From positions 285,096 to 349,095 of the forward strand of contig NZ_RJSE01000005.1 of NCBI RefSeq assembly GCF_003725695.1: a DNA stretch of 64,000 nt, given 5' to 3'. A program made the position numbers and the translations under genes. The notes beneath the pieces are model-generated. The model was given only the letters and a program-made list of their open reading frames with translations. It was not told the origin of the DNA and searched no databases. Position 1 is the first letter of the stretch; the number at the start of each line of letters is the position of its first letter. The stretch is from Nocardioides marmoriginsengisoli. GTDB taxonomy: Bacteria; Actinomycetota; Actinomycetes; Propionibacteriales; Nocardioidaceae. Below, in pieces: positions 1 to 64,000 of this stretch.

Positions 1-314
1 CGGCGATGTGGTCGCTGACCGGCACCCGGCGGTGGAAGGACAGCGAGGTCTGCGAGCGGATGAGCGTACGGACCCATGCCACGGCCGCGTTCCCGCCGAC
101 CTTCCTCTCGGCCGGCAACCAGGACCCGCTGACCCGGCGCCAGACCCCGCCGATGGCGCTGCGGCTCGGTGAGCTCGGAGTCGCGCTGGACGAGTACTAC
201 CCGGGCGACGAGGCGGCACCGATCAACCACGAGTTCCAGTTCTGGCTCGGGACGCCGGAAGGAGCCGAGGCGTTCGAGCGCGCGGTCGCCTTCCTGGAAC
301 GTGTCGCCGGTTAG
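1..314 (+). CDS. alpha/beta hydrolase, C-terminal part (5' end outside window)
   Basis: This is the C-terminal part of a protein that starts upstream of the window; the frame is open from base 3 to the TAG at 312-314. The visible 103 or so residues fit the end of an alpha/beta hydrolase of the esterase/lipase (HSL-like) type: a strand leading to a candidate catalytic Asp in SAGNQDPLT, a helix, then a candidate catalytic His in INHEFQF followed by the usual last helix ending in AFLERV. The nucleophile serine and oxyanion hole would lie upstream, so substrate class cannot be judged. An internal ATG at 6 exists, but starting there would leave a protein without a nucleophile. Confidence 0.6.
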   Translation, partial: AMWSLTGTRRWKDSEVCERMSVRTHATAAFPPTFLSAGNQDPLTRRQTPPMALRLGELGVALDEYYPGDEAAPINHEFQFWLGTPEGAEAFERAVAFLERVAG

Positions 315-389
315 CTCTTCCAATTCTCATTGAGTCCTCTATGATTCTGGCCGACACCCGCGCCGGCGGGGGAACCAGGAGACGACTTC

Positions 390-1238
390 ATGCGCCACGG
401 CATCGTGCTGTTCACCAGTGACCGCGGGATCACCCCCGCCCAGGCGGCCCAGGGTGCCGAGGACGCCGGGTTCGACACCATCTACGTCCCCGAGCACACC
501 CACATCCCCGTCAAGCGCGACGCCGCGCACCCGGGCACCGGCGACGAGACCCTTCCCGACGACCGCTACATGCGCACCCTGGACCCGTGGGTCTCGCTGG
601 CGACCGCCGCCGCCGTCACCTCGAAGATCCGGCTCTCCACCGCCGTCGCGCTGCCGGTCGAGTCCGACCCGATCACGCTGGCCAAGACGATCGCCACGCT
701 CGACCACCTCTCCGGCGGACGGGTGAGCATCGGGGCCGGCTTCGGCTGGAACACCGACGAGCTCACCGACCACCACGTGCCGGCGAACAAGCGTCGTACG
801 GTGCTGCGCGAGTACCTGGAGGCGATGCGCGCGCTCTGGACCCAGGACGAGGCGTCGTACGACGGCGAGTTCGTGAAGTTCGGGGCCTCGTGGGCCTGGC
901 CGAAGCCCGCCCAGGCGCACGTCCCGGTGATCATCGGCGCCGGCGCCGGCCCGAAGACGTTCGCCTGGATCGCCGCGAACGCCGACGGCTGGATGACCAC
1001 GCCGATCGAGTCCGACGTACCGGCGAAGGTGGCCGCGCTGAAGGAGGCCTGGGCCGCGGCCGGCCGGGCCGGCTCCCCCGAGATCCACGTGCTGATCGCG
1101 ATGCGGCCCTCCCCCGAGGACCTGGCTGCCTGGGAGGAGTGCGGCGTCACCGAGCTGATCTGGGGGCTGCCGGACAAGGAGACCGACGAGGTCCTCGCGT
1201 TCATCGCCAAGCACGGCGCGCGGCTCGGTCTGAGCTGA
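390..1238 (+). CDS. LLM-class F420-dependent oxidoreductase
   Basis: A 282-residue luciferase-like (TIM barrel) oxidoreductase of the family that uses reduced coenzyme F420 (Rv2161c type) rather than FMNH2. Typical landmarks are the early IYVPEHTH strand, the substrate/cofactor stretch STAVALPVESDP, LAKTIATLDHLSGGR, and GAGFGWNTDEL around residue 115. Start ATG has a purine-rich site (ccaggaga) upstream. It is followed 2 nt after its stop by a TetR regulator that overlaps a KstD-like flavoprotein, so the three probably form one catabolic operon. The substrate is not evident; cyclic ketones or steroid intermediates are an inference from the neighbour. Confidence 0.85.
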   Translation: MRHGIVLFTSDRGITPAQAAQGAEDAGFDTIYVPEHTHIPVKRDAAHPGTGDETLPDDRYMRTLDPWVSLATAAAVTSKIRLSTAVALPVESDPITLAKTIATLDHLSGGRVSIGAGFGWNTDELTDHHVPANKRRTVLREYLEAMRALWTQDEASYDGEFVKFGASWAWPKPAQAHVPVIIGAGAGPKTFAWIAANADGWMTTPIESDVPAKVAALKEAWAAAGRAGSPEIHVLIAMRPSPEDLAAWEECGVTELIWGLPDKETDEVLAFIAKHGARLGLS

Positions 1239-1240
1239 CC

Positions 1241-1867
1241 TTGAACGAGACCGCTGTCTCGGCGAAGGGGACCCGCCTGAACAAGCGGGGCCTGGAGACG
1301 CGTCAGGCTCTGCTGGCCACGGCGGTGGAGTGCCTGGCCGACGGCGGACCGGAGTCGGCCAGCGCCAGCCTGATCGCGCGCGAGGCCGGCGTCACCTGGG
1401 GGACTGTGCAGCACCAGTTCGGTGATGTCGACGGACTCTGGGCCGCGTTGCTGGAGCACCTGCTGCGCGACGGGTCCGTCGCCGTGCTACCGGTGCCGGC
1501 GTCCACGGACGTCGGCGAGCGGATGGAAGCCGTCGTCGGTCAGCTCTGGACGGCGATGGACCTGCCGACCGTCCGGGCGATCCACCACCTGCGCCTCGCG
1601 CTCCCCCGCCAGCGCGACGAGCTCGAGGCGGCGTACCCGCTCACCGCCGCCGCGATCGGGCGCTGGGACGTCGCCTGGACGGCGACCATGGAGCAGGCCT
1701 TCGCCGGACTCGACCTGGATCCCGTCCGGCTGTCCCGGGTGCGGAGCCTGCTGCCGGGCGCGATGCGCGGCCTGCACAACGAGCAGTACCTGAGCACCTA
1801 CACCGATTCCGCCGAGGCCCGTCGCGGCCTGGTCGATGCCCTCAGCAGCTACCTGGAGAACCGATGA
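1241..1867 (+). CDS. TetR/AcrR family transcriptional regulator
   Basis: A 208-residue one-component repressor. The N-terminal helix-turn-helix spans roughly residues 20-65 (TRQALLATAVECLADGG, ASLIAREAGVTWGTVQHQF), followed by an all-helical ligand-binding region. I chose the TTG at 1241 because no ATG or GTG precedes the HTH closely and because it begins 2 nt behind the upstream stop; the open frame itself extends further back but only as a shadow of the oxidoreductase gene. The stop overlaps the ATG of the next gene (ATGA), implying translational coupling. It probably represses its own operon in response to a catabolic ligand. Confidence 0.8.
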   Translation: MNETAVSAKGTRLNKRGLETRQALLATAVECLADGGPESASASLIAREAGVTWGTVQHQFGDVDGLWAALLEHLLRDGSVAVLPVPASTDVGERMEAVVGQLWTAMDLPTVRAIHHLRLALPRQRDELEAAYPLTAAAIGRWDVAWTATMEQAFAGLDLDPVRLSRVRSLLPGAMRGLHNEQYLSTYTDSAEARRGLVDALSSYLENR

Positions 1868-3402
1868 CCGAGACCTCGAACCCGACCAGCGACTACGACG
1901 TGATCGTGGTCGGATCCGGCGGCGGCGCCCTGACCGCCGCGTACCTGGCCCAGAAGAAGGGCCTGCGCACCGTCGTGGTCGAGAAGACCGAGTACGTCGG
2001 CGGCACCTCGGCGTACTCCGGCGGCGCCTGCTGGCTGCCCGGGTCCGACGTGCAGCAGCGCGCCGGTATCGCCGACTCGACCGAGTCCGCGCGCACCTAC
2101 CTCGGGGCGCTGCTGGAGGACCCGGACGTCGCGAAGATCGAGGCCTTCCTCGCCGAGTCGCCGCGCTTGGTCGCCGAGTTGGAGGCCGACGACGCCTTCG
2201 CCTTCGAGTGGCTGCCGTTCCCGGAGTACTACGACGCCCCCGGCCGGGTCTCGTGGGGCCGGTCGATCCAGCCCACCAACCTCAAGCGCGCCGAGCTGCC
2301 CGAGGAGGTCGCCGCGCTGGTCCGGCCGCCGGTCGAGCTGGACCGCGCTGGACTGCCCGGACGGAACACGCTGTCCGGCGGTCAGTCGCTGATCGCCCGG
2401 CTGCTGCACGCGTTCACCCGCGACGGCGGCACCGTGCTGACCGGGCACGCGGTGGACGGGATCGTCACCGAGGACGACCGGGTGACCGGGGTCGAGGCCA
2501 GCACCGCGGGCGGCCAGGTGATCCTGACCGCGAGTCGTGGCGTGGTGATCGCGTCCGGCGGTTTCGAGCACAACCCCACCTGGCGGACCCGGTACGGCGT
2601 CCCCGGCGACTCGACCTGGTCGATGGCTCCCGAGGGCACCAACCTGGGCGAGCCGATCGCCGCCGCGATGAGCATCGGCGCCGCCACCGACCTGCTCGAC
2701 CAGGGCTGGTTCTGCCCCGGGCTGGAGCACCCCGACGGGCACGGGTCGTTCACCCTGGGCTTCCGCAGCGGCGTGATCGTGAACTCCTCCGGGAACCGGT
2801 ACGCCAACGAGTGCCTGCCGTACGACCGGTTCGGCCGGGAGATGGCGGCGTCGACCGATCGCATCCCGTCGTGGTTCGTCTTCGACTCGCGCGAGGGCGG
2901 CCGGCTCCCGGCGATCGCGATGCCCGAGGGCGACCCGGCTGCCCACCTCGCCGCCGGAACCTGGGTGCAGGCGGACACGGTGGCCGAGCTCGCCGAGAAG
3001 GTCTCGCTCCCGGACCTGGAGGCCACCGTCGAGCGATTCAACGGCTTCTGCGAGACCGGGGTCGACGAGGACTTCGGTCGCGGCGGCGACGAGTACGACA
3101 CCTTCTTCGCCGGCGGCGAGGGCCCGAACAAGGCGCTCGTCGGCGTCACCCAGGGACCGTTCTTCGCGGCCCGCTTCGTGCTCTCCGACCTCGGCACCAA
3201 GGGCGGGATCGTCACCGACACCGCCGGCCGGGCGCTCCGCGAGGACGGGACGGTGCTGGCCGGCCTCTACGCCACCAGCAACTCGGCCGCCTCCGCCTTC
3301 GGGGCCTTCTACCCCGGCCCCGGCGCCCCCCTCGGCACTGCCATGGTCTTCGCCTCCCTCGCCATCCAGGACCTCGCCGAGCAGGCCCAAGTCGTCGGTT
3401 GA
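1864..3402 (+). CDS. FAD-dependent 3-ketosteroid dehydrogenase-like flavoprotein
   Basis: A 512-residue flavoprotein of the fumarate reductase / 3-ketosteroid-delta1-dehydrogenase superfamily. The Rossmann FAD motif IVVGSGGGALTAA lies at residues 15-27 and is followed by EKTEYVGGTSAYSGG, a typical isoalloxazine-contacting stretch. The C-terminal GAFYPGPGAPLG is characteristic of KstD-type enzymes, which introduce a 1,2 double bond into 3-ketosteroids. It is the third gene of the F420 oxidoreductase-TetR unit and starts inside the TetR stop. Steroid activity itself is an inference; other cyclic-ketone dehydrogenations are possible. Confidence 0.8.
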   Translation: MTETSNPTSDYDVIVVGSGGGALTAAYLAQKKGLRTVVVEKTEYVGGTSAYSGGACWLPGSDVQQRAGIADSTESARTYLGALLEDPDVAKIEAFLAESPRLVAELEADDAFAFEWLPFPEYYDAPGRVSWGRSIQPTNLKRAELPEEVAALVRPPVELDRAGLPGRNTLSGGQSLIARLLHAFTRDGGTVLTGHAVDGIVTEDDRVTGVEASTAGGQVILTASRGVVIASGGFEHNPTWRTRYGVPGDSTWSMAPEGTNLGEPIAAAMSIGAATDLLDQGWFCPGLEHPDGHGSFTLGFRSGVIVNSSGNRYANECLPYDRFGREMAASTDRIPSWFVFDSREGGRLPAIAMPEGDPAAHLAAGTWVQADTVAELAEKVSLPDLEATVERFNGFCETGVDEDFGRGGDEYDTFFAGGEGPNKALVGVTQGPFFAARFVLSDLGTKGGIVTDTAGRALREDGTVLAGLYATSNSAASAFGAFYPGPGAPLGTAMVFASLAIQDLAEQAQVVG

Positions 3403-3439
3403 GCAGGCCCGAACCGTCGCCAGCCGGTCGCGCCCGGAC

Positions 3440-3775
3440 TCAGTCCTCGTGGCTGGTGCGCTCGTCACCGCTGTCGAAGAACGTGTCCAGGTAGTCGTCG
3501 GGCTCGAGCTCGCTGTCCCGCATCAGCGAGAAGATCTCGGCACCGTCGGACGGGTCGTCGAAGAGGTGGAAGCACTGGGCCAGGCCCAGGTAGTTGACCT
3601 CGACCTCCTCGATCGAGGCCGCGTAGGCGAGCGCCTCGACCTCGGCGCGCTCGATCGCCTCGTCGGCACTCGTCGCCTGCCAGAGCGTGATCCGCTCCTC
3701 GTAGGTGGTCTCGTCCTCGTTGTCGGCCTCCGACCCGAAGACGCACCGCACCGCGTACCAACCCAGATCGCTCAT
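3440..3775 (-). CDS. DUF4288 domain-containing protein
   Basis: A 111-residue acidic cytoplasmic protein with the DUF4288 signature: LGWYAVRCVF at the start, then YEERITLWQA and SADEAIERAEVEA. The family is small, widespread in actinobacteria and of unknown function. Its stop faces the end of the KstD-like gene, so the two are convergent with about 37 nt between them; it may be the last gene of the minus-strand group that includes arfB and glnE (22 nt separate it from arfB). Confidence 0.75.
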   Translation of the reverse strand: MSDLGWYAVRCVFGSEADNEDETTYEERITLWQATSADEAIERAEVEALAYAASIEEVEVNYLGLAQCFHLFDDPSDGAEIFSLMRDSELEPDDYLDTFFDSGDERTSHED

Positions 3776-3796
3776 GGGTCCATCGTCCCAGAGGAC

Positions 3797-4231
3797 CTAT
3801 TCGTCGGTCACGCGGCCGCGCAGGTCCTTGGTCCGGCCGCGCTGCTTCTTCGCCTCCACCCGGCGGCGCTGCGAGGCCTTGCTCGGCTTCGTGGGACGCC
3901 GGGGAGGCGGCGGTGGCGCGACGGCGGCGCGCAGGATCGCGACCAACCGCTCCCGGGCGGCACCCCGGTTCCGCAGCTGGGACCGGTGCTCCGAAGCCGT
4001 CACCGAGATCGGTCCCGGTGGCAGCGCCCGCAGGATCCGGCGCAGCTGCGGCTCGGTGAACGCCGTCGAGGCGGCCGGGTCGAAGAGCAGCTCGACCCGG
4101 GTGTCACTGGTGTTGACCGACTGGCCGCCGGGCCCGGGCGAGCGCGAGAAGCGCTCGACCAGCTCCCCCGCCGGGATGGACGTCCCGGTCGGCAGCCCCG
4201 GCCCGGGCGGCACGACCAGGTCCTCGGCCAT
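3797..4231 (-). CDS. arfB: Ribosome-rescue peptidyl-tRNA hydrolase ArfB
   Basis: A 144-residue release-factor-like hydrolase of the ArfB/YaeJ family, which frees ribosomes stalled at mRNA ends. The catalytic GGQ lies in RSPGPGGQSVNTSDTRVEL around residues 30-50, with the family's conserved continuation, and the C-terminal tail is basic (KKQRGRTKDLRGR) as needed to enter the empty mRNA channel. The in-frame TTG one codon earlier is less likely than ATG 4231, whose A overlaps the glnE stop (TGATG), so the two genes are probably translationally coupled. Confidence 0.9.
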   Translation of the reverse strand: MAEDLVVPPGPGLPTGTSIPAGELVERFSRSPGPGGQSVNTSDTRVELLFDPAASTAFTEPQLRRILRALPPGPISVTASEHRSQLRNRGAARERLVAILRAAVAPPPPPRRPTKPSKASQRRRVEAKKQRGRTKDLRGRVTDE

Positions 4232-7221
4232 CAACTCCCCCAGAACACCCGGTCGACCACGCCGAGCGCGCGCCGGGTGGTCCGCTGGTAGTCGTTGACC
4301 ATCGCCGTCGACTCACCCTGGCCGTAGCCGAGCACCTTGGCGACCGCGGCGCGCTCGCGCGGGTCGGTCGGCAGCTGGTCCGAAGGCTTGCCGCGGACCA
4401 GGACCGCGGCGTTGCGGGCCCGGCTCGCCAGCAACCAGGCGTCCCGCAGGATCTCGGCGTCCTCGGCGGCGATCAGGTCGTGCGCGACAGCGGCATCGAG
4501 AGCCGGCAACGTCTTCGTCGTCCGCAGCTCCGGTACGGCGCCCGCGTGCTGCAGCTGAAGAACCTGGATCGTCCACTCGACGTCGGCCAGCCCACCGCGA
4601 CCGAGCTTGAAGTGCGTCGCCGGGTCGGCGCCGCGCGGCATCCGCTCGTCCTCGATCCGTGCCTTGATCCTCCTGATCTCGACCAGGTCGTCCTCCCCGA
4701 GGCCGGCTGCCGGGAAGCGCAACGGGTCGATCAGTTCCCGGAACCGGTCCTTGAGGTCCTCGTCGCCGCAGACCGGCTCGGCACGCAGCAGTGCCTGCGC
4801 CTCCCAGACGGCCGACCACTTCGCGTAGTACGCGGCGTACGCCTCCAGGGTCCGGACCATCGCCCCCTGCTTGCCCTCGGGGCGCAGGTCGGCGTCGATC
4901 TCCAGCGGCGGGTCGGTCGCCGGCAGGGCCAGCAGCCGGCGGAGCTCGTTGACCACCGCCTGAGCCATGCTGCTCGCCTCGTGGGCATCGGCCCCGGGAT
5001 GCGGATCGTGCACGAACATCACGTCGGCGTCGCTGCCGTAGCCCATCTCGTAGCCGCCGTACCGGCCCATCGCGATGATCGCGAACCTGGTCGGCAACGG
5101 TCGCCCGCGCTCGGCCTCGACGGCCTCGATCGCGATCCGCAGCGACGCCTCCAGGGTCGCGTCGGTCAGGTCGGTGAGCGCGTACCCCACCTCGGCGACC
5201 CCGAAAGGCACGCACAGGTCGGCGGCGCTGATCCGGAGCAGCTCGCGACGGCGGATCGCCCGGATGCTCCGGATCGCTTCGACCGGGTCGCCACGACGGG
5301 ACGCGTTCGCGAGCATCTCGGTCTGCAACGCGTCCCGGGTCAGCGGCCGCAACGAGTCCTCACCACCGAGGATCTTCACGCCTTCCGGCTCGCGCTCCAG
5401 CAGGTCGGTGGCGTACCGGCTGGTGGCCAGCACCTGGGCCAGTCGTTGCGCGGTCTCGCCCTCGTCGCGCAGCATCGTCAGGTACCACGGCGTACTGCCC
5501 AGCGTGTCCGAGATCCGCCGGAAACCGAAGAGTCCGGCGTCAGGATCCGGCGCGTCCGCGAACCACTCCAGCAGCACCGGCAGCAGGGTCCGCTGGATCG
5601 CCGCCGTCCGGGAGACCCCGCTGGTCAGCGCCTCCAGGTGCCGCAGCGCCGCGTCCGGATCGGTGTAGCCGAGGGCCGCGAGCCGTTCCTTGGCCGCCTC
5701 CGTGGTCAGCCGGGCACCGTCGCCGGGGATCCGGGCGACGGCGGCCAGCAGCGGACGGTAGAAGAGCTTCTCGTGCAGCCGACGGGCCTCCCGCCGGTGG
5801 TGCCGCCACTCCTTCTCGAGCTCCAGGACCGGGTTGCGCAGGTGGCCCAGGGATCGCCCGAGCCGGCGCAGCGCCGCCTCCGCCTCCGGTACGACGTGGG
5901 TACGGCGCAGCTGGAAGAGCTGGATCCGGTGCTCGAAGGTGCGTAGGAACGCATACGCCTCGTGCATCGTCCGGCCGTCCTCACGGCCGATGTAGCCCCC
6001 CGCGGTGAGGCTGGACAGCGCGCTCAGCGTGGTCGGCTGGCGGACCTTGTCGTCGGTGCGACCGTGCACGAGCTGCAGCAGCTGGACCGCGAACTCGACG
6101 TCCCGCAGGCCGCCCGACCCGAGCTTGAGCTGGCGCTTGGCCTCGTTGGCCGGGATGTGCTCGAGGACCCGCCGGCGCATCGCCTGGACGTCGTCGACGA
6201 ACCCGTCGCGCTCGGCGGCCTGCCAGACCATCGGGCCGACGATCTCGACGTACTCCCGGCCGAGCTCCAGGTCACCGGCCACCGGCCGCGCCTTGAGCAG
6301 CGCCTGGAACTCCCACGTCTTCGCCCAGCGTTCGTAGTAGCCGCGGTGACTGGCAAGGGTGCGCACCAGCGGTCCGGACTTCCCCTCCGGGCGAAGGTTC
6401 GCGTCGACGGGCCAGATCGTGCCCTCGGCGGTGTGGTCGCCGCAGACCTGGATCAGCGTCGAGGCCAGGTGGGTCGCGACCCGCAACGCCGCGGACTCCT
6501 CGACGCCGTCGGCGGGCTCGGCCACGAAGATCACGTCGACGTCGCTCACGTAGTTGAGCTCGTGCCCGCCGCACTTGCCCATCGCGATCACCGCGAGCCG
6601 GCAGCCGGCCGCCTCGTCACCCACCTTGGCGCGCGCGATCGCCAGCGCGGCGTCCAGGGTGCCGGCCGCGAGGTCGGAGAGCTCGGCGGCGATGTCGTCC
6701 ATCCCGACGTGGTGGGCCAGGTCCCGGCTCGCCAGCCGGAGCAGCACCCGGCGGTACTCCACCCGGAGCGCGTCCACGGCGGACGCGTAGTCGGACCCGG
6801 AGACCGGCCGTGCGGCCAGCGGGTCGGCCCCCACCGCGGCCACCAGCCCCGCACGCACCGCGTAGGCGGCCGGCCGGGTGGAACCGAGGGTCGGGTCCGT
6901 CAGCTCGTGCCAGTGCTCGGGGTGCCGCACGAGGTGCTCGCCGAGGGCAGCGCTCATCCCGAGCACCGAGAGCAGCCGCATCGCGGTGCCCTCGTCCTCC
7001 TCCAGCGCCTGGATCAGCACGTCACCGTCGGCGGCGGCCGCGTGCAGCCGGACCAGGGCGTCCAGCGCCAGGTCGGGGTCGGCGGTACGCCCCAGGATCG
7101 CGACCACCGGGGAGGCCGGCGGGCCGAGCTCGGACAGCCGTGCGGCCGCGACGTCGGTCTCCTGGAAACCGAGTCGGGCCAGGCTCCCTGCGGACAGGAA
7201 GTTCGATCCCTCGCGAGGCAT
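4231..7221 (-). CDS. glnE: Bifunctional glutamine synthetase adenylyltransferase/deadenylylase
   Basis: A 996-residue GlnE with the two homologous nucleotidyltransferase halves. The first active site (GKCGGHELNYVSDVDV) is near residue 214 and is normally the adenylyl-removing domain; the second (GRYGGYEMGYGSDADV) is near residue 717 and is normally the adenylylating domain. Both keep the paired aspartates. GlnE tunes type I-beta glutamine synthetase by adenylylating one tyrosine in response to nitrogen status. ATG 7221 was chosen because the downstream sequence (MPREGSNFLSAG) begins 5 nt after the glnA2 stop; an open extension to 7290 lies inside glnA2. Synteny glnA2-glnE matches Mycobacterium Rv2222c-Rv2221c. 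Confidence 0.95.
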   Translation of the reverse strand: MPREGSNFLSAGSLARLGFQETDVAAARLSELGPPASPVVAILGRTADPDLALDALVRLHAAAADGDVLIQALEEDEGTAMRLLSVLGMSAALGEHLVRHPEHWHELTDPTLGSTRPAAYAVRAGLVAAVGADPLAARPVSGSDYASAVDALRVEYRRVLLRLASRDLAHHVGMDDIAAELSDLAAGTLDAALAIARAKVGDEAAGCRLAVIAMGKCGGHELNYVSDVDVIFVAEPADGVEESAALRVATHLASTLIQVCGDHTAEGTIWPVDANLRPEGKSGPLVRTLASHRGYYERWAKTWEFQALLKARPVAGDLELGREYVEIVGPMVWQAAERDGFVDDVQAMRRRVLEHIPANEAKRQLKLGSGGLRDVEFAVQLLQLVHGRTDDKVRQPTTLSALSSLTAGGYIGREDGRTMHEAYAFLRTFEHRIQLFQLRRTHVVPEAEAALRRLGRSLGHLRNPVLELEKEWRHHRREARRLHEKLFYRPLLAAVARIPGDGARLTTEAAKERLAALGYTDPDAALRHLEALTSGVSRTAAIQRTLLPVLLEWFADAPDPDAGLFGFRRISDTLGSTPWYLTMLRDEGETAQRLAQVLATSRYATDLLEREPEGVKILGGEDSLRPLTRDALQTEMLANASRRGDPVEAIRSIRAIRRRELLRISAADLCVPFGVAEVGYALTDLTDATLEASLRIAIEAVEAERGRPLPTRFAIIAMGRYGGYEMGYGSDADVMFVHDPHPGADAHEASSMAQAVVNELRRLLALPATDPPLEIDADLRPEGKQGAMVRTLEAYAAYYAKWSAVWEAQALLRAEPVCGDEDLKDRFRELIDPLRFPAAGLGEDDLVEIRRIKARIEDERMPRGADPATHFKLGRGGLADVEWTIQVLQLQHAGAVPELRTTKTLPALDAAVAHDLIAAEDAEILRDAWLLASRARNAAVLVRGKPSDQLPTDPRERAAVAKVLGYGQGESTAMVNDYQRTTRRALGVVDRVFWGS

Positions 7222-7226
7222 GGCGA

Positions 7227-8564
7227 CTAGATGACCGGCAGCATTCTGTCGCGCTCGAAGGCCGAGACCTGGCCGCGGTACTCCTCCCACTCCTGGCGCT
7301 TGTTGCGCAGGAAGAAGTCGAAGACGTGCTCACCGAGGGTCTCGGCGAGCAGCTCCGAGCGCTCGGCGATCCCGATGGCGTCGTACAGGCTCTTGGGGAG
7401 CTGCTCCAGGCCGAGCGCCTGGCGCTCGCGGTCGGTCAGCGACCAGACGTCGTCCTCGGACTCGCGGGGCAGCTCGTACTCGCCCTCCAGCCCCTTCATC
7501 CCGGCCGCCAGCACCACCGCGAACGCGAGGTAGGGGTTGCAGGCAGCGTCGATGGTGCGCAGCTCGATCCGGGTCGACTGGCCCTTGTTCGGCTTGTACA
7601 TCGGCACCCGGACCATCGCGGAGCGGTTGTTGTGCCCCCACGAGATGTACGACGGGGCCTCGCCGCCGCCGATCAGCCGCTTGTAGGAGTTCACCCACTG
7701 GTTGGTGACTGCGGTGATCTCGGCGGCGTGGTGCAGGATGCCGGCGATGAAGTGCCGGCCGGTCTTCGAGAGCTGGTACTCCGCCCCGCCCTCGAAGAAG
7801 GCATTCCGATCGCCCTCGAAGAGCGAGACGTGGGTGTGCATCCCCGAACCCGGGTGCTCGGTGAACGGCTTCGGCATGAAGCTCGCCCAGACGCCCTGGC
7901 TCAGCGCGACCTCACGAACGACGGTGCGGAACGTCATGATGTTGTCGGCCGTCGAGAGCGCGTCGGCGTAGCGGAGGTCGATCTCCTGCTGGCCGGGTCC
8001 GCCCTCGTGGTGGCTGAACTCGACCGAGATGCCCATCGCCTCGAGCATCGTGATCGCCTCACGCCGGAAGTCGGAGCCGGCACTGGTGGCGGTGTGGTCG
8101 AAGTAGCCGCTCTGGTCGACCGGCACCGGCGGCCGGCCCGGCTCGAGCGCGCCCTTGAACAAGTAGAACTCGATCTCCGGGTGGGTGTAGAACGTGAAGC
8201 CCTTGTCGGCGGCGCTCTGCAAGGTGCGCTTGAGCACGTACCGCGGGTCGGCGTACGACGCGGAGCCGTCCGGCATCGTGATGTCGCAGAACATCCGCGC
8301 GGTTGCCGGGCCGTCGCCGCGCCACGGCAGGATCTGGAACGTCGAGGGGTCCGGGCTGGCGAGCATGTCCGCCTCGGTCACCCGGGCGAAGCCCTCGATC
8401 GCCGAGCCGTCGAACCCGATGCCCTCGGAGAAGGCGCCTTCGAGCTCGGCCGGCGCGATCGCGACCGACTTGAGGTAGCCGAGGACGTCGGTGAACCACA
8501 ACCGCACGAACCGGACATCGCGCTCTTCGAGCGCGCGGAGTACGAAGTCTTCCTGCTTACCCAT
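7227..8564 (-). CDS. glnA2: Glutamine synthetase, GlnA2 type (GSI-alpha like)
   Basis: A 445-residue type I glutamine synthetase. Recognisable blocks include the N-terminal FVRLWFTDVLG with KSVAIAPAELE, the metal/glutamate site HPEIEFYLF, HHEGGPGQQEID, the ATP-site block MPKPFTEHPGSGMH and NQWVNSYKRL. Where GSI-beta enzymes have the adenylylation site NLYDLP, this protein reads DVWSLT, so the modifiable tyrosine is absent. That matches actinobacterial GlnA2, so the adjacent GlnE presumably acts on a GlnA1 encoded elsewhere. Its start lies 8 nt inside the end of an upstream membrane-protein gene and there is no Shine-Dalgarno sequence, but a -10-like TATCGT sits 7 nt upstream. Confidence 0.93.
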   Translation of the reverse strand: MGKQEDFVLRALEERDVRFVRLWFTDVLGYLKSVAIAPAELEGAFSEGIGFDGSAIEGFARVTEADMLASPDPSTFQILPWRGDGPATARMFCDITMPDGSASYADPRYVLKRTLQSAADKGFTFYTHPEIEFYLFKGALEPGRPPVPVDQSGYFDHTATSAGSDFRREAITMLEAMGISVEFSHHEGGPGQQEIDLRYADALSTADNIMTFRTVVREVALSQGVWASFMPKPFTEHPGSGMHTHVSLFEGDRNAFFEGGAEYQLSKTGRHFIAGILHHAAEITAVTNQWVNSYKRLIGGGEAPSYISWGHNNRSAMVRVPMYKPNKGQSTRIELRTIDAACNPYLAFAVVLAAGMKGLEGEYELPRESEDDVWSLTDRERQALGLEQLPKSLYDAIGIAERSELLAETLGEHVFDFFLRNKRQEWEEYRGQVSAFERDRMLPVI

Positions 8565-9189
8565 GGGGGCAACGATAGGGGTATCTCGTTACCGCTGGGT
8601 GACGAGGCCGCAACCGGTTGCTGCCCCACCGGACGTAGCCGACGAACCCGAGCGCGATCAGGCTCCCGACCACGACGGCGACCAGGCCCTGATCGAAGCG
8701 CCACGGGTTGCCGGTATCACCGTAACGGCGGACGTTCACCACGATGTGCACCATCGCCGCCGCGCCGAGGACGACCGCACCGCGACCGATCACCGAGGAC
8801 AACCCGAAGGCCCCGACGACCATGATCATCGTCGCCGGGGCCAGCGCCGGGAGACCCGAGACCAGGTCGACGACGTGGACGCACGCACCGGCGGTCGCTG
8901 CCACCGTGACGCACCACGCCGCGCGCGCGGCGTAGACCTGGGACGTGGCGTGCTGCGCGGGCAGCCCGTTGATCGCTGCCTGACTGGTCACCAGGGCGAA
9001 CAGCGCCGGCATCAGCTGCCAGACCGGAAGCGCGCGTTCTGTCCCCGGCACCGGCAGCAGGCCGTCGGCGCCGACGGTGAGCAGCGCCGTCAGCACGACC
9101 GTCACGATCAGCACGACCGGACCGTCGTGGGCCACGAACCACGCCGCTGCCGCGCTCCCCCTGCCCCTCACCGGGTCGGCTGCGTCCAC
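8557..9189 (-). CDS. Small multi-pass membrane protein of unknown function
   Basis: A 210-residue, strongly hydrophobic protein starting with GTG, with about five predicted membrane spans (for example VVLIVTVVLTALLTVG, APATMIMVVGAFGLSSVIG, LVAVVVGSLIALGFVGYV) separated by short loops. No family recognised. It overlaps the permease gene upstream by 22 nt and the glnA2 start downstream by 8 nt, so it is the last member of a tightly packed block with a secreted protein, an ABC ATPase and a permease. It may be an accessory membrane subunit of that transporter; that is inferred from position only. Confidence 0.6.
   Translation of the reverse strand: MDAADPVRGRGSAAAAWFVAHDGPVVLIVTVVLTALLTVGADGLLPVPGTERALPVWQLMPALFALVTSQAAINGLPAQHATSQVYAARAAWCVTVAATAGACVHVVDLVSGLPALAPATMIMVVGAFGLSSVIGRGAVVLGAAAMVHIVVNVRRYGDTGNPWRFDQGLVAVVVGSLIALGFVGYVRWGSNRLRPRHPAVTRYPYRCPHG
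8572..8577 (-). promoter_or_regulatory. candidate -10 box for a leaderless glnA2 mRNA
   Basis: Minus-strand TATCGT fits the actinobacterial -10 consensus TANNNT and is followed by 7 nt before the glnA2 ATG, placing the expected transcription start on the A of ATG. No Shine-Dalgarno precedes that ATG. No convincing -35 was seen at 16-19 nt upstream. It lies inside the 3' end of the upstream membrane-protein gene. Confidence 0.4.
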
Positions 9190-10403
9190 GGCAACGAGAT
9201 CCGGTCGAACGCGCAGGACCGGAGCTGACCGAACGTCGCCGACACCCAGCTCGTCGCAGCTTCGCCGTCCGCCTCGGCGAGCCAGCGCCGGGCTTCGGGC
9301 TCGGAGGCCACCGGGTCGTGCCCCGTGCGCACCAGCAACCAGTCGACGATCAGGTCCCGACCGTCGAACGCGCCGTCAGGCGGTGCCTGGCGCGGATCGG
9401 TCCAGGCCGGACAGGCGGCCGGCGTGGCCACGTTCCGCAGGCCGGTCCCGAGTCGCAACCGGGCGTCGCCCTCCACCGCGTCGATCATCCCGGCGGTGAC
9501 CGGTGGTCGATATCCGGGCAGGAGCTCCTCGTACCGCGTCGGAAGGTCCACCCCGATCTCACGCAGCTCCTCGATGCCGGTCCTCATCGTTGTCGCGGTC
9601 GCACTCAGCGCGCGTCGCTCGGACGGCGAGAGGCAGATCCGTGGCGCGGTCCCCACGCAGGCATCCGGTCGCTCTCCGGAGGCCTCGAACCGCTGGTGAT
9701 GCGTCGAGCCGAGCGTCGCGCCGAAGATGACGACCGTCACGGACACCCCTCCGAGCAGCACACCGCTCCACGAGAGCGGCGTCCGCACCAGCACCCCGAA
9801 AGCAAGCGCCAGGCAGATCAGGATCAGCAGGATCATCTGCACCGCCCAGGTCCTCGGGTCGTACACCAGACCGGCGAGCGACCCGGTGGTCGGGCCGGGA
9901 CGGAGCAGCGCCGCGTAGGGGTGCGGCCCGAACGCGCCGAAGACGAAGACGGTCGGGCCGACCAGCACTGCCGCCATCGGGTGCTGCCAGAGCCTGATCG
10001 CGAGTACGCCGAGCAGCGCCCCGACGGCGAGCACCAGCGGCCCGATCAGCGCAGCCCACCACGGGGCCGGACCTCCGTGCGGGACGGCCAGGGTGACGAG
10101 GGCGGCGCCCACGGCCGCGGTCAGGTACAGCGCTGCCGACCAGAGCCAGGCACGCTGTGCGCTGAGCAGCAGGACCAGCCTTCCGCGGAGGGTCGAGTCG
10201 GTCAGCTCCGCCATCCGCGTCTGGCCGAGCGCGATCCAGGCAGCGAAAGCGGCGGTCAGCGGTGCGGTGAGCACCGTGCCGCCGGTGACGCTGTCGATGG
10301 TCCACATCCACTGACCGGGCCACGGCGCCCCGAAGGCGCAGAGCACGTACACGTTGAGCGCAGCCAGCGGGAGCAGGAAGATGCCGCCGGTCCAGCGATT
10401 CAC
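9168..10403 (-). CDS. ABC-type transporter permease with C-terminal extracytoplasmic domain
   Basis: About 411 residues. The first ~260 contain some six membrane spans (GIFLLPLAALNVYVLC, LVLAVGALLGVLAIRL and others). The last ~150 residues are soluble, rich in charged residues and contain four cysteines (CVGTAPRIC, AACP, RSCAF), a likely extracytoplasmic sensor or gating domain. GTG 10403 was chosen because it overlaps the stop of the ABC ATPase gene (GTGA); the open extension upstream is a shadow of that gene. With the ATPase it forms an ABC-2-like transporter whose substrate is unknown, possibly the secreted protein encoded first in the operon. Confidence 0.7.
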   Translation of the reverse strand: MNRWTGGIFLLPLAALNVYVLCAFGAPWPGQWMWTIDSVTGGTVLTAPLTAAFAAWIALGQTRMAELTDSTLRGRLVLLLSAQRAWLWSAALYLTAAVGAALVTLAVPHGGPAPWWAALIGPLVLAVGALLGVLAIRLWQHPMAAVLVGPTVFVFGAFGPHPYAALLRPGPTTGSLAGLVYDPRTWAVQMILLILICLALAFGVLVRTPLSWSGVLLGGVSVTVVIFGATLGSTHHQRFEASGERPDACVGTAPRICLSPSERRALSATATTMRTGIEELREIGVDLPTRYEELLPGYRPPVTAGMIDAVEGDARLRLGTGLRNVATPAACPAWTDPRQAPPDGAFDGRDLIVDWLLVRTGHDPVASEPEARRWLAEADGEAATSWVSATFGQLRSCAFDRISLPWTQPTR

Positions 10404-11176
10404 GTGGCCACCCGCTCGGACAACAGACTCAGGAACGCCGCCTCGTGGGCACTCAGCCCACTGCCGGCGGCGACCAGTCCGGCTCCGCGCGCCCCCAGCT
10501 CGTCGATCGACCCGTCGAAGACCAGCTGTCCGCCGTCGAGCATCAGCACCCGGCGCGCCACGGGCACCAGGTCCTCGATGAGGTGGCTGCTGACCACCGT
10601 CGCGCAATCCGGCCGGGTCCGCCCGATCAGCTCACGCACCCGGACCCGTTGCTCGGGATCCAGGCCCGCGGTGGGCTCGTCGAGGACGAGCAGCTCGGGC
10701 TCCCCCAGCACCGCCTGGGCGAGCAGGAGTCGGCGGAGCATCCCGCCGGACAGGCTGCCGACGCGGGACCTCCCCCGGCCGGTCAGATCAGTGGCGACGA
10801 GCGCCTGATCGATCAGGTCGGGTCGCTGCCGTCGGCCGTAGCCCCGCAGCCACGCCATGTAGGCGAGGAAGTCGCGCACACCCAGCCCTCCGGGGATGTC
10901 GAGGGACTGCGGCATGTAGCCGATGCGGCGCCGTACATCCGCGAGCTGGTGCGCCGGATCCGAGCCGAACAAGGTCAGCGACCCGGACCGGGGCAGCAGC
11001 GTCGTGCTGAGCAGCCGGAGCAGGGTCGACTTCCCGGCACCGTTGACGCCGACCAGGCCCGTCACCCCGGGAGCCAGGCTGAACGTGACGTCGATGAGGG
11101 CGTCGTGCCGCCCGTAGCGGTGGCTCAGGTCTCCAGCCTGAGCCACCGCCACAGCTGCCGAAGGCAAGCTCACCAT
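10400..11176 (-). CDS. ABC transporter ATP-binding protein
   Basis: A 258-residue ATPase subunit with Walker A GVNGAGKST (about residue 40), a Q-loop in YMPQSLDIPG, the signature LSGGM, Walker B LLVLDEPTAGLD and the switch histidine in SSHLIEDL. The layout resembles the BcrA/NatA/CcmA group, which drive ABC-2 exporters and resistance pumps. ATG 11176 lies 7 nt after the stop of the secreted-protein gene; a longer reading frame upstream is that gene's shadow. It is coupled to the permease by a GTGA overlap. Confidence 0.9.
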   Translation of the reverse strand: MVSLPSAAVAVAQAGDLSHRYGRHDALIDVTFSLAPGVTGLVGVNGAGKSTLLRLLSTTLLPRSGSLTLFGSDPAHQLADVRRRIGYMPQSLDIPGGLGVRDFLAYMAWLRGYGRRQRPDLIDQALVATDLTGRGRSRVGSLSGGMLRRLLLAQAVLGEPELLVLDEPTAGLDPEQRVRVRELIGRTRPDCATVVSSHLIEDLVPVARRVLMLDGGQLVFDGSIDELGARGAGLVAAGSGLSAHEAAFLSLLSERVAT

Positions 11177-11183
11177 CAGCAGG

Positions 11184-11660
11184 TCAGTAGCTGAAGGACG
11201 GCCAGGCGTGCGCGCTGCAGGGATCGGGGTGCCAGGCCTGGATCTCGCAGATGTTGATGCCTCCGCGGGTGCCGGTTGCCTTGCCGTGCAGGTTGCGGGC
11301 ACGCGACGCCTTGATCCAGGCCGCGTCGTTGCTCTCGGGCGTCTGCTTCGACACGTCGAAGACCCAGCAGGCACCGCCTCCGGTGCAGCCGGCGCCGACC
11401 TCGTAGAAGTAGAAGTCGGTCTCCATCCGGACGTTGTTGCCGCCCGCCTGGATGTCGTACTGGTACGACGTGCTCATCGCGCTGACGTTGCCGTCGTTGT
11501 AGTAGTTGCCGTAGGCCTTGCCGAACTTGTCGCCGTCCTCGTAGCCGAACAGCGGATCCGTCTTGGACTTCCAGGCGACCGCCATCGCGGGCGCGGCCGC
11601 GCCCAGCGTCAGTCCGAGGATCGCCATGCTGGCGGCGATCATGGTGATGACTCGCTTCAT
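11184..11660 (-). CDS. Secreted four-cysteine protein of unknown function
   Basis: A 158-residue precursor. Residues 1-27 are a clear Sec signal peptide (MKR, a hydrophobic core MIAASMAILGLTLGAA, then cleavage after APAMA). The mature part of about 131 residues is Tyr/Asn/Gly/Trp-rich and has four cysteines (GAGC, ACWVF, NICEIQ, DPCSAH), suggesting two disulfides. No family recognised. It heads an operon with an ABC ATPase, permease and membrane protein, an arrangement seen for secreted bacteriocins or signalling proteins with dedicated export or self-immunity; that role is inference. Translation is probably controlled: the Shine-Dalgarno sits in the 3' arm of a perfect 12-bp hairpin that ends at the ATG. 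Confidence 0.75.
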   Translation of the reverse strand: MKRVITMIAASMAILGLTLGAAAPAMAVAWKSKTDPLFGYEDGDKFGKAYGNYYNDGNVSAMSTSYQYDIQAGGNNVRMETDFYFYEVGAGCTGGGACWVFDVSKQTPESNDAAWIKASRARNLHGKATGTRGGINICEIQAWHPDPCSAHAWPSFSY

Positions 11661-11695
11661 GTTCCCTCCATCGTCACTTGTAGGATGGAGGGAAC
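11661..11695 (-). promoter_or_regulatory. Hairpin occluding the ribosome binding site of the secreted-protein gene
   Basis: On the minus strand GTTCCCTCCATC (11695-11684), an 11-nt loop, and GATGGAGGGAAC (11672-11661) form a perfect 12-bp inverted repeat directly abutting the ATG at 11660. The Shine-Dalgarno GGAGGG is in the 3' arm and is fully paired with CCCTCC of the 5' arm. As RNA it would block initiation; as DNA it could be an operator. Which of the two applies is not known. Confidence 0.6.
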
Positions 11696-11751
11696 ATTAG
11701 GGCGTTACGAGGAATATCGGATTTAGTTATCCACAGGGGTCATCCTCGGAG

Positions 11752-13794
<2,043 letters not shown>

Positions 13795-13833
13795 CCCACC
13801 AGTCTTGCCGATCGCAGGTCCGGTGTCGAAGCA

Positions 13834-14754
13834 CTACCGGCGAAGCAGCTGCGCCACCTCGCGGACGAGGTCGACCGAGGCGTCGATCTCGACCTTCCGG
13901 TTCGAGACGCTCTCGACGTTGAACCCGAAGGGGACCCGGAGCCGGCGAGCGAACTCGGCCAGCTCGGCGGCGGCGTGGACGCAGTGCTCGTAGGAGACCG
14001 CGAGGGTGTCGTCGGAGTGCGCCAGCTCGTTGCGCAACCACCGCGGGACCTGCACGCCCAGCCACTCGAGGAAGGTCAGCGTCTTGTACGACCCGCAGAC
14101 CGAGAGCGTGAACACCACCGGTACCGGTTCGCTCCCCTGGTCCCGGCAGGCGTAGACGTAGTCGGAGAGCAGGTCCTTCGCGGCGGCGACGTCGTAGACG
14201 ACCTGGGAGATGAAGAACGAGCACCCGTTCCCCTGCTTCCGGATCAGCCGCAGGTGCTCGTCCCCGCCGCCGGCATGGCGTTCGGGGATCGCGACTCCCC
14301 CGACCAGCAGCTCCGGCCGGGTCGCCTTCCGGACCTCGTGCGCCTGGGCGAGACCGGTGCGCACCTCCGTAGTACGGGAAGCGGCGCCGACGAAGACGGT
14401 CAGCACCCGCTCGACGTCCTGCCCGGCGAGCCAGCCCTCCAGGTCGGCGGGGTCGTACTTGCCCACGCAGCGGTAGATGACGACCGGGAGGTCCAACGCG
14501 GCCAGGTTGTCGGCGTAGAAGACCGCCGGATCCAGAGTCGGCAGGTACGGGAACGGCCGCGCCTCGGGGTTCCGCTCGCTCTCGTCATCGATGTCGTAGA
14601 GGATCAGCCCGTCCAGGTCGAGACCGGCGAGTCGCTCCAGGGTCACCTCGGCGATGCGGTCCACCTCAGCCGGGGCCGTGGACTCCTTCGGCGGAGTGAG
14701 GCTGAACAGCAGCAGCTCTCCCTCGCGCGCCGAGACCTTAGTCGTCAGTGACAC
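13834..14754 (-). CDS. Methylenetetrahydrofolate reductase-like protein
   Basis: A 306-residue protein that looks like a divergent member of the MetF (methylenetetrahydrofolate reductase) TIM-barrel superfamily: an early SLTPPKEST corresponding to the conserved Glu-containing first strand, LDGLILYDIDDES, RCVGKYDP, VGAAS, GGVAIPERH, and the late FFISQVVYD stretch matching the folate/FAD region. The reducing partner and whether it acts in methionine biosynthesis cannot be told from sequence; several actinobacteria carry non-canonical MTHFRs. It lies 39 nt downstream of the nadE start region on the same strand but with no obvious functional link. Confidence 0.6.
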   Translation of the reverse strand: MSLTTKVSAREGELLLFSLTPPKESTAPAEVDRIAEVTLERLAGLDLDGLILYDIDDESERNPEARPFPYLPTLDPAVFYADNLAALDLPVVIYRCVGKYDPADLEGWLAGQDVERVLTVFVGAASRTTEVRTGLAQAHEVRKATRPELLVGGVAIPERHAGGGDEHLRLIRKQGNGCSFFISQVVYDVAAAKDLLSDYVYACRDQGSEPVPVVFTLSVCGSYKTLTFLEWLGVQVPRWLRNELAHSDDTLAVSYEHCVHAAAELAEFARRLRVPFGFNVESVSNRKVEIDASVDLVREVAQLLRR

Positions 14755-14893
14755 AGCTCGCTCCTCGATCGACCTTCACTCCGCCATTGTCCCGGACAGG
14801 GTGCCGACATCCGCGAAAGCGCATGCCTCCGCGACCACCAAGGCACCCAAGAACTCACACCCCGACCCATCGATCCACCCGGAGGCTGAGGGA

Positions 14894-15523
14894 CTACTCC
14901 TCCGCGAAGCCACGGAACACGGCGTCGTGCGGATCGACGCCATCGGCGAACTCGTCGAAGTCCATGTTCGAGATCGACAGGTTGGCCTCGATGCTCGCGA
15001 TCTCCGAGGTGAGCGTCCTGAAGGATCTGCCGTACTTCCAGCCGAACTCGGCCTCGAGCTCGGGAGTCGGCGTGAGGTCGAGGTACACGACCGTGATCTC
15101 TCCTCCGGCCGCAGCCTCCGCCATGGACCGCGCGTCGGCGATCAGGGCGTAGCCAGCGACGTCTTGCGCACGGTCCCACTCGGCAGCAATGTCTGCGGGT
15201 GCCAGCCCGTCGAAATGACGGTCGGCCACCTGCTCGACGTGGGGCTGGTAGTCGTCCTCGGTCGGTTCAGCCTCCGGATCCTCGAGGTTGACCGGACGGA
15301 TGACCTCGTCGATCACCTTCTGCCAGGCAGAGTCGTCGGCGAAGTCCACGCGGACCAGCGGGGTCGCACCGCTTCCGAAGGCCTCGACCAGCACCGACAT
15401 CGGCTCCGCTCCTGTCTTCCCGGACGATGCCGGGACCTCAGCCGTTCCGGCGTCACCGCATCCCGACAGGAGCACCCCGCCGAGAGCCACCGCCAAGAAC
15501 ACGTTGATCTTCGTCCAGCCCAT
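14894..15523 (-). CDS. Putative lipoprotein of unknown function
   Basis: A 209-residue precursor with a lipoprotein signal: MGWTK, hydrophobic INVFLAVALGGV, then the lipobox LLSGC with the lipidated Cys at 22. The mature part is acidic and contains no recognised domain (EPTEDDYQPHVEQVADRHF, ITVVYLDLTPTPELEAEFG). ATG 15523 was chosen because it gives the canonical signal; an upstream open stretch adds about 53 residues without one. Divergent from the monooxygenase-like gene at 15564 with only 40 nt between starts. Confidence 0.7.
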   Translation of the reverse strand: MGWTKINVFLAVALGGVLLSGCGDAGTAEVPASSGKTGAEPMSVLVEAFGSGATPLVRVDFADDSAWQKVIDEVIRPVNLEDPEAEPTEDDYQPHVEQVADRHFDGLAPADIAAEWDRAQDVAGYALIADARSMAEAAAGGEITVVYLDLTPTPELEAEFGWKYGRSFRTLTSEIASIEANLSISNMDFDEFADGVDPHDAVFRGFAEE

Positions 15524-15563
15524 GGCGCCTACGCTAGACGGATCCACCCGGCAGACTGGCCCC

Positions 15564-15896
15564 ATGACCGGAATCGCCGACCTCCCGGACCCGCCGTACA
15601 CGGCGGTGATCTTCAGCAACCTCCGCACCGAGGGCGACCAGGGGTACGCCGTGATGGGTGCCCGGATGCAGGCGCTCGCCAAGGAGCAGCCCGGCTACCT
15701 CGGCTACGAGTCTGCGCGCGACGAGGCCGGCTTCGGGATCACCGTCTCGTACTGGGCCGACGACGCCTCGGCGCGTGCTTGGAAGGACGTCCACGAGCAC
15801 GCCGTCGCCCAGCAGCGAGGCCAGGACACCTGGTACTCCGACTATCAGGTGCGGGTCGCGACGGTGGGTCGGGCCTACGGTCCCGGCCGGCACTGA
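15564..15896 (+). CDS. Antibiotic biosynthesis monooxygenase (ABM) domain protein
   Basis: A 110-residue single-domain protein with the dimeric ferredoxin-like ABM fold pattern: TAVIFSNLRTE strand, ARMQALAKEQPGYLGYESAR, then GITVSYWADDASARAWKD and HAVAQQRG. Many such proteins are small monooxygenase-like or heme/quinone-related enzymes of unknown substrate. ATG at 15564; its TGA overlaps the ATG of the GNAT gene (TGATG), so the two are translationally coupled. Confidence 0.75.
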   Translation: MTGIADLPDPPYTAVIFSNLRTEGDQGYAVMGARMQALAKEQPGYLGYESARDEAGFGITVSYWADDASARAWKDVHEHAVAQQRGQDTWYSDYQVRVATVGRAYGPGRH

Positions 15897-16468
15897 TGCA
15901 CGAGCTCCGAACGCCTCGGCTGCTGCTGCGGCAATGGCGTCAGGAGGACCTGGCGCCGTACGCCGTGCTGAACGCCGACCCCGTCGTGATGGAGTTCTTC
16001 CCGGCGCCGCTGACGACGGCAGAGAGCAACGCGCACGCCCAGCGCCAGCACGACCTGCTCGATTCCGACCGCCCGGCCCTCTTCGCCGTGGAACGCCGGG
16101 GCGAGGGCGACTTCATCGGCTTCATCGGGCTCGCGGTGCCGCGTTTCGAGGCCCCGTTCACCCCGTGCGTCGAGATCGGCTGGCGGCTCTCCCGGAACGC
16201 CTGGGGCCTGGGACTGGCCACCGAAGGTGCCCGCGCCGTCCTGGCCCACGGCTTCGACCACCACCGGCTCACCGAGATCGTCTCGTTCACCACCGTCCAG
16301 AACACCCGTTCCCGAGCGGTGATGGAACGGATCGGGCTGGTCCGCGACCCCGCTGGAGACTTCGACCACCCGAGCCTCCCGGACGGGCACCCGCTCCGCC
16401 CGCACGTCCTCTACCGGACCGCGGCGGTGACGAGCGACACAGGCGCAAAACCTCCCGAACGGGTCTAG
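15896..16468 (+). CDS. GNAT family N-acetyltransferase (RimJ-like)
   Basis: A 190-residue acetyltransferase of the GNAT_3 / RimJ-RimL type: LRTPRLLLRQWRQEDLAPYA at the start, the beta strand FIGFIGLAVP, the WRLSRNAWGLGLATEGARAVL acetyl-CoA-binding region around residues 95-120 (Q/RxxGxG/A variant), and NTRSRAVMERIGL. Substrate unknown; such enzymes modify protein N-termini, amines or antibiotics. Coupled to the ABM gene by a stop-start overlap and followed by panB after about 60 nt. Confidence 0.85.
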   Translation: MHELRTPRLLLRQWRQEDLAPYAVLNADPVVMEFFPAPLTTAESNAHAQRQHDLLDSDRPALFAVERRGEGDFIGFIGLAVPRFEAPFTPCVEIGWRLSRNAWGLGLATEGARAVLAHGFDHHRLTEIVSFTTVQNTRSRAVMERIGLVRDPAGDFDHPSLPDGHPLRPHVLYRTAAVTSDTGAKPPERV

Positions 16469-16528
16469 CGTTGTTCGTGGTCCGTGGACTCCGTCAGGGA
16501 GCTGCGAGAGCACGTAAGGAACTCAACG

Positions 16529-17374
16529 ATGAGCGAGAACAACCCTGAGGTCGCGTCCCCGTACGGCGGCTCGGCGCCGCGCAAGCGGATCCGCACGCAC
16601 CACCTGCGGGAGATGAAGGAGCGGGGCGAGAAGTTCGCCATGCTCACCACGTACGACATGTACACCTCCGCCGCGTTCGACGACGCCGGCATCGAGGTGC
16701 TGCTGGTCGGCGACAGCGCGTCCAACAACGTCCTCGGCAACGAGACCTCGCTGCCGATCACGGTGGACGAGCTGCTCCCGCTGACCCGGGCCGTCTCCCG
16801 GTCGGCGCACCACGCGCTGGTCGTCGGCGACCTTCCGTTCGGGTCGTACCAGCGCTCCCCGGAGCAGGCCTACGACACGGCGGTCCGCTTCATGAAGGAG
16901 GGCGGCGCGCACTGCGTGAAGCTCGAGGGCGGTCGCGAGATGACCGGCCAGATCGAGCTGCTGACCCGAGGCGGCATCCCGGTGATGGCGCACATCGGCT
17001 TCACCCCGCAGAGCGAGCACGCCCTCGGCGGTTACCGGGTCCAGGGCCGCGGCGAGACCGCGCAGCGCATCCTCGCCGACGCGAAGGCGGTCGAGGCGGC
17101 CGGAGCGTTCGCCGTGGTGATGGAGATGGTGCCCGGTGACGTCGCCGCGCAGGTGAGCGCCGAGCTGACCATCCCGACGATCGGTATCGGCGCCGGCAAC
17201 GGCTGCGACGGCCAGGTGCTCGTGTGGCAGGACGCCTTCGGGCTGCGCACCGGCAAGATGGCGCGCTTCGTGAAGCAGTACGCCGACGTCAACGCCGTGC
17301 TCACCCAGGCGGCCCGGGAGTACTCGGCCGACGTCAAGGCCGGGACCTTCCCCGGCCCGGAGCACACCTTCTGA
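16529..17374 (+). CDS. panB: 3-methyl-2-oxobutanoate hydroxymethyltransferase
   Basis: A 281-residue ketopantoate hydroxymethyltransferase, first enzyme of pantothenate (CoA) synthesis, using 5,10-methylene-THF. Family blocks include [24 protein letters not shown] (Mg-binding Asp), [33 protein letters not shown], the catalytic Glu region [10 protein letters not shown] and [19 protein letters not shown] 16529 follows a purine-rich site (gtaagga, 8 nt upstream); a GTG at 16484 in frame is less well placed. Confidence 0.95.
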
Positions 17375-17421
17375 ATCCGGCGCTTGACTTCACCTCGACA
17401 TGAACCGTCATCGTTGAGCAC

Positions 17422-18039
17422 ATGAACGAGCGCTACAGCCAAGCCACCTGGGACGCCCGCTACCGAGAATCCGACCGGGTGTGGAGCGGCAACCCGAACC
17501 CGCGCCTCGTCGAGCACGTCACCGGACTGACGCCGGGAGACGCACTCGACGTGGGCGCGGGCGAGGGCGCCGACTCCGTCTGGCTGGCACGCCAGGGCTG
17601 GCAGGTCACCGCGCTCGACATCTCCCCCGTCGCGCTGGACCGTACCCGGACGCACGCCGAGGAGTCCGGGGTGACCGTCGCGACGGTCCAGCACGACCTG
17701 CTCGGCGATGCACCACTCCCGGGCAGCTACGACCTGGTGTCGGCGCAGTTCTGGCACCCGCCGCTGGACCGGTTCGCCGACTTCCGCGACGTCCTCGGGG
17801 CCGCAGTGCGGCCGGGCGGGATGCTGCTGGTCGTCGGTCACCACCCGGCCGACCTGAGCACCGGGCTGCGGGACGGCCACGGGCACGCGGAGCTGCTCTT
17901 CACCCCGGAGAAGGTGGCGGCGCTGTTCGCCGGCGACGCCTGGGAGGTCCGCGTTGCCGCGGCCCCGACCCGCGAGGTCGCCGGTGCCGACGGCCCGGTC
18001 ACGGTGACTGACAGCGTGCTGCTCGCCGTACGGCGCTAG
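17422..18039 (+). CDS. Class I SAM-dependent methyltransferase
   Basis: A 205-residue methyltransferase (Methyltransf_25 type). Motif I is ALDVGAGEGADSVWLARQGW at about residues 34-53, motif II VTALDISPVAL, and GSYDLVSAQFWHPPLDRF corresponds to motif IV. The N-terminal WDARYRESDRVWSGNPNP is typical of TehB-like enzymes. Substrate unknown. A TTGACT at 17384-17389 and the short distance to the ATG allow a leaderless transcript, but the -10 (around TCATCG) is weak. Confidence 0.85.
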   Translation: MNERYSQATWDARYRESDRVWSGNPNPRLVEHVTGLTPGDALDVGAGEGADSVWLARQGWQVTALDISPVALDRTRTHAEESGVTVATVQHDLLGDAPLPGSYDLVSAQFWHPPLDRFADFRDVLGAAVRPGGMLLVVGHHPADLSTGLRDGHGHAELLFTPEKVAALFAGDAWEVRVAAAPTREVAGADGPVTVTDSVLLAVRR

Positions 18040-18076
18040 ACCGGATTTGCCCCTTTCTCTCCCTATTTGAGGCGCG

Positions 18077-18082
18077 TAGGGT
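18077..18082 (+). promoter_or_regulatory. candidate -10 box for the sugar dehydrogenase gene
   Basis: TAGGGT matches TANNNT and ends 6 nt before the ATG at 18089, consistent with a leaderless mRNA. No clear -35 element and no Shine-Dalgarno are visible. Confidence 0.4.
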
Positions 18083-18088
18083 CAGCAC

Positions 18089-19246
18089 ATGCGCCGACTC
18101 GGACTCGCCACCGTCGTCCTCGCCGCCGTTGCCGCCCTGGTGGCGCCGACCGCCTCCCCAGGGGTGGCGGCCCCCGACCGGCAGAGCGCGATGCCGACCC
18201 TGACGGTGACCCGGCAGGTGACCGGGCTGAGCATCCCGTGGGACGTGCAGCCGCTCCCGGGCGGCCGGCTGCTGATCGACGAGCGCGCCAACCGCCGGCT
18301 GATCGTCTGGCACAACGGCGTCAAGAAGGTGCTCACCGGCTTCGCGGCCTCGAAGGTGTGGTCCTCCGGCGAGACCGGCGTGATGGGCCTGGAGGTGGAT
18401 CCCGCGTTCGCGAAGAACCGCCGGATCTACACCTGCCAGGGCGGCTTCACCGCCGGTGGCGGGCACGACGTCCGGGTGGTCGCCTGGCGCCTCAACGCGG
18501 CGTACACCGGGGTGCGGTACGTGCGCACCCTGGTCAAGGGCTTCCCGGCCACCTCGGGTCGGCACGGCGGCTGCCGGCTGCTGATCACCCGCAACGGCGC
18601 GCTGATCGTCGGGACCGGCGACGCGGCGACTACCGCGAACCCGCAGAACCTGCGCTCCTTCGGCGGGAAGACGCTGCGGCTCAACCGGATGACCGGCGCG
18701 CCGTGGCCCACCAACAAGTGGCCGAAGGCGAAGTCCAAGGTCCGCCGCTACGTCCTCACCTACGGGCACCGCAACGTGCAGGGCCTGGCGCAGCGGGCCG
18801 ACGGCACCCTCTGGTCGATCGAGCAGGGCACCTACCGCGACGACGAGGTGAACCGGCTGGTCAACGGCGGCAACTTCGGGTGGCGGCCCGGACCCGGGTA
18901 CGACGAGGCGCCGCCGATGACGAACCACGCCCTCCCCGGCGTCCAGTACGGCGCCCGCTGGCGCTCCGGCGACCCGACGCTGGCGACGTCCGGCGGAACC
19001 TTCGTCCGCGGTGCGCAGTGGGGCGACCTCAACGGCACCCTCGCCGTCGCCGCCCTGAGGACCAACCAGGTGCTGTTCCTGCGGTTCGACAAGGCCGGGA
19101 AGCTGCTCTGGACCCGCGCTCCGGCGGCGTTGAAGTCGTTCGGCCGGCTGCGCTCGATCAGCGTCGCGCCCAACGGGGACCTGCTGGTCACGACGTCGAA
19201 CGGAAGCAACGACGCGGTGCTGCGGGTGCGGCCTCGGCTCTCCTGA
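18089..19246 (+). CDS. Secreted PQQ-dependent sugar dehydrogenase
   Basis: A 385-residue exported protein. Residues 1-28 form a signal peptide (MRRLGLATVVLAAVAALVAPTASPGVAA). The rest is a six-bladed beta-propeller of the soluble glucose/aldose dehydrogenase (GSDH) family: IPWDVQPLPGGRLLIDE, GETGVMGLEVDPAF, GHDVRVVAWRL, the active-site HRNVQGLAQRADG, YRDDEVNRLVNGGNFGW and RFDKAGKLL. PQQ binding is expected from the family and not proven here; some members use other cofactors. No PQQ biosynthesis genes are in the window. Confidence 0.85.
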   Translation: MRRLGLATVVLAAVAALVAPTASPGVAAPDRQSAMPTLTVTRQVTGLSIPWDVQPLPGGRLLIDERANRRLIVWHNGVKKVLTGFAASKVWSSGETGVMGLEVDPAFAKNRRIYTCQGGFTAGGGHDVRVVAWRLNAAYTGVRYVRTLVKGFPATSGRHGGCRLLITRNGALIVGTGDAATTANPQNLRSFGGKTLRLNRMTGAPWPTNKWPKAKSKVRRYVLTYGHRNVQGLAQRADGTLWSIEQGTYRDDEVNRLVNGGNFGWRPGPGYDEAPPMTNHALPGVQYGARWRSGDPTLATSGGTFVRGAQWGDLNGTLAVAALRTNQVLFLRFDKAGKLLWTRAPAALKSFGRLRSISVAPNGDLLVTTSNGSNDAVLRVRPRLS

Positions 19247-19255
19247 GCCGGCTGC

Positions 19256-19555
19256 TCAGGTGGTCCGGGCGACCACTACCACGGCCAACCAGCAGGCGAA
19301 CGCCAGGACGCCGAGCCAGACCACCCGGCGCGGGTAGGTCATGAACCAGCGGGTCCCCTGCAGCAGGATCAGCACCCAGATCACGAAGAGCGCTAGCGCC
19401 GCCACCCAGCCGTAGACGTTGAGCGCTCCGAAGATCAGGAACGGGATGCAGGCCAGCACGATCATCCCGATGAACGAGTCCCGGTAGACCCGGATGTCCT
19501 TGATCCGGCCAGGGATCTGCCCGGGATCCTGCTCCGGCGGGTGCTGGTCGGTCAC
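19256..19555 (-). CDS. Small three-span membrane protein
   Basis: A 99-residue protein with a cytoplasmic N-terminus ([26 protein letters not shown]) and three hydrophobic segments: [36 protein letters not shown] and [18 protein letters not shown]. No family recognised. The GTG start overlaps the stop of the upstream gene (GTGA), so the two are translated together. Confidence 0.65.
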
Positions 19556-19773
19556 GCCTCGTCACTCTTTCCCAGGCCCCACTTGCGGCCCTTCTTCGGC
19601 GGATCGTTCCAGACCGGGTCGTTGTCCCACTCGTCGTTGCGCTCGGCGACCTTGTCGAGAGCGCGCGCGGCGTCCTCGGCCGTCGGGTACGGGCCGAGGC
19701 GGTCGGAGCTCTTGCAGCCGTCGTTGCCCTCGACCTCGTGGTGCTTGAGGCAGTACCAGAACTCTTCGTCCAT
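19552..19773 (-). CDS. Small acidic Trp/Cys-containing protein
   Basis: A 73-residue soluble protein: [16 protein letters not shown], then a helical stretch [20 protein letters not shown] and the basic end [13 protein letters not shown]. Short proteins of this shape are common beside map in actinobacteria and are uncharacterised. ATG 19773 is 24 nt from the divergent map start. A longer open frame upstream is only a shadow of map. Confidence 0.65.
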
Positions 19774-19784
19774 GACCGCGACTC

Positions 19785-19790
19785 TAGACT
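19785..19790 (+). promoter_or_regulatory. candidate -10 box for a leaderless map mRNA
   Basis: TAGACT (TANNNT type) ends 7 nt before the GTG start of map at 19798 in the 24-nt divergent gap, and there is no Shine-Dalgarno. A leaderless transcript starting at the GTG would fit. Confidence 0.45.
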
Positions 19791-19797
19791 CACCGGC

Positions 19798-20646
19798 GTG
19801 ACTCCCGTAGCCCCCGGCACCATCTCGCCGCGTCGTCCGGTCCCCGCGCACATCCCGCGACCGGAGTACGTCGACAAGCCGGCGCCGGCGAAGTACAGCG
19901 GCTCCGAGGTCAAGGACGCCGAGACCATCGAGCGGATGCGGATCGCCGGCCGGATCGCGGCCCAGGCGCTGGCGGAGGTCGGCCGGAACGTCGTACCGGG
20001 TGTCACCCACGACGAGCTGGACCGGATCGGGCACGAGTTCCTGCTCGACCACGACGCCTACCCCTCGACGCTCGGCTACCGCGGCTTCCCGAAGTCGCTG
20101 TGCACCAGCGCGAATGAGGTGATCTGCCACGGCATCCCGGACAGCCGGGTGGTCGAGGACGGGGACATCGTCAACATCGACATCACCGCGTTCGTCGGCG
20201 GCGTGCACGGCGACACCAACGCCACCTTCCTGACCCCGGGCGTCAGCGACGAGGTGCGCGAGCTGGTGGAGCGCACCCAGGAGTCGCTGCGCCGGGCGAT
20301 CCAGGCGGTGAAGCCGGGCCGGCAGCTGAACGTGATCGGGCGGGTGATCGAGGCCTACGCCAAGCGGTTCGGGTACGGCGTGGTGCGCGAGTTCACCGGC
20401 CACGGCATCGGTACGGCGTTCCACTCCGGGCTGATCGTCGCGCACTACGACGATCCGCAGTACGACACCCTGATCCAGCCCGGGATGACGTTCACCATCG
20501 AGCCGATGCTCAACCTCGGCACCCACGAGTGGGAGATGTGGGACGACGACTGGACGGTCGTCACGAAGGACCGCCGGATCTCCGCCCAGTTCGAGCACAC
20601 GCTGCTGGTCACCGAGACCGGCGCGGAAATCCTGACTCAGGCTTAG
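19798..20646 (+). CDS. map: Type I methionine aminopeptidase
   Basis: A 282-residue MetAP1c-like enzyme with an N-terminal extension containing a Pro-rich SH3-ligand-like stretch ([19 protein letters not shown]) typical of actinobacterial MetAP1c. Metal ligands are recognisable: [12 protein letters not shown] and HGDTNATF (two Asp), TGHGIG (His), FTIEPML (Glu) and FEHTLL (Glu); the substrate His is in VICHGIP. It removes the initiator Met from nascent proteins. GTG start 19798. Its TAG overlaps the stop of the convergent TPR gene by 4 nt. Confidence 0.95.
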
Positions 20647-21056
20647 AGCTTCCCGGCCAGCCGCTCCACCCGCAGCACCGCCAGCTCGTGCTCGGGGTCG
20701 CCGGACATCGCCGCCGCGAGCCGCAGGTGCGGGAGTGCGTCGTCGTACCGGGACTGGCGCTCAAGGGTGCGGCCGAGCGCGTACCGGGTCCAGATCCCGT
20801 CGGGCGTCTCCTCGACCAGCGAACGGAGCTCCTTCTCGGCCGGGCCGAGCTGGACCTTCACGAAGTACGACCAGGCCCGCAAAGTGCGCAGGCCGGTGTT
20901 CCGCGGATCCTCGGCCAGGGCCGGCTCCAGCACGGTCAGCGCCTCGTCGGGGGCGCGCCGGCTGAGCAGGTCGAAGGCGACCCGGTACGCCGACGTCGTG
21001 TCGGTCTGCCCCGGGAAGACGATCGCGGGTGCTTGCAGCTCGAGGCTCTCCTCCAT
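20643..21056 (-). CDS. Tetratricopeptide repeat protein
   Basis: A 137-residue cytoplasmic protein made mostly of TPR-like helix pairs: [48 protein letters not shown], and [28 protein letters not shown], roughly three repeats. Such proteins mediate protein contacts; partner unknown. It converges on map with a 4-nt overlap of the stop codons. Confidence 0.8.
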
Positions 21057-21114
21057 GCGCTGTTCAACGCACGAAGGGGTCGCAGGATTCCGCCTCGCTC
21101 CCGCGTCGCGGTGC

Positions 21115-21540
21115 CTACTCCTCGCCCTCGGCGAACACCATCGCGTCCATGTTCCAGTAGCCGCGCAGGTTGGTGATCAGGTGGTCCTCGTTGAGCTTGT
21201 AGCAGAAGACTCCGCGGACGTGGCTCTTCAGCCCGTTGTCGAAGGCGCTGTGCAGCACCAGGATGTGCGCGACCTCGAGCTCGGAGCTGGACGGGAACGT
21301 CTCCTGGCACTCGACCCGCAGGTTGTTGGTGGCGATGTTCTTGTCGAAGAACTCCTCGACCGCCGCCTTGCCGCGGACGCCCTTGCCGTCCTCGTTGGTG
21401 ATCGCGACGCCGATCGGGTCCTCGATCACGATGTCGTCGGCCATCAGCGAGAGCCAGCCGGCCTTGTCACGCGCCTGGACGGCCTTCCACGACGCCTGCG
21501 AGGCGGCGAGGGCGGGGCTGAGGGTGGTCTGCTCGGACAC
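21115..21540 (-). CDS. SnoaL-like / NTF2-fold protein
   Basis: A 141-residue cone-fold protein of the ketosteroid isomerase/SnoaL type: SWKAVQARDKAGWLSLMADDIVIEDP, VRGKAAVEEFFDKNI, then strands CQETFPSSSELEVAHILVLHS and GVFCYKLNEDHLITNLRGYWN. No catalytic identity can be assigned. GTG start with aggag 5 nt upstream. Spaced about 58 nt from the TPR gene on the same strand. Confidence 0.75.
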   Translation of the reverse strand: MSEQTTLSPALAASQASWKAVQARDKAGWLSLMADDIVIEDPIGVAITNEDGKGVRGKAAVEEFFDKNIATNNLRVECQETFPSSSELEVAHILVLHSAFDNGLKSHVRGVFCYKLNEDHLITNLRGYWNMDAMVFAEGEE

Positions 21541-21602
21541 GGGGACTCCTAGGTCGGTGATGACGCGAGATTCTCAGACGGAACCGCGTGAGGTCAACAC
21601 TT

Positions 21603-22301
21603 TCATAGAGGGCTTGATGTTTGGCGGGTTCGCCGGAACCGACGGCGAGTTCGCAGCACCAGGTCCACGGCTGCCGGAGCGAGGGCCAGCGCGAGGATGG
21701 CGATTCCCCAGGCGGCACCCAGGTTCGGCGTGCCCTCAACCGAGTCCCGCCAGATCCACAACGGAACGGCCAGGACGATCATCGCGAACCACGCGATCTG
21801 CTCGGCCCGGAGCCACCACGCTTCCCGCTCCGACATCGGTGCCGGACCTGCGTCGGCTTCGGAGACCAGGACCCATGCAGAGCTGCCGACGAGGGCGCGG
21901 GCGCGGTGGACGTTCCAGTAGGCGGCCCGCCAGGTCCGGTACGGCGCCATCAGCGCGCGGTAGGTGAAGAGGCCCGCTAGTCCGGCATTGGCGAACGGGA
22001 AGACGAAGAGGCAGACGAAGAACCAGGGCACTCGGCGCAGGTCCAGCTCGCGCTGCCACGGCAGCGTCAGCAACCAGGGCGCGAGGAAGAACAGTCCCTG
22101 GTGCAGGGCCTCCCCCGGGGATCCGGGCGAGCCGCCCCAATCCGTGAAGGCGTAGAAATCCAGGACGAGCACGCTGACGCCGACGACGAGCCCTGCGAGC
22201 GCGCAGAGCTCCATCGGCTTGCGCCGCGGCAGCGCGGCGACCGCCTCCGCCGGGAGCAACGGGGCGACGACGCTGTGACGGAAGGCTTGCGTCGTGCTCA
22301 T
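21603..22301 (-). CDS. Multi-pass membrane protein of unknown function
   Basis: A 232-residue protein with about five hydrophobic spans (ELCALAGLVVGVSVLVLDFYAF, LFFLAPWLLTLPW, FFVCLFVFPFANAGLAGLF, IAWFAMIVLAVPLWIW, AWGIAILALALAPAAVDLVL) and a basic C-terminus (RTRRRFRRTRQ). No family recognised. ATG 22301 chosen over an upstream in-frame position because the upstream part lies in poorly coding sequence. Confidence 0.6.
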   Translation of the reverse strand: MSTTQAFRHSVVAPLLPAEAVAALPRRKPMELCALAGLVVGVSVLVLDFYAFTDWGGSPGSPGEALHQGLFFLAPWLLTLPWQRELDLRRVPWFFVCLFVFPFANAGLAGLFTYRALMAPYRTWRAAYWNVHRARALVGSSAWVLVSEADAGPAPMSEREAWWLRAEQIAWFAMIVLAVPLWIWRDSVEGTPNLGAAWGIAILALALAPAAVDLVLRTRRRFRRTRQTSSPL

Positions 22302-22345
22302 CGGCCGATCGTAGGGTCTGCGCTCCTCCCTCGCCAGGCTGACAC

Positions 22346-22786
22346 CTACTCGCAGAAGTCGCAGGTCCCCATCTTCGACAGCTGCGTGAAGCACGACGGG
22401 CAGAGCGCGACGACAGGTTCCGGCTTGGCCGGTGCGGCCGCTCGGGACGCCCGCGGCTTCGGGGTGCCCGGAACCCGGGTCCGCGCGGCCGGTGCCTGCT
22501 TCGCACGGTCGAGGTCGGCGCGGAACGCGACCTCGAACCCGAGATCGGACAGCACCTTGAGCGAGCCGAGCGAGACCTGGTCCGGGGTGAGGGGCTCCCC
22601 CGTCGCCTTGCCGTGGGCGTAGGCGAGCAGCGCGCGGGCGTCGTACCGGCGGCCGCGTTCGACCAGCACCTCGTCGCTAGGCCCCTCGAAGCCGAGCGCC
22701 TCCAGGAACGGTCCGGCACCCTGCAGGCCGTGGTCCCGGATCGCGGTCAGAACGTTGATGCGGGAGACCCGAGCAAGACTTGGCAC
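22346..22786 (-). CDS. Small protein with C-terminal four-Cys zinc ribbon
   Basis: A 146-residue soluble protein. The N-terminal part is helical (VLTAIRDHGLQGAGPFLEALGF, LLAYAHGKATG, LGSLKVLSDLGFEVAFR); a basic Pro/Ala linker follows and the last 20 residues hold a C-x2-C ... C-x2-C ribbon (LCPSCFTQL, TCDFCE). Probably nucleic-acid or protein binding; function unknown. GTG 22786 is chosen because the upstream extension reads through the duplicated RNase P 3' end. Confidence 0.6.
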   Translation of the reverse strand: MPSLARVSRINVLTAIRDHGLQGAGPFLEALGFEGPSDEVLVERGRRYDARALLAYAHGKATGEPLTPDQVSLGSLKVLSDLGFEVAFRADLDRAKQAPAARTRVPGTPKPRASRAAAPAKPEPVVALCPSCFTQLSKMGTCDFCE

Positions 22787-22796
22787 GGGTCGAATC

Positions 22797-23276
22797 CTAT
22801 CTGCGGGTGCGGACGGGCTGGCTCCTAGGCCACCTGCGAGACGAAGGAATCCCATTCCCACGCTCCCTCACATCCGCACTCGGAACCCGAATGCACATAG
22901 CGCCTGCCACCAATGCGGCAGCGGGAAGCAGGAAGAACAGAAGGAGGTCGACTACCTGCAAGGCGTTGAACCAGTTCGTAGTTCCCTCGAGCACGTCATA
23001 TCGGTCCAGATTGTGCCGAACCACCATTCTCGTGCCTAGGAAGCTGATCGCAGCGACCATGTACAAGGCGTACACCTTGATGGGCCTCGCGCTAGCAGCT
23101 AGCCAAGCGTAGGCAAGGACGGAGACCACGCCTACGAGAGGCGCGAGCCCCTCAACCAGCACGGTTCCTGGACTGACGAGGTTGGTCGCTTGGTCACGCT
23201 CCGCCTGCCCGGCGATCACCAAAGGCGCAGAACCGCACGCGAGCGGAACCAAGACCAGGCACAGCAATCGGTTCAT
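22797..23276 (-). CDS. Membrane protein inside the rnpB-flanked insertion
   Basis: A 159-residue protein if started at ATG 23276 (MNRLLCLVLVPLACGSA); upstream in-frame ATGs at 23300 and 23345 are possible. About four hydrophobic spans: LLCLVLVPLACGSAPLVIAG, LVEGLAPLVGVVSVLAYAWLA, VYALYMVAAISFLG and VVDLLLFFLLPAAALVAGAM. No family recognised. Base composition is visibly less G+C-rich than its neighbours. The last dozen codons are read from the displaced rnpB 3'-end copy, so its C-terminus was probably altered by the insertion. It may be vestigial. Confidence 0.45.
   Translation of the reverse strand: MNRLLCLVLVPLACGSAPLVIAGQAERDQATNLVSPGTVLVEGLAPLVGVVSVLAYAWLAASARPIKVYALYMVAAISFLGTRMVVRHNLDRYDVLEGTTNWFNALQVVDLLLFFLLPAAALVAGAMCIRVPSADVRERGNGIPSSRRWPRSQPVRTRR
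22806..22831. repeat. Displaced copy of the rnpB 3' end (att-like direct repeat)
   Basis: These 26 nt match 23411-23436, the 3' end of the RNase P RNA gene, at 25 of 26 positions in the same orientation. The copy lies 579 nt beyond the end of rnpB. A direct repeat of a stable-RNA gene's 3' end is what site-specific integration leaves behind. Confidence 0.8.
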
Positions 23277-23410
23277 CGGCCCCGCCTTCACTTCCGCCAT
23301 AGAGTTCTTGCTGGCCGTTGGCGTTCCCATCAAGCTACTCGGCAACCCGCGGAAAGTTGCGCTTCCCTACCTCACATCAGCGCACTTGTAGACGTTGTTG
23401 TCAGTTCGGT

Positions 23411-23436
23411 GGTGCGGACGGGCTGGCTCATAGGCC
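23411..23436. repeat. rnpB 3' end, resident copy of the direct repeat
   Basis: Partner of 22806-22831 (25/26 identical, direct orientation). This copy completes the P1 helix of the working RNase P RNA. If the segment between was inserted, this is the copy brought in by the element and the other is the displaced original. Confidence 0.75.
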
Positions 23437-23805
23437 GGGTTCTGTTCCTCCCGGCGCCTCACGACGCCGGGACTGGCGACCATCCATCTAGCGGTGCCGT
23501 TGCCGACACCGTCCTGCGATCTACCCGTGAGCTCAGGCGGGCCGCCCTCGAACGCTCACTGTCTGATCTTGCTCCAGGTGGGGTTTGCCTAGCCGTGACG
23601 GTCTCCCGCCTCGCTGGTGGTCTCTTACACCACCGTTTCACCCTTACCGCCGGCCCGAAGACCGGTGGCGGTCTGTTTTCTGTGGCACTTTCCCGCGAGT
23701 CACCTCGGGTGGCCGTTAGCCACCACCCTGCCCTGTGGAGCCCGGACCTTCCTCGGTGGAGTCGCCCCCAACGCGGTCGCCCGGCCAGCCCATCCGCAGC
23801 GACAG
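23411..23805 (-). ncRNA. rnpB: RNase P RNA, bacterial type A
   Basis: The catalytic RNA of RNase P, which matures tRNA 5' ends. On the minus strand the 5' end is near GTCGCTGCGGATGGGCTGG, which pairs with the 3' end near CCAGCCCGTCCGCACC to form helix P1. Conserved region I (GAGGAAGGTCCGGGCTCCAC, 23754-23735) and the ACAGAAAACAGACCGCC block (about 23683-23667) are plain, and GGTAAGGGTGAAA is at about 23650-23638. Ends are set by P1 pairing and may be off by a few nt. A TAGGCT box just upstream of the 5' end is a likely -10. Confidence 0.93.
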
Positions 23806-23880
23806 CCTAGTGCCTCGTACGGGGCCCGGTCGCTAGCATGTCGTTCCGGGTACTGGGCCCGGGGTGAGGGAGGTCCTCGG

Positions 23881-24759
23881 GTGAGCCTCGTAGATCCGGC
23901 CGTGAGCCGAAGAGAGATGTTGCGCGGACAGCTGGGCAACCAGCGCCTGCTGATGATCGGTACGACGGCGCTGATCGCGCTGGGAGCCGCGGCGGTCTTC
24001 GCGGGCGCGACCGGGTCCATGCTGGTCGACGAGATGCGGCACGGCGTCATCGACAGCATCTTCGACGACCGGAGGGCGCTCGCCGAGCGCCATCCGTACC
24101 TCCTGCCGGCAGGCGTGATCGCGGCGGTCCTGGGCGGTCTCGCCGGGCTGCCGCTCTACACCTGGGCGATCACCCGCTACCGCGGCGGTGAGCGGCCCTG
24201 GCTGCTGCCGGCCCCGGTGGCGGTGCTCGGGTTCACCGCCGGTTTCATCGCCGTGGTGCCCGCGTGGACCGGCCCGCTGAAGGTCGGCACCCGGGTGGAT
24301 CCGACGTTCCACCACGACCGGGACTGGGGATGGGCGAGCTGGGTCGCCTACGCCGCGCCGGTCTGGGTGCCGGTGCTGCTGCTGGCCGGATCGGCTCTGA
24401 CGGTGCGCTGGGCCGTGCAGAGCGCCCGGGCCCGGGCGGCGTCCGTGCGCGAGCGCGACCGGCTGCTCCTGCACGGAGCCCGGGTCGCCGGCGAGGTCAC
24501 CGAGGTCCGGGTGCACCTCTCCTCCGACGACACCGGCAGCAGCCGACCAGCCGGAGCGACCGTGACGGTGCGCTATCCCGACTCCGAGGGTCAGAACCGC
24601 TGGGTCACGCGGTACACCCGGTCGACCGACCTGCGGGTCGGGGCCGGCGCGGTCGAGGTGCTGTTCGACCCGCTCCGACCCGACGAGGAGTCGTCGATCT
24701 TCGTCGCGTTCCAGCGCGAGCCGTTGGCGGCCGACTGGATCGGGGCGAAGTCCCGGTAG
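23881..24759 (+). CDS. Membrane protein with DUF3592-like C-terminal domain
   Basis: A 292-residue protein with four hydrophobic spans (LLMIGTTALIALGAAAVFAG, LLPAGVIAAVLGGLAGLPLY, WLLPAPVAVLGFTAGFIAVV, WVAYAAPVWVPVLLLAGSAL) followed by a soluble domain of about 100 residues: RLLLHGARVAGEVTEVRVH, TVTVRYPDSEGQNRWVTRYT and VEVLFDPLRPDEESSIFV. That domain resembles DUF3592, a small beta domain attached to membrane anchors. GTG start preceded by gagggagg. A protein with the same plan is encoded at 29727-30593. Confidence 0.7.
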   Translation: MSLVDPAVSRREMLRGQLGNQRLLMIGTTALIALGAAAVFAGATGSMLVDEMRHGVIDSIFDDRRALAERHPYLLPAGVIAAVLGGLAGLPLYTWAITRYRGGERPWLLPAPVAVLGFTAGFIAVVPAWTGPLKVGTRVDPTFHHDRDWGWASWVAYAAPVWVPVLLLAGSALTVRWAVQSARARAASVRERDRLLLHGARVAGEVTEVRVHLSSDDTGSSRPAGATVTVRYPDSEGQNRWVTRYTRSTDLRVGAGAVEVLFDPLRPDEESSIFVAFQREPLAADWIGAKSR

Positions 24760-24764
24760 CCGGC

Positions 24765-26204
24765 TCAGGCCGTGAAGCGGACCTTGCGCGTGGCCGGGTC
24801 CGCCTCGGCCAGCGTCAGGGTCAGCTCCTCGCCGATCGGCAGCGGTTGCGATCCGCTCACCGGCGCCTCGACGGCTGCGTCCCGGACCACCGCGTCGCCC
24901 TTGCGGGCGTCCTCGCGATCCGCCTCGACGACGACGCCCGAGAACGTCTCCCCGATCCGGCCCTGCAGGGTCGCGGCCTCGACCAGGTTGATCACCGCGT
25001 TCTCGTAGGCGTTGGCCCGACGCCCGGACTCGCGCATCGTGTCCGGCAGCTCCGGCAGGGCCTCCAGCACCCACGCGGGGACCGGCGTACCGGCGCACAG
25101 GGCAGCGCAGATCTCCAGGCCGAAGCGGTCCACCAGCCGGCGCAGCGGCGCGGTGACGTGCGCGTACGCGGAGGCGAGCGCGGCGTGCTGCGGCTGCTCG
25201 GGGACGGTCCCGTTGAAGCCGGCGTAGCCGGCGCCGCGCAGCAGCGAGGTGCAGGCCGTGACCATCGCCAGGTGGTGCGGCTTCTCCGGGTCCAGGGAGC
25301 GGATGAAGTCCGGGTACTCCTGCGCCCCGGGCCAGTCGATGCCGAGCCCGCGCGCCGTACGCCGCAGCCGCTTGACCGCCTGGGGGTCGGCCGGCGGCAA
25401 CGTGCGCAGGATCCCGACCTTGCCCTCGACCATGATCCGCGCCGCCGTGAAGCCGGTGAGCAGCGAGATCTGCGCGTTCCAGTCCTCCACCGGCAGCAGC
25501 CGGCGGAAGTCCAGCGACCAGGACGTGCCACCGCCGGCCGGCACGCAGTCGACGACCTGCTCGGGCATCGGCAGGCTGACCCCGCCGCGCTCCGCCTCCT
25601 GCTTCTGGCGGAGCAGGCCGATCTCCCGGAGCAGCAACAGCATCGGGTCCGCCTGGCCCGAGTCGATCTGCTTCTGGACGCCCTCGTAGTCGTAGCGCGC
25701 GACGGAACGCACCAGGGCGCGCTCGACCCGGCCGTCGGTCGCGACCCCGGTCGCGTCGAGCTTGATCGTCCACAGGAACGCCGGACAGGTCTGCTCCGGG
25801 AGCAACGAGGCCGCGCCCTCCGAGAGCTCCTTCGGGTGCAGCGGGATCTTCGACTCGGCCCCGTACAGGGACTCGCCGCGGCGCCGGGCCTCGACGTCGA
25901 TCGCTCCCCCGGGAGTGACGTACGCCGCGACGTCCGCGATCGCGTAGTGCACGACGAAGCCGTCGCCGTCCCGCTCCAGGTGCATCGCCTGGTCGAGATC
26001 CATCGACCCAGCCGGGTCGATCGTGATGAACGCCAGGTCGGTGCGATCCAGGGCCGGCAACCGCGGCTCCCGGGCCGAGGCCACCGCCTCGGCAACGACC
26101 GCCGGCGGGAACGCCGGGTCCAGCTTCTGCTCCTGCTGGATAGCGGCGATGCCGTCCTCCAGCGCCGGCACCGAATTGCGGACGCGCAGGACGCGACTGC
26201 TCAC
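24765..26204 (-). CDS. RNB-domain 3'-5' exoribonuclease
   Basis: A 479-residue ribonuclease of the RNase II/R (RNB) family, which degrades RNA processively from the 3' end. The active-site aspartate cluster is in FITIDPAGSMDLDQAMHL near residues 75-90, followed by VVHYAIADVAAYV, RRRGESLYG, IPLHPKELSEGAASLLP, and late VTAPLRRLVDRFG. It lacks the long N-terminal cold-shock domains of RNase R, so it is a compact actinobacterial variant. GTG 26204 has GAGGA at a good spacing; the GTG two codons earlier overlaps that site. Confidence 0.88.
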   Translation of the reverse strand: MSSRVLRVRNSVPALEDGIAAIQQEQKLDPAFPPAVVAEAVASAREPRLPALDRTDLAFITIDPAGSMDLDQAMHLERDGDGFVVHYAIADVAAYVTPGGAIDVEARRRGESLYGAESKIPLHPKELSEGAASLLPEQTCPAFLWTIKLDATGVATDGRVERALVRSVARYDYEGVQKQIDSGQADPMLLLLREIGLLRQKQEAERGGVSLPMPEQVVDCVPAGGGTSWSLDFRRLLPVEDWNAQISLLTGFTAARIMVEGKVGILRTLPPADPQAVKRLRRTARGLGIDWPGAQEYPDFIRSLDPEKPHHLAMVTACTSLLRGAGYAGFNGTVPEQPQHAALASAYAHVTAPLRRLVDRFGLEICAALCAGTPVPAWVLEALPELPDTMRESGRRANAYENAVINLVEAATLQGRIGETFSGVVVEADREDARKGDAVVRDAAVEAPVSGSQPLPIGEELTLTLAEADPATRKVRFTA

Positions 26205-26280
26205 GTTCACTCCTCTGTCGGGGACGACCTCCGAACACCCTATGCATCGGGGCCGCGAAGCGGGCGCACGGCGCGTCTCC

Positions 26281-26286
26281 TAGGCT
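26281..26286 (+). promoter_or_regulatory. candidate -10 box for a leaderless yaaA mRNA
   Basis: TAGGCT (TANNNT) ends 6 nt before the GTG start at 26293, with no Shine-Dalgarno, so a leaderless mRNA is likely. It lies in the 88-nt divergent region shared with the RNB nuclease gene. Confidence 0.45.
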
Positions 26287-26292
26287 TGCGCG

Positions 26293-27090
26293 GTGCTGAT
26301 CCTGCTGCCACCGTCCGAAGGAAAAGCTGCGCCACGCCGCGGCAAGCCGCTGGCCCTGGATGCCCTCGACTTCGCTGGGCTGGCCGGCGCGCGCACTGCC
26401 GTCCTCGAAGCCCTGGTGGACCTCTGCGCCACCGATCCCGCCAAGGCTGCCGAGGTGCTCGGACTGGGCCCGACGCAGGCCGCTCACGTAGACGCGAACG
26501 CCGCTCTGCTGGGCGCCCCCGCCGCGCGTGCCGACCGCGTCTACACCGGAGTCCTGTACGACGCTCTCGGCCTGACCGAGCTCGAAGGACCGGCCAGGAC
26601 CCGGGCGACGCGCTGGCTGGCGATCATGTCCTCGGCGTTCGGGGTGGTCCGGCCCAACGACCCGATCCCGGCGTACCGGCTCTCCGGCGACACCAACCTC
26701 CCGGGCATCGGCATCGTCAGCTCCTTCTGGCGCGACCACCTCGACGCGGTGCTGACCCCCGCGGCCGGCAACGGCCTCGTGGTCGACCTGCGCTCCGGGA
26801 TGTACGCCGGCTTCTGGCGACCGCCGGCCGCGATCGGCCCCAAGGTCGCGACGATGCGGGTCCTCCACGAGGTCGGGACCGAGCGCAAGGTGGTCAGCCA
26901 CTTCAACAAGGCCACCAAGGGCCGGATCGTCCGCGACCTGCTCCTCGACGGCAGCAAGCCGCGAACCCCGGCGGCGCTGGCCGAGCACCTCGGCGGGCTC
27001 GGCTGGCACGTCGAGCTCGGTCAGCCCAAGCTCGATCGATCAGGAACAGGGGCCGGTCAGCAGCTCGACGTGATCGTGCGGGAGCTCTAG
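26293..27090 (+). CDS. yaaA: Peroxide stress protein YaaA (UPF0246)
   Basis: A 265-residue member of the YaaA/DUF328 family, which in E. coli limits intracellular unincorporated iron during peroxide stress. The family start LILLPPSEGKA is intact, followed by RVYTGVLYDALG, YRLSGDTNLPGIGIVSSFWR, VVDLRSGMY and the basic KVVSHFNKATKGRIVRDLL helix, which carries the DNA-contacting helix-hairpin-helix-like region. GTG start. Its TAG shares the sequence CTAG with the stop of the convergent phosphatase gene. Confidence 0.9.
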   Translation: MLILLPPSEGKAAPRRGKPLALDALDFAGLAGARTAVLEALVDLCATDPAKAAEVLGLGPTQAAHVDANAALLGAPAARADRVYTGVLYDALGLTELEGPARTRATRWLAIMSSAFGVVRPNDPIPAYRLSGDTNLPGIGIVSSFWRDHLDAVLTPAAGNGLVVDLRSGMYAGFWRPPAAIGPKVATMRVLHEVGTERKVVSHFNKATKGRIVRDLLLDGSKPRTPAALAEHLGGLGWHVELGQPKLDRSGTGAGQQLDVIVREL

Positions 27091-27803
27091 GTCACGAACG
27101 GTGCGTCGGTCGGACGGGCGTTGAAGAGCCGCAGGCTGGAGAGCAGCTCGTCTCCCCCGTATCCGCCGCGGTAGTACGAGATCACCGTGACCGAGGCGGG
27201 CGAGAGCTCCATCTTGTAGAGCGCGTCCAGCGGTGCACCCAGAGCATCCGCCACCAAGGTCTTGATCGGTGTCACGTGGCTGACCGCAACCACGGTCTGG
27301 CCGGTGTGCGCGGCGAGGATCCGGTCGCGGCCCTCGATCACCCGCGCGGCGACGGTCTGGAACGACTCGCCGCCGGTCGGGGCGTAGTCGAGGTTGCCGA
27401 GCCAGGACGCGAGGTCGTCCGGGTACTGCTCCTGGATCTGGGTGAAGGAGAGCCCGTCCCAGGCACCGAACTCCATCTCGGCGATGCCGGCCTCCTCGCG
27501 GACCGGCTTGCCGAGGAGCTCCCCGAGGATCTCGGCCGATTCGCGGGTGCGTCGTACCGGACTCGCGATGAGGGCGTCGATCGCCTCCGTGAGCGGCGTC
27601 AGCCAGTCCCCGGTCGCCCGGACCTGGTCACGGCCCTCGTCGTTCAGGCCCGGGTTCGATCCGCCCAGACCGCCGGAGAACAGCTTCCGGGTGGTGTGGT
27701 CGGTGACGCCGTGCCGCACCAGGATCAGGGTTGTCGGCGGCTCGGTCGGTGCCGACCAGCCCTGGGAGGGCTTCTCCGCTTCGACCTGGGTCTCCGCCGT
27801 CAC
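27087..27803 (-). CDS. Histidine phosphatase family protein
   Basis: A 238-residue phosphoglycerate-mutase-like phosphatase. The phosphohistidine motif is LILVRHGVTD near residue 30; further landmarks are SPVRRTRESAEIL, EMEFGAWDGLSF and VAVSHVTPIKTLV, the second catalytic His. In Mycobacterium the gene at this place (Rv2228c) is an RNase HI fused to this phosphatase; here only the phosphatase half is present, with a short N-terminal leader. The GTG overlaps the stop of the zinc-ribbon gene (GTGA). Substrate unknown; alpha-ribazole phosphate is the classical one for CobC relatives. Confidence 0.85.
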   Translation of the reverse strand: MTAETQVEAEKPSQGWSAPTEPPTTLILVRHGVTDHTTRKLFSGGLGGSNPGLNDEGRDQVRATGDWLTPLTEAIDALIASPVRRTRESAEILGELLGKPVREEAGIAEMEFGAWDGLSFTQIQEQYPDDLASWLGNLDYAPTGGESFQTVAARVIEGRDRILAAHTGQTVVAVSHVTPIKTLVADALGAPLDALYKMELSPASVTVISYYRGGYGGDELLSSLRLFNARPTDAPFVT

Positions 27804-28543
27804 AGTCCCGACTCGGGGGTGCGCACCAGGATCCGGTCGCACTCCTCGCAGCGGACCACGTCGTCGATCGGCTTCGCAGTGATCACGGCGAGGTCGGCGG
27901 CGTTGATGGTGATGTGGCAGCCCTCGCACTCCTTGCGGCGCAGGGCCGCCGCGCCGACTCCGCCCTTGGAGGCCCGCAGCTTCTCGTACAGCGCCATCAG
28001 GTCGGCCGGCATCCCGTCCGCCTCGGCCGAGCGCTGGTCGACGACCTTCGCCACGTCCGCGTCGAGGTCAGCGGCCTTCTGGGCGCGCGTCGCCTCCAGC
28101 TCCGTGGACTCGCGGTCGATCTTCTCCAGCGCCTCGGTGCGGTGCGCGAGCTCGGCCTGAGCCGCCTCGACCCGCTCCATCACGTCGAGCTCGACGTCCT
28201 CGAGGTCGGAGATCCGGCGCTGCAACGACTCCAGCTCCCCCAGCATGTGCTGGAGCGCCTTGGGGTCGGAGATCGAGCCCGCGTCGATCATGGCCTGGTC
28301 GCGCTCCCGGCGAGCCTTGACCTGCTCCACGTCGGCGTCCGCGCGCTTCTGCTCCTCGTCCAGGTCGGCCAGCTCGATCCGGGCGTCCCGGGCCGCGTCG
28401 TCGACGTCGGAGCGGCCGCGGACCAGCTCGGCCAGCGCCACTGCCTCCGGGATGGTGGCGAGCTGGTGACGCAGCGCGTCCAGACGGGAGTCGAGCTCTT
28501 GGACGTCGAGCAGCTTCAGCTGGACGTTCGGATCGGCTTTCAG
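27800..28543 (-). CDS. Coiled-coil protein with C4 zinc ribbon, probable CTG start
   Basis: A 247-residue protein: two long coiled-coil helices (about residues 5-170) and a C-terminal ribbon with ECEGCHI and VRCEECDRI. It is the counterpart of Mycobacterium Rv2229c and of the CT398-type family, function unknown. Homologues begin with MKA and then a Leu-rich helix; here that N-terminus (KADPNVQLKLLDVQ) is encoded directly behind a CTG at 28543-28541 with GAGGAG 7 nt upstream. No ATG, GTG or TTG exists in frame between the preceding stop and a GTG 34 codons later, so CTG is the best start. Lies between Nif3 and the phosphatase in one operon. Confidence 0.8.
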   Translation of the reverse strand: MKADPNVQLKLLDVQELDSRLDALRHQLATIPEAVALAELVRGRSDVDDAARDARIELADLDEEQKRADADVEQVKARRERDQAMIDAGSISDPKALQHMLGELESLQRRISDLEDVELDVMERVEAAQAELAHRTEALEKIDRESTELEATRAQKAADLDADVAKVVDQRSAEADGMPADLMALYEKLRASKGGVGAAALRRKECEGCHITINAADLAVITAKPIDDVVRCEECDRILVRTPESGL

Positions 28544-28561
28544 CGGAGTGCTCCTCGGCAG

Positions 28562-29680
28562 TCAGACCCGGAAGGTCCAGGGATCTGTGTTGATCGTGCT
28601 CACGTGCACGGCCACCGTATCGTCCAACGCCTCCACCAGACGATCCCGGAGGGTCGGCAGCCACAGCGACTCGGCAGCCCAGTGCGCGACGTCGACCAGC
28701 GCGGGACCGCCCCCTTCGCGCGACTCCGACGCCGGATGGTGCCGCAGGTCCGAGGTGACGTAGACGTCGGCACCGGCCGCCCGTGCTCGATCGAGCAGGA
28801 AGTCGCCGGAGCCCCCGCAGAGCGCCACGGTGCGGATCTCGTGCTCCGGGTCGCCAGCGATGCGGAGGCCCTGCGCGGTGGCCGGGAAGACACCGGCCGC
28901 GAGGTCGGCGAAGGCACGGAGCGTGGTCGGCGCCGGGAGCTCGCCGATCCGGCCCGAGCCGCGGGTCGGGTCGGGCAGGGCGGCGAGCGCTACGACGTCG
29001 TACGCAGGCTCCTCGTAGGGGTGCGCCTCGACCAGGGCGCTGACCACCGCCGTACGACGGGACCGGTCGGCGACGACCTCTACCCGGATCTCGTCGACGA
29101 CCTCGAGGTCACCGACCGTCCCGATCGTCGGGTTCGCGCCGGCCAGCGGTCGGAACCGGCCCTCGCCAGGCGTGCTGAAGCTGGCCGAGTCGTAGTCCCC
29201 GATCGCGCCGGCACCCGCGTCAGTCATCGCCGTGCGGACCCGGTCGGCGTCGGCGACCGGCACGAACACGGAGATCTTGTCGCGCGGCTCGAGGGAGTCC
29301 GGGTCGAGCGGTCGGACGTCAGTCAGGCCGAGCGCCAGCGCGATCGACTCGCTGACCCCGCCGGCTGGCGAGTCCGCGTTGGTGTGCGCGGTCAGCAGCC
29401 CGCAGCCGGCACCGAGCAGCTGGTGCACGATCCGGCCCTTGGGCGTGCTCGCGGCGACCGAGGTCACGCCCTTGAGGTACAGCGGGTGGTGCACGATCAC
29501 CAGGTCCGCGTCCAGAGCGACCGCTTCGTCGGCAACGGCCTGCACCGGGTCGACGGCCAGCAGCACCCGGCGTACGTCGGCATCCGGGTCTCCGCAGACC
29601 AGCCCGACCGCGTCCCAGTCGTCCGCGCGGTGCGGCGGGTACCAGGCCTCGACCTGGGAGATCACGTCGGCGAGTCGCAT
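28562..29680 (-). CDS. Nif3-like dinuclear metal-centre protein
   Basis: A 372-residue Nif3/YqfO family protein, a hexameric ring with a dinuclear metal centre; its cellular role is unsettled. Metal-binding blocks are VIVHHPLYLKGV (two His), TAHTNADSPAGGV, and the C-terminal DVYVTSDLRHHPASES and VDVAHWAAES. The central insertion (about residues 130-235) is the PII-like domain found in long family members. ATG 29680 chosen over an upstream in-frame GTG because it gives the family N-terminus MRLADVISQVEAWYPP. First gene of the Nif3 / zinc-ribbon / phosphatase operon. Confidence 0.9.
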   Translation of the reverse strand: MRLADVISQVEAWYPPHRADDWDAVGLVCGDPDADVRRVLLAVDPVQAVADEAVALDADLVIVHHPLYLKGVTSVAASTPKGRIVHQLLGAGCGLLTAHTNADSPAGGVSESIALALGLTDVRPLDPDSLEPRDKISVFVPVADADRVRTAMTDAGAGAIGDYDSASFSTPGEGRFRPLAGANPTIGTVGDLEVVDEIRVEVVADRSRRTAVVSALVEAHPYEEPAYDVVALAALPDPTRGSGRIGELPAPTTLRAFADLAAGVFPATAQGLRIAGDPEHEIRTVALCGGSGDFLLDRARAAGADVYVTSDLRHHPASESREGGGPALVDVAHWAAESLWLPTLRDRLVEALDDTVAVHVSTINTDPWTFRV

Positions 29681-29726
29681 AGGCCGCAGGGTATCGGCAA
29701 GAATCGCTCCCGGAGAGGGAGGCACC

Positions 29727-30593
29727 ATGACTGACTCGGCGGACTGGTGGGATCACCGGCCAGTGTTCTCGGCCACCGACAAGGGCGGCCGGATCACCGG
29801 GCTCGCCCCGGGGCAACGGCCCGGCACCACGAGCGCGGTGCTCTGGATCTCGGCCGGGCTCTGCTTCGCAGCCTGGGGTGCAGCGGCCTTCCTCGGGTCC
29901 TCGGCGCTCTGCTCGGGCACGTCGATGCCCGCGTCCCGGTGCTCGGTCGGGGTCGACGGCGGCTGGTTGATCGCACTGGTCGGGGTCACCGCCTTCGCGG
30001 CGCAGTGGGTGACGACCGACCTGGCCGACCGGGCCCGGGTACGCCTCGGGCAGTCACGCGCAGCCTCGCTGCTCTGGTCGACGGTCCTCCTCATCGGCGG
30101 CGCCGCAGGCGGGTTCGTCGCCGTGGCCCGCCAGCTGGGCCCCGACCCGGCCGAGGTGCTCCGACGGACCTTCGACTTCCAGATCGGCACCGAGTCGGTG
30201 TTCATCACCGGCGTTGTGGCGATCGCCGCCTTGCTCTGGGGCCTGGTCACCGCGGCCCGCTTGCCCGCGGGGCTGCGCTATGCGCGGGCGCGCCAAGCCG
30301 ACATCGAGCGGCTGCGCCGGGACGGAAGCCGGTACGTCGGAAGGCTCCGGCTCGGCGAGATCATCTACTGGCTCGGCAGCAACCCGGAGCTGCACGTCAC
30401 CGTCGACTACGACTCCCCCGGCGGCGCTCGCGAGGCGAGGGCCCGGATGCGGACCTCGCCGGACCGGGTCCCTGCCGACGGCAGCGCCGTGCTCGTCTTC
30501 ACCGACCACGCCGGCACCGTTCACCTGGAGCTCGACCCCTCGGCGGAGACCGTCTTCGCCCCCGAGGACCGCTACACCGCCACCGACGGCTAG
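29727..30593 (+). CDS. Membrane protein, similar in plan to the 23881-24759 product
   Basis: A 288-residue protein with four hydrophobic spans (AVLWISAGLCFAAWGAAAFLG, WLIALVGVTAFAAQWV, LLWSTVLLIGGAAGGFVAVA, VFITGVVAIAALLWGLV) and a soluble C-terminal domain (YVGRLRLGEIIYWLGSNPEL, VTVDYDSPGGAREARARM, VLVFTDHAGTVHLELDP). The order and the final beta-rich domain parallel the DUF3592-like protein at 23881. ATG with a strong gagggagg site. Its stop shares CTAG with the acyl-CoA ligase stop. Confidence 0.65.
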   Translation: MTDSADWWDHRPVFSATDKGGRITGLAPGQRPGTTSAVLWISAGLCFAAWGAAAFLGSSALCSGTSMPASRCSVGVDGGWLIALVGVTAFAAQWVTTDLADRARVRLGQSRAASLLWSTVLLIGGAAGGFVAVARQLGPDPAEVLRRTFDFQIGTESVFITGVVAIAALLWGLVTAARLPAGLRYARARQADIERLRRDGSRYVGRLRLGEIIYWLGSNPELHVTVDYDSPGGAREARARMRTSPDRVPADGSAVLVFTDHAGTVHLELDPSAETVFAPEDRYTATDG

Positions 30594-32116
30594 TTGACCT
30601 GGCGGTCGCGTCCTTCCCAGTACGGCGCCCGCAGCTTGAACTTCTGGAGCTTGCCGGTGGCGGTGCGGGCCAGGACGTCGCGAAACTCGACCGAGGTCGG
30701 GGCTTTGTAGCCGGCGACCTTGGTCTTGCAGTAGGCGATCAGCTCGGCCTCGGTCAGGGCAGATCCCTCGGCCCTCACCACGAGCGCCTTGATGGTCTCG
30801 CCCCACTTGGCGTCCGGGACTCCGATGACCGCGACCTCGGCGACCTCGGGGTGGGAGAAGATCACGTCCTCGACCTCGATCGAGGAGACGTTCTCCCCTC
30901 CGGTGATGATCACGTCCTTCTTGCGGTCCTGGATGGTCAGGTAGCCGTCCTCGCCGATCACGCCGCCGTCGCCGGTGTGGAACCAGCCCCCGGCCAGCGC
31001 GGTCGCGGACTCCTCGGGCTGCTCCCAGTAGCCCTCCAGGACCACGTTCGAGCGGGCCAGCACCTCGCCCTCCGGGTCGACCTCCAAGGTCACCCCGATC
31101 GCCGGGTTGCCGGCGCGGACCAGCTTGCCGGCACGCTCCTCGGCCGACAGGTCGTCCCACTCCGCCCGGGTCCGGTTGATCGTCAGCAGCGGCGAGGTCT
31201 CGGTCAGCCCGTAGATCTGGATGAACTCCCACCCGAGCTCTTCTTGGACCCGCACGATCGTCTTGGTCGGCGGCGGTGCCCCGGCCACGATGATCCGGAC
31301 CGTGTCCCGCCCGGGGATCGGCCCCTCCCAGGTCGTGGCGGCGTCCAGGACCGCGTTCACGACGGCAGGCGCCGCGCACATCACCGTCACCCCGTGCTTC
31401 TCGATCCGGCGCAGGATCTCGGCGCCGTCGACCTTGCGGAGGATCACGTGCGGGACGCCGAGCCCGGTCATCGCGAACGGCATCCCCCAGCCGTTGGCGT
31501 GGAACTGCGGCAACGTGTGCAGGTACACGTCGCGGTCACTCACCCCGGCGTGGAGCGCGAACGTGAGCGCGTTGGTCCAGATATTGCGATGAGTGATCTG
31601 CACGCCCTTGGGGCGCGCCGTCGTACCCGAGGTGTAGTTAATCGTCGCGGTCGCGTTCTCGTCGTGCTCCCACGCCCGCGGCTCGCCATCCAGGTAGAGG
31701 TCCTCGTCCTGCCCGATCACGAACTTGAACTCGCACTCCACCCCGGCCAGCGCATCGACCAGCTCCGGATCGACGTAGAGGACCCGGGCTCCGGAGTGCT
31801 CGACGATGTAGGCGACCTCCTCGGCCGAGAGCCGGAAGTTCACCGGCACCAGCACCCGCCCGTAATTGCAGACCCCGAAGAACGCGCTGAGCAGCCGGGC
31901 GCTGTTGTGCGAGACGAACGCCACCCGGTCCCCCGCCTCCAGCCCCAGCGCATCATGCTTCGCCGCCATCTGCCGCGCCCGCACCCCGAGCTCCGCATAC
32001 GTCAAATCCCCCAGCGAGGCAGCCGGCTGATCGGGCTCGTCGTACACCCCGATCCGCTCGCGGTAGACCGCCAGCGCACGGTCGAGGAAGTCAGCAGAGC
32101 TGAAGGGGACGATCAC
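30590..32116 (-). CDS. AMP-forming acyl-CoA synthetase
   Basis: A 508-residue ANL-superfamily adenylate-forming ligase that activates a carboxylic acid to its acyl-CoA. Motifs in order: P-loop YTSGTTARPKG (about residue 168), FHANGWGMPF, A5-like QIYGLTETSP, FHTGDGG with the ribose-binding Asp, hinge DRKKDVIITGGENVSS, and the C-terminal catalytic Lys in TATGKLQKFKLR. FHANGW is typical of medium/long-chain or aromatic acyl ligases; the exact acid cannot be read from sequence. GTG start; single gene, convergent with the membrane-protein gene. Confidence 0.9.
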   Translation of the reverse strand: MIVPFSSADFLDRALAVYRERIGVYDEPDQPAASLGDLTYAELGVRARQMAAKHDALGLEAGDRVAFVSHNSARLLSAFFGVCNYGRVLVPVNFRLSAEEVAYIVEHSGARVLYVDPELVDALAGVECEFKFVIGQDEDLYLDGEPRAWEHDENATATINYTSGTTARPKGVQITHRNIWTNALTFALHAGVSDRDVYLHTLPQFHANGWGMPFAMTGLGVPHVILRKVDGAEILRRIEKHGVTVMCAAPAVVNAVLDAATTWEGPIPGRDTVRIIVAGAPPPTKTIVRVQEELGWEFIQIYGLTETSPLLTINRTRAEWDDLSAEERAGKLVRAGNPAIGVTLEVDPEGEVLARSNVVLEGYWEQPEESATALAGGWFHTGDGGVIGEDGYLTIQDRKKDVIITGGENVSSIEVEDVIFSHPEVAEVAVIGVPDAKWGETIKALVVRAEGSALTEAELIAYCKTKVAGYKAPTSVEFRDVLARTATGKLQKFKLRAPYWEGRDRQVN

Positions 32117-32257
32117 GAGTGGCCTCCGTCACAGAGTGGATGACGCCAATCTAGCGAGGCTAGGTTGCAGTTGCGTAGCGCCTACCGCCGGCTCAAGCGC
32201 CGGAATCAAGAGCGTCGGTCCGGGAACCGGATCCGGATCTGGGCCGTCCTACGAGTC

Positions 32258-33289
32258 GTGGCCGCCAACCCTTCCGACCCGCGAGTCTCCGACCTGTCGC
32301 GTACCGCGACGCGTTGGCGTTGGGCGGCAGTCCCTGTGCTGGTCGCAGCCACCGTGCTCGCCGCGGTTCCGCTCGGAGTCCTGGCCCTCGGTCAGGACGA
32401 GCGGGCTGCGTCCCCAGCGGTCGACCGCCCGTCTCCTCCCGTCGAGGTGTCGCCTCCCGGCCCTGCGCTCGTCGAGCGCCTGTTCGGCTTCGCCGACGGC
32501 ACCGGCAGGTTCCCCGGCGACTCCGAGGTCCGGTTCTACAGCAACGGGTGGTTCTGGAACTCCCTCAGCGGCAGCCAGGCCGAGGACCGCGACCTCTACT
32601 CGTTGTGCTCGGGACTGGGCCCGGACCAGTGCGCCGCGTCGTACCTGCACGGGCTGAGGGCCGCTCGCGGGTACCAGGTGGTCACCCGCCTGCCCGATGC
32701 CTGCGGACCGTCGAACCGCCTCGTCGGTCCGCGGCGCGGCACCGGTGCCCGCACCGTGTTCGCGGTCTGGGCGGGGCCGGGGCCCTGCGGCGTCGCGTCC
32801 GCCATCCAGATCCGGTACGACGCCCCGGACCAGGTCCGAGCCGTCAACCAGATCGACTTCGTCGTCGACGACCCGCACGACGACCTCGCCGTCGCCGATC
32901 GCTTCATCGCCTTCGCCCGCGGCACCCGCGACGGCTTCCCGGTCGGCACTGCGCTGCGGCTCTACCAGGACGGGACCCCGGTGCGGACCCTCAGCGCGGT
33001 CGAAGCCAGGCAGCGAGCGTCGTACCGGGACTGCGGCGACGAACACTGTGCGTTCTCGGCCGTGCGGCGGATCCGGGGCGTCGCCGAGAAGCCGGCGCTG
33101 CGGCGGAGCCCGCGGGTGCCGGCGTGCCTGCTGCGGCGCTCCCCCGCGCTCCCCACGGCCGGGACCGGCGGCAGCAGGTCGCTGCTGGTCTCCGACGTCG
33201 ACGCGCCGTGCGCCTGGGGCGTCCGGCTCTGGCTCGACGATGCCGGCCGGATCGTCGCGATCGACCTGCTCCGGCCCGGAGCGGACTGA
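32258..33289 (+). CDS. Single-span membrane-anchored protein of unknown function
   Basis: About 343 residues from GTG 32258, or 374 from a TTG at 32165; neither has a convincing ribosome site. A membrane anchor near the N-terminus (WAAVPVLVAATVLAAVPLGVLAL) is followed by a Pro-rich linker and an extracytoplasmic domain with two similar halves, each with a segment like FADGTGRFPGDSEVRFYSNG / FARGTRDGFPVGTALRLYQDG. Each half also carries conserved cysteines (LCSGLGPDQC, CGDEHC). That internal duplication suggests tandem small beta domains. No family recognised. Confidence 0.6.
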   Translation: MAANPSDPRVSDLSRTATRWRWAAVPVLVAATVLAAVPLGVLALGQDERAASPAVDRPSPPVEVSPPGPALVERLFGFADGTGRFPGDSEVRFYSNGWFWNSLSGSQAEDRDLYSLCSGLGPDQCAASYLHGLRAARGYQVVTRLPDACGPSNRLVGPRRGTGARTVFAVWAGPGPCGVASAIQIRYDAPDQVRAVNQIDFVVDDPHDDLAVADRFIAFARGTRDGFPVGTALRLYQDGTPVRTLSAVEARQRASYRDCGDEHCAFSAVRRIRGVAEKPALRRSPRVPACLLRRSPALPTAGTGGSRSLLVSDVDAPCAWGVRLWLDDAGRIVAIDLLRPGAD

Positions 33290-33316
33290 GTGGGCGGGCT
33301 GAGTGGACGGACTAAG

Positions 33317-33388
33317 TGGGCGCGGAGGGGATCGAACCCCCGACATCTTCCTTGTAAGGGAAGCGCTCTACCGCTGAGCTACACGCCC
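33317..33388 (-). tRNA. tRNA-Val (anticodon TAC)
   Basis: A 72-nt cloverleaf on the minus strand: acceptor GGGCGTG pairs with CGCGCCC, D-arm AGCTCAGCGGTAGAGC, anticodon stem CTTCC/GGAAG around loop CTTACAA with anticodon TAC, and T-arm loop TTCGATC. CCA is not encoded. It reads valine GUA/GUG codons. Confidence 0.95.
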
Positions 33389-33452
33389 TGGAACCGGCTC
33401 AGACTAGAGGTCGCGATGCGCGTGCGCCAAAACCGCCGGGCGTAAAACAGGC

Positions 33453-33488
33453 TGCGACCGCTGACGTCTCGGGTCATCAGCGGTCGCA
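33453..33488 (-). terminator. Inverted repeat downstream of ahpE
   Basis: Perfect 12-bp arms TGCGACCGCTGA (33453-33464) and TCAGCGGTCGCA (33477-33488) around a 12-nt loop, about 76 nt beyond the ahpE stop and before tRNA-Val on the same strand. There is no long T tract; a factor-independent stop of the high-G+C type is likely. Confidence 0.6.
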
Positions 33489-33564
33489 ACACGACAATCT
33501 TGGCAGGTCTCCGGCTAGATGCAAGGGAAACCGGCGAACTGATCCTGCAAATAGTCCAAAAGGA

Positions 33565-34026
33565 CTAGATCGCGTCTCGCAGCGCGGCGGCTTGGACGTC
33601 GAGGTCGCGCGGGTCGCCCATCTCGTTGTGGACCGACCAGCGCACCGTCCCGTCCTTGCCGATCACGAACGACGAGCGCTGCGGGCAGCCCTGCTCGGTG
33701 TCGAACACCCCGTACGCGGAGGCGACCTCACCGTGCGGCCAGTAGTCGGCCAGCAGCGGGAAGAAGATCCCGTCGCGGTCGGCGAAGGCGCGCTGGCTGT
33801 AGATCGGGTCGCAGGAGATCGCGGCGATGGTGCTGTGCTCGGTCTCGAAGTCACCCAGCCGGTCCCGGAAGCCGGTCAGCTCACCGGTGCAGACGCCGCT
33901 GAAAGCGAACGGGTAGAAGACCAGCAGGACCGCCTTCTTCCCGGCGTACGACGACAACCGGAAGTCTGCGCCGTGCTGGTCGCGCAGCGTGAAGTCGGGG
34001 GCCGCTGCCCCCACCTGGATCGGCAT
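33565..34026 (-). CDS. ahpE: Peroxiredoxin, AhpE type
   Basis: A 153-residue thioredoxin-fold peroxidase that reduces hydroperoxides and peroxynitrite. The peroxidatic Cys46 sits in FYPFAFSGVCTGEL. Two further cysteines are present (AAISCDP and EQGCPQRSS); the latter could serve as a resolving residue, unlike the strict 1-Cys scheme of mycobacterial AhpE. It is encoded 3 nt behind the DUF3052 gene, and both lie divergent from aceE, exactly as in Mycobacterium Rv2238c-Rv2241. Confidence 0.9.
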   Translation of the reverse strand: MPIQVGAAAPDFTLRDQHGADFRLSSYAGKKAVLLVFYPFAFSGVCTGELTGFRDRLGDFETEHSTIAAISCDPIYSQRAFADRDGIFFPLLADYWPHGEVASAYGVFDTEQGCPQRSSFVIGKDGTVRWSVHNEMGDPRDLDVQAAALRDAI

Positions 34027-34029
34027 CGC

Positions 34030-34449
34030 TCAGCGAGTCTTGGGAGCGACGAGCTTCGTGGCCGACCAGTCGGCGCTGACCGGCACCGTGGTCGTGGTCG
34101 CAAGACCGGCAACCGGCGCGGCCTCGGCGACAGCGGAAGCGGCGACGGCGTTCGGACGGCCGACCTTCGGGGAGAGCAGCCAGACAGCACCGCCGCCGAC
34201 GAGGTCGGTCAGGGTGTCGACGAGCGCGTCGACCAGGTCGCCGTCGCCTTCGCGCCACCACAGGATGACGGCGTCGACGACATCGCCGTAGTCGCCGTCC
34301 ACCAAGTCGGCGTCGATCGCGTCCTCGATTGCCACGCGTACGGCGTCATCGACGTCTTCGTCCCAGCCAAGCTCCTGAACGACCATGCCGGCCTTCAGTC
34401 CCAGTCGGTCGGCCACCAGCTGGTCGGCGCCCCCTGCGGACGGGCTCAC
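34030..34449 (-). CDS. DUF3052 domain-containing protein
   Basis: A 139-residue acidic protein of the actinobacterial DUF3052 family (Rv2239c-like): LVADRLGLKAGMVVQELGWDEDVDD, an alternating helix rich in Asp, DAVILWWREGDGDLVDALVD, and VGGGAVWLLSPKVGRP. Function unknown; the conserved place between ahpE and aceE suggests a link with pyruvate dehydrogenase or redox control. GTG start. The last ~30 residues are low-complexity Ala/Val/Thr. Confidence 0.85.
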   Translation of the reverse strand: MSPSAGGADQLVADRLGLKAGMVVQELGWDEDVDDAVRVAIEDAIDADLVDGDYGDVVDAVILWWREGDGDLVDALVDTLTDLVGGGAVWLLSPKVGRPNAVAASAVAEAAPVAGLATTTTVPVSADWSATKLVAPKTR

Positions 34450-34659
34450 GTCGATGCCTCATTTCCGTACTTGTACGACCTCCTGGACGGAGGCGGATGC
34501 CCAAGTTCAGCGGACTCGGGTACCCGAAAGCAAGCCCGACGCGTCTCGGTACCGCCCTCTGGACGTCGTCCGGGGGTCGGCATCCGTACCTCGCACGGGT
34601 GTCACGCGCCTACCGATCAGTAGATTTCTTCGCTCGTTTGAACGTGCCAAGATGCAAGG

Positions 34660-37470
34660 GTGCCCGATGAGACTGAGACCGTTAACAGCGACACCTCACG
34701 CCCGGCGCCGGCCGCTCCCCCCGTCATCCACGAGGGCCTGCCGACGCAACTGCCCGACATCGACCCGGACGAGACGCAGGACTGGATCGACTCGTTCGAC
34801 TCGCTGATCGACGACCGCGGCCGGGAGCGCGCGCGGTACGTGATGCTGCGGCTCCTGGAGCGCGCCCGCCAGAAGCAGGTCGGCGTCCCGGCGCTGAGGA
34901 GCACCGACTACATCAACACGATCCCGCCCGAGCGCGAGCCCTGGTTCCCCGGCGACGAGGACGTCGAGCGCCGGATCCGCGCCTTCATCCGCTGGAACGC
35001 CGCGGTGATGGTCTCGGACGCGAACCGGCCCGGCCTGGAGGTCGGCGGCCACATCGCGACGTACCAGTCCAGCGCGAGCCTCTACGAGGTCGGCTTCAAC
35101 CACTTCTTCCGCGGCAAGGACGCTCCCGGCGGCGGCGACCAGATCTACATCCAGGGACACGCTTCCCCCGGCATCTACGCCCGCGCCTTCCTCGAGGGAC
35201 GGCTCAACGAGCAGCAGCTGCTGAACTTCCGCCAGGAGGTGCAGCACGGCATCGGCGAGGGGCTGTCGTCGTACCCGCACCCGCGGCTGATGCCGGACTT
35301 CTGGGAGTTCCCGACGGTCTCGATGGGCCTCACCGGGATCAACTCGATCTACCAGGCGCGGTTCAACCGCTACCTGTCCGGCCGCGGCATCAAGGACACC
35401 TCGGACCAGCACGTCTGGGCGTTCCTCGGTGACGGCGAGATGGCCGAGCCGGAGTCGCTCGGCGCCATCCGGGTCGCCGCTCGTGAGGAGCTCGACAACC
35501 TCACCTGGGTGATCAACTGCAACCTGCAGCAGCTCGACGGGCCGGTCACCGGCAACGGCAAGATCATCCAGGAGCTGGAGGCCAACTTCCGCGGCGCCGG
35601 CTGGAACGTGATCAAGGTGATCTGGGGCCGCGACTGGGACGACCTGCTCGCCCGCGACGTCGACGGCGTCCTGGTCAACCAGATGAACAGCACCCCGGAC
35701 GGGCAGTTCCAGACGTTCTCCACCGAGGACGGCGCCTACAACCGCGAGTTCTTCTTCGGCCCTGACCCGCGGCTGCGCAAGATGGTCGAGCACATGTCCG
35801 ACCGGCAGATCGAGAAGCTCCCCCGCGGCGGCCACGACTACCGCAAGGTGTACGCCGCGTTCGACGCGGCCACCAAGCACGTCGGCCAGCCGACGGTGAT
35901 CCTGGCGCACACGATCAAGGGCTGGACGATCGAGGGCCTGGAGGGCAAGAACGCCAGCCACCAGATGAAGAAGCTCAAGCTCCCCGACCTGCTGAAGTTC
36001 CGGGACCGGCTCTACCTGCCGATGAGCGACAAGGAGATCACCGAGGCCTACGAGACCTCCGGGACCGCTCCGTTCTTCCACCCGGGCGAGAAGTCGGCCG
36101 AGATCGAGTACATGATGGAGCGGCGCCGCCAGCTCGGCGGCTCGCTGCCCCGGCGGGTCATCAAGGCCAAGCCGCTGAAGGTTCCCGGCGACGAGGTGTA
36201 CGCCGACCTGAAGGTGGGCTCGGGCGCGAACAAGATCGCCACCACGATGGCGGTCGTGCGCCTGCTCCGGGACTGGATGAAGGACCCGGAGATCGGCAAG
36301 CGGATCGTCCCGATCGCACCGGACGAGTACCGCACCTTCGGGATGGACTCGATGTTCCCGAGCGCCAAGGTCTACAACCCGGGCGGGCAGAAGTACGAGT
36401 CGGTCGACCGCAAGCAGCTGCTGAAGTGGCGTGAGGCGACCGACGGCCAGATGCTCCACGAGGGCATCTCCGAGGCGGGCGCGATGGCGTCGGCGACGGC
36501 GGCCGGGTCGGCGTACTCGACGCACGGCGAAGCGATGATCCCGTTCTACATCTTCTACTCGATGTTCGGGTTCCAGCGCACCGGCGACTCGATCTGGGCG
36601 ATGGCCGACCAGCTCGCCCGCGGCTTCCTGATCGGCGCCACCGCCGGCCGGACCACCCTGACCGGTGAGGGCCTGCAGCACGCCGACGGGCACTCCCCGC
36701 TGCTGGCGGCGACCAACCCCGCCGTCGTGCACTACGACCCCGCGCACGCCCACGAGGTCGCGCACATCATGCAGTCCGGGTTGCAGCGGATGTACACGAC
36801 GTCGCCGGAGCACCCGCTCGGCGAGGACGTGATCTTCTACGTGACCGTCTACAACGAGCCGGTCACGCAGCCGGCCGAGCCGGCCGACCTGGACCTGACC
36901 GGGCTGCTCAAGGGCATCTACCGGTTCGGTTCCGGACCGGACCTCGGCGCGGAGGCCCCGAAGGTCCAGCTGCTCGCATCCGGGGTCGGCTTCCCGTGGA
37001 TCCTGGAGGCGCAGCGGATGCTCGCCGAGGACTGGGGCGTCAGCGCCGACCTGTGGTCGGTGACGTCCTGGAACGAGCTGGCCCGGGACGCGATCGAGAG
37101 TGAGCGCACCTCGCTGCTGAACCCCGGCGAGCCCGCCCGGACGCCGTTCGTGACCAGCCAGCTGGCGGACGCGACCGGTCCGTTCGTCGCGGTCTCGGAC
37201 TACATGCGCGCGGTGCCCCTGCAGATCGCCCGCTGGGTGCCCGGCGACTTCCACGCCCTCGGCACCGACGGCTTCGGCTTCGCGGACACCCGCCCGGCCG
37301 CCCGCCGGTTCTTCAACGTGGACGCGCCCTCGGTCGTCGTCCAGGCCCTGCAGGCGCTGGCCGCCCGCGGCGAGGTCAAGCCGGAGGTCGTCGTCGAGGC
37401 GTTCACCCGCTACCAGATCGACGACCCGACCGCCGTCTCCGGCGTCCTCCAGGAGGGCGGGGACGCTTGA
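34660..37470 (+). CDS. aceE: Pyruvate dehydrogenase E1 component, homodimeric type
   Basis: A 936-residue E1 subunit that decarboxylates pyruvate with thiamine diphosphate and passes the acetyl group to lipoyl-E2. The ThDP/Mg motif starts at [10 protein letters not shown] near residue 257 and ends about 30 residues later in NLQQLDGPV. The pyrimidine-binding half has [25 protein letters not shown] and [21 protein letters not shown] with QHADGHSP. Single-chain AceE (not alpha/beta E1) is normal for actinobacteria. GTG start, weak gcaagg site. The 210-nt upstream gap shared with DUF3052 must hold its promoter. Confidence 0.97.
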
Positions 37471-37640
37471 GAGCGGTACGTCGCAGCGCTCCGTGGTTCG
37501 TCGCCGCGGTGGTCTTCGCACTGCTGAGCATCCCCGCGCTCTTCGATCTGCACGGGTTGCTGGTCGGGCTCGCGGTGATCTGCGCGGGGCTGGGCCTCGC
37601 GACCGCGGCATTCACCTGGGCCGACCGGCCGAAGGTATAG
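37467..37640 (+). CDS. Small two-span membrane protein coupled to aceE
   Basis: A 57-residue protein starting at a TTG that overlaps the aceE stop (TTGA), with aggagggcgg a few nt before. It has two hydrophobic segments, [19 protein letters not shown] and [20 protein letters not shown], and a short basic N-terminus (RAVRRSAP). No family recognised. Tight coupling to aceE suggests co-expression. It ends head-to-head with the next minus-strand gene: the two stops form TAGCTA. Confidence 0.6.
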
Positions 37641-37877
37641 CTACTCAGCGCGAGCGTTGGCGGCGCGCCGTCTCGACATCTCGATCGCGCTGCCGAGAGC
37701 GATTCCACCGACCGCGGCCTTCGCCAACGTCAGCAGGATGTCGCCATGTGCCACGCGCAGGTCCCAGAAAAGGGTGACGTCCAGAACTGCGCTCGCCAGA
37801 AGGATCCCACCCACGGCGAAGTTCAAGAGCGTCATCTGCCGCGTGGGAGTGCGGAGCACTTTCTCTCGCCAAGTCAT
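37641..37877 (-). CDS. Small two-span membrane protein
   Basis: A 78-residue protein: basic N-terminus MTWREKVLRTPTRQ, hydrophobic LLNFAVGGILLASAVLDVTLFW, a short loop, a second span ILLTLAKAAVGGIALGSAIE and a basic tail RRRAANARAE. No family recognised. Convergent with the aceE-linked small gene with no spacer. Confidence 0.55.
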   Translation of the reverse strand: MTWREKVLRTPTRQMTLLNFAVGGILLASAVLDVTLFWDLRVAHGDILLTLAKAAVGGIALGSAIEMSRRRAANARAE

Positions 37878-37904
37878 GCCGGAACCGTACCCAGAGCCGA
37901 GCCC

Positions 37905-38858
37905 TCAGGCGATCGGAACCGCGCGCGCCAGGTGCAGCTGCTCGGTGACCGGCGAGAGCGGGCCGTTGCGCAGCAGGGTCCGCCAGCGGCCGCGGTGGTA
38001 CGACGCGGGCTGGGTGGAGCGGATGAAGTCGTTGACGATCTTCACGAACCGCTCCGGGTGGTCCTTGTGCGGGAAGTGCCCGGAGTTCCCGAGCACCTCG
38101 ACCTGCGCTCCGGGAGCGATCTCGGCCACCGTGCCGGCGTGCTTGACCGGGATCACCATGTCCTCGGCTCCCCAGACGACCAGCATCGGCATCGCCTGGG
38201 TCAGGTAGGCCCGGTCGACCATGGTGACGATCTGGCCGCGGGCGTCGACGACCGCGCGGACGACGTGCGCGATCGCGGCCCGGGTGCGCGCGTCCTTGAA
38301 CGAGTCGTAGATCTCGGCGACCTCGTCGAGGTCGTGCGTGGCCGTCAGGCCGGTCCTCGAGAGCGCCCGCATCCCCGCGATCCCGAGGTGGCGGACTCCG
38401 GGGAGGGTCAGGACCGCCATCGCGGCCTTGAAGCCGGGCAGGCCGACCGCGCGGATCATCGGGGTGACCTCGGAGCCGAGTCCACCGGGAGCCACCAGCA
38501 CCATCCGCTCGGTGCGCTCGGGGAACTGGTAGGCGAACTGCATCGCCACCCCGCCGCCGAGGCTGTGCCCGACGACGGTGACCTTGTCGATGTTCAGGAC
38601 GGTGAGCAGGTCGCGCATCCCGTTGGCGTAGCCGCCCACCGAGTAGTCGGCCCGCGGCTTGGCGCTCCGGCCGTGACCGAGCAGGTCCGGCGCGATCACG
38701 GTGTACTTCTTCGCGAGCTTCGCGATCACCGGCGCCCAGGTCGTGTGGTCGCAGCCCAGCCCGTGCAGCAGCAACAACGCCGGACCCTGACCCGTCTTCA
38801 CGTACGCGCGACGGTGTCCGTGGATCGTGACGTGCTGCACCTCGAGCGAATCCACCAC
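37905..38858 (-). CDS. Alpha/beta-fold hydrolase
   Basis: A 317-residue hydrolase. HGLGCDHTTW forms the oxyanion region, VVGHSLGGGVAM carries the nucleophile Ser, VWGAEDMVIP the acid Asp and NSGHFPHKDHPERF the catalytic His. The set resembles meta-cleavage product hydrolases, epoxide hydrolases and haloperoxidases; no specific substrate. GTG 38858 chosen for its ggag site 6 nt upstream; a GTG one codon later is equally possible, and the open extension upstream is non-coding. Confidence 0.85.
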   Translation of the reverse strand: MVDSLEVQHVTIHGHRRAYVKTGQGPALLLLHGLGCDHTTWAPVIAKLAKKYTVIAPDLLGHGRSAKPRADYSVGGYANGMRDLLTVLNIDKVTVVGHSLGGGVAMQFAYQFPERTERMVLVAPGGLGSEVTPMIRAVGLPGFKAAMAVLTLPGVRHLGIAGMRALSRTGLTATHDLDEVAEIYDSFKDARTRAAIAHVVRAVVDARGQIVTMVDRAYLTQAMPMLVVWGAEDMVIPVKHAGTVAEIAPGAQVEVLGNSGHFPHKDHPERFVKIVNDFIRSTQPASYHRGRWRTLLRNGPLSPVTEQLHLARAVPIA

Positions 38859-39005
38859 GTCGCACTCCGTTCTGGTTCGTAGTCGGCAGCTAGGGCGGCC
38901 ACCAACTAGATGACGAGTCAACCAGACGAATATGACGAACCTGTATCCGTGGTCAGGTCCAGTTCTCATCAATCTGGCTGATTTCCACACCCTTCAGCAG
39001 CCCGA

Positions 39006-39917
39006 TTGCTCAGAACTGGCTGTGGATCCTCGGGATCGCAACCTCGACCTGGTTGGCGCCGTGCCGGAGGTGGTTGGTTCGTTCCTGCCCACACCCCGGA
39101 CACTCCCGAGCAGAGAATCATCGAGGCGGCAGCCCACCTGCCCCGCGGTGGCGCGGTGTCCGGCTGGGCAGCTTGTCGACTGCACCGCGCGGGTTTCTTC
39201 GACGGGCTCGGGGCGGACGGGTCCACTGAGCTTCCGGTTCCCTTGACGATCGGGCCCCGCGGTGGTTCACGGGCTCGCGCCGGGCTGACTCTCCATCGCG
39301 ACCGCTTGGATCCTGTCGAGGTCGGCGTGATTCATGGGGTTCCGTGCACCGCCGCAGACCGCGCCATCTTCGACGCGTCTCGCTGGGCTCCGAACGTGCG
39401 GGAGGCCGTGGTCGTCATCGACATGGCTGTTGCCGCGCGACTCGCCTCCCTCCACCAGGTCCGCCGGTATGCAGAAACGAAGGCCGGGTGGGCCGGCGTA
39501 CAGCAGGTTCGAGACGCTCTCGGGCTGGCCACGGAGCGCAGCCGGTCTCCGGCGGAGTCACGGCTGCGATTGCTCTGGACCCTCGATGCAGGCCTTCCGC
39601 AGCCCCTGGTGAACTGGCCGGTGGCCGATTCCCGTGGCAGGTTCCTGGCCGAGGTCGACCTGCTCGACCCGGCCGCGGGCCTCGTCGGCGAGTACGACGG
39701 TGCCGACCACCGGTCCGGCGCGCGCCACGCCCGCGACGTACGCCGCGAGGATGCGTTGCGCAGGGTTGGGCTGGAGCTCGTGACAGTCACCGGGAGGGAC
39801 CTGGCCAGTCCAGGCATGGTGAAGGACAGGATCCTCTCTGCCCGCGAGCGCGCCGCTCGGATCCCACCGGCATCCAAGACGTTTCTGATCAAAGTGGCTC
39901 CGAAACCAGTCCGATGA
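39006..39917 (+). CDS. DUF559-like / AbiEi-type protein
   Basis: A 303-residue protein from TTG 39006, the first start after an in-frame stop. The N-terminal part (GWRRAGGGWFVPAHTP, HLPRGGAVSGWAACRLHRAGFF) resembles the winged-helix region of AbiEi-like toxin-antitoxin regulators. The C-terminal ~100 residues (LLWTLDAGLPQPLVNWPV, LAEVDLLDPAAGLVGEYDGADH, RRVGLELVTVTGRDL) look like the Vsr/DUF559 endonuclease-like fold with an acidic E-V-D...E-Y-D-G core. Such genes are abundant in Nocardioides, function unknown. The usual helix-turn-helix start is short here, so the N-terminus may be degraded. A 17-bp inverted repeat overlaps its stop. Confidence 0.65.
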   Translation: MLRTGCGSSGSQPRPGWRRAGGGWFVPAHTPDTPEQRIIEAAAHLPRGGAVSGWAACRLHRAGFFDGLGADGSTELPVPLTIGPRGGSRARAGLTLHRDRLDPVEVGVIHGVPCTAADRAIFDASRWAPNVREAVVVIDMAVAARLASLHQVRRYAETKAGWAGVQQVRDALGLATERSRSPAESRLRLLWTLDAGLPQPLVNWPVADSRGRFLAEVDLLDPAAGLVGEYDGADHRSGARHARDVRREDALRRVGLELVTVTGRDLASPGMVKDRILSARERAARIPPASKTFLIKVAPKPVR

Positions 39918-39935
39918 CAGCCACCTTGATCAGAA
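39883..39935. repeat. 17-bp inverted repeat across the end of the DUF559-like gene
   Basis: Arms TTCTGATCAAAGTGGCT (39883-39899) and AGCCACCTTGATCAGAA (39919-39935) pair at 16 of 17 positions around a 19-nt loop that contains the TGA stop. It may terminate the DUF559-like transcript or act as a site upstream of fasR, whose start is 48 nt further on. Confidence 0.65.
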
Positions 39936-39982
39936 CCAACCCAAACGCGCGGGTAACCCGCCCCACCAGGCAGGATGAGGCT

Positions 39983-41128
39983 GTGACCCGGACACGTGCG
40001 CAGATCGCTCAGCGGCTGACCCGCTCCAGCGGGTCGCTGAGCACGGCGGCGCTGACCCGGATGGAGCAGGACATGCCGTGGGTGATGGAGCTCCCGGCGC
40101 AGGACCGCTCGTTCATCGGGCTGATCGTCCAGGCCGGCATCAAGTCGTTCATCGACTGGTACCGGCACGACGAGGCGGCGTCCCCGATCAGCGCCGAGGT
40201 CTTCGGCGTCGCGCCCCAGGAGATGGCCGGCGAGGTCACCCTCCAGCAGACCGTGGCGATGGTCCGGCTCTCGATCACGGTGGTCGACGAGAACCTCGAC
40301 GACGCCCTCGGCGAGGATGCCGAGAGCGTCCGCAGCGCGTTGAACCGGTACGCCCGCGAGATCGCCTTCGCCACCGCCGAGGTCTACGCCCGGGCCGCCG
40401 AGCAGCGCGGCGCCTGGGACGCTCGGCTGGAGGCCCTGGTCGTCGACTCGCTGCTCCGCGGCGAGGGCGACGAGACGATCTCCTCCCGGGCCAGCGCCCT
40501 GGGCTGGGAGGCGACCGGCAACGTCCTGGTGATGATGGGCGGGCTCGGGGAGCGCTCCGCGCTCGAGCAGGTACGGCGGATCGCCCGCGACCGCGGCGTC
40601 GGCTGCCTCTCCGCGGTCCAGGGCGACCGCCTCGTCGTGGTCCTCGGCGGCGTCGACGAGCTCGGCAAGTCGGCCGCCGCCGTGGCCGTCGCGTTCGCTC
40701 CCGGTGCCGTGGTGATCGGCCCGATGGTCTCCTCGCTCACCGAGGCGAAGATCTCCGCCGATGCGGCGCACTCCGGGTTGCGGGTGGCGATCGGCTGGCC
40801 GGACGCGCCCCGTCCGGTGCAGGCGGACGACCTGCTGCCGGAGCGCGCGCTGGCCGGCGACGCGGACGCCCGGCGTGCCCTCCTCGAGCAGGTCTTCGCC
40901 CCGCTGGCCGCTGCCGGCGGGGCGGTCCTGGAGACCGTGGAGTCCTACCTGTCGCAAGGATCCTCGATCGAGGCCACCGGACGGGCCTTGTTCGTCCACG
41001 CCAACACTGTGCGATACCGCCTGAAACGAGCCACCGAGCTCACCGGACTCAGTCCGAGCCACCCACGCGACTCCTACACGTTGCGACTGGCGCTGACACT
41101 GGGCCGCCTGGATCCGCCAGAGTTGTAG
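39983..41128 (+). CDS. fasR: PucR-family regulator of fatty acid synthesis (FasR-like)
   Basis: A 381-residue regulator with a GGDEF-like/PucR middle region (VLVMMGGLGERSALEQVRRIARDRGVG) and a C-terminal PucR helix-turn-helix (ANTVRYRLKRATELTGLSP). Its place directly upstream of fabD matches Streptomyces FasR (SCO2386), an activator of the fab operon, and Mycobacterium Rv2242. GTG 39983 is preceded by aggatgagg; an ATG at 39914 in frame would start inside the loop of the inverted repeat and looks less likely. DNA target expected upstream of fabD. Confidence 0.85.
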   Translation: MTRTRAQIAQRLTRSSGSLSTAALTRMEQDMPWVMELPAQDRSFIGLIVQAGIKSFIDWYRHDEAASPISAEVFGVAPQEMAGEVTLQQTVAMVRLSITVVDENLDDALGEDAESVRSALNRYAREIAFATAEVYARAAEQRGAWDARLEALVVDSLLRGEGDETISSRASALGWEATGNVLVMMGGLGERSALEQVRRIARDRGVGCLSAVQGDRLVVVLGGVDELGKSAAAVAVAFAPGAVVIGPMVSSLTEAKISADAAHSGLRVAIGWPDAPRPVQADDLLPERALAGDADARRALLEQVFAPLAAAGGAVLETVESYLSQGSSIEATGRALFVHANTVRYRLKRATELTGLSPSHPRDSYTLRLALTLGRLDPPEL

Positions 41129-41207
41129 GTTCCCTACAAAGAACCGCACTCTGTTTTCGTGCGGTGCGGACCCGCGTCGGCCGCTTCGGCTCGGGGACAG
41201 TGGACGT

Positions 41208-42392
41208 GTGCTGATCATCGTTGCTCCCGGACAGGGTTCCCAGACTCCAGGCTTCTTGCTGCCCTGGATGGAGGACCCGCAGTTCGCCGAGCGCCTGCAC
41301 TGGCTCAGCGCCGTCGCCGGCCTCGACCTGGCCCACTACGGCACCGTGGCGGACGCGGAGACGATCCGCGACACCGCGATCGCGCAGCCCCTGATCGTGG
41401 CCTCCGGCCTGGTCTCGGCGCTCTCCCTCTTCCCGCACCCGTCCGACGCGTTCGGCCGGATCGGTGCGGTGGCCGGGCACAGCGTCGGCGAGCTCACCGC
41501 CGCGGCGGGTGCCCGGGCGATCAGCGCCGAGCAGGCGATGGTCCTGGTCCGCGAGCGGGGCAAGTCGATGGCTCACGCAGCCGCCGCCACCCCGACCGGG
41601 ATGACCGCCGTCCTCGGCGGGGACGCCGAGGAGGTGAAGGCCGCGCTCACGCAGCACGGCCTGATCGCCGCCAACGTCAACGCCGAGGGCCAGATCGTCG
41701 CCGCCGGGACGATGGAGCAGCTCTCCGCCTTCGCGGCCGCCCCGCCGGCCAAGGCCCGGTTGATGCCGCTCTCGGTCGCCGGTGCCTTCCACACCGAGCA
41801 CATGGCCGAGGCCGTCGGCGTGATGGGCAAGCTCGCCCTGGCCGTCTCCACCCACGACCCCCGGACCGCGGTGATCTCCAACCGCGACGGCAAGGTCGTC
41901 CACGACGGTCGCGACGTGGTCCGCCGGATCGTGACCCAGGTGGCCAACCCGGTCCGCTGGGACCTCTGCCTCGCGACGATGCGCGACCTCGGCGTCACCG
42001 GCATCCTGGAGATGCCGCCGGCCGGGACCCTCACCAACATCGCCAAGCGCGCCCTGCCCGGCGTGGAGACGTTCGCGCTCAAGACCCCCGACCAGCTCGA
42101 CGCCGCGCGCGAGTTCGTCGAGAAGCACGGCGACCCGTCCCCGATCGACATCAGCCCGACCTGGCGGATGCTGGTCGCTCCGACCAAGGGCACGTTCGTC
42201 CGCAGCGCCGGCGACGAGGGCGAGTCCCTCGCCGCGAGCAGCTCGATCGGACTGGTCCGCTCGACCCGCGACGAGACCTCCGTGACCGCGCCGTACGGCG
42301 GCACGATCGTGGAGTGGCTGGTCGAGGACGGCGACCTGGTCTCGCCCGGCCAGCCGCTGGTGCGGCTCCACCCTGAGGGTGTCCTGGCGTGA
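41208..42392 (+). CDS. fabD: Malonyl-CoA:ACP transacylase with C-terminal biotinyl/lipoyl-like domain
   Basis: A 394-residue FabD, about 80-90 residues longer than the usual ~310. The transacylase has PGQGSQ at residue 8, the nucleophile Ser near 90 in AGHSVGEL and the catalytic His near 195 in GAFHTEHM. Residues ~305-394 (RMLVAPTKGTFVRS ... SVTAPYGGTIVEWLVEDGDLVSPGQPLVRL) match the hammerhead biotinyl/lipoyl fold, but where carriers read E-A-M-K-M this reads R-S-T-R-D, so there is no acceptor lysine. The role of that domain is unknown; docking is a guess. GTG start; GTGA overlap with fabH. Confidence 0.9.
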   Translation: MLIIVAPGQGSQTPGFLLPWMEDPQFAERLHWLSAVAGLDLAHYGTVADAETIRDTAIAQPLIVASGLVSALSLFPHPSDAFGRIGAVAGHSVGELTAAAGARAISAEQAMVLVRERGKSMAHAAAATPTGMTAVLGGDAEEVKAALTQHGLIAANVNAEGQIVAAGTMEQLSAFAAAPPAKARLMPLSVAGAFHTEHMAEAVGVMGKLALAVSTHDPRTAVISNRDGKVVHDGRDVVRRIVTQVANPVRWDLCLATMRDLGVTGILEMPPAGTLTNIAKRALPGVETFALKTPDQLDAAREFVEKHGDPSPIDISPTWRMLVAPTKGTFVRSAGDEGESLAASSSIGLVRSTRDETSVTAPYGGTIVEWLVEDGDLVSPGQPLVRLHPEGVLA

Positions 42393-43393
42393 CTGCCACC
42401 TGGACGATGCCCGCGGGCTCACCGCACGCCGCGGTTCTCGGCCTCGGCATCCACCGGGCCAAGCGAGTCGTGCCCAACGCCGAGATCATCGACGCGATCG
42501 ACTCCAGCGACGAGTGGATCCAGCAGCGCTCGGGCATCAAGGAGCGCCGCTGGGTCGGCCCCGGCGAGACCCTGGAGTCGATGTCCTTCGCCGCCGCCGA
42601 GCGCGCCCTGGAGGCGTCGGGCATCGCCGCGGCGCAGATCGATGCCGTGATCCTGGCGAGCTGCTCGAACACCCAGCAGATCACCGCGCTCGCGCCCCGG
42701 ATCGCGCACCTGCTCGGCACCCAGAGCCCCGCCGCGTTCGACATCTCGATCGCCTGCGCCGGGTTCTGCCACGGGCTCAGCCTGGCCACCGACATGATCC
42801 GCGGCGGCACCTCCAAGCACGTGCTGGTGATCGGCGCCGAGCTCTTCTCCCCCTTGGTCAGCGAGCACGACCGCGGGACCGCGTTCATCTTCGGCGACGG
42901 CGCCGGCGCCGTCGTGGTCGGCCCGTCCGACGTCCCCGGCATCGGACCGGTGGTGTGGGGTTCGGACGGCGAGCAGCACAACGCCATCGAGCTCAGCGAG
43001 GACTGGGTCGCGGCAATGACCGACGACGAGCCGGTCCTCCCGCACATCACGATGGACGGTCCGGCGGTCTTCCGCTGGGCGGCGTTCGAGATGGCCAAGG
43101 TCGCCCAGGAGACCCTGGACCGCACCGGCATCACCGTCGACGACCTCGACCTGTTCGTGCCGCACCAGGCGAACATGCGGATCACCGACGCGATGGCCCG
43201 CGCCATGAAGCTCCCCGACCGCGTCCGGATCGCCCGCGACATCGCCGAGCAGGGGAACACCTCCGCCGCGTCGATCCCGCTGGCCCTCGGCCGGATGTAC
43301 GAGGACGGCGAGGCCAAGTCCGGCGACCTGGCCCTGCTGATCGCCTTCGGAGCCGGGCTGGCCTACGCCGCCCAGGTCATCCGGATCCCCTGA
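42389..43393 (+). CDS. fabH: Beta-ketoacyl-ACP synthase III
   Basis: A 334-residue KAS III that condenses an acyl-CoA primer with malonyl-ACP to start fatty acid synthesis. The Cys-His-Asn triad is Cys near 122 (IACAGFCHG), His near 258 (VPHQANMRI) and Asn near 289 (QGNTSAASIP). Its start overlaps the fabD stop (GTGA). In actinobacteria FabH usually prefers branched primers, giving iso/anteiso acids. Confidence 0.95.
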   Translation: MTATWTMPAGSPHAAVLGLGIHRAKRVVPNAEIIDAIDSSDEWIQQRSGIKERRWVGPGETLESMSFAAAERALEASGIAAAQIDAVILASCSNTQQITALAPRIAHLLGTQSPAAFDISIACAGFCHGLSLATDMIRGGTSKHVLVIGAELFSPLVSEHDRGTAFIFGDGAGAVVVGPSDVPGIGPVVWGSDGEQHNAIELSEDWVAAMTDDEPVLPHITMDGPAVFRWAAFEMAKVAQETLDRTGITVDDLDLFVPHQANMRITDAMARAMKLPDRVRIARDIAEQGNTSAASIPLALGRMYEDGEAKSGDLALLIAFGAGLAYAAQVIRIP

Positions 43394-43449
43394 TTTCACC
43401 AGCAGCACCCATCCCCCGCAGCACCATTCACGAGAGGAAACACCAGCTC

Positions 43450-43698
43450 ATGGCTACCACCGAAGAGATCCGTACCGACCTCGCCGAGATCGTCAACGAG
43501 GTCACCGGTATCCCCGCCGCCGACGTCCAGCTCGAGAAGTCCTTCAGCGACGACCTCGACGTGGACTCGCTCTCGATGGTCGAGGTCGTCGTCGCCGCCG
43601 AGGAGAAGTTCGACGTCCGCATCCCCGACGACGAGGTCAAGAACCTCCGCACCGTCGGCGACGCCGTCACCTACATCGAGAAGGCCCAGGCGGCCTGA
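43450..43698 (+). CDS. acpP: Acyl carrier protein
   Basis: An 82-residue acidic ACP. The phosphopantetheine attachment Ser is residue 40 in LDVDSLSMVEVV, followed by the helix III region DVRIPDDEVKNLRTVGDAVTYI. It carries growing acyl chains for FabD, FabH and FabF. ATG 43450 with gagaggaaa 8-10 nt upstream; 56 nt after fabH and 29 nt before fabF. Confidence 0.97.
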   Translation: MATTEEIRTDLAEIVNEVTGIPAADVQLEKSFSDDLDVDSLSMVEVVVAAEEKFDVRIPDDEVKNLRTVGDAVTYIEKAQAA

Positions 43699-43727
43699 GT
43701 CCAGGTCAGGGAGAGGGAGAAGTCGCG

Positions 43728-44987
43728 ATGAACCGCAGGAGAGTCGTCGTCACCGGTATGGGCACCACCAGCCCGGTCGGTGGTGATGTGGCCAGCACCT
43801 GGGAAGCCCTGGTCGCCGGCACGTCCGGCGTACGGCGGCTCCCGTCCGACTTCTACCCCGACCTGCCGGTGCAGATCGCCGGTTCGGCCGCGGTCGATCC
43901 GGCCGAGGTCCTGGACCGGGTCAAGGCCCGGCGGATGGACCGCTCCACCCAGCTCGCGATGGTCGCCGCCCTCGAGGCCTGGGCCGATTCCGGACTGGCG
44001 GACGGAGGCGTCGATCCTGAACGGCTCGGCGTCGCCGTCGCCTCCGGGATCGGCGGCGTGACGACGTTGCTGAGCAACTACGACACGCTGCTCGACAAGG
44101 GCCCGCGGCGGGTCTCCCCGCTCGCCGTCCCGATGCTGATGCCGAACGCGCCCGCCGCGAACATCGGCCTGTACGTCGGCGCCAAGGCCGGCGTGCACAC
44201 GCCGGTCTCCGCCTGCGCCTCCGGCAACGAGGGCGTCGCGCTCGCGGTCGACCAGATCCGTCTCGGCCGCGCCGAGGTGATGGTCGCCGGCGGCACCGAG
44301 GCGGCGATCCACCCGCTGCCGATGGCGGCGTTCGCCCAGATGATGGCGCTCTCCAAGACCGCCAGCGGCCCCGATGACGACCCGCAGGCGGCTCAACGGG
44401 TCTCCCGCCCCTGGGACACCGGTCGTGACGGCTTCGTCCTCGGCGAGGGCGCCGGCGTCCTGGTGCTCGAGGAGTACGAGCACGCGACCGCGCGCGGTGC
44501 CCGGATCTACGCCGAGATCCTCGGCACCGGCATCACCAACGACGCGCACGACATCGCTCAGCCGGACCCGGAGGGCCGCGGCGGCACCCGTGCGATCCAG
44601 CGCGCGCTGGAGGACGGCGGCATCTCCCCCGGCGACATCGCGCACATCAACGCGCACGCCACCTCGACGCCGCAGGGCGACGTGGCCGAGGGCCTGATGA
44701 TCCACGCCACCCTCGGCAAGTTCGCCGACGAGGTGGTCGTGACCAGCACCAAGTCGATGACCGGCCACCTGCTGGGCGGCGCCGGCGCACTGGAGTCGAT
44801 CGCGACCGTGCTCGCGATCCACCACCGGATGTCGCCGCCGACGATCAACCTCGACAACCTCGACCCCGCCGTCGAGCTCGACATCCCGACCACGGCCCGG
44901 GCGTTGCGCAGCGGCGACATCGCCGCCCTGAACAACTCCTTCGGGTTCGGCGGCGCCAACGTCGCCGTCGCCTTCGGGAGCATCTGA
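43728..44987 (+). CDS. fabF: Beta-ketoacyl-ACP synthase II
   Basis: A 419-residue KAS II elongating enzyme. Catalytic Cys near 163 (VSACASGNEG), His near 303 (NAHATSTPQGD) and His near 345 (KSMTGHLLGGAG) are all present, as is the C-terminal NNSFGFGGANVA. The mycobacterial locus has two KAS genes (kasA, kasB); here there is one. agggagaggga precedes the ATG. Its TGA overlaps the accD ATG. Confidence 0.96.
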   Translation: MNRRRVVVTGMGTTSPVGGDVASTWEALVAGTSGVRRLPSDFYPDLPVQIAGSAAVDPAEVLDRVKARRMDRSTQLAMVAALEAWADSGLADGGVDPERLGVAVASGIGGVTTLLSNYDTLLDKGPRRVSPLAVPMLMPNAPAANIGLYVGAKAGVHTPVSACASGNEGVALAVDQIRLGRAEVMVAGGTEAAIHPLPMAAFAQMMALSKTASGPDDDPQAAQRVSRPWDTGRDGFVLGEGAGVLVLEEYEHATARGARIYAEILGTGITNDAHDIAQPDPEGRGGTRAIQRALEDGGISPGDIAHINAHATSTPQGDVAEGLMIHATLGKFADEVVVTSTKSMTGHLLGGAGALESIATVLAIHHRMSPPTINLDNLDPAVELDIPTTARALRSGDIAALNNSFGFGGANVAVAFGSI

Positions 44988-46438
44988 TGACCGCGGTGGC
45001 ATCGAGCCCGGTCGTCGAGCCTGTCGAGACGCCCGCACCCGCCGCGCCGCCTCGCGAGGAGGACCCGCGGCACCCGCTCAACCGGCTGGCGGCGCTCTTC
45101 GACGCCGGCACCTTCGAGCCGCTCTCGCCGATCGACAAGTCCGGGATGCTCTACGGCACCGGCCGGATCGACGGCACCGCGGCGGTCGCGTTCTGCTCCG
45201 ACCCCACCGTGATGGGCGGCGCCATGGGTCACGACGGCTGCAAGGTCGTCGTGGCGGCGTACCAGCGCGCGCTGACCGACCGGGTCCCGGTGATCGGCCT
45301 GTGGCACTCCGGCGGCGCCCGGCTGGCCGAGGGCGTGCTGTCGTTGCACGCCGTCGGCGAGATCTTCCACGCGATGACCCAGGCGTCCGGCAAGATCCCG
45401 CAGATCTCGGTGGTGCTCGGGCCCGCTGCCGGCGGCGCGGCGTACGGTCCGGCGCTGACCGACGTCGTCATCCTCGGCCCCGAGGGCCGGATCTTCGTGA
45501 CCGGACCGGACGTGGTCCGCTCGGTCACCGGCGAGGACGTCGACATGCTCCGCCTCGGCGGACCCGAGCCGCACGGCCGCCGCTCCGGCGTCGTGCACGT
45601 GCTGACCGACTCCGAGGCCGAGGCGCTCGAGAAGGCCCGGGCGGTCACCCACCTGCTCGGCGCCCAGGGCACCCTCGACGTCGCCGCGGTCGAGGACGTC
45701 GATCTCGGCGCGCTGCTGCCGGAGAGCACCAAGCGCGCGTACGACGTGCACCCGCTGGTCGACCACGTCCTCGACCCGGGCACCACCGTCGAGCTGCACG
45801 CCAAGTGGGCCCCGAACATCGTCACCGCGCTCGGACGCTTCGGCGGCCGCAGCGTCGGCGTGATCGCGAACAACCCGATGCGCCTCGGCGGCTGCCTGGA
45901 CTCGCTCTCGGCCGAGAAAGCCTCTCGCTTCGTGCGGATGTGCGACGCGTTCGGCATCCCGCTGATCGTGCTGGTCGACGTCCCCGGCTACCTGCCCGGT
46001 GTCGGTCAAGAGTGGGACGGCGTCGTACGACGCGGCGCGAAGTTGCTGCACGCGTTCGGCGAGGCCGTGGTCCCCCGGGTCACCGTGGTCACCCGCAAGA
46101 CGTACGGCGGCGCCTACATCGCGATGAACTCACGCTCGCTCGGTGCCACCAAGGTGCTGGCCTGGCCGGACGCCGAGGTTGCCGTGATGGGCGCGGTGGC
46201 GGCGGTCCGGATCCTGCACCGCCGCAAGCTCGCCGACGTCTCCCCCGAGATCCGCCCGGCCGTCGAGGCCGAGCTGGCCGAGGAGCACGCCCGGATCGCC
46301 GGCGGCATCGACAAGGCGGTGGAGATCGGCGTCGTGGACGAGGTGGTCTCGCCGGCCGCTACCCGCTCGGCGATCGCGAAGGCGATCGCCGGCGCCGGAC
46401 TGGTGCAGCGCGGCGCGCACGGGAACATCCCGCTGTAG
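44987..46438 (+). CDS. accD: Acyl-CoA carboxylase carboxyltransferase (beta) subunit
   Basis: A 483-residue carboxyltransferase with the N- and C-halves of the crotonase-like CT fold: oxyanion loops in WHSGGARLAEG and GPAAGGAAYGPALTD, and in the second half DVPGYLPGV and TRKTYGGAYIAMNS. The place at the end of the fab operon matches mycobacterial accD6, which makes malonyl-CoA with a biotin-carrying alpha subunit encoded elsewhere. The first ~40 residues are a variable linker; residues SPVVEPVETP are encoded by a copy of a 20-bp genomic repeat. ATGA overlap with fabF. Confidence 0.9.
   Translation: MTAVASSPVVEPVETPAPAAPPREEDPRHPLNRLAALFDAGTFEPLSPIDKSGMLYGTGRIDGTAAVAFCSDPTVMGGAMGHDGCKVVVAAYQRALTDRVPVIGLWHSGGARLAEGVLSLHAVGEIFHAMTQASGKIPQISVVLGPAAGGAAYGPALTDVVILGPEGRIFVTGPDVVRSVTGEDVDMLRLGGPEPHGRRSGVVHVLTDSEAEALEKARAVTHLLGAQGTLDVAAVEDVDLGALLPESTKRAYDVHPLVDHVLDPGTTVELHAKWAPNIVTALGRFGGRSVGVIANNPMRLGGCLDSLSAEKASRFVRMCDAFGIPLIVLVDVPGYLPGVGQEWDGVVRRGAKLLHAFGEAVVPRVTVVTRKTYGGAYIAMNSRSLGATKVLAWPDAEVAVMGAVAAVRILHRRKLADVSPEIRPAVEAELAEEHARIAGGIDKAVEIGVVDEVVSPAATRSAIAKAIAGAGLVQRGAHGNIPL
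45014..45033 (-). repeat. 20-bp palindrome-family repeat inside the accD coding sequence
   Basis: GTCGAGCCTGTCGAGACGCC is the exact reverse complement of 46460-46479 behind the gene and is related to 46548-46566. Here it is translated as part of the accD N-terminal linker (VEPVET). Confidence 0.75.
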
Positions 46439-46459
46439 AGCGGTCCCTGCGCAGGTCAA

Positions 46460-46566
46460 GGCGTCTCGACAGGCTCGACGTCCGAGCGTCCCGGCTTGAC
46501 GTCCGACTGCCGCGGCTCGATGCCCGACTGTCGTGGTCTCGGACATCGAGCTTGTCGAGATGCCCT
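46460..46566. repeat. Repeat cluster behind accD: inverted 19-20 bp arms around three 21-bp units
   Basis: GGCGTCTCGACAGGCTCGAC (46460-46479) and TCGAGCTTGTCGAGATGCC (46548-46566) form an imperfect inverted repeat (17 of 19). Between them are three imperfect 21-bp direct units at 46472-46492, 46493-46513 and 46514-46534, each starting GGCTCGA or GGCTTGA. It sits between the convergent accD and DUF3145 genes and probably also serves as a bidirectional terminator. Confidence 0.7.
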
Positions 46567-46585
46567 GACGTACGCGGAGTCTCCC

Positions 46586-47089
46586 TCAGACGACCTGGTG
46601 CAACCAGCGCACCGGGACCCCGTCGCCGGCGTACCGGAAGGTCTCCAGCTCGTCGTCCCAGGGCTTGCCGAGCAGCTTGTCGATCTCGAGCTCGAGGGTG
46701 GTCTCGCCGAGGGCGGCCTTGATCACCGCTGCCTTGAGCCGGTCCTCGGGGATCATCAGGTCGCCGTGCAGGCCGGTGACGGCGTGGAAGACGCCCAGGT
46801 CCGGGGTGTAGGAGAACCGGGCGCCCTCGGTGGCCGACGTCGGATCCTCGGTGATCTCGAACCGGAGCTGGTTCCAGCCGCGCAGGGCGGAGGCGATCGC
46901 CGACGCGGTGCCCGCGTCGCCGATCCAGGAGTACTCGGCGCGGTAGGTGCCTGCCTGGGCGGCTTGCGGGGTCCATTCGAGGTTCACGGCATTGCCGAGC
47001 ACACCGCCCACTGCCCATTCGACGTGCGGGCACAGCGCGGACGGCGCCGAGTGGACGTACATGACTCCACGGGTCGCAGTGCGTGTCAC
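46586..47089 (-). CDS. DUF3145 domain-containing protein
   Basis: A 167-residue actinobacterial DUF3145 protein: GVMYVHSAPSALCPHVEWAVGGVLG at the start, TPQAAQAGTYRAEYSW, LRGWNQLRFEITEDPT and ALGETTLELEIDKLLGKPWDDELE. Function unknown, but it also sits next to the fab operon in Streptomyces (SCO2391), suggesting a link to lipid synthesis. GTG start with aaggaggt upstream. A short palindrome GTCCA-TTG-TGGAC (47183-47195) lies in its upstream region and could be an operator. Confidence 0.88.
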   Translation of the reverse strand: MTRTATRGVMYVHSAPSALCPHVEWAVGGVLGNAVNLEWTPQAAQAGTYRAEYSWIGDAGTASAIASALRGWNQLRFEITEDPTSATEGARFSYTPDLGVFHAVTGLHGDLMIPEDRLKAAVIKAALGETTLELEIDKLLGKPWDDELETFRYAGDGVPVRWLHQVV

Positions 47090-47242
47090 AACAGACCTCC
47101 TTCAACTCCGGCGTTGAGCTACGCCTTCCCCAGCGGGCTCGGTTCGGATCGAAGAGATCTGTGACGAATGTGAACTTGTGTGTCCATTGTGGACCATGCG
47201 GCGCGCCAATGCCAGGGAAACACGGTGTCGCGAACGCGAGGG

Positions 47243-48181
47243 TCAGCGGCGCTGCGCTCCGGCGGCCTTCTTCCGGGCGGGCTTGCGGGGGCCGAGCTCC
47301 ATCAGCGTCTGCAGCACCTCGGTCGCCACGCCCATCCCGCCCAGGTGCGATTCGCCCTGGATTGTGGCGAATTCGGCATCCGGGAGGCGCTCGACCATGT
47401 GCACCCCGTGGGCGTGCGGGATGATGTGGTCGTCGTCGCCGTGCCACCAGCGCACCGGGACGTTCACGTCGGCCGCGTCGAAGCCCCAGTACCGGGTGAA
47501 CAGGATCAGGTCGGCCAGCGGGGCACCCACCTGGTAGCGGGCGCCGTTGATCAGGTCGTCGAGGAACATCGCCTTGAACTCGGGCCGGCCCAGCAGCTCC
47601 CGGTCCCCGCGAGGCTGGAACGCCGCGTAGCCGCCGATCGCCGCACTGGCGAACGGCTTCGCCAACCGGATGCCGGCGGCCAGCGCGTAGCTCAGCGGGA
47701 TCCGGATCGCGCCGACGACCGGGGCGGCGTACGGCGCCACCTCGACCAGGCCGCCGCGGATCGCGTCGACACCCTTCGTCGGGGCCACCCCACCGAGGAC
47801 GCCCACGCCGTGCACCCGCTCCGGCAGGGCGGCACCGGCGGCCAGCGCGTAAGGGCCTCCGCCGGAGAGCCCGATCACCCGGAAGGTGTCGATCCCGAGG
47901 TTGTCGGCGAGCACCGCCAGGTCGCCGGTCCAGTCGAGGATCTCGTCGTACAGGTGCGGGGTGGAGGTGCCGATCCCGGGCCGGTCGATACCGATGATCC
48001 GGACGTCGTGCTGCTCGGCGTACTGCCGGGCCTCCAGCGGCACTTGGCGGCGTCCGCCGGGGGTTCCGTGCAACCAGAACACGGCGGCACCGCGCGGGGT
48101 GCCGAACTCCGCGAACGACAGCCGGCGCTCGCCGCGTACGGCCACGGACCCTTCGAGGCGCGGACGCGCGATGTCAGCCAT
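47243..48181 (-). CDS. Alpha/beta-fold hydrolase
   Basis: A 312-residue hydrolase: FWLHGTPGGRRQVP (oxyanion region), RIIGIDRPGIGTS, the nucleophile in VIGLSGGGPYALA, Asp in WWHGDDDHIIP and His in GESHLGG. The C-terminal tail is basic (RKPARKKAAGAQRR). Broad family with no clear substrate. It lies 17 nt downstream of the PP2C phosphatase gene on the same strand. Confidence 0.85.
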   Translation of the reverse strand: MADIARPRLEGSVAVRGERRLSFAEFGTPRGAAVFWLHGTPGGRRQVPLEARQYAEQHDVRIIGIDRPGIGTSTPHLYDEILDWTGDLAVLADNLGIDTFRVIGLSGGGPYALAAGAALPERVHGVGVLGGVAPTKGVDAIRGGLVEVAPYAAPVVGAIRIPLSYALAAGIRLAKPFASAAIGGYAAFQPRGDRELLGRPEFKAMFLDDLINGARYQVGAPLADLILFTRYWGFDAADVNVPVRWWHGDDDHIIPHAHGVHMVERLPDAEFATIQGESHLGGMGVATEVLQTLMELGPRKPARKKAAGAQRR

Positions 48182-48198
48182 CCGGTCATCCTCCCAGG

Positions 48199-49002
48199 TC
48201 AGCGCGGAAGCTGGAACACGTTCTCGTCCACGACGTTCGTGGGATCGGTCACCGCGCCGTGCAGGGTGCCCTCGTCGCTCCCCCGCGGACCGTCGACGAC
48301 GGTGGCGACCACGCAGGTGACGTTGTCGCGCCCGCCGCGCGCGAGCGCGGCGGCGACCAGCGCCTCGACCGCCTGGTCGTCGGAACGGCCGAGCACGAAA
48401 CGGGTGAGCTCGTCGTCGCCGACCAGGTCGGTGAGCCCGTCACTGGCGAGCAGCACCCGATCACCCGGTTCGAGGTGGAGCGCGATCAGGTCCGGTTCGC
48501 CCTCGGCGGTGCCGTTGACGGTCCGCAGCACCACGTTGCGCCACGGGTGGTCGACGACCGCGTCGGGCTCCAGCCGCCCCTCGTCGAGGAGGTCCTGCAC
48601 GTAGGTGTGGTCGCGGGTGACCTGGGTGAGCACGCCGTCGTGGAGCACGTAGCCGCGAGAGTCGCCCAGGTGGGCCAGCGCGAACCGTTCGCCGTCGGTC
48701 ACGACCGCGGTCAACGTGGTCGCCATCCCGTTGCGGGACCCGTCCGCGAGCACGCCCGCCCGGACCCGGGCCTGCGCCTCCTGCACCCCTTCTGCGAGCA
48801 CGGTGGCGGGGTCGCACTCCGGCTGAGCCAGTACGGCGGCCGTCACCACGTACGCCGCCGTGGCCGACGCGATCTCGCCGGCCGCCCCGCCACCGACCCC
48901 GTCGGCGACCAGCAGGCAGGTCGGACCGACGTACGCGGAGTCCTCGTTGTTCGTCCGGACGAGCCCGACCTGGCTGTCGCCAAATCCGGAGAAGCGGAGC
49001 AT
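48199..49002 (-). CDS. PP2C-family serine/threonine phosphatase
   Basis: A 267-residue metal-dependent protein phosphatase. The metal-binding aspartates are in LVADGVGGGAAGE, HLGDSRGYV, ASDGLTDLV and GGRDNVTCVV. There is no membrane anchor, unlike mycobacterial PstP, so it is a soluble enzyme. Its partner kinase is not in the window. ATG start; divergent from the CNNM gene pair. Confidence 0.9.
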   Translation of the reverse strand: MLRFSGFGDSQVGLVRTNNEDSAYVGPTCLLVADGVGGGAAGEIASATAAYVVTAAVLAQPECDPATVLAEGVQEAQARVRAGVLADGSRNGMATTLTAVVTDGERFALAHLGDSRGYVLHDGVLTQVTRDHTYVQDLLDEGRLEPDAVVDHPWRNVVLRTVNGTAEGEPDLIALHLEPGDRVLLASDGLTDLVGDDELTRFVLGRSDDQAVEALVAAALARGGRDNVTCVVATVVDGPRGSDEGTLHGAVTDPTNVVDENVFQLPR

Positions 49003-49057
49003 GCGCAGACCCTCTCACGGTTCCCTGGGTGCGCGCAGGTGGGAGCGACCCGCAACA

Positions 49058-50428
49058 ATGGTGCGCATGGAGTGGCTCCTGCTCGCCGTCTCGCTGGCCC
49101 TGGTGGCCGCCTGCGGGTTGTTCGTCGCGGCCGAATTCGCGCTCGTGACCGTGGACCGGGCCGAGGTGGAGCGGGCTGCGAGCGGTGGTGACCGGGGTGC
49201 GCAGGGCGTCTCGACGGCCCTGCGCTCGCTCTCCACCCAGCTCTCCAGCGCCCAGGTGGGCATCACCCTGACCAACCTGGCGATCGGGTTCCTCGCCGAA
49301 CCGGCCATCTCGAAGCTGGTCGAGGATCCCCTCGGCGCGCTCGGCGTCCCCGACGGCGCCATCTCCCCGACGTCGGTCGCCCTCGGCCTGGTGCTGGCCA
49401 CCTTCGCGACGATGATCTTCGGCGAGCTGGTTCCCAAGAACGTGGCGATCGCGCTGCCGCTGGCCACCGCCAAGGCCACCCAGGCCGCGCTGCGCGGGTT
49501 CACCGCGGCGATGTCACTGCCGATCAGGCTGCTCAACGGATCCGCCAACACCCTGATCCGCTCGCTCGGCGTCGAGCCCCAGGAGGAGCTGCGCTCCGCC
49601 CGGTCGGCCGAGGAGCTGTCGTCACTGGCCGGCCGCTCGGCCTCCGAGGGCACCCTCGACACCGAGACCGCGCACCTGGTGCAGCGCTCGATCGCCTTCG
49701 GGCCGCGCACCGCCGGCGAGATCATGACGCCGCGGATGCGGATGGCCGTCGTCGACATCACCGACCCGGTCTCCGACATCATCGAGCTCTCCGCGGCGAC
49801 CGGGTTCTCCAAGTTCCCGGTGACCAAGGGCAGCACCGACAACATCGTCGGCTCGGTGCACGTGAAGCAGGCGGTGGCGGTGGCCCGGCAGGATCGCAGG
49901 TCGACGAAGGTGCGCGAAGTGATGGTGCCGGCGACCGTCGTACCGGAGTCGTTGCGGCTGGACCCATTGCTGGCGCTGCTCCGCGGCGAAGGCTTCCAGA
50001 TGGCGATCGTCTCCGACGAGTACGGCGGCACCGCCGGCGTGGTGACCCTGGAGGATGTGGTCGAGGAGATCGTCGGCGACATCGCCGACGAGCACGACCG
50101 GATCGGCGCCCGGTTGCGCCGGCGACCGGACGGGTCCTGGATCGTCTCCGGGCTGCTCCGCCCCGACGAGGTGGAGGACGCCACCGGGCTGGCCCTCCCC
50201 GAGCACGAGGACTACGACACCGTGGCGGGGCTGCTCGTGCAGGCGCTCGGCAGGATCCCCGCGCGCGGCGACGAGGTGGTCGTCCCGCTGCCGGTGCTGC
50301 CGTCCGAGGACGATGACGACGAGCCGATCCAGGAGTACGTGGCGCTGCGGGTCGAGCTGATGGACGGACGCCGGGTCGACCGGATCTCGCTCCGGCTCCA
50401 GCATGCCGACCGGGAGGATGAGGCATGA
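49058..50428 (+). CDS. CNNM/CorC-like transporter (hemolysin family) with CBS and CorC_HlyC domains
   Basis: A 456-residue membrane protein. Residues ~1-195 are the DUF21/CNNM transmembrane domain (LLAVSLALVAACGLFVAAEFALV, QVGITLTNLAIGFLAEP, FGELVPKNVA); ~205-335 a CBS pair (EIMTPRMRMAVVD, FSKFPVTKGSTDNIVGSVHVK, SDEYGGTAGVVTLEDVVEEIVGDI); ~350-440 the CorC_HlyC domain. The family exports Mg2+ or other cations. ATG 49058 is preceded at some distance by gggag; a GTG at 49061 or ATG at 49067 is possible. Coupled to its partner by ATGA. Confidence 0.85.
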   Translation: MVRMEWLLLAVSLALVAACGLFVAAEFALVTVDRAEVERAASGGDRGAQGVSTALRSLSTQLSSAQVGITLTNLAIGFLAEPAISKLVEDPLGALGVPDGAISPTSVALGLVLATFATMIFGELVPKNVAIALPLATAKATQAALRGFTAAMSLPIRLLNGSANTLIRSLGVEPQEELRSARSAEELSSLAGRSASEGTLDTETAHLVQRSIAFGPRTAGEIMTPRMRMAVVDITDPVSDIIELSAATGFSKFPVTKGSTDNIVGSVHVKQAVAVARQDRRSTKVREVMVPATVVPESLRLDPLLALLRGEGFQMAIVSDEYGGTAGVVTLEDVVEEIVGDIADEHDRIGARLRRRPDGSWIVSGLLRPDEVEDATGLALPEHEDYDTVAGLLVQALGRIPARGDEVVVPLPVLPSEDDDDEPIQEYVALRVELMDGRRVDRISLRLQHADREDEA

Positions 50429-51462
50429 GCACCCAGGCTGCCCTGGCCCTCGGCCTCGCCCTACTGATCGGCAACGCGTTCTTCGTCGGCGCCGAGTTCG
50501 CGCTGGTCTCGGCCCGTCGTACCCAGATCGAGCCGCGGGCGCAGCAGGGCTCGACGCTCGCCCGCCAGACCCTGAAGGCGATGGAGCAGGTCTCGCTGGT
50601 GATGGCGGCCGCCCAGTTCGGCATCACGATCTGCTCGCTCGGACTCGGTGCGGTCGCGGAGCCGGCGCTCGCGCACCTGCTCGAGCCGCTGGCCGAGGAC
50701 CTCGGGATCCCGCACGGGGCCGTGCACCCGGTCGCCTTCACCATCGCGCTGGCGATCGTGGTCTACCTGCACGTGGTCCTCGGCGAGATGGTCCCGAAGA
50801 ACCTGGCGCTCGCCGGACCGGAGCGGGCCGCGCTGGTCTTCGGCGCTCCGATGATGGTCGTCGTGATGGTGATGAAGCCGATCGTCTTCGCGCTGAACGC
50901 GATCGCCAACGGCATCCTTCGGCTGTTCAAGATCGAACCGCAGGCGGAGATCTCGTCCGCGTTCACCCGCGAGCAGGTCGAGGCGCTGGTCGACGAGTCC
51001 CGGGCCGAGGGACTGCTCGAGGAGGGCGAGTACGAGCGGCTCTCCGGCGCGCTCGGCTTCACCTCCCGCACCGTCGCGGACGTGTACCTGCCGATGCAGG
51101 GGCTGCAGACCGTCGTACGGGGGGCGCGGGCGACCGAGGTCGAGGCGATCTGCGCGGAGACCGGCTTCTCACGCTTCCCGGTCGTCGGCGAGTCCGGCGA
51201 CCTGATCGGCTACCTGCACATCAAGGACGTGCTCGCGCACGATCCGCACGGGCGGGCGCAGGTCGTCGAGGACCGCCGGATCCGGTCCTTCGCGAACGTC
51301 CGCGGCACCGACAGCCTGGTCGCGGCGCTGCAGACGCTGCAGACTCAGGGGGCGCACATGGCGCGGGTGATCGACGACGAGGGCACGGTGGTCGGCGTGG
51401 CCACGCTCGAGGACGTGATCGAGGAGTTAGTGGGCGAGATCCGCGACGCCGCCCACCATTGA
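50425..51462 (+). CDS. CNNM/CorC-like transporter, short partner
   Basis: A 345-residue homologue of the preceding gene with the DUF21 membrane domain (LALGLALLIGNAFFVGAEFALVSARRTQIE, QFGITICSLGLGAVAEPALAHLLEP, VVLGEMVPKNLALA) and a CBS pair (FTSRTVADVYLPMQ, FSRFPVVGESGDLIGYLHIKDVL, VIDDEGTVVGVATLEDVIEELVGEI), but no CorC_HlyC end. Actinobacteria often encode such unequal pairs, probably forming a heterodimer. Start overlaps the upstream stop (ATGA). Confidence 0.85.
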   Translation: MSTQAALALGLALLIGNAFFVGAEFALVSARRTQIEPRAQQGSTLARQTLKAMEQVSLVMAAAQFGITICSLGLGAVAEPALAHLLEPLAEDLGIPHGAVHPVAFTIALAIVVYLHVVLGEMVPKNLALAGPERAALVFGAPMMVVVMVMKPIVFALNAIANGILRLFKIEPQAEISSAFTREQVEALVDESRAEGLLEEGEYERLSGALGFTSRTVADVYLPMQGLQTVVRGARATEVEAICAETGFSRFPVVGESGDLIGYLHIKDVLAHDPHGRAQVVEDRRIRSFANVRGTDSLVAALQTLQTQGAHMARVIDDEGTVVGVATLEDVIEELVGEIRDAAHH

Positions 51463-51467
51463 CCTGG

Positions 51468-51650
51468 CTAGGACGCGATCGGGACGCGCTCCACGTGACC
51501 GTCCGGCGCGAGGTAGGCGCCGTCGTCGAAGAGGATCACGCCGTTGCAGAGCTGGCACCACCCTTGCTCGGAGTGGTCGGAGACGGTGTGCGCGCTACAG
51601 CAATCTGGTGCGGTGGCGTCCGGACAAGCCGGTGAATGAGTGCACGTCAT
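51468..51650 (-). CDS. DUF5999 small cysteine-containing protein
   Basis: A 60-residue protein of the actinobacterial DUF5999 family: THSPACPDATAPDCCSAH, then SEQGWCQLCNGVILFDDGAYLAPDG. Five cysteines and two or three histidines suggest metal binding. Function unknown. ATG with gagaggag 7 nt upstream. Convergent with the CNNM pair (5 nt gap). Confidence 0.8.
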   Translation of the reverse strand: MTCTHSPACPDATAPDCCSAHTVSDHSEQGWCQLCNGVILFDDGAYLAPDGHVERVPIAS

Positions 51651-51761
51651 TGTGCTCTCCTCTCGGTAACTTCAGGGGTGCTTCATCTATGGAACACCCT
51701 GATCGGCCACCATTCACGGGAAACACGCAAAACGGACAGAAATGTTTACCGACGCGTGACC

Positions 51762-52148
51762 TCAGAGCCAGCCGAAGCGAGCCGCTGCGACGAACGCCGC
51801 CAGCAGGCCGAGGACGAGGTTGATCGGCAGCGCGCTGGTCTCCCCGCGCTTGAGGTGCACCGGCATCGCGAGCACCTGAACCGCCACCAGTCCGGTCGCA
51901 GCCAGCCCGGTCAGGGTGCCCTCGACGCCGGCGCGGTCGTCCACGACGTCGGTGAGCTTGGGCAGGATCAGACCGAGGGCTCCGAGCAGCTCGGCAACGC
52001 CGATGAAGCGGACCGTGCCGACCGAGAAGTCGTCGACCCAGCCCATCTTCTCCCGCATGCTCGCGATCGGCTGGGTGCTCTTGGTCAAGCCGGCCATCAG
52101 GTACGCCGCAGCCAGCAGGCCCGACACGATCCACACGGCAACGTTCAT
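51762..52148 (-). CDS. DoxX-family membrane protein
   Basis: A 128-residue protein with four membrane spans (VAVWIVSGLLAAAYLMAGLTK, VRFIGVAELLGALGLILPKL, LTGLAATGLVAVQVLAMPVH, INLVLGLLAAFVAAARFGWL) and the DoxX-like pattern AGLTKST ... GVAELLGALGLILP. DoxX-like proteins act as small quinone-related or oxidative-stress membrane subunits. ATG 52148 with gagagga upstream preferred over the GTG one codon earlier. Confidence 0.8.
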   Translation of the reverse strand: MNVAVWIVSGLLAAAYLMAGLTKSTQPIASMREKMGWVDDFSVGTVRFIGVAELLGALGLILPKLTDVVDDRAGVEGTLTGLAATGLVAVQVLAMPVHLKRGETSALPINLVLGLLAAFVAAARFGWL

Positions 52149-52301
52149 CACGGGGTCCTCTCCAGACGAGTACTCCGACGAGCGTAAGGGCTGGCTGCAG
52201 GAGCGTCTGGTGGGACACCAGTCAATCTCTGGGATTCGTACGTTTTGTCCGACTTATCCCAGTAGCGTGACGAGCTCACCTGTTCCTGGGAGGGAATCCT
52301 C

Positions 52302-53618
52302 ATGTCTGGACGTAAACGTAAGGTCGCACTCATCAGTGCGCTGACAGCAGTGGTGGTGATCGCCGCAGCATCGTTCGCGAGTGCCGCCGTCGTCTCCAAG
52401 AAGTACCACGGCGGCACCGTCGTCGTGGCCTGCTACAAGACCGACACCGGCGCGATGCGCGTCGTACGCAACAAGAGCCAGTGCAAGTCGAACGAGACGG
52501 TGCTGCGCTGGTACCGCTACGGCAAGACCGGCGCGAAGGGCAAGGCCGGCGCGGCCGGCAAGCCGGGCGCCGCAGGTCCCGCGGGCGCGGCCGGAGCTTC
52601 GGTGCTCTCGGGCACGGCCGCACCGACGGCTGGCGACGGCAGCAACGGCGACTACTGGTTCGACTCGAGCACCGGCACGATCTACGGCCCGAAGGCCGCC
52701 GGCTCCTGGCCGGCCGGCACCAGCCTCAAGGGTCTGCAGGGCATCCAGGGGATCCCCGGCGCCCCGGGCATCGGTATCCCCGGTTCGCCGGGCATGCCCG
52801 GACTTCCCGGACTGCCCGGAGCACCCGGCACGAACGGCACGAACGGCAACAGCCTGCTCAACGGCGCCGGTGCACCTGACAGCGCCCTGGGATCCAACGG
52901 CGACTACTACCTCGACACGGCGGCCAGCGAGCTCTACGGCCCGAAGGCCGGCGGCGCGTGGCCCGGGAGCGGTGTCGTCCTGAAGGGCGCCGACGGCACG
53001 AACGGGACCGACGGCGCGCCTGGCGCCGCAGGCCCCCAGGGGCCGGTGGGCCCTCCGGGCGCGGACGGCACGGACGGGACCGACGGGGCGGACGGCGCGG
53101 ACGGGGCCGGCACGATCTTCGCGGCCAGCAGCGGCGCTGCCCCGGCCGTCGCGACCACCGTGCTCGGCGGCCTCGCCGGGACCGGTGCCGCCCTGCCGCT
53201 CTCCGGAGCCTTCGTCGAGAACGGGGTCACCCTGACCGGCGGCACGATCGACAGCACCAGCCTCGGCGTACCGCAGGTGTTCCCGCGCGACGGCACCGTG
53301 ACAGCGGTCACCGGCCGGGCGGTCCTGTCGAACGCGCTCTCCCTGATCGGCACCACGGTGACGCTGCAGGCCCAGCTCTACACGTCGAGCAGCGGCGGCA
53401 CCACGATGACCCCAGTGCCGGGTACGCAGTGCATCCTGACACCGGCCCTGACCGGCGTCCTGACCATCGGGACCGTGCTCGACTGCAGCGTGACCGGGCT
53501 CAGCATCCCGGTCACCCAGGGGACGAACGCGATGATGGTCGTGACGGCGACCGCTGCCGGCATCAGCCTGGTCAACACGGTGACGGCACGACTCGCCACC
53601 AGTGTGGCGGTCAGCTGA
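52302..53618 (+). CDS. Secreted collagen-like protein with BclA-type C-terminal domain
   Basis: A 438-residue exported protein. A signal peptide (SGRKRKVALISALTAVVVIAAASFASA) is followed by a small domain with two Cys, then Gly-X-Y stretches (about residues 75-100, 145-180 and 230-270, for example GIQGIPGAPGIGIPGSPGMP and GADGTDGTDGADGADG). A repeated spacer module occurs twice (GDYWFDSSTGTIYGPKAAG and GDYYLDTAASELYGPKAGG). The last ~165 residues form a beta-rich domain (ASSGAAPAVATTVLGGLAGTG, VFPRDGTVTAVTGRAVL) like the trimeric heads of exosporium collagen-like proteins. No sortase motif. Strong gggaggga site; a hairpin terminator follows. Confidence 0.8.
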   Translation: MSGRKRKVALISALTAVVVIAAASFASAAVVSKKYHGGTVVVACYKTDTGAMRVVRNKSQCKSNETVLRWYRYGKTGAKGKAGAAGKPGAAGPAGAAGASVLSGTAAPTAGDGSNGDYWFDSSTGTIYGPKAAGSWPAGTSLKGLQGIQGIPGAPGIGIPGSPGMPGLPGLPGAPGTNGTNGNSLLNGAGAPDSALGSNGDYYLDTAASELYGPKAGGAWPGSGVVLKGADGTNGTDGAPGAAGPQGPVGPPGADGTDGTDGADGADGAGTIFAASSGAAPAVATTVLGGLAGTGAALPLSGAFVENGVTLTGGTIDSTSLGVPQVFPRDGTVTAVTGRAVLSNALSLIGTTVTLQAQLYTSSSGGTTMTPVPGTQCILTPALTGVLTIGTVLDCSVTGLSIPVTQGTNAMMVVTATAAGISLVNTVTARLATSVAVS

Positions 53619-53648
53619 TCCGCTCGCAGGAACGCTCCCCGTGAGCGG

Positions 53649-53680
53649 GCGGGGCGGTCGCCCTCCGGCGGCCGCCCCGC
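53649..53680. terminator. Strong hairpin between convergent genes
   Basis: GCGGGGCGGTCGCC (53649-53662) pairs with GGCGGCCGCCCCGC (53667-53680) with one G-T wobble and a 4-nt loop. It lies 31 nt behind the collagen-like gene and abuts the stop of the convergent MocR gene, so it can stop transcription both ways. No T tract. Confidence 0.7.
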
Positions 53681-55033
53681 TCAGCGCGTCATCGCACCGA
53701 CCTCGATCCCGGCCGCGTGCGCCAGGATCCCGGCCAGGTCCTCCAGGTCGCTCCGGGCCTCGCCGACGCTCACCCGCAGGTGCGGTGCGCCGGGGGTCAC
53801 CGTGAACGGCGCTCCGGCGGCGACCCCGACCCCGAGCGTCGCCAGGTAGAGAGCGGCTGCGGTCTCGTCGCGCACCGGCAGCCAGAGGTTGAGGCCGTCG
53901 CCGTCGACGATGTCGATGCCGCGCTCCCGCAGGCTCGCGGTGAGCCCGGAACGGCGCCGCGCGTACTCGGCCCGCGCCGCATCCACCTCGGCCTGGCTGG
54001 CCTCGTCGGTCAGCAGGTGCAGCAGGATCTGCTGGAGCAACCGGCTGCTCCAGCCCTGCCCGAGCTGGCGGCGACCCTGGATGTCACCGAGGACCTCCTC
54101 CGGCGCCGAGAACGCGGCCAGCCGGAGGTCGGGGCCGTGCGACTTCGAGAAGCTGCGGACGTGCAGGGTCTGCTCGGGCAGCAACGACCCGAGGCTCACG
54201 TCCGGCGCCGAGGAGATCCCGCCGGCGGAGTCGTCCTCGATCACGTAGGTCCCGGTCCCCCGCAGGATCTCCGCCAGCTCCGCGGCCCGTCGCGGGGTCA
54301 GCGCGGCCCCGGTCGGGTTCTGCCCGCGGGTCTGGATGATCACTGCCCGCGCGGGGCGCTCCAGCGCCAGCCGGAGCTGGTCGGGCACGAGTCCCTCCTG
54401 GTCGAGAGCGACCCCGACGACCTCGGCTCCGGTGGCCTCGGCCTGGTCCACGACGGTCGGGAAGGTCGGATCCTCGACCAGCACCCGGTCGCCGAGCTGG
54501 AAGAGGGACCGGCCGATCTGGTCGAGGGCGTCGAGGGCGCCGTCCGCGATGGCGACCTCGGGGACGTCGTACGGCCAGGAGGCGATCAGCACTCGGGCGA
54601 GGTCGGTGAGCACCGGCTCGTCGAGGTAGTTCAGGCTCGACCCCGCCACACGCAGGTCCCGTACGGCGCGGCTGACGTCCGGCAGCAGCTCCGGGTCCGG
54701 CAGGCCGCCGGAGAGGTCGAGGGTGAGCTCGTGGGCGCGCGGGATCGCCCGCCGGTAGCGGATCGCCCCACTGGCCGCCGGCTCGGCCACGAAGGTGCCC
54801 CGGCGCCCCTCGGTGCGGATCGTCCCGGACCGGATCAGCAGGTTCCAGGACGCGGTGATGGTGGTGGTCGAGACGCCGAGCTCGTGGGCCAGGTAGCGGA
54901 TGGTGGGCAGCTTCGTGCCGATCGGGAGCTCGCCCGCACCCACCGCGCGGCTGACCGCGCGCGCCAGTCCGCGGGCGGTCGGGTCCTCGATCCTCGACTC
55001 GATCACCGAGGCGAGCTCGCGCGGAGTCAGCAT
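53681..55033 (-). CDS. MocR-type regulator: GntR DNA-binding domain fused to aminotransferase fold
   Basis: A 450-residue PLP-dependent regulator. Residues ~15-80 are a GntR winged helix (GTKLPTIRYLAHELGVSTTTITASWNLL); from ~95 on, a fold-type I aminotransferase domain (VLVEDPTFPTVVDQAE, QTRGQNPTGAALTPRRAAEL, YVIEDDSAGG) with the PLP-binding Lys in SFSKSHGPDLR near residue 294. Such proteins sense an amine or amino acid through PLP chemistry. It is divergent (71 nt) from the dehydrogenase-aminotransferase pair, which it most likely controls. Confidence 0.85.
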   Translation of the reverse strand: MLTPRELASVIESRIEDPTARGLARAVSRAVGAGELPIGTKLPTIRYLAHELGVSTTTITASWNLLIRSGTIRTEGRRGTFVAEPAASGAIRYRRAIPRAHELTLDLSGGLPDPELLPDVSRAVRDLRVAGSSLNYLDEPVLTDLARVLIASWPYDVPEVAIADGALDALDQIGRSLFQLGDRVLVEDPTFPTVVDQAEATGAEVVGVALDQEGLVPDQLRLALERPARAVIIQTRGQNPTGAALTPRRAAELAEILRGTGTYVIEDDSAGGISSAPDVSLGSLLPEQTLHVRSFSKSHGPDLRLAAFSAPEEVLGDIQGRRQLGQGWSSRLLQQILLHLLTDEASQAEVDAARAEYARRRSGLTASLRERGIDIVDGDGLNLWLPVRDETAAALYLATLGVGVAAGAPFTVTPGAPHLRVSVGEARSDLEDLAGILAHAAGIEVGAMTR

Positions 55034-55068
55034 CGTCGGTCCACCTTTTGTTCCGGCTCAAAGAAGCA

Positions 55069-55097
55069 TTGTCATGCCCTAGGTTGGCACATAAGTT
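55069..55097 (+). promoter_or_regulatory. Probable promoter of the dehydrogenase/aminotransferase operon (leaderless)
   Basis: TTGTCA (55069-55074), 17 nt, then TAAGTT (55092-55097) fits a sigma-70-type actinobacterial promoter. Transcription would start at about 55104-55105, on the ATG, and no Shine-Dalgarno is present. It lies in the 71-nt gap shared with the MocR regulator gene. Confidence 0.6.
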
Positions 55098-55104
55098 CGG
55101 ACCT

Positions 55105-56592
55105 ATGAAGACCATCGGACACTGGGTCGACGGCGCTGAGGTTTCCAGCACGTCCGGCCGCACCGCACCCGTGTACAACCCGGCCACCGGCGAGCAGACC
55201 GGCGAGGTCGTCCTCGCGGATCTCCAGGAGGCCGCGCAGGCGATCGCATCGGCGAAGCAGGCGGCGGCCGGCTGGCGCACCGCCTCGCTCTCCCGACGGG
55301 CGGAGGTGCTGTTCAGCTTCCGCCAGCTGCTCCACGACCACGCCGACGAGCTCGCGGCCATCGTGACCGCGGAGCACGGCAAGGTCCTCGCCGACGCCGG
55401 CGGCGAGCTGGCGCGCGGGCTGGAGAACGTCGAGTTCGCCACCGGGGTGTCGCACCTCCTCAAGGGCGGCTTCTCCGAGCAGGCCGCGACCGACGTCGAC
55501 GTCTACTCGATCCGGCAGCCGCTCGGCGTCGTCGCCGGCATCACCCCGTTCAACTTCCCGGTGATGGTGCCCTTGTGGATGTGCGCGAACGCGATCGCCG
55601 CCGGCAACGCCTTCATCCTCAAGCCCAGCGAGAAGGACCCGTCGGCGTCGTTGCTGCTGGCGAAGCTCTGGCAGCAGGCCGGCCTCCCCGACGGCGTCTT
55701 CACCGTGCTCCAGGGCGACAAGGTCGCCGTCGACGCGATCCTGGAGAGCCCCGACATCGCCGCAGTCAGCTTCGTCGGCTCGACCCCGATCGCGAAGTAC
55801 ATCTACGAGACCGGCACCCGCAACGGCAAGCGCGTCCAGGCGCTCGGCGGCGCGAAGAACCACATGGTCGTCCTCCCGGACGCCGACATCGAGATGGCTG
55901 CCGACGCCGCTGTCTCCGCCGCGTACGGCGCGGCCGGCGAGCGCTGCATGGCGATCTCCGTCGTCCTGGCGGTCGGCGACGCGGGCGACCGGCTCACCGA
56001 CGCGATCGCCAAGCGGCTGCCGGCACTGGTGATCGGCGACGGCGCCACTCCGGGGACCGACATGGGTCCGCTGATCTCGGCGGAGCACCGCGACAAGGTG
56101 GCCGGCTACATCGGGCAGGGCGCTGACGCCGGGGCGACCGTGGTCACCGACGGGCGCAGCGCCGTCGTACCGGAGAACGGGTTCTTCCTCGGGACGACGC
56201 TGCTCGACCACGTCACCCCGGAGATGACCGTCTACCAGGAGGAGATCTTCGGGCCGGTGCTCTGCGTCGTCCGGGCGGAGACCTACGAGGAGGCGGTGGC
56301 GCTGATCAACGCGAACCAGTACGCCAACGGGACCGCGATCTACACCCGGGACGGCGGTGCCGCCCGGCGCTTCCAGTACGACGTCGAGGTCGGCATGGTC
56401 GGCATCAACGTGCCGATCCCGGTCCCCGTTTCGTACTACTCGTTCGGCGGCTGGAAGGCCTCGCTGTTCGGCGACACGCACATGTACGGGCCGGAGGGTC
56501 TCGCGTTCTACACCCGCGGCAAGGTCGTCACCTCGCGCTGGCCGGACCCCGCGACGTCCGAGGTCGACCTCGGCTTCCCGCGGACCCGGTGA
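55105..56592 (+). CDS. mmsA: CoA-acylating methylmalonate-semialdehyde dehydrogenase
   Basis: A 495-residue ALDH-superfamily enzyme of the MmsA type, which oxidises methylmalonate or malonate semialdehyde to propionyl- or acetyl-CoA. Signatures: PFNFPVMVPLWMCANAIAAG, ILKPSEKDPSAS, FVGSTPIAKYIYETG, GGAKNHMVVLPDAD and the catalytic Cys near residue 281 in AAGERCMAIS. ATG 55105; the open frame upstream has no plausible start. With the following class III aminotransferase it would degrade beta-alanine, a beta-amino acid or a related omega-amino compound. Confidence 0.9.
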   Translation: MKTIGHWVDGAEVSSTSGRTAPVYNPATGEQTGEVVLADLQEAAQAIASAKQAAAGWRTASLSRRAEVLFSFRQLLHDHADELAAIVTAEHGKVLADAGGELARGLENVEFATGVSHLLKGGFSEQAATDVDVYSIRQPLGVVAGITPFNFPVMVPLWMCANAIAAGNAFILKPSEKDPSASLLLAKLWQQAGLPDGVFTVLQGDKVAVDAILESPDIAAVSFVGSTPIAKYIYETGTRNGKRVQALGGAKNHMVVLPDADIEMAADAAVSAAYGAAGERCMAISVVLAVGDAGDRLTDAIAKRLPALVIGDGATPGTDMGPLISAEHRDKVAGYIGQGADAGATVVTDGRSAVVPENGFFLGTTLLDHVTPEMTVYQEEIFGPVLCVVRAETYEEAVALINANQYANGTAIYTRDGGAARRFQYDVEVGMVGINVPIPVPVSYYSFGGWKASLFGDTHMYGPEGLAFYTRGKVVTSRWPDPATSEVDLGFPRTR

Positions 56593-56596
56593 CGTG

Positions 56597-57958
56597 ATGA
56601 CGGAGGTGATCGGCGCGGCAGCCGAGGCGGAGATCCGCGCCGACGACCGCGCGTACGTGCTGCACTCCTGGTCGGCCCAGGCGGCGATCGACCCGCTGCC
56701 GATCGCCGGCGCGGAGGGCTCGTACTTCTGGGACTACACCGGGAAGCGCTACCTGGACTTCTCCTCGCAGCTGGTGAACATGAACATCGGCTACCAGCAC
56801 CCGCGGCTGGTCGAGGCGATCAAGGAGCAGGCCGAGCGGCTCTGCATGATCTCGCCGGCGTTCGCCAACGACGTCCGCGGGAAGGCGGCCCGGCTGATCG
56901 TCGAGCGGGCGACGCCGAACATGGACAAGGTCTTCTTCACCAACGGCGGTGCCGAGGCCAACGAGAACGCCGTCCGGATGGCCCGGCTGCACACCGGCCG
57001 GCACAAGGTGCTGGCGGCGTACCGGAGCTACCACGGTGCCACCGCGGGGGCGATCGCCCTGACCGGCGACCCGCGGCGCTGGGCGTCGGAGCCCGGTACG
57101 CCGGGGATCGTGCGCTACTGGGGCCCGTACCTCTACCGGTCCGCGTTCCACGCGACCACCGAGGCCGAGGAGTCCGAGCGCGCGGTCCAGCACCTCCGTG
57201 ACCTGATCGAGGTCGAGGGGGCCCAGACGATCGCGGCGATCGTGCTGGAGACGGTGGTCGGCACCAACGGCATCCTGGTCCCGCCGGCCGGCTACCTGGC
57301 CGGCGTACGGGAGCTCTGCGACCAGCACGGGATCGTGATGATCGCCGACGAGGTGATGTCCGGCTTCGGGCGCTGCGGCGAGTGGTTCGCGATCCAGCAC
57401 TGGGGTGTCGAGCCCGACCTGATCACGTTCGCCAAGGGCGTGAACTCCGGCTACGTGCCCCTCGGCGGCGTGGTGATGAGCCAGGCGATCGCGGCGACGT
57501 TCAACGAGCGGGCCTACCCCGGCGGGCTGACCTACTCGGGTCACCCGCTCGCCTGCGCGTCCGCGGTCGCGTCCATCGAAATCTTCGAGGACGAGGGCAT
57601 CCTCGAGCACGCCCGGATGCTGGGGACCGACGTGATCGGCCCCGGCCTGCGCGAGCTGGCCGAACGACACCCGAGCGTCGGCGAGGTCCGCGGTCTCGGG
57701 GTCTTCTGGGCGCTGGAGCTGGTCACGGATCGTCAGAGCCGCACTCCCCTGGTCCCGTTCAATGCCGCCGGTGACGCAGCCGCCCCGATGAACGCGTTCG
57801 CGGCTGCCTGCAAGGACCGCGGGCTGTGGCCGTTCACGCACTTCAACCGGACGCACGTCGTGCCGCCGTGCACGACGACCGCGGACGAGGCGCGGGCCGG
57901 GCTGGCGATCCTGGACGAGGCGCTGACGGTGGCGGACGGGTACTACGTCGGCGCATAA
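56597..57958 (+). CDS. Class III (omega) aminotransferase
   Basis: A 453-residue PLP aminotransferase (aspartate aminotransferase superfamily, class III). PLP contacts: FFTNGGAEANENAVRMAR, YRSYHGATAGAI, the pyridine-N Asp near 250 in MIADEVMSGFGR, and the Schiff-base Lys near 279 in ITFAKGVNSGYVPLGGV. ATG 56597 preferred over a GTG one codon upstream. It lies 4 nt after mmsA; the pair suggests transamination of an omega- or beta-amino acid to a semialdehyde that MmsA then oxidises. Beta-alanine:pyruvate is the most likely reaction but is inferred. Confidence 0.88.
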   Translation: MTEVIGAAAEAEIRADDRAYVLHSWSAQAAIDPLPIAGAEGSYFWDYTGKRYLDFSSQLVNMNIGYQHPRLVEAIKEQAERLCMISPAFANDVRGKAARLIVERATPNMDKVFFTNGGAEANENAVRMARLHTGRHKVLAAYRSYHGATAGAIALTGDPRRWASEPGTPGIVRYWGPYLYRSAFHATTEAEESERAVQHLRDLIEVEGAQTIAAIVLETVVGTNGILVPPAGYLAGVRELCDQHGIVMIADEVMSGFGRCGEWFAIQHWGVEPDLITFAKGVNSGYVPLGGVVMSQAIAATFNERAYPGGLTYSGHPLACASAVASIEIFEDEGILEHARMLGTDVIGPGLRELAERHPSVGEVRGLGVFWALELVTDRQSRTPLVPFNAAGDAAAPMNAFAAACKDRGLWPFTHFNRTHVVPPCTTTADEARAGLAILDEALTVADGYYVGA

Positions 57959-58072
57959 CCAGCCCGGTGTTCGCGGGTTCTCCGGGCCCTGTGGATAACT
58001 TTCTCGCGCTCCCTCCCCGGGCCACTAGGGTCGGTCGACTCTCCAACCGGAGACGACCGAATGGAGGCCCCT

Positions 58073-58609
58073 GTGTCCGATCACCAACCTCCCCACGCCA
58101 CCGGACAGATCAGCCCTGACGGGCAGTTCCAGTGGAACGGCACGGCGTGGGTTCCCAACCCCCACCTGCCGCAGCCGAAGAAGAAGCACACCGTCAGGAA
58201 CGTCCTCCTGATCATGATCGTCGTCTTCGTCGCAGGAATCGCCGGTTGCCTGGCCCTGATCGGCGGCGCCGCGAACGAGATCGACAAGGCCATCAAGGAG
58301 GACGACGCTCGGGCCGCCCAGGACGTCACCCTGGGCGCTTGCCCCGTCAAGGCCGAGTTCGGATCCCACGCCGCAAGGCTGACGATCACGAACAGCAACA
58401 AGGCGGCTCAGACCTACACCGGAACGGTCTACCTCAACAAGGGCGGCGAACAGGTCGGATCCGGAGTGATCCTCGAAGACGTCCAGGGCGGTGCGACCGT
58501 GAAGGTCACGGTGAACCTGTACAGCGCCGGATCGGTTGAGCTGACGACGGATCAGGTGAAGGGCGCGACCTGCACCCTCAGGAAGGTCGGCGCCTTCGAG
58601 ACCGAGTGA
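58073..58609 (+). CDS. Membrane-anchored FxLYD-like protein
   Basis: A 178-residue protein from GTG 58073, chosen because ggagg lies 5 nt upstream; an in-frame ATG at 58061 overlaps that site. A short N-terminal stretch like a DUF2510/SHOCT-type motif (TGQISPDGQFQWNGTAWVPNP) precedes a basic PKKKHTV and one membrane span (NVLLIMIVVFVAGIAGCLALIGG). The extracytoplasmic part (VKAEFGSHAARLTITNSNKAAQTYTGTVYL, VEDVQGGATVKVTVNLYS-like) resembles the FxLYD beta-sandwich. Function unknown. Confidence 0.7.
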   Translation: MSDHQPPHATGQISPDGQFQWNGTAWVPNPHLPQPKKKHTVRNVLLIMIVVFVAGIAGCLALIGGAANEIDKAIKEDDARAAQDVTLGACPVKAEFGSHAARLTITNSNKAAQTYTGTVYLNKGGEQVGSGVILEDVQGGATVKVTVNLYSAGSVELTTDQVKGATCTLRKVGAFETE

Positions 58610-58628
58610 GCTGGGCCCCGGTGTTTCC

Positions 58629-58660
58629 CGAGGACTCGCCGGGCGACCGGCGAGGCCTCG
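58629..58660. terminator. Hairpin between convergent genes
   Basis: CGAGG-ACT-CGCCGG and CCGGCG-AGG-CCTCG form an 11-bp stem with a 3-nt internal loop around GCGA. It lies between the stops at 58609 (plus) and 58673 (minus), so it can act on both. Confidence 0.55.
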
Positions 58661-58672
58661 GTACGGCTCGCG

Positions 58673-59329
58673 TCAGCTCATGGATGTCGAGCCGGTGAGT
58701 GTGTACGTCGGGTCGGGAAGGATCTCGATGACGGCCTTGCCCGACAGCTCGATCGGCGTGGTCAGATCAGCACCGCCGTTGGCGAGGCACGAGTAGCGGA
58801 CCGACAGGTTCACGCTTTCGTTGCCGGAGTAGCGCCACTCCTTCACCGGATCGGGTACGCCGGACACGTTGCTGAACGAGAAGCCGGGTCCAGAAACAGA
58901 GAAGAGGTTCGTGCATTGGGCCGCTCCCGTCAGGCTGAAGTCCAGAACGTCCAGCACGCGGAAGTACGAGTTGACCGGCAGCTTCTCAACACTTTTCTGC
59001 GTGGCGCTCTCGACCCCTACCCCGGGCGCGAGCGCGAAGTCCCACGTGACGATGTCTCCCCGGGTCTCGCCCCCGGCCTCGCCCTTCAGTCCCTGGGGTC
59101 CGCGTGCACCGGTGCTGCCCTTCAGGCCCGCTCGTGCGCCAGCCGTGAGCCTGTCCGCTGTGAGCGTGCCCTGAGCGACATCGACGTTCTTGATCGTGCC
59201 GTTCTTGATCTGTTTGGAAGTGATCAAGGTTCCGGCGACAGCGCCGGTTGCACCAAAGGCGATGGCGACGATCGTGCACGCGATGACCGCGGGCGCGTGC
59301 CGGCGAGCGAGCTTCATGGGAGAGGACAT
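58673..59329 (-). CDS. Secreted protein with short collagen-like stretch
   Basis: A 218-residue exported protein: MSSPMKLARRHAPAVIACTIVAIAFGATGAVAG is a signal peptide or anchor, followed by LITSKQIKNGTIKNVDVAQG, a motif common in actinobacterial cell-surface proteins, and a short Gly-X-Y segment (GLKGSTGARGPQGLKGEAGG). The last ~130 residues look beta-rich with two cysteines (AAQCTNLF, YSCLANGG). No family assigned beyond this. A second, larger collagen-like gene lies at 52302. Confidence 0.7.
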   Translation of the reverse strand: MSSPMKLARRHAPAVIACTIVAIAFGATGAVAGTLITSKQIKNGTIKNVDVAQGTLTADRLTAGARAGLKGSTGARGPQGLKGEAGGETRGDIVTWDFALAPGVGVESATQKSVEKLPVNSYFRVLDVLDFSLTGAAQCTNLFSVSGPGFSFSNVSGVPDPVKEWRYSGNESVNLSVRYSCLANGGADLTTPIELSGKAVIEILPDPTYTLTGSTSMS

Positions 59330-59429
59330 GCGCGAAGCGTAGGGGGCCGCGCGCTCGCTAGAAGCGTTTCGGAGAAGTAGGTATGACGCACAGGTCCTCG
59401 GGCGACTCTTGGTCGTTCTCCATCACGCC

Positions 59430-59560
59430 ATGTCCGCCAGAAGACCCCGACTGCGACACCGAGACCAAGCCGCCAGCCTCGTATTTCGCCAGCCAGGCAG
59501 GCAGGCACAGTCTTGCGCGAAACCCCGAACCGGGCCGCGACATCCACGACCGGCCAAGTG
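59430..59560 (-). pseudogene. Frameshifted transposase N-terminal fragment (IS481-like)
   Basis: Two adjacent reading frames together read like the helix-turn-helix start of an IS481-type transposase: WPVVDVAARFGVSRKTV (to about 59506) and then, one frame over from about 59501, PAWLAKYEAGGL. The frame break falls in the middle of the motif and the catalytic core is missing. It lies right beside the tRNA fragment at the edge of the accessory region. Family assignment is by motif appearance only. Confidence 0.4.
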
Positions 59561-59579
59561 TCTGCCGAACACAGGAAAC

Positions 59580-59619
59580 TGGTAGGGCGAGTGGGGGTCG
59601 AACCCACGACCCAAGGATT
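59580..59619 (-). other. tRNA 3'-end fragment (probable attachment site)
   Basis: The minus strand reads AATCCTTGGGTCGTGGG then TTCGACCCCCACTCGCCCTACCA: the 3' side of an anticodon arm, the variable loop, a complete T-arm and the 3' acceptor strand with CCA. No 5' half (D-arm, anticodon) is present upstream. It fits the displaced 3' end left when an element integrates into a tRNA gene. The parent tRNA is not in the window; the sequence would suit a tRNA-Lys but this is unsure. Confidence 0.65.
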
Positions 59620-59895
59620 CCGCTCTGCTCCCCCGACAGCACCCCTTCTTGCGCTCAGGAGCGCGAATCTTTCTCGGTCGGATGCTCTGTCATCGAACGT
59701 ATTTGATGAGTAAACGATGAGTGAAGATGGGGAAGGTTGGCCACACTCGGGCGATCCTCCCCATCCTCCCCGGAACTCAAATCAGAGCCCAATGCACAGA
59801 AAATTTTCTGACACCTTGATACGGCTTGACGCTTCCGAGTAGGCGAATCGTTAGTGTGCCCATCGATCCCGAGAGGGCTACCCGCGGTTCCGGTC
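59620..59895. other. Intergenic region without a recognised gene
   Basis: No convincing coding frame. The composition becomes A+T-richer than the rest of the window (for example aaaattttctgac near 59800). A plus-strand TTGACG (59826-59831) and TAGTGT (59852-59857) lie 20 nt apart, a slightly long spacing for a promoter; no gene follows on that strand until 60406. Confidence 0.4.
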
Positions 59896-60174
59896 TCAGC
59901 AACGATCCTCTAGGAAGTCCTTCACCACGTCATAGTCAAAGTTCTTGCTGAAATTCGACGCTGTTCCAATCGGGTCGGCTTCGAAGTCCAAGCATGCACC
60001 CCGGCGTCCATCGACAGAAATCTTGTCCCATGCGCGTCCGAGCGCGGCTCGTTGATCCCCCTTGTCGAGTCGGGCCGGATCATCCGAACTGGTGGATTCC
60101 GAGCAGGCTGCAAAGGTGGGGATCAAGATCATTGCCGCCGCGACCGCGACGAGTCGGCTCCGGTAGGTGCTCAC
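59896..60174 (-). CDS. Small putative lipoprotein
   Basis: A 92-residue precursor from GTG 60174: STYRSRLVAVAAAMILIPTFAACSES, with the lipobox FAAC at about residues 20-23, then an acidic mature domain (DPARLDKGDQRAALGRAW, FSKNFDYDVVKDFLEDRC) ending in Cys. No family recognised. Its GTG overlaps the stop of the preceding 38-residue membrane-peptide gene (GTGA), so the two form a bicistronic unit. Confidence 0.6.
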   Translation of the reverse strand: MSTYRSRLVAVAAAMILIPTFAACSESTSSDDPARLDKGDQRAALGRAWDKISVDGRRGACLDFEADPIGTASNFSKNFDYDVVKDFLEDRC

Positions 60175-60287
60175 CCGAACAACACCGAGATCAACGCGAT
60201 GATCAGAAGCCCGATGATCAGCAGTACCGGGATGATCAGCGTGAGGGCGCATCCACCCTTGATGAGGTCGTTTCCTGACGTGCTCAT
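60171..60287 (-). CDS. 38-residue membrane peptide
   Basis: ATG 60287 opens a short frame: MSTSGNDLIKGGCAL followed by one long hydrophobic span (TLIIPVLLIIGLLIIALISV) and a TGA at 60171. The codons of the span are varied (ATC, CTG, TTG, GTA), and it overlaps the lipoprotein start by 4 nt, which supports real translation. It may be a small membrane partner of the lipoprotein. Confidence 0.5.
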   Translation of the reverse strand: MSTSGNDLIKGGCALTLIIPVLLIIGLLIIALISVLFG

Positions 60288-60405
60288 AGGTGTCCTGTCT
60301 GTGGAGGGGCCGACTGACCTGAACGGACGCTATCCGAAACCCGGCATCTTTGCCTTATGCATCTGCTCTCTGGCATCAACTGATTGAGGCAGATGGGGTA
60401 TACAT

Positions 60406-60645
60406 GTGCCCAAAGAACCCATCTCGGACGTGTCTCGAATCTTCGGTGAGCGTGTTCGTGAACGCCGCACTGAACTTGCACTCTCACAGGAGAGACTTGC
60501 CGAGGGCACCAGCCTTCACTGGTCGGTCATTGGCCGTATCGAGCGAGGACAGAGCAACCTCACGCTTGCGAACATCGTGAAGTTGTCCGAGGCGTTAGAG
60601 ATTGATCCGGGCAAGTTGGTTGCGGGCCTGCGATCAGGTGACTAA
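60406..60645 (+). CDS. XRE-family helix-turn-helix regulator
   Basis: A 79-residue single-domain DNA-binding protein: FGERVRERRTELALSQERLAEGTSL, HWSVIGRIERGQSNLTLANIVKLSEALEIDPGKLV, a complete Cro/C1-type HTH. Proteins of this length are common in integrated elements, where they control excision or cargo genes. GTG start with a weak gatgggg site; the overlapping ATG at 60404 is in another frame. Confidence 0.88.
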   Translation: MPKEPISDVSRIFGERVRERRTELALSQERLAEGTSLHWSVIGRIERGQSNLTLANIVKLSEALEIDPGKLVAGLRSGD

Positions 60646-60672
60646 GGCGGGTTAGTACCCCGGCGGGGGGAC

Positions 60673-61224
60673 CTAGGGATCGTCTAGCCAGGACACCAAC
60701 TGCTCGCGAGCATGACGCTTACAGTCGGTAACGTGCTCGAACAGCCCCTTGAGAATGTCGATTCGCTCTTGAGTCGGTTCTCCTAGCACTGCGACAAGAC
60801 CTCGCTGCCAGGCTGTCAGGTCGCTTGCGAGGTGGTGCACCGCCGCGTAAGCGTGGCTGTTTCCGATGCCCGCATCGACCATTGCGACACGACGAACGGT
60901 TTCCGTCATGACTTCCGAGTCGCTCATCAATGTAAGCACGACCTCGCCTGTCAGCGCCTCGGGTCCCCGAGCAAGAATCGCGGTCTTCCGGAAGATGGAG
61001 TCATAGTGCGCATCAAGTTGCACCAGAAGTGCCTTGACCTCCTGGACCCTAAGTTCTCGTCCTTCGCGCGAGGTTTCGTGGTCCCACTTTTCACGTTCAA
61101 ACCGGAGAAGGGATTGCCTGTCCTCAGATTCTCGCTTCGCGATCCTGTTCGAAACAACACCGGAAACCAGCGCCGCGACAACTCCTGAGCCCAAGATTGT
61201 CACTACAACAGTGGACCAGTCCAT
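60673..61224 (-). CDS. Membrane-anchored coiled-coil protein of unknown function
   Basis: A 183-residue protein with one N-terminal span (TVVVTILGSGVVAALVSGVVSN), then a charged helix likely to be a coiled coil (RIAKRESEDRQSLLRFEREKWDHETSREGRELRVQEVKALL) and a helical C-terminal domain. No family recognised. Similar anchored helical proteins occur on phages and islands. Codon usage is less G+C-biased than in the core region. It ends 28 nt from the XRE gene, convergent. Confidence 0.6.
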   Translation of the reverse strand: MDWSTVVVTILGSGVVAALVSGVVSNRIAKRESEDRQSLLRFEREKWDHETSREGRELRVQEVKALLVQLDAHYDSIFRKTAILARGPEALTGEVVLTLMSDSEVMTETVRRVAMVDAGIGNSHAYAAVHHLASDLTAWQRGLVAVLGEPTQERIDILKGLFEHVTDCKRHAREQLVSWLDDP

Positions 61225-61288
61225 GCGGTCGATGATCGCACGGTTGCAGGAGGTCGACCCGCTGCGCCTGGAGGCAAAAATGGCAGCG

Positions 61289-61873
61289 TTAGGCCGCTGT
61301 GCTGTCTAGGCAGCGATAGACGGTCGCTCTGCTGACTCCGACCACATCGGCAATGGCGCTGATCGTGTGTTGGCCGGCTGAGTGCATAGACCTGACTACT
61401 ACTACCTGATCCTCAGTCAGCACCGGCTTTCTGCCAGGCTTGGCACCGCGCTCACGAGCAGCGGCTAGACCTGACTTGGTTCGATCAACGATCAGGTCTC
61501 TTTCGAACTCAGCCAGTGCACCGAACAGATGAAAGACCAATCGTCCTGCACTGGTGGTGGTGTCGATGTTCTCGTGAATGGACACGAAGCCGATACCGCG
61601 CTTGTCCAACTCGGCAACCGTCTCGATCAGATGCTTTAGAGAACGTCCGAGGCGATCGAGTCGCCAGACAACGAGAGTGTCACCCTCCCGAAGGAAGTCG
61701 AGAGCAGCGGCCAACTCGGGTCGATCAGTCCGAGTGCCCGAAGCCGTCTCTTCGAAGATGCGCAAGCAGCCTGCATCCCGGAGGGCGTCCATCTGACCAT
61801 CAGTCGTCTGGTCGTGGGTGCTGACTCGGGCGTAGCCGATCAAGGAACCTTGCTGCGTCGTCTGGTTGCTCAT
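61289..61873 (-). CDS. Serine recombinase (resolvase/invertase family)
   Basis: A 194-residue small serine recombinase. The catalytic domain carries the active Ser in GYARVSTHDQ, then DRPELAAALDFLREGDTLVVWRLDRLGRSLKHL with the conserved Arg residues, and FHLFGALAEFERDLI. The C-terminal Hin-type HTH is present (GRKPVLTEDQ, HTISAIADVVGVSRATVYRCL). It is full length and apparently intact. It cuts at paired sites to invert or resolve DNA; it is not the large integrase type and probably did not make the tRNA insertion. Confidence 0.93.
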   Translation of the reverse strand: MSNQTTQQGSLIGYARVSTHDQTTDGQMDALRDAGCLRIFEETASGTRTDRPELAAALDFLREGDTLVVWRLDRLGRSLKHLIETVAELDKRGIGFVSIHENIDTTTSAGRLVFHLFGALAEFERDLIVDRTKSGLAAARERGAKPGRKPVLTEDQVVVVRSMHSAGQHTISAIADVVGVSRATVYRCLDSTAA

Positions 61874-62032
61874 GCCAGAAATTGTTTCACTTCCCGTGTC
61901 CGAAAAACAGGGGTAGCGAACACGAGTTTTGAGACGGCCGGGTGCGCGTGAAGCGGCCCTTCGTGAGGGGTGTCCTCAAACCTCCGTTTGTGAACACCCG
62001 CTTTGTGCTCAGAGGTCGCCCGAGTGCCCCGG

Positions 62033-62038
62033 TACATT
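62033..62038 (+). promoter_or_regulatory. candidate -10 box for the 576-residue protein gene
   Basis: TACATT fits TANNNT and ends 6 nt before GTG 62045, with no Shine-Dalgarno, supporting that start and a leaderless mRNA. No clear -35. Confidence 0.35.
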
Positions 62039-62044
62039 CGCACG

Positions 62045-63775
62045 GTGACTGACCCGGAGCCGGATGTGCCAGCCAGCGGCGTTTCGCCCCCACCAGGCGA
62101 AGGTCTCAGCGCGTCACAAGACTCGAAAAGCGGCTCCAACCAGATCGACATGGATGGAATCAGCGCGAAGGTCCGTCGGCAGTTCGAACTTGTGCCTCCT
62201 ATTGGCACAAGGTGGCGGTGGTACGACATCCCCTACCGCGTGCTGATGTGGGCTATGACGGGCTCTCGGCAGCGGGTGTTTTCGTGGCGTATGAGAAGAC
62301 GTCTGAACAAGGCACTCAACTTCTTCAGCACCTTCAATCACTACGAGCGACTAAAGGTTGAGCCACTAGACGATCCAATGCACAACCTGATCGTCCCCGA
62401 CGGCGAACGGGTCACTCAGGGTGGCGTTTGGGTTGTTGAACTGTTCCCTCCCAGCAGGTTTGAAGCCCTTCGCCGCTCGCTCGAAAGGAACGGTTGGGAT
62501 GAAGAGAAGGCGTTCCACAGGTCAGATGGATCCAATGCGGAGGACGTGACAAAGGCGCGCAGAGGTCGTGGATTCATGTGGTCCAGGTTGGGAACGGTCG
62601 CGAATCCGAACTCCCGATACTTTGCCTTCGATGCGCGGCGAGAGGTCCTCCCGCCCGAGGTCTCGTTAGTTGAACTAACTGCAGTCCAATTGGGCCAAAG
62701 CCTCACCGCGGTCGTCGCGTTCTTTCGGCTGAGCGAGATGGGCGAGCAGGCGTTGAACAAGGTCTGGACCTCACAACACGAGCCGTGGTTCAAGTGGCGA
62801 GGGCTTCGGAGGCCGGACACTGAGGGCAGGTTCTTCTCGGGCATTCGGGCAACCCAGACCGAGCGCATGCGGATTCATGATCTGGCGCGCCGCTGGCTTG
62901 CAGATCGATGCGGGGGCTTCTTCGCTTCAACGCCGAGTGGCCCACCCGTGATCGACCTGAATCTGTTTGATCAGTTTGACCCGACGGCTGAGTCAGACAA
63001 CAGGCACAGTAACCACCCTCGTCGTGCGCTCGGCCTGGATGGAAACTTCGGTCACAACTACGCCTCCCCTGAGATGCCCGGGCTGGTCATAGTGCCGACC
63101 CGGTCGGGTGGCGGGCCTTCCGACGTCCTGGAGAACTGCTGGGGCGTGATCGGTTCTTTGGTACGAGTGAACGAACTAGCCGAAGACGACCAGGGGTACG
63201 GCAAGAAGCCCTACTCCCCCAGCACGATCGGCGGGATGTTCGACGACCCCATCAGATCGTTTCTGTTGCACCTCGCGATCCTGCACTACACCGCCGATCT
63301 GCGAAGCAACCTTGCAGAGGCACGCGATGCCGCGATGGGCAAACACCGGAAGTTCAGTGCGAAGCGAATCGATCACCTGCGATCTGAGTTGCTAACCACC
63401 AGTCTCGATCTCCCTGTTGTGGCTCGCGACTCCATGACTCTCTGGGAGGACCAGTGGCGCCGTCTCGACGGGGTCGAGGTTCGAGGCGTTCCGGTTCCCG
63501 GACACACGCACCCCCACGAGGATTTTGACCTCATTGACGGTCTGAAGGACGCGTGCAATCAAGCGTTTGAAGAACTCCTAGCCGAAGACGCCGCATACCG
63601 AGAAGTGCTATCCACTGTGGCGTCCTTAGGCGCGAGCGCAGACGCAAGCCGTTTCGGCCGACGAGCGTTAATAGTGGCTGGCGCATCGCTAGTTGTGGCA
63701 CTTGCAACAGTGCTTGTCGCGAACACAGGTGATCACACCCTGTGGTCTGACCTGATCAAATGGGTTAAGCACTAA
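62045..63775 (+). CDS. Unrecognised 576-residue protein with C-terminal membrane anchor
   Basis: A large protein I cannot assign. From GTG 62045: an acidic Pro-rich leader, a basic segment (RWRWYDIPYRVLMWAMTG, FSWRMRRRLNKALNFF), then a long soluble region with Trp-rich patches (WVVELFPPSRFEALRRSLERNGW, EPWFKWRGLRRPD). Further on are FFSGIRATQTERMRIHDLARRWLADRCGG and PTRSGGGPSDVLENCWG. Near the end is one span, ALIVAGASLVVALATVLVAN, before a short basic tail, so it is tail-anchored with the bulk in the cytoplasm. No nuclease, ATPase or kinase motif is visible. It lies in the accessory region between the serine recombinase and another anchored protein. A TTG at 62003 is an alternative start. 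Confidence 0.7.
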   Translation: MTDPEPDVPASGVSPPPGEGLSASQDSKSGSNQIDMDGISAKVRRQFELVPPIGTRWRWYDIPYRVLMWAMTGSRQRVFSWRMRRRLNKALNFFSTFNHYERLKVEPLDDPMHNLIVPDGERVTQGGVWVVELFPPSRFEALRRSLERNGWDEEKAFHRSDGSNAEDVTKARRGRGFMWSRLGTVANPNSRYFAFDARREVLPPEVSLVELTAVQLGQSLTAVVAFFRLSEMGEQALNKVWTSQHEPWFKWRGLRRPDTEGRFFSGIRATQTERMRIHDLARRWLADRCGGFFASTPSGPPVIDLNLFDQFDPTAESDNRHSNHPRRALGLDGNFGHNYASPEMPGLVIVPTRSGGGPSDVLENCWGVIGSLVRVNELAEDDQGYGKKPYSPSTIGGMFDDPIRSFLLHLAILHYTADLRSNLAEARDAAMGKHRKFSAKRIDHLRSELLTTSLDLPVVARDSMTLWEDQWRRLDGVEVRGVPVPGHTHPHEDFDLIDGLKDACNQAFEELLAEDAAYREVLSTVASLGASADASRFGRRALIVAGASLVVALATVLVANTGDHTLWSDLIKWVKH

Positions 63776-63831
63776 CGACCGCCAGGCACTCCAAGGGCGT
63801 ATCGGTCGGAACTTGGCTCTAACCTCGGAGC

Positions 63832-64000
63832 ATGAGTGCGGATGCTGTGAGCGCGGTCGGGTCAGTGATTGGAGCCGTAGGCGGACTGGCCGGCTTCGCG
63901 TCCCTCTACTTCCAACGCAAGGACAGCGTGCGACAGACCAAGTTCAGAGTCGCTCCGTTCGTGTACTGCACGATGGAGGGAGCCGTGAACGCCGGCGAAG
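63832..64000 (+). CDS. Membrane-anchored protein, 5' part (cut by window end)
   Basis: ATG 63832 opens a frame that runs off the window after 56 codons: an N-terminal hydrophobic span (AVGSVIGAVGGLAGFASLYF) followed by the charged QRKDSVRQTKFRVAP and a beta-like FVYCTMEGAV. Its plan (short span then charged segment) is like that of the 60673-61224 protein. Same direction as, and 56 nt behind, the 576-residue gene, so the two may be co-transcribed. Confidence 0.55.
   Translation, partial: MSADAVSAVGSVIGAVGGLAGFASLYFQRKDSVRQTKFRVAPFVYCTMEGAVNAGE

Follow-up and report, generated by a model that had tools for sequence, protein, structure and literature searches.

The gene for RNase P RNA (rnpB) of Nocardioides marmoriginsengisoli is followed at a short distance by a second copy of its own 3' end, which raises the question of whether the DNA enclosed by the two copies was left by a mobile element that had used rnpB as its integration site. 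That mobile elements can integrate into the 3' ends of stable RNA genes is textbook knowledge in the case of tRNA and tmRNA. In the account proposed here, a mobile element would have entered the rnpB 3' end by site-specific recombination, so that the working gene would now end in the element's own copy of the rnpB end and the original 3' end would lie displaced on the far side, beside a zinc-ribbon-like gene; the element would later have shrunk to 579 nt without an integrase, with two att-like cores and an orphan open reading frame (ORF) remaining. We analyzed a stretch of 64,000 nt around this locus (contig NZ_RJSE01000005.1, positions 285,096 to 349,095; hereafter "the window") and compared it with related genomes, and we consider it likely that the insert is an integrase-less relic of site-specific integration into the rnpB 3' end. 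The features of the locus are collected in Table 1.

Table 1. Features of the rnpB locus and of the element ends of two congeners (positions refer to the window unless a locus is named)
Feature	Position	Strand	Basis or remark
Zinc-ribbon-like gene beyond distal core (named by eye)	22346..22786	-	Likely GTG start at 22786, 19 nt from core
Orphan ORF, 182 aa, end just beyond distal core	22797..23345	-	ORF list; protein and family searches
Distal att-like core (probable displaced rnpB 3' end), 25/26 identical	22806..22831	-	Direct repeat D1; shuffles ≤19/26
Insert, 579 nt, 59.9% G+C, without integrase	22832..23410	.	Composition; tblastn; own-genome integrases elsewhere
Inner direct repeat, distal side (possible arm site)	22863..22880	-	Direct repeat D5; shuffle test
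Inner direct repeat, rnpB side (possible arm site)	23367..23386	-	53/5000 shuffles as good; post hoc
att-like core, rnpB side (working rnpB 3' end)	23411..23436	-	Direct repeat D1
rnpB, RNase P RNA class A, full length	23415..23792	-	Rfam RF00010, 289 bits, model 1-367
Element-end hairpins directly after rnpB (G016, G019)	L041:9660-9722; L132:1620-1690		

The two cores have the same orientation, are identical at 25 of 26 positions, and lie 605 nt apart from start to start, as the initial annotation had described with respect to coordinates, orientation, and the single mismatch; its wording that the repeat represents the last 26 nt of rnpB needs correction, since the repeat consists of 22 nt of rnpB and 4 nt past the Rfam boundary. 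The best match of the 26-mer in the shuffled adjacent 1 kb reached 19/26 (2,000 shuffles), the next best match in the window, on both strands, was 18/26, and the 17-nt core has no third place in its own genome when up to one mismatch is allowed. The repeat of the rnpB 3' end is far above chance level.

The DNA between the cores has a G+C content of 59.9%, compared with a mean of 69.7% (standard deviation, 4.0) for windows of 579 nt, and is thus lower, as initially proposed; because 5% of such windows are equally low, its composition is low but not extreme. The proposal that the element is too small to hold an integrase also agrees with our results: family searches found none in the 579 nt, and tblastn with two rnpB integrases returned nothing in the whole window. 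The best relative of the rnpB integrase in the same genome, L127 (G000:C16:352782-353813), is located about 3.7 kb beyond the window end. An ORF on the rnpB strand remains open and extends through the insert, and its product is a candidate membrane protein as judged by reading of the sequence. A search of 5.8 billion proteins returned only the ORF product itself, families in Pfam, PHROGs, and NCBIfam gave no match, and the three matches in 294 genomes of the bacterial family are its own genome and two weak, partial-length ones. Protein, family, and locus comparisons gave no useful match that would assign the insert to a known gene or element. Each core is accompanied, 24 to 31 nt further into the insert, by one copy of an inner direct repeat; this repeat was noticed after the fact, 53 of 5,000 shuffles were as good, and its interpretation as a pair of arm sites is only suggestive.

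In order to see how the site is used in the genus, 24 genomes were searched with the core, and the regions downstream of rnpB were then read. Such an insert or its remains follow the rnpB 3' end in 10 of the 24 genomes (the window included; the rnpB flank of G003 was left out), and seven of them also have a second core (G014, G017, and G023 do not). The cores are separated by 9.3 kb in G018, 24.2 kb in G015, 25.2 kb in G004, and 2.0 kb in G019, with the same site, layout, and order as in the window; in G013 and G016 they are located on different contigs. Larger integrase-bearing elements flanked by core copies, for which the initial annotation had suggested a search, are present at rnpB in the genus (for instance, in G018 and G004). 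Tyrosine integrase genes are open in G004, G016, and G018, and that of G004 is 61% identical to that of G016. The elements of G016 and G018 combine the integrase (PF00589) with a TrwC/MobF relaxase (PF08751; the NF041492 MobF model scores above its cut-off), the two components by which an integrative mobilizable element is recognized. The remaining genomes form a decay series that leads from these open genes to an integrase with two internal stops in G013 (which had looked whole at first impression by tblastn), an integrase interrupted in G014 by an insertion sequence that we take to be IS3-like, a gene cut down to a 159-residue C-terminal stretch in G015, 39 residues left in G023, DNA in G017 that is 80.5% identical to the end of the G015 element over 113 nt, and finally G019, which has two cores (one with 3 mismatches), the end motif, and other genes, with no integrase found. 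Extra core-like places at one mismatch (a second in G012 and G017, a third in G013) fall in unrelated sequence and were not counted, nor was G020, suspected by eye to be a relic, whose end motif has a p value of 0.53.

A filled and an empty version of the site are provided by G016 and G012, the latter having one core, beside rnpB. On the rnpB side, the two genomes are 95.9% identical over 936 nt and the match stops at the core; on the far side, they are 91.3% identical over 1,511 nt and the match begins at the core, whereas the rnpB-side end of the G016 element has no match in the G012 locus. This comparison shows that the G016 element integrated precisely at the rnpB 3' end.

A scan with the G018 integrase, with one named genome per species, yielded 30 loci. 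Because the query is itself an rnpB integrase and several matches are short fragments, these loci are no fair sample of the integrase family; within them, rnpB lies in the same locus as a related integrase in 17 of 30 cases (16 by Rfam, with 29 of the 30 searched, plus L064, which is the G018 contig itself). The hosts include Nocardioides, Ornithinimicrobium, Kineococcus, Pseudonocardia, Aquihabitans, Acidimicrobiaceae, Frankiaceae, and one Dormibacterota metagenome-assembled genome. Looser layouts are found in L066 and L070, with 3.3 and 1.7 kb between rnpB and integrase, respectively, and in L076, where the integrase begins after rnpB and is directed away from it; L084 and L093, with only a core near a contig end, were left out of the 17. 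In L071, L077, L078, and L079, reading by eye places protein genes next to the integrase relatives, and no rnpB is within reach in L072 and L074. A second core without mismatch occurs in 6 of 10 genomes searched, with same-contig copies in SSC3 (13.7 kb apart), Kineococcus siccus (16.1 kb), and N. islandensis (22.6 kb) and copies on separate contigs in the genomes that carry L067, L069, and L073; in Aquihabitans, an 88% repeat is present at a distance of 9.3 kb. A Nocardioides islandensis contig (L214, L215) carries three rnpB cores, at 4859, 27503, and 35017 (the last with one mismatch), in a tandem-array-like arrangement. Two loci with related integrases come from viral_contigs, and rnpB-like sequence (window 23431-23797) occurs at 69 to 79% identity in five phage-labelled records. 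In an integrase tree of 25 rows, in which G013 is represented by a 58-residue piece only, the rnpB label needs four changes and 52 of 500 label shuffles do equally well, so that a single rnpB-only clade with one origin of rnpB targeting is unsupported.

At the level of the class, a degenerate core pattern was found in 187 of 394 genomes, and 42 of the 187 have at least two copies by hand count (reversed control, 5 of 394), indicating that the description of rnpB as a much less usual target had understated its use. Ten pairs from the 42, on the same contig and strand and among the matches listed, were inspected: all have the rnpB 5' motif upstream of one copy and lack it at the other, and six enclose an rnpB-family integrase or a piece of one (that of G350 with a stop). 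The other four pairs are those of G058 and G092, described below, and of G389 and G625. The latter two have small inserts of 1.2 to 1.3 kb that also lack an rnpB-family integrase, so another mechanism is possible for small inserts. Phage satellites with a capsid gene are a known kind of element, and the 9.9-kb rnpB-flanked element of G604, which carries an integrase, an HK97-type major capsid gene (L206:6256-7701), and a DUF3631 gene, is possibly one of them, as far as its genes tell; unlike such satellites, the window insert has none of these genes. Taken together, the data support the rnpB 3' end as a repeatedly used integration site in the genus and beyond, with a tRNA-like layout of full-length rnpB, element, and displaced 3' end.

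The window insert itself is less readily connected with these elements. The motif at the element ends after rnpB, represented by a matrix from 16 ends and scored against 200,000 random segments, is undetectable in the window (p = 0.18), and a CTGAC at matching spacing beside the window rnpB, picked out by eye as a motif remnant, was discarded at the same p value. Nor did comparison of the insert with other loci and with the element ends of six congeners reveal significant similarity. Had an integrase of that family acted here, a repeat preserved at 96% might lead one to expect that the end motifs, too, would be intact. Among four sequences folded, a strong hairpin stands at the element end straight after rnpB in G016 (z = -7.6) and G019 (z = -3.4), which might serve as an element-borne replacement for the rnpB terminator; there is no hairpin after rnpB in SSC3 (z = -0.3) or in the window (z = -0.03).

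On the far side of the insert, the zinc-ribbon identity of the neighboring gene is a tentative assignment from its sequence. This gene is located beside rnpB in four congeners (G005, G017, G019, and G020) and is a real neighbor of rnpB. The initial annotation had anticipated strains in which rnpB is joined directly to it. Such an exact empty site is found in no relative, because in all four congeners with that neighbor the gene lies 2.4 to 4.6 kb from rnpB, beyond other spacers; the opposite outcome, the same spacer with both repeats in all relatives, is excluded. The zinc-ribbon gene looks leaderless by eye, with a TAGGAT box 7 nt ahead of the GTG that probably starts it (window 22784-22799), and similar TAGG-type boxes precede it in several relatives. 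The proposed layout of an integration scar is thus favored by integrase-bearing elements at the rnpB 3' end in the genus and beyond and by the filled/empty pair, whereas the window's 579 nt are not tied to those elements by end motif, similarity, or an exact empty site. We infer that the insert originated by such integration, and the simplest reading is a scar of rnpB integration either by another integrase or with the element ends deleted.

Other origins of the repeat were weighed against this reading. Ordinary duplication or recombination without an integrase, such as capture of a piece of rnpB at an insertion or deletion junction, would agree with a window that has neither an integrase nor the known end motif, and it has apparent counterparts in G058 and G092 of another genus of the family (L200 and L201), where the repeat extends at least 60 nt further into rnpB, beyond the att core, with the copy 3.8 to 4.2 kb downstream; no rnpB-family integrase was found in either, and both look like partial rnpB duplications and not integrase elements. 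However, the window repeat starts inside rnpB and ends 4 nt past the Rfam end, like those of the integrase-bearing elements, and the site is used by integrases in nine other genus genomes, which makes duplication an unlikely source. Somewhat less likely still is a minimal non-autonomous element that remains mobile, with rnpB as its site and an integrase borrowed from another element: the nearly identical cores and the inner direct repeats are what such an element would display, but, apart from the two weak partial matches, its ORF has neither a second copy nor a homologue, and the best rnpB-integrase relative in its own genome, located elsewhere, is only 30% identical.

The distal copy could also be conserved for reasons unrelated to mobility, for instance as a promoter or regulatory component of the zinc-ribbon gene, and its distance from the likely start codon does place it where an upstream promoter sequence would be. 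This explanation is very improbable, given that the 140 nt upstream of the zinc-ribbon gene contain no such core in the four congeners mentioned above and that the rnpB spacer is different in each of them. The integrase-less relic remains our preferred account of the insert.

Islander (PMC4383910) covers genomic islands that occupy tRNA or tmRNA genes at their 3' ends; according to the available part of that source, these islands resemble the elements described here in their tyrosine integrase, regenerated target gene, and displaced 3' fragment at the far end, and they differ in that the target here is rnpB and the window insert has only 579 nt and no integrase. Actinomycete integrative and conjugative elements (AICEs) likewise share actinobacterial hosts, tyrosine integrases, and mostly RNA-gene 3' ends, with tRNA genes as the target for the vast majority, and the accessible text contains no occurrence of rnpB or RNase P (PMC3218068); the elements of G016 and G018 carry a MobF relaxase in this comparison. 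A catalogue of mycobacterial prophage attB sites in Actinomycetota lists largely tRNA and tmRNA genes, and rnpB and RNase P are absent from its main text as far as available (PMC10654092). In the open-licence literature, rnpB is named as an integration site in no paper found, within the portions accessible; curated island databases may list such islands.

We think it likely that rnpB takes its place beside tRNA and tmRNA genes as a regular integration site of the stable-RNA kind throughout Actinomycetota, and that a single tyrosine integrase family uses it for elements that otherwise have little in common (some with a relaxase, some with a capsid gene, some with repeated cores as in tandem arrays). 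Each integration would exchange about 20 to 30 nt at the 3' end of the ribozyme for the element's copy, and some elements add a strong hairpin immediately downstream. Cells depend on this ribozyme for the maturation of tRNA, and its RNA acquires a rebuilt 3' end upon integration, which raises the question of whether the swap of the 3' end and the element hairpin affect the processing or level of RNase P RNA. Island finders would gain a site that is possibly unlisted, and the rnpB site could serve actinobacterial genetics as an integration site.
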